From Deltaproteobacteria bacterium (GTDB lineage: Bacteria; Myxococcota_A; UBA796; UBA9615), in assembly GCA_023954745.1 (NCBI GenBank), contig JAGSHC010000048.1, positions 1 to 32,494 of the forward strand: a stretch of DNA of 32,494 bases, in the 5' to 3' direction. Below the pieces are notes generated by a model. That model saw only the letters and a list, made by a program, of their open reading frames with translations. It searched no databases and was not told the origin of the DNA. Shown here in pieces: positions 1-32,494 of this stretch. The position numbers were made by a program, and so were the translations under genes. Each line of letters opens with the position of its first letter. Positions within the stretch are counted from its first letter, which is position 1.

Positions 1-1
1 C

Positions 2-1051
2 GTCCTCGCCATCAAGCAGACCTTGTACCGCACCGGCGCGGACTCCCCGGTGCTCGAGGCCCTCGTGGAGGCGGCGCGGGCCGGCAAGGAGGTCACCGTC
101 GTCGTGGAGCTCATGGCTCGCTTCGATGAGGCCGCCAACATCGCCGGGGCGACGCTGCTCCAGGACGTGGGCGCCAACGTGGTGTACGGGGTCGTGGGTT
201 ACAAGACTCACGCCAAGATGCTGATGGTGGTGCGGCGGGAGGAAGACGGATCCCTGCGTCGCTTCACCCACCTGGGCACCGGCAACTACCACCACCGCAC
301 CGCCAAGCTCTACACCGACTTCGGAATGATCACGGCCGATCCCGAGATCGGGGCGGACGTCCATCAGGTGTTCATGCAGCTGACGTCGGTGGGCCGTGGA
401 GTGAAGCTGGAGCGCCTGCTGCAGTCCCCGTTCACGCTCCTGCCCACGATGCTCGAGCTCATCGCGTTCGAGGCGGAGGAGGCCAAGGCGGGCCGCCCGG
501 CGCGCATCATCGCCCGCATGAACGCCTTGACCGATGTTGGCGTGATGCACGCTCTGTACATCGCCAGTCGCGCGGGCGTGCAGATCGACCTCATCGTGCG
601 CGGCGTGTGCTGCCTCCGGCCTGGGGTCCCGGGGCTCTCGGAGAACATCCGTGTGCGCTCCGTCGTGGGCCGATTCCTCGAGCACTCCCGCGCCTACTGG
701 TTCCAGCACGGCGGGGAGGAGCGCCTCTACCTGGCGAGCGCGGACTGGATGGTGCGCAACCTGCACCGCAGGGTCGAGGTGGCCTTCCCCGTCGACGACC
801 CGGTCCTCAAGCAGCGAGTCATCGACGAGGGCCTGCAGGCTTACCTCGACGACAACCGTCAGTCGTGGGAGATGAACCCCGACGGGAGCTACGGCAAGGT
901 CAAGCGGGCCGGCGACCCCACCTTTCGCGCGCAGTCGATGCTGTTGGAGCGCCTCGGCAAGCTGGGTCGGGCCCCCGCAGGGGACGCAGGTCGACGCCGC
1001 AAGGCTGACCGGAAGAAGAACCGGAAGAAGAGCAAGCGCAAGAACGGGTGA
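2..1051 (+). CDS. ppk1: Polyphosphate kinase 1, C-terminal part (5' end outside window)
   Basis: PPK1 reversibly polymerises the ATP gamma-phosphate into inorganic polyphosphate. The frame is open from base 2 (VLAIKQTLYRTG), so the gene begins upstream and about 349 codons are visible, covering the two C-terminal catalytic domains. The autophosphorylated histidine lies in YKTHAKM (His codon near 209-211). The second conserved histidine is in LEHSRAYWF (codon near 683-685). HLGTGNYH and TAKLYTDFGMIT are also family signatures. The protein ends in a strongly basic tail of about 20 Arg/Lys-rich residues that is not part of the catalytic fold; it could bind polyphosphate or nucleic acid (inference). 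It converges on the next gene with a 24 bp gap. An exopolyphosphatase gene lies 2.6 kb away. Confidence 0.96.
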   Translation, partial: VLAIKQTLYRTGADSPVLEALVEAARAGKEVTVVVELMARFDEAANIAGATLLQDVGANVVYGVVGYKTHAKMLMVVRREEDGSLRRFTHLGTGNYHHRTAKLYTDFGMITADPEIGADVHQVFMQLTSVGRGVKLERLLQSPFTLLPTMLELIAFEAEEAKAGRPARIIARMNALTDVGVMHALYIASRAGVQIDLIVRGVCCLRPGVPGLSENIRVRSVVGRFLEHSRAYWFQHGGEERLYLASADWMVRNLHRRVEVAFPVDDPVLKQRVIDEGLQAYLDDNRQSWEMNPDGSYGKVKRAGDPTFRAQSMLLERLGKLGRAPAGDAGRRRKADRKKNRKKSKRKNG

Positions 1052-1055
1052 TCGG

Positions 1056-1070
1056 CGGGCGCTCCGCCCG
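1056..1070. terminator. Hairpin between convergent genes
   Basis: cgggcg-ctc-cgcccg forms a perfect 6 bp stem with a 3-base loop in the 24 bp gap between the convergent ppk1 and hydrolase genes. There is no T-tract on either strand, so it is at best a weak or factor-assisted bidirectional terminator. Confidence 0.4.
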
Positions 1071-1075
1071 GGGCG

Positions 1076-2647
1076 CTAGTCGCCCTGGTACGAGCCCCAC
1101 AGATCGTCGCGCCCAAAGAGCCACTGTGCCGTGGTGGTGTCGCCGCTCAGGTCGGGTGGGAGGATCTGCGCATCGCAGGCGAAGAGCGTGCTCCCCGGCT
1201 CGCGCACGAAGTTCCACCAAGCGGTGCGAGCGCAGTCGTAGCCCTCGATGGTGGGGGAGTCCCACCCATGCCCGCCCCCGGGGATGACGAGCAGGTGTTC
1301 CTCGGCGCGGTCGGGCATGTCGTCGAGCATGTCGATGACGGGCTCCAGGGGGGTCGCGGGGTCCAGAGACCCGTTGATCCACAGGAGCGGTGTCGTCTCG
1401 ACGAGGGCCTCGTCTGCGCGGGGATCTCTCGCTGCTCGCGGCCAGTCGGCCTCCTCCAACTGAGCCACGCGCAGCGTGGAGCCCAGAGAAAACAGCCCTT
1501 GCCGGTGCAGGTCCAGGGCGTCGTCGACCGATGGGCCGTCGTCCCAGAGCTCGCTCAGGATCACGAGGTTTCCGAGGACCTGGGAGTACATGGGGTCGTT
1601 CCGTAGCCCCTCCAGGGGGTCCGCCACGTTCTCCGCGAACCACCGCAGAGCCTCGCGATCGTCGCCGTTGCACCGGTCGAGGCGGTGGGCCACGGCTGGA
1701 ATCGCGACGCGGGCATCTCCTCCGGCGAGCAAGAGGGCGCCGAAGAAGGAGCGAAGCCGCTCTCGGGTCAGGGAGTCGTCGCCCACCGGGCAGGCGCCCG
1801 TCTGCAGGTTCCCCAGTGCCTCGCGCATCGTGGCGAGCGGATCGCCGCCCAGGCGAGCGACGCAGTCGATGTCGTCGATGCACAGGTCCATGTACGCAGC
1901 GCCCACTGCCTCGTAGGAGGCGTCGTAGTCCGCGAAGGAGAACCCCGGCGGGACGACTCCGAGGCCGGAGGCTCCGTCCGCGATGTTGGGGGCCACCTGC
2001 AGCGTCCGCTGCATCCAGCGCGTTCCGTAGCTTCCACCGTGGATGTGCACGGACTGGCCCTCGGGGCGGGTGGTGTCGATCAGCCAGGCGAGATCGATGG
2101 CAGCCTGGGTGGTGGTGAAGCCGCTGAGGTCGTCGTCCCACCGCTCACGGACCTCTTCACCGCACTGCGCGAGCTCGTCGACCGTGATGGTGCGCCCGCC
2201 TGGGGTGTCGCTGCCCTCCGCTGCGCAGCCGAGGCGCATGCTGCGGCCGGTCCCGCGATGGTCGAGGAGGTAGAAGACGAGGGAGTCGTCGTTGCTGAGA
2301 AACAGCTCCGCGAGCGACTCCTGCATGTTGCCGGCGCCGCCAGGTCCCCCCGACAGCGGCCACACGGCGAACTCGGCGTCGTCGGGGTCGACCCCGGAGC
2401 CGGTCACTCGCTTTACGAACACGGAGATCTGCGCTTCGGTGGGCTCGGCCCAGTCCAGCGGCATCCGCACGTTGGCGCACTCCGCGGGGCCACCGCCGCC
2501 CCCGGTGAACAGGGTGCAGGCCTCCCACTCGACAGGGACGCTCCAAGGCGGAACCTCGGGACCGAGCTCCGGTTCGACCAAGAGTCCGCCGCCGCCGACG
2601 CAGCCAGCGGCGACGAAGGAGAGGGCCGCGATGAAAAGGGAGCGCAT
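1076..2647 (-). CDS. Secreted lipoprotein alpha/beta-hydrolase, TAP-like (peptidase S33) family
   Basis: This is a predicted exported serine hydrolase of the tripeptidyl/prolyl aminopeptidase-like group; the substrate is unknown. The N-terminus is a lipoprotein signal (FIAALSFVAAGC, lipid-modified Cys at about residue 16). The core shows an oxyanion region (PLSGGPGGAG), the nucleophile elbow GGSYG, the acid in WINGSLDPATPL and the catalytic His in IPGGGHGWD. The C-terminal acid and His lie in the TAP-like C-terminal region. Length (523 aa) suits the family. The ATG at 2647 is chosen because the signal peptide starts there. No Shine-Dalgarno is seen; instead a TATCCT hexamer lies 9 nt upstream, inside an inverted repeat. 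Confidence 0.9.
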   Translation of the reverse strand: MRSLFIAALSFVAAGCVGGGGLLVEPELGPEVPPWSVPVEWEACTLFTGGGGGPAECANVRMPLDWAEPTEAQISVFVKRVTGSGVDPDDAEFAVWPLSGGPGGAGNMQESLAELFLSNDDSLVFYLLDHRGTGRSMRLGCAAEGSDTPGGRTITVDELAQCGEEVRERWDDDLSGFTTTQAAIDLAWLIDTTRPEGQSVHIHGGSYGTRWMQRTLQVAPNIADGASGLGVVPPGFSFADYDASYEAVGAAYMDLCIDDIDCVARLGGDPLATMREALGNLQTGACPVGDDSLTRERLRSFFGALLLAGGDARVAIPAVAHRLDRCNGDDREALRWFAENVADPLEGLRNDPMYSQVLGNLVILSELWDDGPSVDDALDLHRQGLFSLGSTLRVAQLEEADWPRAARDPRADEALVETTPLLWINGSLDPATPLEPVIDMLDDMPDRAEEHLLVIPGGGHGWDSPTIEGYDCARTAWWNFVREPGSTLFACDAQILPPDLSGDTTTAQWLFGRDDLWGSYQGD

Positions 2648-2652
2648 GGGGA

Positions 2653-2674
2653 CGACAGGATACGTCTCCTGTCG
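2653..2674. promoter_or_regulatory. Inverted repeat over the hydrolase promoter (candidate operator)
   Basis: cgacagga-N6-tcctgtcg is a perfect 8+8 inverted repeat. It overlaps the minus-strand TATCCT (2657-2662) that precedes the hydrolase start codon by 9 nt. The position over a putative -10 suggests a repressor site; no regulator gene is adjacent. Confidence 0.5.
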
Positions 2675-2701
2675 CCCCCTGACCCTCGAGAGTCGCGCGC
2701 G

Positions 2702-3193
2702 CTACTCCTCGATCGCCTTTTCACCGGAGTGGTACACGTCGTACACGTAGATCTCGACGTCGAGCTCGCCCAGGTGGTGTTCGATCAGAGGCTCCACGTC
2801 GTCCCAGTCGAGGTGGCCGACGCCCGTGGCGAGCTTCGGGAGAGCCACGGAGGCCCACTTTTCCTTCTTGATCAGCTTCGCCAGCGCCTTCAAGGAGTGG
2901 TTGACGTGCTTGACCTTCGCAGGTCCCGGGTGCCCCGTGCCGTGGTGCCCCTTCGGCGGATCCTGGGTGAACAGGTTGACGATGCGAACACCGCCCGGCC
3001 CGCCCCAGGCCCAGAGCCCACCGGGCTTCGGATGGCTGACGTGGCAGTAGTGGCGGAAGTCCTTGTACATCCCGGGCCACTGCTTGCGCAGGGCGAGGGC
3101 CAGTCCGTTCTCGAAGTGGTCCCCGGGAGCCACGCCGTGGGCGATGGCTTCGGACTCGGACAGGAGGATGTCTCCAGTGACGTGATGCAGCAT
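2702..3193 (-). CDS. Macro-domain protein (ALC1/TARG1/DarG-like ADP-ribose binding or hydrolase)
   Basis: A single macro domain of 163 aa. The start VTGDIL, followed by AIAHGVAP and the FENGLALALRK segment, resembles the ADP-ribose pocket of the ALC1/TARG1/DarG branch. PKLATGVGHLDWDDVEPLI matches that branch's second conserved loop. Such proteins bind ADP-ribose or remove it from proteins or DNA; which applies here is unknown. The ATG at 3193 is preferred over longer upstream frames because the domain begins directly there and GAGGAAGAG precedes it. It lies 14 bp downstream of the DksA-like gene on the same strand, so the two are probably co-transcribed. No DarT toxin gene is adjacent. Confidence 0.85.
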   Translation of the reverse strand: MLHHVTGDILLSESEAIAHGVAPGDHFENGLALALRKQWPGMYKDFRHYCHVSHPKPGGLWAWGGPGGVRIVNLFTQDPPKGHHGTGHPGPAKVKHVNHSLKALAKLIKKEKWASVALPKLATGVGHLDWDDVEPLIEHHLGELDVEIYVYDVYHSGEKAIEE

Positions 3194-3207
3194 GGGTCTT
3201 CTCTTCC

Positions 3208-3534
3208 TCAGGCCGCGCAGGAAACGCAGACGGTGGTGAAGGGCACGGCCTTGAGCCGGCCAACAGGGATGCTCTCTCCGCAACCGGCGCACTCGCCGTA
3301 GTCCCCAGAGTCGATGCGGCCGATGGCGGTACGAATCTGGGACAGGGTCGCCCGGTCGTGCTCATCGAGGGCCTCGAGGACCTCGTCGTTCTCGAGGAAC
3401 TGGGCGCGGTCGCTCCAGTCATCGGGCGCCTCGCGGTCAACGCCTCGAAGGTGGGCCTCGATCTTCTGCACCCGCTGCGAGAGGCTGGCCGCCTGCTCTT
3501 CGAGCTGGGTTCTGATGTTCGCGTAGTTGGACAT
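3208..3534 (-). CDS. DksA/TraR family C4 zinc-finger protein
   Basis: A 108 aa protein with an N-terminal coiled-coil-like helix pair (acidic tip region ENDEVLEALDEHD) and a C-terminal four-cysteine zinc finger, CAGC...CVSC. The motif GDYGECAGCGESIPVGRL is typical of the family. Relatives bind the RNA polymerase secondary channel and modulate initiation; the short length puts it nearer the small DksA-like proteins than E. coli DksA (151 aa). The ATG at 3534 is supported by GGGAGGGAG upstream. The gene is first in a likely two-gene unit with the macro-domain gene. Confidence 0.9.
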   Translation of the reverse strand: MSNYANIRTQLEEQAASLSQRVQKIEAHLRGVDREAPDDWSDRAQFLENDEVLEALDEHDRATLSQIRTAIGRIDSGDYGECAGCGESIPVGRLKAVPFTTVCVSCAA

Positions 3535-3618
3535 TCGGATCTCCCTCCCGCGGGAATGCGCGGGGTGTTCAGAGGGAGAGCAAGAACCGGACCAGCTTGT
3601 TGGACGCAGAAGAGCCAG

Positions 3619-3642
3619 CTGGCACAGGGGTCGTTGTGCCAG
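3619..3642. repeat. 8 bp-stem inverted repeat upstream of the dksA-like gene
   Basis: ctggcaca and tgtgccag form a perfect 8 bp stem around an 8-base loop. The repeat lies in the 144 bp gap between ppx and the dksA-like gene. It shares the core ggcaca with the neighbouring hairpin at 3657-3674. It could be an operator or an RNA hairpin. Confidence 0.45.
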
Positions 3643-3656
3643 GACTGTGGGCGATG

Positions 3657-3674
3657 GCACAGCCGAGGCTGTGC
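3657..3674 (-). terminator. Hairpin just downstream of ppx
   Basis: gcacagcc-ga-ggctgtgc (7-8 bp stem, tight loop) begins 4 bases after the ppx stop codon on the minus strand. The position suits a terminator, although no U-tract follows. Confidence 0.5.
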
Positions 3675-3678
3675 GGAA

Positions 3679-5178
3679 TCACACGATGTTCAGCGAGAAC
3701 CCGACCGCGGGGAGGAGGCTGGCCTCATCCACCAGGTCTGCGTGCTTGAGCGGGTGCTCCGCCAGCCAGCCCACGGGGAACCTCAGGACGAGGTCGTTGC
3801 CCTTGGCCGACATCGCGATCGGAGGCTGCGAGCGCGACGATCGGGTGCGATGCAGCCGCACCGCGAGGCGCAGCAGCACGGTGAATTGCAAGGCCAACTG
3901 GAGCTGGGATGGACCGATGTGCTCGCTCACCCGGTCGAGGTGGAGCTTGCGACGGTGGTTGCCCACCGCCGACGCCAACAGGGCCTGGTCCGCGCGGGAG
4001 AACCCGGGCATGTCCGCGTGCCGCAGCAGATAGGCGCCGTGCTTGTGGTACCCGCTGTGGTTCACCGAGAGCCCCACCTCGTGGAGCAGGCAGGCCCAAG
4101 AGACGAAGCGCTGCCCGTCGAGCCGGTCGATGCTCCAGGCGTCGCACACCTGGTGAAACAGACTCAGCGCGGTCCGCTCCACACGGGCCGCGTGCTCGCG
4201 ATCCACGGAGTACCGTTGCTGAAAGCTGGCGATGGTGAGGTCCCGCGCGTCTTCGTGGTGCAGCCGCCCCAGCAAGTCGTGGAGCACCCCTTCACGCAGG
4301 GCTCCCTGGGACGCGACCATCTCCTCGATGTGAAACGTCTCGAACACCGCCCGGAGAATGGCGCCCCCACCGGCAATGGAGACGGCTCGGTCGTGACTCA
4401 ATCCCGCGAGGTTGCGCGCTCGGAGGGACGCTACGTCGCCGGCGGAGAGGATCTCAGCCTTGAGGGAGTTCAGCGCGTCCAGAGTGATCCCGGACTGCGC
4501 CCACCCAGCCTCACGGGTGATCGCCTCGATGGACTTGATGGTGCCAGAGCTTCCATAGACCGCCTCCCACCCCAGGGCGCGGTAGCGACGCTTGATCCCG
4601 CCCAGCTCGATGCGGGCGCGGGTGTGGGCGTCCTCGAAGGCCTGCTTCGTGAAACCGTCTTGGAAGAACTTGATGGACCACCGCAGATGACCCATCTGCA
4701 CGGAGTCCCGCTCAATGGGTCGGTTCCCCTGACCCACGATGAGCTCGGTGGAGCTCCCACCGATGTCCACAACGAGCCGCCGCTGCGGGTACTCCGGCAC
4801 CGATCGAGCGACGCCGAGGTACACGAGGCGTGCTTCCTCCTGGCCCGAGACCAGCTCGATGGAGTGCCCCAGCGCCTCCTCGAACTTCGGGAGGAACTCG
4901 CGGGCATTCTTGGCGCGACGAAGCGTGTTGGTGCCCACGGCGCGCGTCGCGGTGGTGGGAAGCTCCGCGAGCCGCTCCCCGAACTTCAGCAGGCAGTCGA
5001 GGGCGCGCTTGCGGGTGTCGGCGTCGAGGTTCTGATCGGCATCCATGCCCGCCGCGAGACCCACCCGCTCGCGCAAGCGATCCATGACATGCACCCCGCC
5101 TTGGTCGACGCGAGCCACCACCATGTGGAAGGAGCTCGAGCCCAGGTCGATCGCCGCGTACTGATTGCCTTCCGACAT
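3679..5178 (-). CDS. ppx: Exopolyphosphatase / pppGpp phosphohydrolase (Ppx/GppA family)
   Basis: 499 aa. Residues about 1-310 form the actin-like two-lobed Ppx/GppA domain: AAIDLGSSSFHM near the start, GTNTLRRAKN, the VDIGGSSTELI phosphate loop and a later SIAGGGAIL. The C-terminal 180 residues are the HD-like domain, with LLHEVGLSVNHSGYHKHGAYLL. The length matches full E. coli Ppx rather than the short form. It should remove terminal phosphate from polyphosphate and possibly from pppGpp. The ATG at 5178 fits the domain start; longer frames add only low-complexity residues. No clear Shine-Dalgarno is visible. It is close to ppk1 but not in one operon with it. Confidence 0.93.
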   Translation of the reverse strand: MSEGNQYAAIDLGSSSFHMVVARVDQGGVHVMDRLRERVGLAAGMDADQNLDADTRKRALDCLLKFGERLAELPTTATRAVGTNTLRRAKNAREFLPKFEEALGHSIELVSGQEEARLVYLGVARSVPEYPQRRLVVDIGGSSTELIVGQGNRPIERDSVQMGHLRWSIKFFQDGFTKQAFEDAHTRARIELGGIKRRYRALGWEAVYGSSGTIKSIEAITREAGWAQSGITLDALNSLKAEILSAGDVASLRARNLAGLSHDRAVSIAGGGAILRAVFETFHIEEMVASQGALREGVLHDLLGRLHHEDARDLTIASFQQRYSVDREHAARVERTALSLFHQVCDAWSIDRLDGQRFVSWACLLHEVGLSVNHSGYHKHGAYLLRHADMPGFSRADQALLASAVGNHRRKLHLDRVSEHIGPSQLQLALQFTVLLRLAVRLHRTRSSRSQPPIAMSAKGNDLVLRFPVGWLAEHPLKHADLVDEASLLPAVGFSLNIV

Positions 5179-5284
5179 CCGGCGAAGGGTGCCACAACCG
5201 GGACCCCGCGGGCCTCGCGCCGCGTGGTTCGCCCCAGCTGTTCCCAAGACCGAGGATGATCATGTTCCTCGTTCGCGCCCGTCC

Positions 5285-5290
5285 TACGGT
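5285..5290 (+). promoter_or_regulatory. TACGGT, putative -10 of a leaderless transcript
   Basis: TACGGT ends 6 bases before the ATG at 5297 and no Shine-Dalgarno is present. It is part of the window-wide TANNNT pattern. Confidence 0.4.
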
Positions 5291-5296
5291 GCTCCA

Positions 5297-5830
5297 ATGG
5301 AGAGACCTCATCAGCGACCCAGGTTCCGGTTCCTCGTCCACCGCGATCGCGCGGAGGTGACCTCGCTCCTCGAGCAGGGGCTGACGATGGACGGGACGCC
5401 CTGCGTCGGAAGCGTCAGCCAGGCGCACGCCTGGATCCACGTGCGCGCGGAGGCTCGCCACTTCTGGTCCCCGACGCTGGACCTGATGCTCGAGGAGACG
5501 GAGGCCGACGAGCCGGAGCAGGGCACCTGGCTTCGAGGGCGCTTCGCGCCCCACCCCAGCGTGTGGAGCATGTTCATGTTCATCTACGCGGTGCTGGGCC
5601 TTCTTGCGACCCTGGCCGCCATGTACGGCTTCGCTCAGATCACGCTGGCCGAGCCGCCCTGGGCCTTTGGGGGCACCGCTGCAGGCGTCGCGCTGATCGG
5701 CTTCGTGTACGGCGCGACCTTCATCGGACAGGGACTCGGCGCCGAGCAGATGACGGAGATCCGCCTCTTCCTCGATCGCACGGTGGGGCCCGGCCCCGAG
5801 GCCGTTCAGTCTCCGCAGCCGGACCAGTAG
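5297..5830 (+). CDS. Small inner-membrane protein, unknown function
   Basis: A 177 aa protein with no recognised family. The N-terminal ~95 residues are soluble-looking (FRFLVHRDRAEVTSLL, WIHVRAEARHFWSPTLDLMLEE). Two membrane segments follow, about residues 94-115 (MFMFIYAVLGLLATLAAMYGF) and 121-145 (PWAFGGTAAGVALIGFVYGATF). The C-terminus is a short acidic/Pro-rich tail. The layout resembles small membrane proteins that carry an SRPBCC-like domain, but this is not certain. The ATG at 5297 is chosen over an upstream in-frame start because the extra 44 residues overlap the divergent ppx start and look non-coding. Confidence 0.7.
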   Translation: MERPHQRPRFRFLVHRDRAEVTSLLEQGLTMDGTPCVGSVSQAHAWIHVRAEARHFWSPTLDLMLEETEADEPEQGTWLRGRFAPHPSVWSMFMFIYAVLGLLATLAAMYGFAQITLAEPPWAFGGTAAGVALIGFVYGATFIGQGLGAEQMTEIRLFLDRTVGPGPEAVQSPQPDQ

Positions 5831-5840
5831 CCCGAAGCGC

Positions 5841-6713
5841 TCAGCTCTGGGAGGCCGCCAAGGCCTGACCCGCTCGCTTCACCGCTTGCTCCACGGCTGC
5901 CCGCAGGGCGCGCGCGGTGGGGTAGCGCTTGTCCCGACTCACGGCGAGGCAACGCTTGAGAGGGAGCTTCACCTCGTCCGGCAGGAAGGCGCGACCCTTT
6001 TCGTCGCCCCAGCTGCCGCTCACGACCTCTTGCATCGTGTCGAAGTCGTTCTTCGCCGCGAAGGCGGGGCGCCCAACGAGGGCCTCGTACAGAACGACGC
6101 CGGCGGCCCACAGATCGCAGCGGCGGTCGATGTCGGGCTCCGACCGCACCTGCTCGGGACTCATGTAGTTCGGCGTTCCGACCCGAGGAGGGAGGCGGTG
6201 ATTGCGCTTCTCCCGAAGCGTGCGCTCCGTGAGCCGGGCGATGCCGAAGTCGAGGAGGACCGGCGAGACACCGTCTTCGGCGTCCTGCAGGAAGATGTTC
6301 GAGGGCTTGAGGTCGCGATGCACGATCCCGCGCTCGTGCACCTGGTGCAGCGCATTGAGCACGGGGACGAGGTAGCCCGCGATCTCGTTGAGATCGAGGG
6401 AGCCCTTCTGGTCGAGCACCGACCGCAGGTCGCGGCCGACCATGTGGTCCCGCACCAGCCCAGCGATGCCTGGCTCGATGAGGACGTCGGTGATGGCTGC
6501 AAGGTGCGGCTTCTTGAGCCGGCTCAGCGTCCTCGACTCGCGGAGGAAGCGCTCGCGCACCTCCTCCTCGGCGAGCTCCGCGGGAAGCATCTTGAGCACG
6601 TGCACGGTGCCGTGAATGGAGTGCTTGACGCGGTACGTCGAACTGGTGTCCGCGTGGCCGAGCATCTCTTCCACGACATAGCGGTCAATGGTCTGTCCAG
6701 GTTCTAGCGACAT
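5841..6713 (-). CDS. Hanks-type Ser/Thr protein kinase, soluble
   Basis: 290 aa and almost entirely kinase domain (about residues 11-275), with no membrane segment or sensor region. The catalytic loop VHRDLKPSNIFL, the metal-binding DFGIARL and MSPEQ in place of APE are intact, and the ATP-anchoring Lys is in VLKML. The glycine-rich loop is degenerate: LGHADTSSTY keeps only the first of the three glycines. Substrates are unknown. It lies 36 bp downstream of yggS on the same strand, but TAAGAT 8 nt before the ATG could give it its own transcript. The ATG at 6713 is preferred to an upstream TTG because it directly precedes the domain. Confidence 0.9.
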   Translation of the reverse strand: MSLEPGQTIDRYVVEEMLGHADTSSTYRVKHSIHGTVHVLKMLPAELAEEEVRERFLRESRTLSRLKKPHLAAITDVLIEPGIAGLVRDHMVGRDLRSVLDQKGSLDLNEIAGYLVPVLNALHQVHERGIVHRDLKPSNIFLQDAEDGVSPVLLDFGIARLTERTLREKRNHRLPPRVGTPNYMSPEQVRSEPDIDRRCDLWAAGVVLYEALVGRPAFAAKNDFDTMQEVVSGSWGDEKGRAFLPDEVKLPLKRCLAVSRDKRYPTARALRAAVEQAVKRAGQALAASQS

Positions 6714-6721
6714 CGCGGGGG

Positions 6722-6727
6722 ATCTTA
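6722..6727 (-). promoter_or_regulatory. TAAGAT, putative -10 of a leaderless kinase transcript
   Basis: On the minus strand TAAGAT ends 8 bases before the kinase ATG; no Shine-Dalgarno is visible. It would allow the kinase to be transcribed separately from yggS. Confidence 0.4.
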
Positions 6728-6749
6728 TCAAGAGTGTGGGGGGGCGCGC

Positions 6750-7454
6750 TCATCGCGGTCGCGCTCCGAAGACCGCAGTACCCACGCGAACTCGTGTCGC
6801 GCCTTCCTCGATGGCCACCTCAAAGTCGCTGCTCATTCCCATCGAGAGCACCGGCAACCCCACGGGATATGCGGCTTCGAGCCCATCCCGAAGGGTGCGA
6901 AGAGCGCGGTGGTCGACCCGGGTCTCCGACGGGTTCCGGCGAGCCGGGGGAATGTGCATCAATCCCCGAACATCGACCCCTGGGAGGGCCGTGAGCTCCG
7001 ACATCGCCGACCTCAGAGCGTCCGGGTGGAAGCCCCCCTTTCCTTCTTCGCCAGCCAGATTCACCTGGAGAAGGATCTTCTGGGCGAAGGAGCCGCCTCG
7101 GCTTGCGCCCCGCCGGCTGATTTCCCTTGCGAGACGCGTGCTGTCCACAGTTTCGATGAGATCCACCCGACCCAGGAGGTGTCTCACCTTGTTGCGCTGA
7201 AGGTGTCCAATGAAGCTCCAGCGCAGGCCGCTGCGCGCCAGGAGCGCGGGATCTTCGGCCTTTCGTTGCCACTCCTGCACGTAGTTCTCCCCGAAGTCCC
7301 GGGCACCTGCAGCCCACGCCTCGGCGACGGCAGACGCGGGGTGCACCTTGCTGACCGCCACGATCGTGACCTCGTCGGGCGCCCTCCCGACTCGCGCGCA
7401 CGCCGCATGTACCCGATCGCGCACCGACTGCCAGCGATCTGCCAGCTCGCTCAC
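6750..7454 (-). CDS. yggS: YggS/PLPBP family pyridoxal 5'-phosphate homeostasis protein
   Basis: 234 aa, the normal size for this single-domain alanine-racemase-fold protein. The PLP lysine is in IVAVSKVHPAS; GARDFGENYVQEWQRK, WSFIGHLQRNKVR and LSMGMSSDFEVAIEEGATRVRVGTAVFG are family signatures. Members bind PLP and maintain B6 and amino-acid balance rather than catalysing a known reaction. It starts with GTG at 7454, which overlaps the maf stop by four bases (GTGA), so the two are translationally coupled. Confidence 0.95.
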   Translation of the reverse strand: MSELADRWQSVRDRVHAACARVGRAPDEVTIVAVSKVHPASAVAEAWAAGARDFGENYVQEWQRKAEDPALLARSGLRWSFIGHLQRNKVRHLLGRVDLIETVDSTRLAREISRRGASRGGSFAQKILLQVNLAGEEGKGGFHPDALRSAMSELTALPGVDVRGLMHIPPARRNPSETRVDHRALRTLRDGLEAAYPVGLPVLSMGMSSDFEVAIEEGATRVRVGTAVFGARPR

Positions 7455-8032
7455 AGCGCGGGTCCGCCGAGCTCCGGCAGACGCTCCAACACCTCGACGA
7501 GCGGTAGGCCCACGACGTTGGTGTAGCTGCCCTCGATGGACTGCACGAGCATCGCGCCGATTCCTTGAATGCCGTACGCCCCGGCCTTGTCCATGGGTTC
7601 GCCGGTGGCCACGTATCGCGCGATCGTCCCGGGGGTGAGGGGCCGGAAGCGGACCGTGGTGGTGCAGTGTCCGGCGACGTGACGGCCATCCTCCCGCAGG
7701 AGGGCGTAGCCCGTGATCACCTCGTGGGCGCGCCCGGCGAGGGATGTGACCGTGGTGATGGCCTCCTCGGCGGTCGCTGGCTTGCCCAGAATGGTGCCGT
7801 CCCGGACCACGATGGTGTCGGCGGCGAGGATCAGGTGGGGCCCCTGGAGGCTCAGGCCGACGGCGCGGGCCTTGGCCAGCGAGACCCGCTCCACCATCGC
7901 GGCCGGCGCCTCCCCCTCCAGCGGTCGTTCGTCGATGTCGGCGGGGCGAACCTCGAACGTGAGGCCCACCCGTTGGAGGAGCTCAGACCGGCGGGGGGAG
8001 GCGGACGCGAGGACGAGAGCGGGTGTGGTCAT
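7451..8032 (-). CDS. maf: Maf-like nucleotide pyrophosphatase
   Basis: 193 aa Maf/Ham1-fold enzyme. It has the substrate loop ASASPRRSELL at the N-terminus, EAPAAMVERVSLAKARAV, the catalytic AADTIV and GKPATAEEA. The family hydrolyses non-canonical or m5U/dTTP/UTP nucleotides to monophosphates and has been linked to control of cell division. The ATG at 8032 gives a complete domain. It lies 19 bp after the amidohydrolase stop. A near-match to the TANNNT signal (TATCCC, 7 nt upstream) could provide a second transcript. It overlaps yggS by 4 bp. Confidence 0.94.
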   Translation of the reverse strand: MTTPALVLASASPRRSELLQRVGLTFEVRPADIDERPLEGEAPAAMVERVSLAKARAVGLSLQGPHLILAADTIVVRDGTILGKPATAEEAITTVTSLAGRAHEVITGYALLREDGRHVAGHCTTTVRFRPLTPGTIARYVATGEPMDKAGAYGIQGIGAMLVQSIEGSYTNVVGLPLVEVLERLPELGGPAL

Positions 8033-8051
8033 CGCCCAAGGGATAACAGGC

Positions 8052-9806
8052 TCAGGCGCCCGCGCGCACCACCCGACCCGGCATCGCTCCAGTGAGCTCT
8101 CCGTTGCGCGTGATGACCTGTCCGGCGACCAGGGTCGCCTTGTAGCCGTGGGCCTTCTGGATCAGGCGCTGTCCGCCCGCGGGCAGGTCCTGGACCAGCT
8201 TCGGGGGCTCGAGCGTAAGGCCCTCGAGGTCGATGACATTGATGTCCGCCCGCTTGCCGACCTCCAGGCTTCCCCGGTCGTTGAGGCCCATGTAGTCGGC
8301 GGTGCGCTTCGTCTGCCAATGGATGGCGGTCTCGAGCGCCACGCGTCCCTCGGGACGGTCCCGCACCCAGTGGGTCAGATAGAACGTCGGGAAGCTGGCG
8401 TCGCAGATGGTGCCGACGTGGGCGCCTCCGTCGGAGAGGCCGGGCAGCGCGGCGTCGTGCTTCATCATCGTGGCGACGTTCTCGAGGTTGCCCTCGAGGT
8501 AGTTGTAGATGGGGAAGTACAGCAGCGCGTGGCCCTCGTTCTCGAGCATGGCGTCATAGATGGCGTCGAGGGGATCGATGCCTGCCGCGTCGGCCTGGAA
8601 TCCGATGGAGGTGGAGAGCTCGGGCTCGTAGTTCGGGACCTCGCCCAGCTTGAAGACGCGCCAGACGATCCAGGAGATCGCCTGGAGCAGCATGTCCGCC
8701 AGGGGCGGGATGGAGCTGCCGTCGCCGGCGAGGGGCTCGCTGCTCTCCGTCAGGAGCTGCGCCTTGAACTCGGGGTCCTGCATGCGCGCGACGCGCTCCG
8801 CCAGGGGCAGATCGTGGATCGCCTTGTAGGAGGGGAAGCCGATGAAGGGGTGGAAGGTCGCCTCGAGCCCCAGGATGACGCCGATGCCGCGGGGAGCGCA
8901 CTGGAAGTGCACCGGCAGGCCCTCGGCTCGCAGCTTCTCGACGCGGTCGATGACCCAGGTCCACTGGTCGGGGCTCTGATCGCGCTGCATCAGGGAGAGC
9001 GAGAGGGGACGGCCGCCGCCAGCGCGGACCATGGCTTCCACCAGGTCGAACTCGTTGTGGAAGTTGTCGTCGCCGTCGAGGATGTCGAAGTCGTTGACGA
9101 ACTGGAGCACGCCGTGGTCGCGGCCCGCAAAGACCTCGGCGAGGCCCACCAACTCGTTCTCGTGCGCCTCCGACGCGGGGGTCGGCAGCCCCTCGGCGCT
9201 GCGGTGGTTGTCGGATCGTCCAGTAGAGAAGCCGAACGCTCCTGCGTCCAGGGCTTCGGCGAGCACCTTCTGCATGCCCGCGATGTCGGCCTCGGTGGCG
9301 GGCTCCTCGGCGAGGGCCCGGTCCCCCATCACGTAGACACGCAGGGAGTCGTGGGGCACCTGGGTGCACAGGTCGATGGTGTGGGGGATCTTGTCGATGG
9401 CGTCCATGTACTCGGGGAAGGTCTCCCAGTCCCACTGCATGCCCTCGGCGAGGGCGCTGCCCGGGATGTCCTCGACCCCCTCCATGAGCTTGATGAGCTG
9501 GTCACGGTCTCCCTCGCGGCACGGCGCGAACCCCACGCCGCAGGAGCCGATGACGGCGGTGGTCACGCCGTGGATCGAGCTGGGCGCCATGTCCGAGTCC
9601 CAGGACACCTGGCCGTCGTAGTGGGTGTGGATGTCGACGAAGCCCGGGGTCACGATGTGCCCCGTGGCGTCGATGGTCTCCGTTGCCTCGCCGGGGCAGT
9701 CGCCGATGGCGACGATGGTGCCGTCCTTGATGGCGACGTCGCCGGTGCGGGTGGGGGCTCCGGTGCCGTCGACGAGGGTGCCGCCAGTGATCTTCAGGTC
9801 GTACAT
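8052..9806 (-). CDS. N-acyl-D-amino-acid deacylase-like amidohydrolase (COG3653 type)
   Basis: 584 aa amidohydrolase with the family's beta-sandwich ends (LKITGGTLVDGTGAP... and DINVIDLEGL) around a TIM-barrel. The first metal motif TPGFVDIHTHYDGQ, the Cys segment SCGVGFAPCREGD and the late Asp motif GLSDGGAHVG are present. The histidines that classical D-aminoacylases carry on the middle strands are not evident (GVLQFVNDF and LSLSLMQRD stand at those places). It therefore belongs to the long divergent subgroup whose substrate is uncertain. The ATG at 9806 follows the marR stop by one base, with GGAG about 10 nt upstream. Confidence 0.88.
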   Translation of the reverse strand: MYDLKITGGTLVDGTGAPTRTGDVAIKDGTIVAIGDCPGEATETIDATGHIVTPGFVDIHTHYDGQVSWDSDMAPSSIHGVTTAVIGSCGVGFAPCREGDRDQLIKLMEGVEDIPGSALAEGMQWDWETFPEYMDAIDKIPHTIDLCTQVPHDSLRVYVMGDRALAEEPATEADIAGMQKVLAEALDAGAFGFSTGRSDNHRSAEGLPTPASEAHENELVGLAEVFAGRDHGVLQFVNDFDILDGDDNFHNEFDLVEAMVRAGGGRPLSLSLMQRDQSPDQWTWVIDRVEKLRAEGLPVHFQCAPRGIGVILGLEATFHPFIGFPSYKAIHDLPLAERVARMQDPEFKAQLLTESSEPLAGDGSSIPPLADMLLQAISWIVWRVFKLGEVPNYEPELSTSIGFQADAAGIDPLDAIYDAMLENEGHALLYFPIYNYLEGNLENVATMMKHDAALPGLSDGGAHVGTICDASFPTFYLTHWVRDRPEGRVALETAIHWQTKRTADYMGLNDRGSLEVGKRADINVIDLEGLTLEPPKLVQDLPAGGQRLIQKAHGYKATLVAGQVITRNGELTGAMPGRVVRAGA

Positions 9807-9807
9807 T

Positions 9808-10302
9808 TCAGTGGTTCTCCAGGGTCTCGAGATGAGCGAGGAGGGCGCCGCCTCCATCGCGAAGTGTGGTGAGAAGGTGCGCGCCGAGGACGGAGTCGAG
9901 CTCGGTCTCGAGGGCGCGAAAGGCCTGCAGGCCGGCGAGCCAGGCCTGCAAGCCCCGCTCGGTGATGCGCACGAGCTTGGCGCGGCCATCGGTGGGGTCC
10001 GGGATGCGCTCGAGGTACCCCTTGCGCTCCAGTTCGCTCACGAGCTGTCCCGCGGCCTGCTTGGTCACCTCGAGGCGCTCGGCGAGCACGGTCGAGCGTA
10101 CTCCCTCGGCGTCCAAGTGCCGCAGCATGCCCAGCCAGCTGTCCCGTACCTCGGTGAAGCCCTCAGCGTGCACCGCGGCGACGACCCGGGCGTTGAGCAG
10201 GCGAGCTGAACGGGTGAGCACGTGGCCCAAGGTGTTGGGCTCGAGCACGCGGATCGCCTCGACGAGGCGGGAGCGATCAGGGCTGGGAGGTGATTTGGTC
10301 AA
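9808..10302 (-). CDS. MarR family transcriptional regulator
   Basis: 164 aa winged-helix regulator: GMLRHLDAEGVRSTVLAERLEVTKQAAGQLVSELERKGYLERIPDPTDGRAKLVRIT contains the recognition helix and the DxRAK wing. The start appears to be a TTG at 10302, because no ATG occurs before the domain and the residues between are consistent with a short N-terminal arm. An internal GTG is an alternative start. It heads a tight minus-strand run (one base to the amidohydrolase, then maf, yggS, kinase). A perfect palindrome lies 5 bp before its start, so autoregulation of the run is likely (inference). Confidence 0.88.
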   Translation of the reverse strand: MTKSPPSPDRSRLVEAIRVLEPNTLGHVLTRSARLLNARVVAAVHAEGFTEVRDSWLGMLRHLDAEGVRSTVLAERLEVTKQAAGQLVSELERKGYLERIPDPTDGRAKLVRITERGLQAWLAGLQAFRALETELDSVLGAHLLTTLRDGGGALLAHLETLENH

Positions 10303-10307
10303 GAGCG

Positions 10308-10323
10308 TTTACCAGTTGGTAAA
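10308..10323. promoter_or_regulatory. Palindromic operator, probably for the adjacent MarR protein
   Basis: tttacca-gt-tggtaaa is a perfect 7+7 inverted repeat just upstream of the marR start. It covers the expected transcription start of the promoter at 10327-10355. This is the usual size and place for an autorepressor site. Confidence 0.7.
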
Positions 10324-10326
10324 GGC

Positions 10327-10355
10327 TGTTTACTTATCGCGTGGACCCAGCGCAA
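10327..10355 (-). promoter_or_regulatory. Candidate sigma70-type promoter for the marR run
   Basis: On the minus strand TTGCGC (10355-10350), a 17-base spacer and TAAACA (10332-10327). The -10 is a weak match, but the position just ahead of the operator supports it. Confidence 0.4.
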
Positions 10356-10395
10356 GCAGAAAGCGAAGATTGGGGCGAGTAGGGCAGCGCGCGGC

Positions 10396-12795
10396 TCACG
10401 CCCCCCAGAGCAGCTCCTGCAGCTCTCCGGGGAGGAGCAGACCCAGGGCGCCGGACGCCGAACTCTGCTCATCGAACGGCTGCTCGTCGCCTTCGGCTAC
10501 CTCTTCGGACCACCGAGCCACCAGCAAGGGGACGGGGTCGGGGAGATGATCTCCCGTGGAGCTGTCGGTCCCGTGATCTGCGGACAGGACGATCCGCAGG
10601 CCCTCGGCGAGGGTGGGGTGCGCCTCGAGCATCGCGCCGAGCGCCTTGTCGACCCGTTCGAGGAAGTCGCGCTTCTCCAGGGGCCGTCGATCGTGTGCCG
10701 CGATGTCTGTGCCCTTGATGTGCACGACGACGAGGCCTCGGTCGGTCAAGAGGTCAGCCGCTGCCTCGAACTTCGCGCCGAGGTCGGTGTCGAGGTTCGC
10801 CGTCATGGCATGGGAGGTGACAGGCTGGAGCCCTACAGCCCGAGCTACGCCATGGGCGGTCGTGCAGCCAGCGACCATGGCTGCCTGCAGTGGCGAAATG
10901 CGGGGCTTGGGGAGCTCCCGGCCGGACGCCGCGCCCCGCGTGATGATGCAGTTCGCGATGGCCAGTCCCTGCCGGGCGCGTTCCGCGTTCAGCGGATGAG
11001 CGGCGAGATGCTCTCGAGCCCGCACGAGCAGCTCCTTGAGGGCCCGGCTGGTGCGGGCGGCTTCGGGGCTCCCGTCCTTCGGGTGAGCGTCCAGCACGCG
11101 CTGGTCCAAGGCGGAGGACCCAGGATCCGTGTCTGAGACCGCGTCGCTCAGGCCGGGCCCGCGGAGCATGACCACCACACGATGCTCGTGGGCAGGGGTC
11201 AGGGAGCCACGGATGCCGTCGCTGAGGCGGACGTCGCGAAGCTCTGCCAGGAGGTCGCCCGTCCCCGACCGGATGCGGCCGGCCCGTCGGTCGACGATCT
11301 CACCCTGGCCTCGGCAGGTGGCGAAGTTCCCCCGGAACACCACAGCGTCGCGGGGCACGTTCACCCCCATCCCCAACGCCTCGAGGAGTCCGCGCCCGAG
11401 ACGCCCGCCTCGGTCCCGTGGCCCCGCGAGGAGGGAGAGCAGGCCTTCGTCGGTCTCGGGGGGGGTGTCGCCGCCGCTGCCCGTCTGGACTTGTCCCTGT
11501 CCCCCCGCCGCGGCGAGCCGGCGTAGCACCGGGAGATGGGCCGCTCCCAGCGGTGTCTGTCCCCCGAGCGCGGTCGATGGCCGGTCCGCGACCCCGTCGA
11601 GGATGAGGAACAACGTGCGGGGCTCGAGGCGCTGGAAGGAGGTCGTGGAGGGCGCGCCCGGTGCGAAGTCGATGGAGCGGCTGAGCACTTCGAGGACCTG
11701 ATCCACCGTCGAGTCGAGCGAGCTGCTGGGGACGACCAGGGCTCCGTGCTCCTCGGCCTCGGCGAGGAGGTCGTCGTGAATCCACCGGACCGCCTGGAAG
11801 GAGCCCAGGTAGTCCGCGGAGGGGCGCTGGGGTTGGGCGCTGGCTCGCTGAGGAAAGCGCTGCCGGTGGGCGCGCTTGCTGTTCAGGGCGAGGACGAGGC
11901 CGGCGACCACCACCCGAGCGTCGGCGGGGACGTATCGATGAAAGGGCGGAAGGACATGGGTGCCCTCGATGACCATCGAGGTGGACTCGCGCGCGGCGCG
12001 CCGCACGATCGCCCGGAGCCCCACGGCCACCTGGTCGGCCTGCTGTCGGAATCCGGCGAGCACCCGCTCCCGAGGGTCCGACAGAGCCTGCCCGCCCAGG
12101 GCCATCCCCCGAAAGCTGTGGTCGTGCAGACCCGGGACGACCTCGCGGGACAGGACGGAGCGCATGGCCTCGCGGACCATGTCCGTGCTGGTGACCTGGG
12201 AGATGCCGAGTCGGAAGGCCAGCTCGGTGGCGACCGTGCTCTTGCCGGTGCCCGTGGCGCCGCCGATGAGCACGATGAGTGGTCGCTCGGAGAGGCGGAT
12301 CGACGTGATCAGCTCGTAGCGGCGGCGTTCGCGCTCCCCAAACTCCTCGGCAAGCACACCGAAGACGATGTCCTCGGCCTCGCCCTCGTCGATGATCGCC
12401 CGGCCGAGGACGCGCAGTCTCCCCTCGACGAGGTGGGCCAGGTCGATGGCCTGATCGGGGGTCAAGCCCGCGGTGAGAGCAAAACGAAGCAGCCGGTTGG
12501 TGGAGAAGGGGGCCATCCCTGCGGTGCCACGCACCTGGGGCAGGTCGGAGACGCGCTCCGGGACGAGGGCGTGGCCAAGGGCCTCGGCGGCCAGGGCATC
12601 GATGGACGCCTCGAGCTCGTCGACGCCGATCTCCGCGCGGCCTCGGAGCGCGTCGCGGATGCGGGCGGAGCCGTCAAACGCCTGGGGCATGAGCAGCCCC
12701 CGCTGGATGAGTGCCGCCGTCACCATTCCAGTCTGGAACCGGTAGCTCCCCTCCGGGCCGACGACCATTGTGCGTTCTCGCTTGCGGGTTCCCAT
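10396..12795 (-). CDS. Fusion: 2-phosphoglycerate kinase + archaeal-type (ApgM) phosphoglycerate mutase
   Basis: 799 aa in three parts. Residues about 10-100 resemble the ATP-cone-like region found in front of archaeal 2-phosphoglycerate kinases. Residues 170-375 are a P-loop kinase (GGATGTGKS at 178-186; MVIEGTHVLPP near 275-284). Residues 393-799 are alkaline-phosphatase-superfamily ApgM: LILDGVADRP (metal Asp at 400), RGLLEALGMGV, FRGNFAT, IVDRRAGRI, VHIKGTDIAAHD and ADHGTD...GDHLPDPVP. Kinase relatives make 2,3-bisphosphoglycerate from 2-phosphoglycerate; ApgM interconverts 2- and 3-phosphoglycerate without that cofactor. The expected nucleophilic Ser of ApgM appears as Thr (PPETDEGLL, Thr448). 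The ATG at 12795 has TAGGCT 6 nt upstream and no Shine-Dalgarno. ATG at codon 10 is an alternative start. Confidence 0.88.
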   Translation of the reverse strand: MGTRKRERTMVVGPEGSYRFQTGMVTAALIQRGLLMPQAFDGSARIRDALRGRAEIGVDELEASIDALAAEALGHALVPERVSDLPQVRGTAGMAPFSTNRLLRFALTAGLTPDQAIDLAHLVEGRLRVLGRAIIDEGEAEDIVFGVLAEEFGERERRRYELITSIRLSERPLIVLIGGATGTGKSTVATELAFRLGISQVTSTDMVREAMRSVLSREVVPGLHDHSFRGMALGGQALSDPRERVLAGFRQQADQVAVGLRAIVRRAARESTSMVIEGTHVLPPFHRYVPADARVVVAGLVLALNSKRAHRQRFPQRASAQPQRPSADYLGSFQAVRWIHDDLLAEAEEHGALVVPSSSLDSTVDQVLEVLSRSIDFAPGAPSTTSFQRLEPRTLFLILDGVADRPSTALGGQTPLGAAHLPVLRRLAAAGGQGQVQTGSGGDTPPETDEGLLSLLAGPRDRGGRLGRGLLEALGMGVNVPRDAVVFRGNFATCRGQGEIVDRRAGRIRSGTGDLLAELRDVRLSDGIRGSLTPAHEHRVVVMLRGPGLSDAVSDTDPGSSALDQRVLDAHPKDGSPEAARTSRALKELLVRAREHLAAHPLNAERARQGLAIANCIITRGAASGRELPKPRISPLQAAMVAGCTTAHGVARAVGLQPVTSHAMTANLDTDLGAKFEAAADLLTDRGLVVVHIKGTDIAAHDRRPLEKRDFLERVDKALGAMLEAHPTLAEGLRIVLSADHGTDSSTGDHLPDPVPLLVARWSEEVAEGDEQPFDEQSSASGALGLLLPGELQELLWGA

Positions 12796-12797
12796 GA

Positions 12798-12813
12798 CCG
12801 CAGCCTACTGCGG
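12798..12813. repeat. Short inverted repeat over the putative -10 of the kinase-mutase gene
   Basis: ccgcag-ccta-ctgcgg is a perfect 6+6 repeat. It overlaps the minus-strand TAGGCT (12802-12807) that ends 6 nt before the ATG at 12795. It may be a regulatory site. Confidence 0.35.
12802..12807 (-). promoter_or_regulatory. TAGGCT, putative -10 of a leaderless transcript
   Basis: On the minus strand the hexamer ends 6 bases before the ATG of the kinase-mutase fusion. No ribosome binding site is visible. Confidence 0.4.
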
Positions 12814-12877
12814 CCACAGCAACCACGCTCGACACCTGTCCGCCACGGAGCCGTCACACGGGGCCGCAGCCTCGGCG

Positions 12878-12883
12878 TAGCAT
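12878..12883 (+). promoter_or_regulatory. TAGCAT, putative -10 of a leaderless transcript
   Basis: The hexamer ends 6 bases before the DUF47 ATG at 12890, with no Shine-Dalgarno between. Confidence 0.4.
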
Positions 12884-12889
12884 GCGGGC

Positions 12890-13561
12890 ATGCGCTCGCT
12901 AGCAAACCTGTTTGGCCCCTCGCCGTTCCGCCCCCTCCAGGACCACATGGAGAAGGCCGTGTCTTGCGCTCAGGAGGTCACGGGACTCGTGGGCGCTCTC
13001 ATCGCCGGTGACACCGCGGATCTCGCGGCGCGTCAGGAGCGCACGGCGGCTCTGGAGAGTGAGTGCGACGAGATCAAGAACAAGCTGCGGGCGCACCTTC
13101 CCCGACGGCTGTTTCTGCCGGTGGACCGCCGCGACCTGCTCGAGGTCCTCGACCTGCAGGACTCCATCGCCGACGCCGCCGAGGACGTGGGTGATCTCCT
13201 CGTGATGCGGGCCTGGGTCGTCCCCGCCGACATGCGCGCGCCCCTCAAGGTCCTCGCCGCGTCCGTCGTGGCGGCCGCCGAAGGGGCGGGCCGGGTGATG
13301 GACCACCTCGACGAGCTCGTCGAGACTGCGTTCGTCGGGCCCGAGCTGGCCCGGACCGAGAAGCTCATCGAGGAGGTGCAGACTCTCGAGGCCGACGCCG
13401 ACCGCGCAGAGGATGTGTTGCTCAGGCTGCTGTTCCAGCACGAGGACGAGGTCGGCGCGGTGGGGGTCTTGATGTGGCTTCGCCTGATCGAGACCATGGG
13501 CGACGTCGCCGACTTCAGCAAGAAGTCCTGCAACCGCCTGCGTCTGCTCATCGCGCGGTAG
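12890..13561 (+). CDS. DUF47/TIGR00153 family PhoU-like protein
   Basis: 223 aa all-helical protein. FGPSPFRPLQDHMEKAVSCAQEV, AALESECDEIKNKLRAHLPRRLFLPVDRRDLLEVLDLQDSIADAAEDVGDLL and the conserved C-terminal LIETMGDVADFSKKSCNRLRLLIAR are typical of the family. The E/D-rich helices resemble the metal-binding repeats of PhoU. Relatives usually sit beside a Pit-type phosphate transporter and modulate it. No pit gene follows here, because the next gene is convergent, so the partner is elsewhere or absent. It is transcribed away from the 2-phosphoglycerate kinase fusion. Confidence 0.9.
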   Translation: MRSLANLFGPSPFRPLQDHMEKAVSCAQEVTGLVGALIAGDTADLAARQERTAALESECDEIKNKLRAHLPRRLFLPVDRRDLLEVLDLQDSIADAAEDVGDLLVMRAWVVPADMRAPLKVLAASVVAAAEGAGRVMDHLDELVETAFVGPELARTEKLIEEVQTLEADADRAEDVLLRLLFQHEDEVGAVGVLMWLRLIETMGDVADFSKKSCNRLRLLIAR

Positions 13562-13563
13562 TT

Positions 13564-13577
13564 CCGCGGCGCCGCGG
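13564..13577. terminator. GC palindrome between convergent genes
   Basis: ccgcggcgccgcgg is a 14-base perfect palindrome in the 25 bp gap between the convergent DUF47 and HEAT-repeat genes. It could form a short hairpin; no T-tract follows on either strand. Confidence 0.3.
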
Positions 13578-13586
13578 CCTGGTGCG

Positions 13587-14945
13587 CTACTCGCTGACGC
13601 GCACGGACGCCTCGAAGCCGAAGGCGGTGCCGCCAGCGCTGAGGATGTCTCCGTTGTCGCCTACCTCGACCGACATCTCGTAGGAGAACGCACTCTCGTC
13701 GTAGGAGCTCATGTCCACGATGACGACCTCGTCGTAGGTCGGAAGTCCCCAGCCTTGCACCACGTGGATGACCTGGGCGGGCTGTCGGGGGCTGAGCAGG
13801 GCGATGATGTCGCGGCCCGCGGCGCGCGCCTCGGGGCCGACGGCTCCCACGTTGTCCTCGGGCTTGTCGATGCGCGCCGCGATGGAGGCGATGGCCTGGT
13901 CCGCCATGGGTCCGAAGCGGTCGTCGGGAGCGGCGATGGCGATGCGTGCCAGGGTGTGGAACACCTCGATGACGAGGTCGTCTCGGAACGACCAGTCTCG
14001 GACCAGCAGCTGGTTCAGCGCGCCGAATGAGGTGTCATCGGCCACCGACAGGAGCATCTCCAGCGAGTGGTACCAGGCCATGACGTGCTTCTCGGACGTG
14101 ATCTGGCTGTTCAGCAGCGGCAAGAGTTCGGGAGAGACGTACCGCTTGAGCCCCTTGAGGGCCTTCGCGCGCACGTCGCCCTTGCTCTCGTTGCGCACCA
14201 CACCCGAGAGTGCCGACTGCACCTTGGCCGGCGGCAATCCCGCGCGGGACAGACCGTCCACGCACCGGATCTGGACCTTCTTGTCGCTGTCGCCGAGCAG
14301 CGCGAGGTAGGCGTCGGCCAGCCCCGGGTGAGAGAGCTTCTCCAGCGTGGTCAGCGCCGCGAGGCGCACGTTGCGCGGCTGACCGGCGTCCATCGCGACC
14401 ACGAGGGCGAGGTCTCGGGCCTCGGGCTGGTTGAGGTCCTGCACCGCGCCGAGCAAGGCCATCACGAACGCGGGCTTGTGCCGGCGGTATCGGCTGAGGT
14501 GGACGACGACTCCGCTGCGCGCGCGCGCGCTGTCCTGCTTCATCAGGATGGCCAGGGCCTTGATGAAGAAGCCGGAGTCCTGCTCGTCTTGTTCGAAGGT
14601 CGCCTGGATGGTCTCGAGGGCCGTGGACCGGAGGTTGGCGTTGTTCATGTACTCCTCGATGGCCCGGAGGCCGTCGCGGCGGACGCCGTAGTCGTCGTCG
14701 GCGATCATGAGCATCTCCAGGGTCGGGAGCGACTCCCGGGCCTGATCGGTGGAGAAGCGCTTGTCTCCCACGGCGTCGCCGAGCGCCTTCGCAGCATCGC
14801 TGCGGCAGTCCTCATCCCTGGCGCCCAGAGCCTCCACGACCGTGTCGTAGTCGGCCTTGGCGAGCTTCTTGAACTCCTTGCACTTCGCCTGCGCGGCGGC
14901 GGGAAGGGCGAGGCTCAGCAGCAGGGTCGAGATCAGCAGTCGCAT
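13587..14945 (-). CDS. Exported HEAT-repeat protein
   Basis: 452 aa. A Sec signal peptide (RLLISTLLLSLALPAAAQA, cleavage near residue 20) is followed by helical HEAT/PBS-lyase-like repeats, visible in VRRDGLRAIEEYMNN, VRLAALTTLEKLSHPGLADAYLALLGDSDKKVQIRCVDGLSRAG and VRAKALKGLKRY. The last ~70 residues (VVQGWGLPTYDEVVIVDMSSYDE... to the end) appear beta-rich. Such repeat solenoids are protein-binding scaffolds; the partner is unknown. GAAGGAG lies 5-12 nt before the ATG, so this gene has a normal ribosome binding site, and TACCTT (14969-14974) further upstream may be its -10. Confidence 0.85.
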   Translation of the reverse strand: MRLLISTLLLSLALPAAAQAKCKEFKKLAKADYDTVVEALGARDEDCRSDAAKALGDAVGDKRFSTDQARESLPTLEMLMIADDDYGVRRDGLRAIEEYMNNANLRSTALETIQATFEQDEQDSGFFIKALAILMKQDSARARSGVVVHLSRYRRHKPAFVMALLGAVQDLNQPEARDLALVVAMDAGQPRNVRLAALTTLEKLSHPGLADAYLALLGDSDKKVQIRCVDGLSRAGLPPAKVQSALSGVVRNESKGDVRAKALKGLKRYVSPELLPLLNSQITSEKHVMAWYHSLEMLLSVADDTSFGALNQLLVRDWSFRDDLVIEVFHTLARIAIAAPDDRFGPMADQAIASIAARIDKPEDNVGAVGPEARAAGRDIIALLSPRQPAQVIHVVQGWGLPTYDEVVIVDMSSYDESAFSYEMSVEVGDNGDILSAGGTAFGFEASVRVSE

Positions 14946-14990
14946 GGGGTCTCCTTCGGGGGCGGTCCAAGGTAGGACCGGGCGCGCGGC

Positions 14991-15875
14991 TCAATGGAGC
15001 CAGGCGGACAGATCGCGGTCCAGAAACTCCGAGGTCCGGGCGATGTCATCGAGAAAGTACTGCTTGGTCAGCTCCCTGCGGGTGGCGGCGTCCAGCTCCA
15101 CCCGTGGGAACAGGGCGTCGCGGACCTGGCGCCGATAGGCAGGAGGAATGCGAGCTCCGAAGGCGATGAGGCCGCGCTGGAGCTTGCTCTCGATCTTGAT
15201 TCCCCGTGGGGCACCGCCGGCGTTCCATCGTCGGGAGCAGTCCGGGCTGAACGTCGCGTCGAGCCCGAGAAACGCGAACACGCGCTGGCAGGTGGCGACC
15301 CCGTCGGATGCGAGCTCGTCGGTGGTGAGCACGAGCATCTGGTCCCCGAACCGGGCCGCCCAGCGGCGGAGCTGTCCGGCGTACTGCGACTTGCGGACGT
15401 AGTGCCACATGGGGCCCCAGTTGGAGCCGATGCGTCCCGACTCCGCTCCGAGGGCCGAGCGGAAGTCCGAGATGGGCTCTCGGCCCTCCCGACGGGCGTG
15501 CAACCAATTGCTGAAGGCTCGCTCCGCTGGCTGCCGAAGGAGCACCACGATGCGGGCGTCGGGCACGAGCTCGTGGGCGCGTGTGGGTGCCCCGCGGGCG
15601 TAGAGGTAGGCCGTCGTGGACTCCCCGACGGCACAGGGCGCCCCGTCGGCTCGCATCTCCTCGCAGCCCTCGAAGATCTCCTCCCACTTCGCCAGGTCTC
15701 GAGCGACCACCGGCTCCCCTGCGGGACCTCCACAGTCCTGCTCGTCCGGCCACGACAGATACCCCGGCTCCTTCACCCGCGACATGAGGATGCGCGGGTG
15801 CTGTCCCAGGTAACGGTGCAGCGAGGTGGTCCCCGCTTTCTGGGCACCGATGATGAGGAGGTCGGGGCGGGGCAC
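14991..15875 (-). CDS. PAPS-dependent sulfotransferase family protein
   Basis: 294 aa. The 5'-phosphosulfate loop is IIGAQKAGTTSLHRYL at the N-terminus. The 3'-phosphate-binding motif is RIVVLLRQPAERAFSNWLHAR (about residues 125-145). A YAGQLRRWAARFGDQMLVLTTDEL segment is typical of the heparan-sulfate/carbohydrate sulfotransferase branch. The acceptor is unknown, possibly a polysaccharide or lipid. The start is GTG at 15875, which directly precedes the fold. TACAAG ends 7 nt upstream and no Shine-Dalgarno is evident. Confidence 0.92.
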   Translation of the reverse strand: MPRPDLLIIGAQKAGTTSLHRYLGQHPRILMSRVKEPGYLSWPDEQDCGGPAGEPVVARDLAKWEEIFEGCEEMRADGAPCAVGESTTAYLYARGAPTRAHELVPDARIVVLLRQPAERAFSNWLHARREGREPISDFRSALGAESGRIGSNWGPMWHYVRKSQYAGQLRRWAARFGDQMLVLTTDELASDGVATCQRVFAFLGLDATFSPDCSRRWNAGGAPRGIKIESKLQRGLIAFGARIPPAYRRQVRDALFPRVELDAATRRELTKQYFLDDIARTSEFLDRDLSAWLH

Positions 15876-15882
15876 GGGCGGA

Positions 15883-15888
15883 CTTGTA
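15883..15888 (-). promoter_or_regulatory. TACAAG, putative -10 of the sulfotransferase gene
   Basis: On the minus strand TACAAG ends 7 nt before the GTG start. It matches TATAAT at four of six positions and fits the spacing seen at other genes in the window. Confidence 0.35.
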
Positions 15889-16028
15889 GCAGGCGGCCCT
15901 TGCCCCTTCGCGGGTGGAGCAGCGGCTTCGCTACAGGCTGTTCAGGCGCAGACGCCGCGATGCCGCGGACGCGGGGTGGGACCACGCGGGCTCGGCGCCG
16001 CGACGGACGAGGGAGGCGCGGCTGAGCC

Positions 16029-16847
16029 CTAGGTGAAGGGCAGGAGCATCTTCCCGAGGATGAAGTCGGAGACGAGGATGCTGATGGAGAGGATCACCAC
16101 GGTGCGGGTGGTGGCCACGCCGACCCCCGCGGTGCCCCCCTTGGTCTGCATGCCCTCGTAGCACCCGACCATCCCGTAGATGAAGCCGAAGAACACGGCC
16201 TTCACGAGGCCATGGACGACCTCGGAGATGTCGGTGCTGCGCAGCACCTGGTCGAAGTAGTAGGAGGGGGTGAGCCCCTGCTCGGCGATGGCGACGAGCC
16301 CTCCGCCGGTGATGCCGACCACGTCGGCCATGAGAGCGAGCATGGGCATCGTGATGACGCAGGCGAGCACGCGGGGAAGGACCAGCTTGTGCACCGGACT
16401 CGCGCCCATGGCCCGGATGGCGTCGATCTGCTCGGTCACCTTCATGGAGCCGATCTCCGCGGTGATCCCGGCGCCCACGCGTCCTCCCACGAGCAACGCC
16501 GTCAGCACTGGTCCGAGCTCCATCACGAAGCCCACGGAGATCACGCTTCCCACGTAGTTGGAGGCGCCGAAGCGCGCGAGGCTCCAGCCGAACTGCAGGG
16601 CCATCACTGCGCCGGTGAAGAGCGCCGTGAGAAAACCGATGGAGATGGACTGCACGCCCAACTGAAGGATCTGGCGCAGCAGCTCGCGGAACGGGAAGGG
16701 CCGCAACGTGAACGCCAGCAGGGTCTCCCAGGTGAGCCGCGACATGGCGCCGAAGGTGCTCAGAAAGCTGAGCGTGCTCCCGCCGATCGCCGCGAGGGCG
16801 TCGGGGAAGGCCGAGAAGGTCGCCGAGGGCCCCTCCTCGTCCGTCAA
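16029..16847 (-). CDS. MlaE-type lipid ABC transporter permease
   Basis: About 272 aa integral membrane protein of the MlaE/YrbE/TGD1 family. Seen are LQLGVQSISIGFLTALFTGAVMALQ, ELGPVLTALLVGGRVGAGITAEIGSMKVTEQIDAIRAMG (the family's coupling-helix region), LVLPRVLACVITMPMLALMADVVG and a C-terminal GCYEGMQTKGGTAGVGVATTRTVV. Such permeases move phospholipids between membranes with an MlaF-like ATPase and an MCE (MlaD) protein. The best start is TTG at 16847, overlapping the lipoprotein stop (TTGA), because no ATG or GTG occurs before the conserved N-terminus. No mlaF or mlaD gene follows; the sulfotransferase is next after 153 bp. Confidence 0.88.
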   Translation of the reverse strand: MTDEEGPSATFSAFPDALAAIGGSTLSFLSTFGAMSRLTWETLLAFTLRPFPFRELLRQILQLGVQSISIGFLTALFTGAVMALQFGWSLARFGASNYVGSVISVGFVMELGPVLTALLVGGRVGAGITAEIGSMKVTEQIDAIRAMGASPVHKLVLPRVLACVITMPMLALMADVVGITGGGLVAIAEQGLTPSYYFDQVLRSTDISEVVHGLVKAVFFGFIYGMVGCYEGMQTKGGTAGVGVATTRTVVILSISILVSDFILGKMLLPFT

Positions 16848-17392
16848 CGGCCTTCTCGGATGGCGAGGCCAGCCACGACCGTCTCGTAGTCGGCCAGCTC
16901 GGCGTCGAAGCGCGCGACGTCCGCGGTGACGTACACGAGGTCGAAGATGCAGGGGCCCTTCTTGACGACGGTGCTCGCGAGCTTCACCGGGATTCCATCC
17001 AGCGAGGCGCTGAACACCCGGCGCAGGCCGGCACGCCCGGCGAGGTCGATCTCCTCCTGGGCGTCGGTCTGGAGGTCCTCGAAGCCGAAGGTGAGGTGGT
17101 TGATGAGCACGCTCAGTGGCACGTCGTAGTACTTCTTGCCACAGGTCGAGTCGCCGTAGATGGTCGCCGGGGCGCTGCGGTGGACCCAGGCGAAGTCCGC
17201 CGTCTGGGCGGAGTCTCGGGACCAATCCGAGCCGGGGGAGCCGGCCCGCCACGCCACCTCCTTGCCCTTGTCGTTCCCGTTGGGGATGCGCTGCACGGTC
17301 CAGCCGTCCGACGTCGTGCGGCCACTTCCCTGCGTGGTCGCGCAGCTGGCGAGCAGGATGAGGGACAGGAGCAGGACGACAGCGCGGTGCAT
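16844..17392 (-). CDS. Lipoprotein of unknown function coupled to the MlaE permease
   Basis: 182 aa. It has a lipoprotein signal with lipobox LLASC (Cys at about residue 17). The mature part includes WRAGSPGSDWSRDS, HRSAPATIYGDSTCGKKYYDVPLSVLINHLTFGFED and VVKKGPCIFDLVYVT, with two Cys that could pair. No family was recognised with certainty. The stop overlaps the start of the MlaE-type permease, which suggests a functional link such as a lipid-transport accessory at the inner face of the outer membrane (inference). The ATG at 17392 is chosen for the signal peptide; TACCCT ends 6 nt upstream. Confidence 0.78.
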   Translation of the reverse strand: MHRAVVLLLSLILLASCATTQGSGRTTSDGWTVQRIPNGNDKGKEVAWRAGSPGSDWSRDSAQTADFAWVHRSAPATIYGDSTCGKKYYDVPLSVLINHLTFGFEDLQTDAQEEIDLAGRAGLRRVFSASLDGIPVKLASTVVKKGPCIFDLVYVTADVARFDAELADYETVVAGLAIREGR

Positions 17393-17398
17393 GGAGCG

Positions 17399-17404
17399 AG
17401 GGTA
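17399..17404 (-). promoter_or_regulatory. TACCCT, putative -10 of a leaderless transcript
   Basis: On the minus strand the hexamer ends 6 nt before the lipoprotein ATG at 17392; no Shine-Dalgarno is present. It would separate the lipoprotein-permease pair from the upstream ABC ATPase. Confidence 0.4.
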
Positions 17405-17464
17405 CGCGATTCGCAGGGGGAGGGCCCTGGACGCCGTCATCTGCAGGCGACCACCAGGGAGCGC

Positions 17465-18241
17465 CTACTCCTGGGTGTGACGGTCTTCGCGCAGCACCTG
17501 AATGACCTCTCGGTCATCGGGGCTGCCGATGAGCTCCAGGAACACATCCTCGAGGTTCCCCCCACCGTGCGTGTGCAAGTCCTTCAGCTCGGCGACGGTG
17601 CCCATCGTGGCGACCTGTCCCTCGTTGATGATGGCCACGCGGTCGCAGATCGCCTCCGCGACCTCCAGCGTGTGAGTCGAGAGGAACACGGTGTTGCCTT
17701 CGTTTGCCATCTCTCGAAAGACCCGCTTGATGAGCTTCGCGCCCGCGGGGTCCAGTCCCACCATCGGCTCATCGACGACCAGGAGGCGAGGGCGGTGCAG
17801 CATCGCCGCCGCGAGGGTCAGCCGCTGCTTCATCCCGTGGGAGTACCCCTCGACGAGCTCGCCACCGAAGTTGCCCAGCCCAAAGAACGCCAGGAGCTCC
17901 GTTCCGCGGGAGCGCACATCGGCGTCGGTCATGCCGAACACACCGCCCACGAAGGCGAGGAACTCGTCGCCGGTCAGGCGCTCGTAGAGATAGGGACGGT
18001 CGGGGATGTAGCCAATGAGGCGCTTCGCGCCCACGGGGTCCACAGAGGTGTCGATGCCGCCGATGCGCACGGAGCCTGCGGTGGGCTTGAGGAGGCCAGC
18101 GACCATCTTGATGGTCGTGGTCTTGCCAGCACCGTTGGGGCCCAGGAAGCCGAAGACCTCGCCCTCCTTGACGTGCAGATCGATGCCGCGCACGGCTTCG
18201 AACCGGCCATAGCGCTTGCGAAGTCCTTCGATCCGAATCAC
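17465..18241 (-). CDS. ABC transporter ATP-binding protein (ABC-2/CcmA type)
   Basis: 258 aa. Walker A is GPNGAGKTTT; the signature is YSHGMKQRLTLAAAM, the variant typical of ABC-2 export ATPases; Walker B is LLVVDEPMVGLDP; the switch His is in FLSTHTLEVAE. The C-terminal ~25 residues (NLEDVFLELIGSPDDREVIQ) are the usual short regulatory tail. It starts at GTG 18241, preceded by GCAGGA and overlapping the transglutaminase stop by four bases. The ABC-2 permease expected next is absent: the following genes encode a lipoprotein and an MlaE-type permease after a 72 bp gap. Confidence 0.93.
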   Translation of the reverse strand: MIRIEGLRKRYGRFEAVRGIDLHVKEGEVFGFLGPNGAGKTTTIKMVAGLLKPTAGSVRIGGIDTSVDPVGAKRLIGYIPDRPYLYERLTGDEFLAFVGGVFGMTDADVRSRGTELLAFFGLGNFGGELVEGYSHGMKQRLTLAAAMLHRPRLLVVDEPMVGLDPAGAKLIKRVFREMANEGNTVFLSTHTLEVAEAICDRVAIINEGQVATMGTVAELKDLHTHGGGNLEDVFLELIGSPDDREVIQVLREDRHTQE

Positions 18242-19785
18242 TCCTGCACCTCCACGACAGACAGCCTCAGCCGTCCGATGACTCCCATGAGCTCCGTCTG
18301 CTTGTCCAACTCGCCCTCGACCAGCTTCACGTGCGTGGCGTCGGCGGGGGTCTGGCCGAACGTGGGGTCGACGGCGAACCACCGGTCCCCCAGCCAGACC
18401 TCGGGCCACGCGTGGTAGTAGAACGCGCCGTCGGCGAAGATGCTCTCGCTGTAGACGATGCCCGCGGCGAGACGTGTAGGCAGCCCCACGCTTCGGGCGA
18501 GGGCGGCAAACAGAGTCGTGTGTTCGTTGCAGTCCCCGCGCTTGCTCGCCAGGACCTCCGAAGCGGAAGGAACCCCCGCCACAGGGACCTTCTCCACGGT
18601 GCGATACACCCAGTTCTCGAGGACCTCCGTTGCTGCGACCGCCTGAAGTCGGTCCCCCAGAGCCTCGCCGGCGGCGCGCACCATCTTCGGGTCGTCTGCC
18701 TGGACGAAGGCCGTCGAGCGGAGCCACGGCTGCATCGCCCGGTCCTGGGACGGCAGCTGGAAGTCGGCGGCCCCTTCACTGCTGCTGCGCTCCAGCGTGA
18801 GTTGGGCGGTGGCGGGGTCCCAGTTGGCGCCATGGAAGCGCGTCAGCAGGTCGCTCACTGCCTGGGGGCCATCCACCTTCAGGACGAGCCGCGAGATGGT
18901 GCGACCGCCGCCGGGGAGTCGCTGGTCCAGCGGGATGGAGGAGAGCGCGATGAGATCGACGGCGTCGGCTTCGTCGGCCGGCCAACCCTTCTGGAGCGCG
19001 TCCTCCTGCGTCTCCCAGAGAACCCGCATGCCGAGGCCGCCCTCCTCCTCCTCCTCGCTGATTCGGGTGCCGTCGGGGGCGATGAGCACCGAGAGACGTT
19101 GGCCGCTGTTGTTCACCTCCACCCGGACGGCGTCCACCTCGACTCCGTCTGGCTGGGTCGCACGCTCGGTGCCCTGCACGGTGACCTCCGCTGCGGCGGA
19201 GCCCAGGGACATGGGGTTGAAGTAGGGGAGCGAGAAGCGGTCGCCGGCCTTGGGGCTCCGTTCGACCACGGCTCGGTACAGGGTCGCGGCCGTGGCGGGG
19301 ACTTCGTCCAGCTGCATCGTGGAGAGCTTGACTCCCGCCTGAAACAGCTCCAGCTCCATCCCCTTTCCGCCGGTGCTTCGGCCTTCGGCCCGCAGGGTGA
19401 CGGGGACGCCCTGCACCGTGGTGCGCACCTGCGACCGGAGCCGCTCCACGTGACCGGCGGGGGCGATGTGGACATCGTTGGCCAGGGTGACTTCGTTGGG
19501 GGCGCCCAGGAGCATCAGCTTGAGGCGCGTGCGCTCCTGGAGGATGAGACCGCCATCGTCGCGGGAGGCGGTGCGGTTGACGGAGTACCCAATCTTCTCC
19601 TCAGCGACGTAGAGCCCCGACCAGGTCTCGGAGACACCTTCGGAGCTGGCATCCAGAGAGAAGGCGAGGGGGGCGGTGGGCTGCCGGTACGAGTCGGTGA
19701 ACAACCAGCCCACGAAGAACAGACCGAGCACCACGAGGGCGACCTCGGCGAGGAACACAGGGTCTGCGGCTCCTCGTTCGCGCAT
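18238..19785 (-). CDS. Membrane-anchored periplasmic transglutaminase-like protein
   Basis: 515 aa. One N-terminal membrane segment (about residues 12-30, LAEVALVVLGLFFVGWLFT) precedes a long beta-rich region. The transglutaminase/protease-like core occupies about residues 395-490. The triad is visible as Cys in KRGDCNEHTTLFAALARSVGLPTRLAAGIVY, His in YYHAWPEVWLGDRWFAVDPTFGQ and Asp in the same segment. Such domains are cysteine peptidases or amidases in bacteria; the substrate is unknown. The ATG at 19785 has GAGGAG upstream. It is translationally coupled to the ABC ATPase gene, so the two may act in one envelope process. Confidence 0.9.
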   Translation of the reverse strand: MRERGAADPVFLAEVALVVLGLFFVGWLFTDSYRQPTAPLAFSLDASSEGVSETWSGLYVAEEKIGYSVNRTASRDDGGLILQERTRLKLMLLGAPNEVTLANDVHIAPAGHVERLRSQVRTTVQGVPVTLRAEGRSTGGKGMELELFQAGVKLSTMQLDEVPATAATLYRAVVERSPKAGDRFSLPYFNPMSLGSAAAEVTVQGTERATQPDGVEVDAVRVEVNNSGQRLSVLIAPDGTRISEEEEEGGLGMRVLWETQEDALQKGWPADEADAVDLIALSSIPLDQRLPGGGRTISRLVLKVDGPQAVSDLLTRFHGANWDPATAQLTLERSSSEGAADFQLPSQDRAMQPWLRSTAFVQADDPKMVRAAGEALGDRLQAVAATEVLENWVYRTVEKVPVAGVPSASEVLASKRGDCNEHTTLFAALARSVGLPTRLAAGIVYSESIFADGAFYYHAWPEVWLGDRWFAVDPTFGQTPADATHVKLVEGELDKQTELMGVIGRLRLSVVEVQE

Positions 19786-19841
19786 GGCTCCTCGGATGAT
19801 GGTCGTGGTCCCCCGTCTGTGAGGGTACCTGCGACGGAACG

Positions 19842-19870
19842 TTGTCGGGACCGCGCCGGTCGGCTAGACC
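19842..19870 (+). promoter_or_regulatory. Candidate promoter of the 19878 lipoprotein gene
   Basis: TTGTCG (19842-19847), a 17-base spacer and TAGACC (19865-19870), 7 nt before the ATG. The -35 and spacing are good; the -10 is weak. The spacing implies a leaderless or near-leaderless transcript. Confidence 0.4.
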
Positions 19871-19877
19871 CGCGTGC

Positions 19878-20492
19878 ATGAACCGTCCGACACCTGTGCT
19901 GCTCGCTTTCGTCCTCCTCTCCGCCAGCTTGGCGGGCTGTCCCTCCGCGGGGGACGACCTGTTGCCTTCGTGCACGGCGCCGGACGACCTCGCTCTCAAC
20001 ACGGTCTCCGCCCAGGTGGAGGGCGATGCGTGGATCGGAGCGACTGCGGGGTTCCAGATCGTCGCGGCGGGCCCGGCGATGCAGGTCTCCGCCACGGGGC
20101 AGGATGACGACGGCGACACCGTCAACGTGGTGCTCCGCCTTCTCCGCTCGTCGGTGCACTCCGTCGCCGAGGACGGGGAGACCGTCGAGGTCGATGAGGG
20201 CGTCGCCATCGAAGAGGCGCTCTCGGCGCAGGAGACGCCCTACGACTTCGTCCTCGGCGACGCGAACGACGAGGGCGCCAACGCCACGGTCACGACCAGC
20301 GGCCCGAGCATGAGCACGGGCGAGGGTGACGCTGAGGGGTTCTTGCGGTTCACCTCCGTGGGCGTGCCGGCCGATGCGGACGAGGGCGCGCCCGAGGAGG
20401 TCGTGGGTTGCTTCAACCTGACTGCGGTGTCCCAAGACGGGAGCAACACCGTCAGCATCACCGACGGTGCCTTTCGGCTCACGGAGCTGTAG
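19878..20492 (+). CDS. Small lipoprotein, unknown function
   Basis: 204 aa. It has a lipoprotein signal peptide with lipobox LAGC (Cys at about residue 21). The mature protein is acidic and probably beta-rich: DDLALNTVSAQVEGDAWIGATAGFQIVAAGPAMQVSATGQDDDGDTVNVVLRLL, then an acidic middle and VVGCFNLTAVSQDGSNTVSITDGAFRLTEL. This layout resembles DUF6252-like single-domain lipoproteins, but no assignment is certain. Two Cys in the mature part could form a disulfide. The ATG at 19878 is chosen for the signal peptide. It is divergent from the transglutaminase gene and converges on the hybrid kinase. Confidence 0.78.
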   Translation: MNRPTPVLLAFVLLSASLAGCPSAGDDLLPSCTAPDDLALNTVSAQVEGDAWIGATAGFQIVAAGPAMQVSATGQDDDGDTVNVVLRLLRSSVHSVAEDGETVEVDEGVAIEEALSAQETPYDFVLGDANDEGANATVTTSGPSMSTGEGDAEGFLRFTSVGVPADADEGAPEEVVGCFNLTAVSQDGSNTVSITDGAFRLTEL

Positions 20493-20525
20493 GCGCCGAG
20501 CGGCATCGCTGGATGGCGAAGGCGC

Positions 20526-22373
20526 TCAGCCGTCGTCGTCGCCGTCGAGGAGCTTGCGCACGACGCGCAGGAGCGTGTCGGGATCGAAGGGCTTCTGCAG
20601 GAGGGGAATCTCTCGGAACTCGGGCGAGTCCAGGGCCCCATGGCTGTATCCGCTCGCCAGGACGATGGGGGTCGTGTCTCCGCGGTCCCGAAGGACCCGG
20701 GCGACGTCGGCCCCGCCCATCTGCGGCATCACCACGTCCATCATGATGAGGTCGAACTCGGTCTTCGCGTCGAGCACCGCGAGGGCTTCGGCGCCGTTCG
20801 TGGTCGAGGTCACCACGTAGCCGGCGCGCTTGAGCACCCGTTCGATCACCGCGCGAACGAGCGGCTCGTCCTCGGAGAGCAGGATGCGTTCGCGTCCCTG
20901 TGGCACCCCACCCTCGGGGCGGCTGGGGATCGCAGAAGCCTGCCCGACGGTGGCCGGGAGGTAGACCTTGATCGTGGTGCCTCGCCCGGGCTCGGAATAG
21001 ACGTGCAGCATGCCCTCGTGCCGCTGCACGACCTCGTAGGCGATGGTCATCCCCAGCCCGGTCCCGTGGCCGGGCGCCTTGGTCGTGAAGAACGGTTCGA
21101 AGATGCGGTCCTGCAGCTCCGCCGGCATGCCGACTCCGGTGTCCGACACTTGGACCAACACGTAGCGTCCGGGGCGCGCCCAGGGGTGGGCGCGGGTGTA
21201 CTCGCCGTTCACGATGACCGCGTCCGTGGAGATGGTCAGCCGGCCTCCGGCCGCCATGGCGTCTCGCGCGTTGAGGCAGAGGTTCAGGAGCACCTGCTCC
21301 AGCTGGCTCCCGTCGGCGCGCACCTTGGGTAGCCGGCGCCCCGGGATGAAGTCGATCTCCACCGTCGCTGGAATCGTCCGTTTCAGCATCGTGAGAAGCT
21401 TCTCGATGAGACGGTTGAGGCTGAGTTCGGAGCGCTTGATCTCGCCGCGCCGGGACATGGCGAGCAGCTGCCTGGTCAGGTCGGCCGAGAGGTTGCCTGC
21501 GTGCACGACCGACTCGAGGAGCTCCCGTGCGGGGTGATTCTTCTCGAGCTCGTCCAGGGCCAGCTGGGTGTTCACCAGCACACTGGTGAGCAGGTTGTTG
21601 AAGTCGTGGGCCACCCCTCCCGCGAGTCGCCCGATGGCTTCCATCTTCTGGCTGCGGATGAGCTGGCGCTCCATGGAGCGCGCGGAGGTGACGTCGCGTC
21701 CCACGGCGATGAAGTGGTCGTGGTCCACGACCCGCACGAACGTGACCTCGAGGAGGAGTGGGTCGCCGTCCGCCGGGAGGGCCCGAAAGGTCACCTCGAC
21801 CTGCGGGACGTCTTGACCCATGGCGGTCGCCAGGGCCTCGAGATCCTCGGGGTGCACGAAGCCACTCTGGTGCTGGCCGGCCATCTCCTCTGTGGTGAAG
21901 CCCATGGCCTTGGTGAAGGACCGGTTGACCCGGAGGAAGTGCCCGTCGACGTCGAGCACGGCCATGAGGTTGTCGGTGCGGTGGAAGAACTCCTCGAGGT
22001 CGAAGAGCGCGGCCTTGCGGTCGGAGATGTCCGACGTGCTGATCACGAGTCCGAACTCCCCCTCGACCTCGACTCGGGCGACGCGGCTCTCGTGGTACCT
22101 GCGCTGGCCGTCGGGGCCCTCGAAGCCAGTTTCGTAGGTGCTCGGCTCGCCGGACGTAAGGACGCGGACCAGGTGCCCGTGCACGCGATCGCGGTGTTCG
22201 GGAGGCACGAAGTCGAGGGCAGCCGCGCCCAAGGTCGTCTTCCGGGTCAGGCCACCCACGAAGCGATTCACGTAGCGAACCCGGAGGTCCGCGTCGAGAA
22301 CGAGCACGTGGGTCGGGCTGTGGGTTGCCCCCAACGCCGCGAGCTCGCTGTCGCTCAGGCTCAACAGACTCAT
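20526..22373 (-). CDS. Hybrid sensor histidine kinase, PAS-PAS-HisKA-HATPase-REC
   Basis: 615 aa soluble kinase. Residues about 8-120 and 130-235 are PAS domains ([44 protein letters not shown]). The HisKA H-box is [19 protein letters not shown]. The ATPase has [10 protein letters not shown] (N-box), DTGVGM (G1) and GTGLGM (G2). A receiver domain fills the last ~120 residues, with DE, the phospho-acceptor in [12 protein letters not shown] and the Lys in PLLQKPF. There is no membrane segment, so it senses a cytosolic signal. No output regulator is adjacent. The ATG at 22373 is preferred to an upstream TTG because GGAG lies 9 nt before it. Confidence 0.94.
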
Positions 22374-22469
22374 CGACCGGGTCTCCAAACCTGCTCCCCA
22401 GCCATCAGGTGTGAGGAGGGCTCACTTCGAGGATGCAGAAGACAACAACTCTACGCGGGGCACGGCATC

Positions 22470-22493
22470 GGGACCTGGGTGGAGTAGGGTCCC
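22470..22493. repeat. Inverted repeat in the hybrid kinase / Spx-like intergenic region
   Basis: gggacc and ggtccc form a perfect 6 bp inverted repeat around 12 bases. It overlaps the TAGGGT (22485-22490) before the Spx-like gene. It is a possible operator; low confidence. Confidence 0.3.
22485..22490 (+). promoter_or_regulatory. TAGGGT, putative -10 of a leaderless transcript
   Basis: The hexamer ends 8 nt before the ATG at 22499; no Shine-Dalgarno is visible. Confidence 0.35.
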
Positions 22494-22498
22494 GCCCC

Positions 22499-22849
22499 AT
22501 GACTACCCTGTATTGGTACTCCGGTTGCTCCACGTGCAAGCGTGCGCGCAAGTTCCTCGCAGCTCACGACGTCGCTCCGACCGTGGTCGAACTCAAGACG
22601 GACCCGCCCGGGTCTGCGACCCTCGCAGACCTGCACCGCCGCTCCGGGCTCCCGCTGAAGAAGTTCTTCAACACCGCCGGTCAGAGCTACCGCAACGGCG
22701 GGTTCAAGGATCGGCTGTCCCTCATGAGCGAGCAGGAGCAGTACGACGCCCTCGCGGCCGACGGGATGCTGATCAAGCGCCCAATTCTGGACCTCGGTGC
22801 GGTGGTTCTCGTGGGGTTCAAGGACGCCGTCTGGTCTGAAGCCCTCTGA
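22499..22849 (+). CDS. ArsC/Spx/MgsR family thioredoxin-fold protein
   Basis: 116 aa single-domain protein. The N-terminal redox motif is YSGCSTCKRARKFL (CxxC), followed by LADLHRRSGLPLKKFFNTAGQSYRNGGFKDRLSLMS and a C-terminal KRPILDLGAVVLVGFKDAVW. The length and CxxC fit the Spx/MgsR/YffB branch rather than a classical CX5R arsenate reductase. It may be a thiol reductase or a redox-sensing RNA polymerase partner; the sequence does not decide. The ATG at 22499 directly precedes the first strand. It converges on the RarD-like gene with one base between the stops. Confidence 0.88.
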   Translation: MTTLYWYSGCSTCKRARKFLAAHDVAPTVVELKTDPPGSATLADLHRRSGLPLKKFFNTAGQSYRNGGFKDRLSLMSEQEQYDALAADGMLIKRPILDLGAVVLVGFKDAVWSEAL

Positions 22850-22850
22850 T

Positions 22851-23750
22851 TCAGGGCTCGGCCCGGCGCTGCCTGCGCGCCGTACGCAGCGCGTCCCAGC
22901 TGAACACCATCAGGGCGACCCACACGAACGCGAATCCTGCCCACCGGGTGGGGGGCATCTCCTCGCCCAGGAACGCCACGCCGCAGACGAACTGGATGCT
23001 CGGGGCCAGATACTGAAGGACGCCGAGCGTGGAGAGCGCCACCCGGTTGGCGGCCGCTCCGAAGAGCAGCAATGGGATGGCGGTGGCGACGCCGGCTCCG
23101 AGGAGCAGCAGATCGTGGGTCGCTCCAAGTCGAAGGAGGGTGTCCGTGCCCTCCAGTCGCAAGGAGACCAGGTAGGCGACCGCGAGGGGCGCGACGAACG
23201 CGGTCTCCACGAAGAGGGCGGGCACCGACGGGACCCCCGCTTTCTTCTTGAGTAGTCCGTAGAACGCGAAGGTCAGCGCCAGGGTGAAGGCGATCCATGG
23301 GACGCGGCCGTAGTCGACGGTCAGGATGAGCACCGCGACCGCGGCGAGCCCGATGGCGACGAGCTGCGGTCGCCGCATGCGTTCGCCGAGCAGCCACACT
23401 CCGAGGCCCACGTTGACCAGGGGGTTGATGAAGTACCCGAGCGAGGTCTCCACCACGTGCCCATTCTGGACTCCCCAGATGTAGGTGAGCCAGTTGAGTG
23501 TGACGAGGGCCGAGGCGCCAGCGAGAAGACCGAGACGCCGCCGGTCCAATCCGAGGAGCAGGGTCCAGCGGCGAGTGGCTGCCATCCAGACGAGCAGCAA
23601 GGCGAAGGTCCCCGCGATGCGATGTCCCAGGACCTCGGGGGCCGAAGCGGCCTTGAGCATGGCCCAGTAGAGGGGGAAGAAGCCCCAGAGCGCGTAGGCG
23701 CCGAGGGCGTACAGCGGGCCGGAGCGATCCTGGGGTGGAGGTGAGGACAC
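22851..23750 (-). CDS. rarD: RarD/EamA-family transporter
   Basis: About 299 aa with ten predicted membrane segments, arranged as two EamA repeats. LYALGAYALWGFFPLYWAMLKAASAPEVLGHRI, NWLTYIWGVQNGHVVETSLGYFINPLVNVGLGVWLLGERM and APSIQFVCGVAFLGEEM are RarD signatures. These are inner-membrane drug/metabolite carriers; substrates of RarD proteins are poorly known. The start is uncertain: GTG at 23750 places the first helix about 10 residues in, while a TTG at 23786 would add 12 residues. Neither has a Shine-Dalgarno. Confidence 0.9.
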   Translation of the reverse strand: MSSPPPQDRSGPLYALGAYALWGFFPLYWAMLKAASAPEVLGHRIAGTFALLLVWMAATRRWTLLLGLDRRRLGLLAGASALVTLNWLTYIWGVQNGHVVETSLGYFINPLVNVGLGVWLLGERMRRPQLVAIGLAAVAVLILTVDYGRVPWIAFTLALTFAFYGLLKKKAGVPSVPALFVETAFVAPLAVAYLVSLRLEGTDTLLRLGATHDLLLLGAGVATAIPLLLFGAAANRVALSTLGVLQYLAPSIQFVCGVAFLGEEMPPTRWAGFAFVWVALMVFSWDALRTARRQRRAEP

Positions 23751-23923
23751 CGGGGGGCAGACTGACCCGGGTCTCGCGGGAGTCAAGCACGGGGACTGCG
23801 CGCTTCGGACGCCTCGCGACCTATCCCGCGGGCGGCTGCGACGCCGAGCGGCTGCTCTCGCAGGCGGGCGCGCGGATGTTTGCTGACTCGACGGCTAGTT
23901 GTGCGCACCCTGCAGAAAGGCGC

Positions 23924-23953
23924 TTGCGCTTTCATTAAAGCGGGAAGTATAAG
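23924..23953 (+). promoter_or_regulatory. sigma70-type promoter of the tetR-lipase operon
   Basis: TTGCGC (23924-23929), an 18-base spacer and TATAAG (23948-23953). It is the clearest promoter in the window and lies in an AT-richer patch. The spacer contains a second perfect repeat, cgcttt-catt-aaagcg (23927-23942). Confidence 0.65.
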
Positions 23954-23971
23954 TTACTGACTGGTCAGTAA
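23954..23971. promoter_or_regulatory. TetR-type operator
   Basis: ttactgac-tg-gtcagtaa is a perfect 8+8 inverted repeat immediately after the -10 hexamer, covering the expected transcription start. Sequence and size are typical of TetR-family sites, so autorepression by the downstream gene is likely. Confidence 0.8.
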
Positions 23972-23987
23972 CCTATTTGGAGCGCCC

Positions 23988-24731
23988 GTGCCCGACGCAG
24001 ACCGTACCTTGCACGCCGTGGAACCCGACGCAGAGGCGCCAGCCCCCGCAGTCGACCCCGCGGCGGATGCGCCAAGCAAGCCCTCAACCCCGCCGAAGCC
24101 CGAGAAGCCTCCACGGTTTCGCCGCAGAAAGGGGGCACGGCCCGAGGAGCTGATCAGCGCGGCGGTGGCGCTGTTTGCGGAGCAGGGGTTCGCTGCGACG
24201 AACCTCAAGGACGTGGCCAAGCGGGCGGGGGTCAGCAAGGGCACGGTCTACCTGTACTTCCGAAGCAAGGAGGACCTGCTCCGTGCAGCGGTTCGAACCT
24301 CGGTGGTGCCCATCGTCGATGTCGTGGACGAGCTCGAGGTCGACGCCGACGGAACCGCGTCGGAGCTCCTGGGCACCCTGTTGCGCCGGTGGGTGGCGGA
24401 GTTCGACGAGCGGGGAGTCGCCGGCGTACCGAAGCTCGTGATGGCCGAGGCGAACAACTTTCCCGAGCTGGCCGAGGACTATGTATCCAGCGTGCTTTCG
24501 CGGGTGCGAAGGCTCGTGGCACGGGTCCTCAAGCGGGGCGTCCGCGACGGCGAGTTCGCCTCCATCGATGTGCGGGAGGCCACCCACCTGCTGCTCGCAC
24601 CGGTGTTCTGGGCGCAGCTGCACGGGGCTTCGTTGGCTCCCTTCGACGACGGGGGCCCCGACCTCGCGGACTTCGTCGAGTCGCACCTCGCGTACTTCCT
24701 GCGCTCTGTCGCTTCCAAGGAGACAAGATGA
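23988..24731 (+). CDS. TetR family transcriptional regulator
   Basis: 247 aa. The helix-turn-helix is ALFAEQGFAATNLKDVAKRAGVSKGTVYLYFRSKEDLL (about residues 60-98). The C-terminal ligand domain includes LVMAEANNFPELAEDYVSSVL, a segment seen in the AcrR/TetR_C group. An unusual ~45-residue Pro/Ala-rich arm precedes the DNA-binding domain. The GTG at 23988 has GGAG five bases upstream and fits the promoter; a GTG 30 bases further in is an alternative. The stop overlaps the lipase start (ATGA). The regulator probably responds to an acyl or hydrophobic ligand, given the lipase and icmF downstream (inference). Confidence 0.9.
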   Translation: MPDADRTLHAVEPDAEAPAPAVDPAADAPSKPSTPPKPEKPPRFRRRKGARPEELISAAVALFAEQGFAATNLKDVAKRAGVSKGTVYLYFRSKEDLLRAAVRTSVVPIVDVVDELEVDADGTASELLGTLLRRWVAEFDERGVAGVPKLVMAEANNFPELAEDYVSSVLSRVRRLVARVLKRGVRDGEFASIDVREATHLLLAPVFWAQLHGASLAPFDDGGPDLADFVESHLAYFLRSVASKETR

Positions 24732-25513
24732 CCGCCAATCCCACCCTGGCCGCCACCGCCGAGATGCTCGGTTCATTCTTCACCTCCCTCGGCGGAGGCA
24801 TCGGACGGGCCGCGGCCCGCTCCCACGAAGCGGTCGACGGGGACGCTCGCCGTGACATCGCCTGGGTCCCCGTGCTGGCGCTCGCGAGCGTGGGCCCGAG
24901 GTTCCCGGAGTTGAAGGCGCTGCCCGACGATGGCTTTCGGCCCGTGATCTTCGTGCACGGGCTCGCTGGGTACCGCGGCAACTTCCTGCCCATGCGGACG
25001 TGGCTGCGCCTGCACGGGCGGACCCGGTCCTACTCCATCGGGTTGAAGTCGCGAACGATGGTGGAGCAGGCCGAGGAGCTGAGGAGCTACATCGCCCGGG
25101 TGTTGGTCATCAACGGGCTCAAGGGCAAGCAGGTGGACATCGTCGCGCACAGCGCGGGCGGACTCGTGAGTCGCCTCGCCCTCAAGGACCCGAAGACGGC
25201 GGGGCGCGTGCATCGCCTGGTGACTCTGGGCACGCCCCACGGCGGTACTTGGGCGGCGCGGTTCACGGGCACGCGGTTCACGACCTCGCTGCGGCGGGAC
25301 TCCGGGGTGATCGCCCGGCTGGAGTCCGACGTGCCCTGGAGGCGGCCCACAAAGCTCGTCTGCTTCTGGTCGCCGGCAGATCCTCTGATGCAGCCGGCCG
25401 AGACGGCCCGGGTCGACGGAGCAGACAACCGGGAGATTGCTGGGTTCTCCCACTTGGACTGGCTCATGAAGCGCCAGGCGTGGATGGCGGTGGACGAGGC
25501 GCTACGGGACTAG
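24728..25513 (+). CDS. Alpha/beta-hydrolase, triacylglycerol lipase-like
   Basis: 261 aa. The oxyanion start PVIFVHGLAGYRGNFLPM, the nucleophile elbow VAHSAGGLVSRLAL and VTLGTPHGGTWAA are typical of the bacterial lipase/PGAP1-like group. The acid is probably in WSPADPLMQP and the catalytic His in GFSHLDWL. No export signal is seen; residues 1-60 are helical and amphipathic, so it may act on membrane or storage lipids inside the cell. It is translationally coupled to the tetR gene (4-base overlap), which likely controls it. Confidence 0.88.
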   Translation: MTANPTLAATAEMLGSFFTSLGGGIGRAAARSHEAVDGDARRDIAWVPVLALASVGPRFPELKALPDDGFRPVIFVHGLAGYRGNFLPMRTWLRLHGRTRSYSIGLKSRTMVEQAEELRSYIARVLVINGLKGKQVDIVAHSAGGLVSRLALKDPKTAGRVHRLVTLGTPHGGTWAARFTGTRFTTSLRRDSGVIARLESDVPWRRPTKLVCFWSPADPLMQPAETARVDGADNREIAGFSHLDWLMKRQAWMAVDEALRD

Positions 25514-25574
25514 ACGGTCGGCGAGCCCGACGGGATCCTCGCATCACTCACGCGCGCGACTCACAGAAGGCTGG

Positions 25575-25603
25575 TCGTCACCTCACCCGCGCGGTGCTAG
25601 ATC
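25575..25603 (+). promoter_or_regulatory. Candidate icmF promoter
   Basis: TCGTCA (25575-25580), a 17-base spacer and TAGATC (25598-25603), 6 nt before the icmF ATG. The elements are weak, but the spacing resembles the leaderless pattern seen elsewhere in the window. Confidence 0.35.
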
Positions 25604-25609
25604 CCCTCC

Positions 25610-28600
25610 ATGGCCACTGCATCCCCGCATCCCGCTCCCGCCGCGCCCTACAACCCCACGAACCACGTGCGCATCGTCACTGCCGCGTCGCTGTTCGACG
25701 GACACGACGCCGCCATCAACATCATGCGGCGCATCCTGCAGTCGAGCGGCGCCGAGGTGATTCACCTGGGCCACAACCGCTCCGTCCAGGAGATCGTGGA
25801 CTGCGCCATCCAGGAGGACGCCCAGGGCATCGCCATCACGAGCTACCAGGGCGGCCACGTCGAGTACTTCAAGTACATGGTGGAGCTCATCTCCGAGCGG
25901 GGCGCCAACATCAAGGTCTTCGGGGGCGGCGGCGGCACCATCCTCCCCAGCGAGATCGACGAACTGCACGCCCACGGCGTCACCCGCATCTACTCCCCCG
26001 ACGACGGACGCTCCATGGGGCTCCAAGGGATGATCAACCACCTCCTCACCGCGTGCGACTTCGAAGTCCGCGGCCCCGCCATCAACGGTGAGATCGACGA
26101 GCTGTCCCAGCGTCGCGACGCAACCATCGCTTCGCTGATCACCGTGGCCGAGAACCACCCCGAGTCTCGCGAGCTGCTCCGGGAGCGCCTCGCCGCGGTC
26201 ACGTCCGACAAGGTCGTCCCCGTCCTCGGCATCACGGGCACCGGCGGCGCCGGCAAGTCGTCGCTGGTGGATGAGCTCGTGCTCCGCTTCCTGCGGGACT
26301 TCGAGGACAAGTCCATCGCGGTGCTGTCCATCGATCCGTCCCGCCGGCGCACCGGTGGCGCGTTGCTCGGGGACCGCATCCGCATGAACAGCGTCGACCA
26401 CCCGCGGGTGTACATGCGTTCGCTGGCGACGCGGCAGAGCAACCTGTCCATGTCGGCCCACGTGAAGGACGCCATCGCCATCTGCAAGGCGGCGGGCTTC
26501 GACCTCGTCATCGTCGAGACGAGCGGCATCGGCCAGTCCGACACCGAGATCGTCGACCACAGCGACGTGTCGCTCTACGTCATGACCAGCGAGTACGGCG
26601 CCGCCACGCAGCTGGAGAAGATCGACATGCTCGACTTCGCCGACGTCGTGGCCATCAACAAGTTCGACAAGCGCGGGTCCCTGGACGCGCTGCGGGACGT
26701 GCGCAAGCAGGTGCGCCGGAACCGTCAGCTGTGGGATGCCCGGGACGACGAGCTGCCCGTGGCCGGAACCATCGCCTCGCAGTTCAACGACCCCGGCATC
26801 AACCGGCTCTACCGCACGCTCATGGATACCCTGGTGGCCCGGACCCAGGCCAAGCTGAGCAGCAGCCTGGAGAGCGGCGCCGAGCCGAGCGAGAAGATGA
26901 TGGTCATCCCGCCGGACCGCGTGCGGTACCTGGCCGAGATCGCCGAGTCCGTCGACGACTACGCGGCCCACGTCAGCAAGCAGGCTGGCATCGCGCGGCG
27001 CCTCTTCCAGCTCGCCGGGACCATCGCCGCGCTGCGGGGCAAGGACCTGCAAGGCGTGGCGCCGGAGCTCGTCGCTGAAGACGGCGACAACGATGCCGTG
27101 GCCGGGCTCCTCGCCATGTACACCGAGCTGCGCTCGCGCATGGAGCACGACGCCCGGGAGCTGCTCCTGGCCTGGCCGGCGCTGCAGGACCAGTACGGCG
27201 GGGACACCTACAGCTACGAGGTGCGCGGCCGAACCATCGAGCAGCCGCTGGTGCGCAGGTCCCTCTCCGGCACGAACGTGCGCAAGGTGGTCTTGCCTCG
27301 CTTCAGCGACTGGGGCGACACGCTGTCGTGGCTCATGCACGAGAACGTGCCCGGGGGCTTCCCCTACGCCGCCGGCGTCTTCCCCATCAAGCGCACCGGC
27401 GAGGACCCCGCCCGCCAGTTCGCCGGAGAGGGTGGCCCCGAGCGCACCAACCGACGCTTCCACTACCTGTCGGTGGGCACGCCGGCGACCCGTCTCTCCA
27501 CGGCCTTCGATAGCGTCACGCTCTACGGCGAGGACCCCGACCACCGCCCCGACATCTACGGCAAGGTCGGCAACTCCGGCGTCTCCATCGCCAACGTGGA
27601 CGACGCGAAGAAGCTCTACTCGGGCTTCGATCTGTGCGCCAAGACCACCTCCGTCAGCATGACCATCAACGGCCCCGCGCCGATGTTGCTGGGCTTCTTC
27701 CTCAACGCGGCCATCGACCAGGCCTGCGAGACGCACATCAAGGACCTCGGTCTCGAGCACCTCGTCGAGGAAGCCTTCGTCACCCACTACGACAGCAAGG
27801 GCATCGCGCGCCCGACCTACAACGGCGAGCTGCCCGAGGGACACAACGGCCTCGGCTTGATGCTGCTCGGGCTGTCCGGGGACCAGGTCCTCGATGCGGA
27901 CACCTACGAGGTCATCCGCGCCACGACCCTCGCCGCGGTGCGCGGCACGGTGCAGGCCGACATCCTCAAGGAGGATCAGGCCCAGAACACCTGCATCTTC
28001 AGCACCGAGTTCGCCCTGCGGATGATGGGCGACATCCAGTCGTGGTTCATCGAGCACGGCGTGCGCAACTTCTACTCGGTCTCCATCAGCGGCTACCACA
28101 TCGCCGAGGCGGGAGCGAACCCCATCACCCAGCTCGCGCTGACCCTGTCCAACGGCCTGACGTACGTCGAGTACTACCTGGCGCGCGGCATGGACGTGGA
28201 TGACTTCGCCCCGAACCTGAGCTTCTTCTTCAGCAATGGCCTCGACCCGGAGTACTCGGTCATTGGGCGGGTGGCGCGGCGGATCTGGGCGAAGGCCATG
28301 AAGCTGCGCTACGGCGCAAACGCGCGAAGCCAGAAGCTGAAGTACCACATCCAGACGAGCGGTCGATCGCTGCACGCGCAGGAGATCGCCTTCAACGACA
28401 TCCGCACGACGCTGCAGGCGCTGTACGCCCTGCAAGACAACTGCAACTCCCTGCACACCAACGCCTACGACGAGGCCATCACCACTCCCACGGAGGAGTC
28501 GGTGCGGCGCGCCCTGGCCATCCAGCTCATCATCAACAAGGAGCTGGGCTCGTCCATGAACGAGAACCCGCTTCAGGGCAGCTTCGCCATCGATGAGATG

Positions 28601-29041
28601 ACCGATGCGGTGGAGGCGGCGGTCCTCGAGGAGTTCCGGCGCATCAGCGAGCGGGGCGGCGTGCTCGGGGCCATGGAGCGGCAGTACCAGCGCAGCAAGA
28701 TCCAGGAGGAGTCCCTGGTGTACGAGCGGCTCAAGCACACGGGCGAGATGCCCATCGTGGGCGTGAACACGTTCCTCGACAGCAAGGGCAGCCCCACCAT
28801 CATCCCCGACGAGGTCATTCGCTCGACTACGGAGGAGAAGGAGTACGCCATCGCCTGCCGGGATGCGTTCCAGGCGCGCAACGCCGAGGCGGCCGAGGTA
28901 GCCCTCGCCTCGCTGGAGGCGGCGGCGCTGCGAGGCGACAACGTGTTCGACGAGCTCATGCAGGCCTGCCGGGTCTGCACGTTGGGTCAGCTGTCGCGCA
29001 GCCTGTACCGCGTGGGCGGTCAGTACCGCCGGAACATGTAG
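25610..29041 (+). CDS. icmF: Fused isobutyryl-CoA mutase (IcmF), B12-dependent
   Basis: 1143 aa. IcmF interconverts isobutyryl-CoA and n-butyryl-CoA and has its own G-protein chaperone. Residues about 18-150 are the B12-binding domain (LFDGHDAAI, His32 the likely cobalt ligand). Residues about 200-440 are the MeaI-like GTPase ([13 protein letters not shown]-loop from residue 207; [25 protein letters not shown]). The rest is the acyl-CoA mutase ([62 protein letters not shown]). The Phe in GVFPIKR, where methylmalonyl-CoA mutase has Tyr, supports isobutyryl over methylmalonyl specificity. It lies 96 bp after the lipase gene. Confidence 0.96.
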
Positions 29042-29062
29042 CTGGTGGCTGGGAGGTCGGAC

Positions 29063-29323
29063 GTGCCCGAGCATCGCGCCAGGACCTTCCTGGAGGAGTA
29101 CCGCGCAGGGGATGCGCGTCGTCGCCGGGCGATGCGCTCCGAGGCGGCTGGTCTGGCGCGCTCGACTCACCGGGCCGGAGTGGACCTGTGCATGAGCAAG
29201 GCGACGGAGTTCAGTCCGCGCATCAAGGTGCTGTTTGGGCTCGCGGCGAAGCTGGCGGTCCTCGCCGACGACATCAAAGGGGACGAGCTCGCCCGCTTCC
29301 AGCGGGACGGCAAGGACCGGTAG
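29063..29323 (+). CDS. Small basic helical protein, unknown function
   Basis: 86 aa, not recognised. It begins 21 bp after icmF and is probably co-transcribed with it. The GTG at 29063 is chosen because GGGAGG lies six bases upstream; an in-frame GTG at 29045 would have no ribosome binding site. The N-terminal half is rich in Arg and Ala (EHRARTFLEEYRAGDARRRR), with HRAGVDLCMSKATEF in the middle. A short apolar helix (IKVLFGLAAKLAVLADDI) comes near the end. It may be an accessory of the mutase or unrelated. Confidence 0.6.
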   Translation: MPEHRARTFLEEYRAGDARRRRAMRSEAAGLARSTHRAGVDLCMSKATEFSPRIKVLFGLAAKLAVLADDIKGDELARFQRDGKDR

Positions 29324-29349
29324 CCCGGCCCCCGCGGCCACGTTTGGTT

Positions 29350-29413
29350 TGGTGCCCGCCCCCGGGGTCGAACCGGGATCCCGCCGCATCTGAGCCGACG
29401 TGCTCTACCGGTT
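29350..29413 (-). pseudogene. Degenerate tRNA: 3' part from D-loop to CCA, 5' end missing
   Basis: On the minus strand AACCGGTAGAGCA matches a D-loop and D-stem 3' strand. A 7-base anticodon-type loop CTCAGAT follows (would read CAG), then a 5-base variable loop, the T-arm CCCGG-TTCGACC-CCGGG and a 3' acceptor strand GGCGGGC-A-CCA. The matching 5' acceptor (GCCCGCC) and D-stem 5' strand are absent. There is also an extra base after the D-stem and a G-G mismatch at the top of the anticodon stem. A CAG (Leu) tRNA should have a long variable arm, which is missing. It is therefore a fragment or tRNA-like remnant, possibly an attachment site. The quinone-reductase reading frame stops inside it. 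Confidence 0.6.
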
Positions 29414-30160
29414 GGCGTAGACCCGCGCCGGAGGCCCTCCGGAAGAGCGAAGCCCCTCGCCGGCAGGACCGGGAGGGGCTTCGCAGATCACGTCGCGCGT
29501 CGCGCGCGCCTGCACCGGCGCCCCGAACCGGTTCACGAGCGCCTTGCCGTCCTCGACCCCCGCTGCCTGCGCCCGCTGGAGCATCGTCGCGCGGGAGGCT
29601 GGCGTGCTCGTCTCGATGCCCCCGAACGTGCTGACTCGCGTGGGCTTGATGCCCGTGAAGTGGAAGGTGGCGTTGCGCACCTGCCGCCGGGCCGAGGCCC
29701 CGTAGACCAGCCGGTCGTACCAGCCAAAGGCGTCCATGGTCACCAGGATGCGTCCAGTGCGCCCGCTGAGCCCTTTGTCGGGCAGCACACCGTCTCCTGC
29801 GGCGTAGGCCCAGCCTGGCTGGAACGCGCGGTCGAACAAGCCCTTCAGTTTCGCCGGCAGGCTCCCCCACCACACGGGGTAGGCCACGGTGACGTGGGCG
29901 GCAGCGGCGATCTCCGCCTGCACCCGGAGCAGGTCCTCTTCCAAGGGTTGCTCGCCGGTGTGGGCGAGCCGCAAGACCGGGTCGAACGCGAGGTCGTGTA
30001 CGTCCAGGACGTGCACTTCGGCGCCGCCGTCGCGAGCTCCATGGACCCAGGCATCGGCCAACGCGCTGTTGAAGCTCGAAGCGAGAGGGTGGGCGCGCAG
30101 GACAACTGCGCGGGCTGAGGTGGGAGCGGGAGGGAAGACGCGGCGGACGGACTTGGCCAT
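29405..30160 (-). CDS. Flavodoxin-fold NAD(P)H:quinone oxidoreductase (KefF/NQO1-like)
   Basis: 251 aa. After a ~17-residue arm, AVVLRAHPLASSFNSALADAW is the FMN/FAD phosphate region. VTVAYPVWWGSLPAKLKGLFDRAF and GRTGRILVTMDAFGWYDRLVYGAS are signatures of the NAD(P)H dehydrogenase (quinone) family. It probably performs two-electron reduction of quinones or electrophiles. The ATG at 30160 has AGGAG upstream. The last ~30 residues look unlike the family: they are encoded by a strong stem-loop and the edge of the tRNA fragment, so the original stop was probably lost. It is divergent from lysR, which likely regulates it. Confidence 0.88.
   Translation of the reverse strand: MAKSVRRVFPPAPTSARAVVLRAHPLASSFNSALADAWVHGARDGGAEVHVLDVHDLAFDPVLRLAHTGEQPLEEDLLRVQAEIAAAAHVTVAYPVWWGSLPAKLKGLFDRAFQPGWAYAAGDGVLPDKGLSGRTGRILVTMDAFGWYDRLVYGASARRQVRNATFHFTGIKPTRVSTFGGIETSTPASRATMLQRAQAAGVEDGKALVNRFGAPVQARATRDVICEAPPGPAGEGLRSSGGPPARVYANR
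29428..29442. repeat. 15-base palindrome near the quinone reductase 3' end
   Basis: ccggagg-c-cctccgg is a perfect 7+7 repeat around one base. It lies between the stem-loop at 29447-29484 and the tRNA fragment, within the tail of the reductase frame. Confidence 0.6.
29447..29484 (-). terminator. Strong stem-loop inside the reductase C-terminal coding tail
   Basis: gcgaagcccctc (29447-29458) pairs perfectly with gaggggcttcgc (29473-29484). Inside, ccgg pairs with ccgg around a 5-base loop, leaving one bulged G. On the minus strand it is followed by TCTTCC, so it resembles a factor-independent terminator. Lying within an open frame is unusual; it was probably once downstream of the reductase stop. 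Confidence 0.6.
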
Positions 30161-30192
30161 GAGTGGCTCCTTTCGACGCCCAGAGTGTTGTT

Positions 30193-30249
30193 GTTCCGAA
30201 TGCGGATAGGAATAGGCGTGAGCGGGCCATATGTATCCGAAAACGGATA
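30193..30249. promoter_or_regulatory. Paired LysR-type operator sites
   Basis: The lysR-proximal site is the perfect repeat tatccg-aaaa-cggata (30234-30249), which contains a T-N11-A motif. A second, weaker copy gttccg-aatg-cggata lies at 30193-30208, 41 bp away, about four helical turns. Both are in the 101 bp between the divergent reductase and lysR genes. Confidence 0.7.
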
Positions 30250-30253
30250 GAGT
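30248..30253 (+). promoter_or_regulatory. TAGAGT, putative -10 of the lysR gene
   Basis: The hexamer ends 8 nt before the lysR ATG and overlaps the proximal operator, which suits autoregulation. No Shine-Dalgarno is seen. Confidence 0.4.
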
Positions 30254-30261
30254 GCCCCCCT

Positions 30262-31146
30262 ATGGATGTGCAGACCCTCCAAGGCGTTGCCTGGGAAGAC
30301 CTCTCGGTCGTGCTCGCCGCCTTCGAGCACCGCTCCCTCAACCGAGCAGCCGCCGCCCTGCGCATCGGTCAGTCCACCGCGTCGCGACGCCTGGCGCGCC
30401 TGGAGGACCGTCTCGGGGCCCACCTCTTCGACCGCACGCCCGAGGGTCTAGCCCCCACCGCCTTCGCCATGGACCTCGAACCCATCGCGCGCCTGATTCA
30501 GGGGCACATGGCCGACATCACGCGCCTCGCCCACGGCCAGGAGATGCAGCCCCGCGGTCGGGTCCGCCTCGCGCTCCCCGACGGCATCGCCTCCTCCTGG
30601 CTCCTCCCGCACCTCGCCACCTTCTACGCCGACTGTCCCGAGGTGGACGTGGACCTCGTCATTGGTCACGCGGTCGTCGACCTCGTGCGCCGCGAGGCCG
30701 ACATGGCAGTGCGCTTCATCCGCCCCACCCAGCCGGACCTCGTCGTGCGGAAGCTGGGGCACCTGGCCATCGCGCCCTACGCCCACGCGAGCATCGCCGA
30801 GAGCCCCCTGGAGGAGATGCGCTGGATTGTCTTCGACGACCCCGAGGAGAACCTCCTGGAGACGCAATGGGTGACGGCCGAGGTGGGACCCCAGCGCACC
30901 ATGCGCGTCTCGCTCTGGAACGCGCTCTTCGCTGCGGTGCAACAGGGACTCGGCGCCGGCTTGCTCTCGCCCCTGGTCGCGGAGCCTGCGGGGTTGGTGC
31001 GGGTGGGCGCTGATCGCGAGCCTGTGCAGGGGAGGGATGTGTATCTCGTCTATCACCGGGCCCTGCGAGACGTGCCCCGCATCGCGGCGTTTCGGGAGTG
31101 GCTCGGGAGGTCGGTGCTGGCGTTCCTCGAGGGATCTCCCCTCTGA
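30262..31146 (+). CDS. LysR family transcriptional regulator
   Basis: 294 aa. The winged helix is LSVVLAAFEHRSLNRAAAALRIGQSTASRRLARLEDRLGAHLFDRTPEGLAPT (about residues 14-66). The effector domain runs from about residue 90 (GRVRLALPDGIASSWLLPHLATFYADCPEVDVDLVIG) to the end. It belongs to the branch that carries out single-target control of oxidoreductases. The ATG at 30262 lies directly before the DNA-binding domain; an upstream in-frame start would run through the operator. It is divergent from the quinone reductase gene, its likely target. Confidence 0.93.
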   Translation: MDVQTLQGVAWEDLSVVLAAFEHRSLNRAAAALRIGQSTASRRLARLEDRLGAHLFDRTPEGLAPTAFAMDLEPIARLIQGHMADITRLAHGQEMQPRGRVRLALPDGIASSWLLPHLATFYADCPEVDVDLVIGHAVVDLVRREADMAVRFIRPTQPDLVVRKLGHLAIAPYAHASIAESPLEEMRWIVFDDPEENLLETQWVTAEVGPQRTMRVSLWNALFAAVQQGLGAGLLSPLVAEPAGLVRVGADREPVQGRDVYLVYHRALRDVPRIAAFREWLGRSVLAFLEGSPL

Positions 31147-31169
31147 AAGGGCGCCTCCGGCGTTCCCAC

Positions 31170-32494
31170 TCAGTCCAGCCAGCCGCCAGCGAGCAGGACG
31201 ACCCACTCGGCCGTGCTGGGGTCGAAGGCGCCGACGGACCGGGGGTACTCGAGGACCATGGCGTCGAAGACATACCCCCCGGACCAGAACGCACCCGGAA
31301 GCGCCGTCCCGTAGACCACGCTGACGGCTGCGTCGACGGCCGGCGAGGTCAGGGCTTGTCCGTCGAGGAGGCTGAAGCCCCGGCGGATGGCTGGGAGGGC
31401 CATGGCCGGGCACGAGCTGAGGGCGGCCGCTGCCTGCCAGGACGTGGGGTAGGTGATGTCCCCGGCGCCATCCCACACGGTGGAGCCGCCGAAGGTGACG
31501 AGGCCCGTCCGCGCGTCGACGGCGCTCGCGCCCCCGAAGTCACCCGCGGCCTCCCAGAACACCCACTGGTCCTCCGGCGTCGGGCCTCCGAGCAGGGAGC
31601 TGCCGTCCCCGTAACCCGTCGCGGCTTCTGCGGTGGCCCGGGCCGCGACCTCCGTGATCGCGCCGTAGTTGCCGCAGAGCAGCTCCCAACCGAGCAGGGC
31701 GAGGCTTTGGTGGTCCAGGCGCACCACCGCGGTGCAGCCCTGGATTCCGCTGTAGATGGTGGAGGAGAGGGCCGCCTGCGCGCTGGCGCAGTCGGTGCCT
31801 GCCGAGTCGTCGTCGTCATCGTCGTCGTCGTCGTCGTCGCCGGTCGCATCGTCGTCATCGTCGTCACCCGTCGCGTCGTCGTCGTCACCCGTCGCGTCGT
31901 CGTCGTCACCCGTCGCGTCGTCGTCGTCACCCGCAGCGGAGCCCCAGGAGAGAACCTCCGTGCTGGCCGCCTCTGCGACGTCGGCGCCCGTGCGCTCTCC
32001 GGTCTCCGAGAGGGTGCCTGGCGCCGAGATCTCTGGCGTGAGCCGCAGGTTCAGCTGGACCGCGGTGCTGTCCCACTCCGCCGGGACGAGCTCCCGCCAG
32101 ATCCACGGGTCTGACAGGTCCGACGGCGCGATGACGTGGGAGAGGAACGCCGAGCGCATGGCGGGGTTGTCGTCGCCCTCGCTCACGATGACCTGGGCGT
32201 CGAAGCGCGCATCCAGCCCAGGGTCGGCGTCGATCTGAACCTCTGCCTCCACCGACAGGTAGTCGAAGCAGAGCGGGGCGATGGACGCCACCGGCACTCC
32301 CACCGGGGCTTCCTGCTCCGTGAGGGTGTGCAGGGTCAGGGTGCTGGGGTCCGCCGTGAGATTCACGTAGACGGTGGTCCCGTCGCCGTTGGACCACACC
32401 CCGTCGGGGTGGGCGAAGACTCCGGTGGCTCGGTCAATGAGCTCCTGTCCCGACCATCCCACCGCGGGGTTCGTCTCCGCTGGGTCCGGCGACG
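31170..32494 (-). CDS. Asp-repeat surface-type protein, 5' end outside window
   Basis: At least 441 codons; the frame is still open at the right edge (SPDPAETNPAVGWSGQ). Two globular parts are joined by a 42-residue acidic linker. The N-terminal part (YVNLTADPSTLTLHTL, APLCFDYLSVEAEVQIDADPGLDARFDAQVIV) looks beta-sandwich-like. The C-terminal part (DCASAQAALSSTIYSGIQGC, LCGNYGAITEVAARATAEAATGYG) has paired Cys, suggesting export. No family was recognised. The linker is GDDDDAT repeated with variants; such linkers are common in predicted lipoproteins of Myxococcota-like genomes. A signal peptide would lie outside the window. Confidence 0.85.
   Translation of the reverse strand, partial: SPDPAETNPAVGWSGQELIDRATGVFAHPDGVWSNGDGTTVYVNLTADPSTLTLHTLTEQEAPVGVPVASIAPLCFDYLSVEAEVQIDADPGLDARFDAQVIVSEGDDNPAMRSAFLSHVIAPSDLSDPWIWRELVPAEWDSTAVQLNLRLTPEISAPGTLSETGERTGADVAEAASTEVLSWGSAAGDDDDATGDDDDATGDDDDATGDDDDDDATGDDDDDDDDDDDSAGTDCASAQAALSSTIYSGIQGCTAVVRLDHQSLALLGWELLCGNYGAITEVAARATAEAATGYGDGSSLLGGPTPEDQWVFWEAAGDFGGASAVDARTGLVTFGGSTVWDGAGDITYPTSWQAAAALSSCPAMALPAIRRGFSLLDGQALTSPAVDAAVSVVYGTALPGAFWSGGYVFDAMVLEYPRSVGAFDPSTAEWVVLLAGGWLD
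31806..31931 (-). repeat. 21-base tandem repeat encoding GDDDDAT
   Basis: Three near-identical 21-base units are followed by a 27-base variant and a run of eleven Asp codons, 126 bases in all. In frame this encodes (GDDDDAT)x3, GDDDDDDAT and G followed by D11. The GAC/GAT triplet runs are prone to slippage, so the length may vary between strains; a change by whole triplets keeps the frame. Confidence 0.9.

Follow-up and report, generated by a model that had tools for sequence, protein, structure and literature searches.

A fused 2-phosphoglycerate kinase-type and ApgM-type protein linked to phosphate-uptake genes

Why a bacterium would join a 2-phosphoglycerate kinase (2PGK)-type domain to an archaeal-type phosphoglycerate mutase (ApgM) domain in one polypeptide is the question raised by a gene at positions 10396-12795 (minus strand) of contig JAGSHC010000048.1 from a Deltaproteobacteria bacterium (GCA_023954745.1). 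The whole stretch of 32,494 nucleotides that was analyzed is referred to as the window. The gene, which is single copy in its own genome, is a frame of 799 amino acids with an ATG start and without internal stop. On the minus strand it encodes a first cone-like repeat (residues 10-75; 12571-12768), a second cone-like repeat (residues 87-153; 12337-12537), a P-loop kinase domain of the 2PGK type (residues 170-375; 11671-12288), a linker that is poorly conserved in the alignment of fused proteins (residues 376-392; 11620-11670) and an ApgM-type domain (residues 393-790; 10426-11619), inside which a Pfam match places a PF10143 cap (residues 428-603).

Residues 9-375 match the 2PGK models NF008994 (257 bits, E 3e-76) and NF003259 (223 bits), and residues 393-790 match the ApgM models NF003104 (296.2 bits) and TIGR00306 (277.6 bits) as well as Pfam PF10143 and PF01676. 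All NCBIfam scores are below the curated cut-offs (603 bits for NF008994, 343 bits for NF003259, 320 bits for TIGR00306 and 489 bits for PRK04024, the 296.2-bit match), so that each half is a divergent relative and not an orthologue of the named enzyme. Stand-alone kinase homologues of the same phylum likewise remain below the 2PGK cut-offs, and one Rubrobacteraceae homologue passes NF003259. A PhpG-type transferase (NF038358) was rejected as a candidate, as its 195.8 bits fall far short of the cut-off of 545.

A preliminary description of the locus had taken the frame for one protein joining both domains, had named a sequencing join of two genes as the case against this, and had suggested a search for the same domain order elsewhere. 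Full-length fused orthologues without internal stops were identified in independent assemblies when the phylum and a large genome collection were searched, and at least 15 distinct genomes carry the fusion (~47-67% identity). The alignment consists of 12 distinct fused proteins including that of the window, one of which is cut off by a contig end; the other aligned proteins share 47-65% identity with that of the window. A class-wide search gave a fusion match at E 1e-60 or better in 13 of 71 genomes and added two fragments and further members whose identity reaches 67%. The carriers are uncultured bacteria, mostly Myxococcota; all are metagenome assemblies that bear the titles Deltaproteobacteria, Myxococcota or uncultured proteobacteria, with one labelled Oligoflexia. 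When either half was placed in a tree with its stand-alone relatives, the fused proteins grouped together in a single clade (100% support), so that the simplest history is one fusion event. An assembly join of two genes is ruled out by the independent orthologues and the single-origin trees, and the frame is indeed one protein.

The domain identities proposed for the two halves, including the cone-like N-terminus, were also right. Six of nine scanned N-terminal regions of relatives gave a PF03477 (ATP-cone) match (best E 1.2e-7), and the scan of the window member's own N-terminus gave no match. The structure predicted for the kinase half (mean pLDDT 91) has two cone-like repeats ahead of the P-loop domain, each with the element order strand-strand-helix-helix-strand-helix. 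The kinase core resembles nucleotide-monophosphate kinases and gluconate kinases in comparisons with the PDB, where no solved structure close to the kinase half was found beyond generic P-loop kinases. The Walker A motif (GGATGTGKST, residues 178-187; 12235-12264, minus strand) is intact, with G182, G184, K185 and S186 invariant in the 12 fused proteins. Fused kinase halves carry the group-specific motifs PGLHxHSF and VRWIHDD, whereas stand-alone homologues have PxIHxSSY.

These peculiar kinase-site motifs bear on the possibility that both halves act on another substrate, such as inositol phosphate or another polyol or acid phosphate, for storage or signalling, with 2-phosphoglycerate (2PG) being only the ancestral substrate. 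The kinase superfamily has changed substrate before, as the mevalonate-3-phosphate 5-kinase model NF008996 matches the same kinase domain and the plant 2PGK homologue LPA1 has been put forward as an inositol monophosphate kinase (PMC4844318). However, the C-terminal half retains the phosphoglycerate-binding motifs of ApgM, and we consider a change of substrate in both halves unlikely. For bacterial 2PGK homologues no assigned role was found, as far as the literature search could reach.

The predicted model of the C-terminal half (mean pLDDT 94.5) superimposes on archaeal ApgM PH0037 (2zkt) with a TM-score of 0.79/0.85. The predicted metal ligands D400, D697, H701, D740, H741 and H750 are conserved in every fused protein whose sequence reaches them: Asp400 (codon 11596-11598) is invariant in the alignment, and Asp697 with His701 in the DIAAH motif (10693-10707) and Asp740-His741 with His750 (10546-10578; all minus strand) are invariant in the fused proteins covering these sites. 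A dead enzyme is disfavoured by this conservation. The phosphoglycerate-site motifs DRRAGR and EHR are likewise retained where covered. In contrast, the position of the catalytic Ser of ApgM is occupied by Thr (Thr448, codon 11452-11454, minus strand) in all 12 aligned fused proteins and in three more genomes, while it is Ser in 24 of the 24 stand-alone relatives that cover the site. In the fused proteins, Leu, Ile or Met replaces the His four residues past the nucleophile (+4 His), which is found in host GpmI (N-S-E-V-G-H), in bacterial PRK04135-type ApgM and in archaeal 2zkt. Loss of this His is weaker evidence than the Thr nucleophile because stand-alone relatives of the PRK04200/ThrB-alt type also lack it.

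Within the same superfamily, phosphopentomutase, T85 variants of which appear among the structure matches of the C-terminal half, is a mutase that uses Thr. The phosphatase SPAP, also of this superfamily, uses Thr89 as nucleophile (PMC3145672). The Ser-to-Thr change thus signals an altered chemistry and by itself does not choose between phosphatase and mutase, since Thr serves in both.

The gene neighbourhood supplies the most informative of the new evidence. Phosphate-uptake genes adjoin the fusion in 11 of 15 loci, either as pstS-phoU-pstCAB or as PhoU_div and/or a PiT transporter. In the window, the divergent neighbour (12890-13561, plus strand) is a PhoU_div gene (DUF47; PF01865, E 1.5e-42; TIGR00153 above cut-off), which is the only copy in its genome and is separated from the fusion gene by 94 bp (12796-12889). 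PhoU_div is single-copy in three of the 11 fused genomes searched, and in all three it is adjacent to the fusion. The fusion faces pstS-phoU-pstC-pstA-pstB in L040, L043, L044 and L047 and faces pst genes of a cluster cut short in L041; in L046 a pst cluster precedes the fusion on its own strand and is separated from it by one gene. The fusion is located beside PhoU_div in L042, beside PhoU_div and PHO4 in L049, and by PHO4 in two later-found genomes, one of which has PhoU_div too. No phosphate gene was seen in the sequence available around the fusion in L039, L045 and L048. Direct Pfam scans covered the L044 cluster and single members of the others, and the rest were assigned by BLAST clustering with the scanned ones. 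Within an equal flank of 1.5 kb, a phosphate gene occurs in 8 of 12 fused loci and in none of 49 loci of stand-alone kinases or ApgM proteins (Fisher p 1.7e-7, which is only indicative because of shared ancestry and because the profiles came from the fused loci's own neighbours). A phosphate linkage as a trait of the whole kinase or ApgM family is ruled out by the 49 stand-alone loci.

Several further genes were observed around the fusions. In L040, L043, L044, L046 and L047, phoU is located between pstS and pstC, and its PhoU-domain product of ~350-370 amino acids is longer than usual. L044 encodes a phosphate-selective porin O/P (PF07396; 10393-11721, minus strand) downstream of the fusion, on the side opposite to pst, and L042 has a fructose-1,6-bisphosphatase gene (5094-6101, minus strand) on the fusion's other side. 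In the window, a Ppx/GppA-type exopolyphosphatase (3679-5247, minus strand; PF02541, E 5e-63) is located ~5 kb from the fusion gene and is possibly also part of phosphate physiology. No cyclic 2,3-diphosphoglycerate (cDPG) synthetase was recognised among the neighbour genes examined. Elsewhere in the window are an MlaE-type lipid ABC permease with ~150 extra N-terminal residues (16029-17252, minus strand), a 1143-amino-acid protein with B12-binding, MeaB GTPase and methylmalonyl-CoA-mutase domains (25610-29041, plus strand), which we take to resemble the known IcmF fusion, and a tRNA-Leu (cag) (29350-29426, minus strand).

Tandem 11-bp TGTCA-type repeats resembling Pho boxes are present in the divergent pst-fusion regions of L040, L043 and L044, where 4, 0 and 1 of 500 shuffles, respectively, were as good; these repeats may serve pstS instead of the fusion. 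The 94-bp intergenic region of the window contains no strong or convincing Pho box and no convincing sigma-70 promoter, and no relevant RNA element or tRNA was found near the fusion gene. The neighbouring PhoU or PhoU_div, together with the cone repeats, would also suit a regulatory protein whose domains serve mainly as sensors of 2PG or 3-phosphoglycerate (3PG) and of adenine nucleotides, with PhoU/PhoU_div or the Pst transporter receiving the signal. The conservation of the catalytic residues of both halves across ~50% sequence divergence suggests catalysis instead, and a purely sensory function is in our view very unlikely.

Canonical GpmI is present in 11 of the 12 fused genomes tested, with ordinary S-E-V-G-H sites in the three genomes in which it was checked, and GpmA above cut-off was found in none of the fused genomes tested. 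The fused ApgM is therefore not needed as a phosphoglycerate mutase, nor is 2,3-bisphosphoglycerate (2,3-BPG) needed as a cofactor. With this, the paradox around which the preliminary description was framed, that the kinase would make a cofactor for which the fused mutase has no use, falls away. An ordinary glycolytic or cofactor role, as an extra phosphoglycerate mutase or as a supply of 2,3-BPG for GpmA, is suggested by the family names and disfavoured by the GpmI/GpmA survey, by the phosphate linkage and by the nucleophile change, which together make it highly improbable. The fusion probably helps the cell to handle or store phosphate and not to run glycolysis.

The main rival is an enzyme of consecutive steps, in which the C-terminal half is a 3PG/2PG mutase feeding the fused kinase, so that 3PG and ATP yield 2,3-BPG and another enzyme removes the product. 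Fusions often join consecutive steps, Thr mutases such as phosphopentomutase exist, and the phosphoglycerate-site motifs and the PF10143 cap are retained. Against this, GpmI already supplies 2PG in 11 of the 12 genomes, and no fused protein retains the Ser nucleophile or the +4 His that host GpmI shares with bacterial and archaeal ApgM. We regard this succession of steps as rather unlikely.

We tentatively prefer, at somewhat less than an even chance, a bifunctional enzyme of phosphate physiology in which the kinase and the Thr domain form a reversible soluble phosphate buffer or signal. This is supported by the phosphate linkage, the TGTCA-type repeats, the separate GpmI and the Thr nucleophile with kept ligands and motifs. 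We infer the substrates, the direction of reaction and the regulation of the fused enzyme as follows. With plentiful ATP and phosphate, the kinase would add a phosphate to 2PG or a similar compound and so yield a bisphosphorylated acid, for example 2,3-BPG; the cone repeats would monitor adenine nucleotides. This pool would also be the target of the Thr domain, which would form a phospho-threonine intermediate and would most probably oppose the kinase as a phosphatase, giving back Pi and phosphoglycerate. The pair would follow a logic like that of PFK-2/FBPase-2. If the C-terminal half has instead remained a mutase, this one protein would take 3PG via 2PG to 2,3-BPG within a single complex. 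Of the three roles offered in the preliminary description, phosphate storage and a kinase reversed by a phosphatase are favoured by evidence that it lacked, the linkage to phosphate uptake and the Ser-to-Thr change.

Archaea use 2PGK to make 2,3-DPG for cDPG (PMC12136491, PMC10690619), and an overexpressed plant 2PGK homologue raises the total P of the seed (PMC4844318); the buffer or signal proposal fits both. Against the proposal, both halves score below curated cut-offs, so that the substrates may differ, and PGLHxHSF and VRWIHDD replace the stand-alone PxIHxSSY. Thr is no proof of hydrolysis, given that phosphopentomutase is a Thr mutase. In addition, the available sequence of three loci (L039, L045 and L048) lacks a phosphate gene, and the window has no evident Pho box. 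In its more specific form, the proposal would have this clade keep 2,3-BPG or a related bisphosphate as a soluble store of phosphate, or as a signal, that can be reversed rapidly. A single bifunctional enzyme, composed of a 2PGK-type kinase and an ApgM that has become a Thr-nucleophile phosphatase, would both form and break down the compound, under joint control with PhoU and with uptake by Pst or PiT; this is possible but on the unlikely side.

Both halves are of known folds, and what is new is their fusion and an unrecognised tie to phosphate physiology. A literature search with narrow terms, confined to papers available without subscription, found no published account of a kinase-ApgM fusion. 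Located next to pst, phoU and PiT genes across the clade and carrying a changed nucleophile, the fusion points to a concrete role that can be tested, phosphate homeostasis; if true, 2,3-BPG or a relative would stand next to polyphosphate among the possible phosphate reserves or signals of bacteria.

The N-terminal half shares with 2PGK (NF008994/PRK12337, NF003259/PRK04220; Methanothermus fervidus 2PGK), for which no solved structure was found by sequence, a cone-like N-terminus followed by a P-loop kinase with intact Walker A over ~370 residues, but differs in its scores below cut-off, its group-specific motifs at the likely acceptor site and the attached ApgM-type domain. Like ApgM (PRK04024, TIGR00306; PH0037/2zkt, Ta 3idd/3kd8), the C-terminal half has the alkaline-phosphatase-superfamily fold, the two-metal ligands, the PF10143 cap and both phosphoglycerate-site motifs; unlike ApgM, it has Thr for Ser, lacks the +4 His, stays below cut-offs and was found in the fused clade only as a C-terminal domain. 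PhpG, a CMP-5'-phosphonoformate--3-phosphoglycerate transferase, is also ApgM-related but has no kinase fusion. PFK-2/FBPase-2 joins a P-loop kinase to a phosphoglycerate-mutase-related phosphatase acting on fructose 2,6-bisphosphate. The analogy is functional only, because the C-terminal halves are not homologous: that of PFK-2/FBPase-2 has the histidine-phosphatase (GpmA-like) fold and that of the fusion is PF01676/PF10143. The Sphingomonas Thr alkaline phosphatase SPAP likewise places Thr between two metals but is a non-specific phosphatase without the ApgM cap domain and without a kinase partner (PMC3145672). Plant LPA1 offers a parallel in that its kinase family is tied to phosphate storage, as proposed here for the fusion, although no mutase fusion has been reported for it and its proposed substrate is an inositol phosphate.
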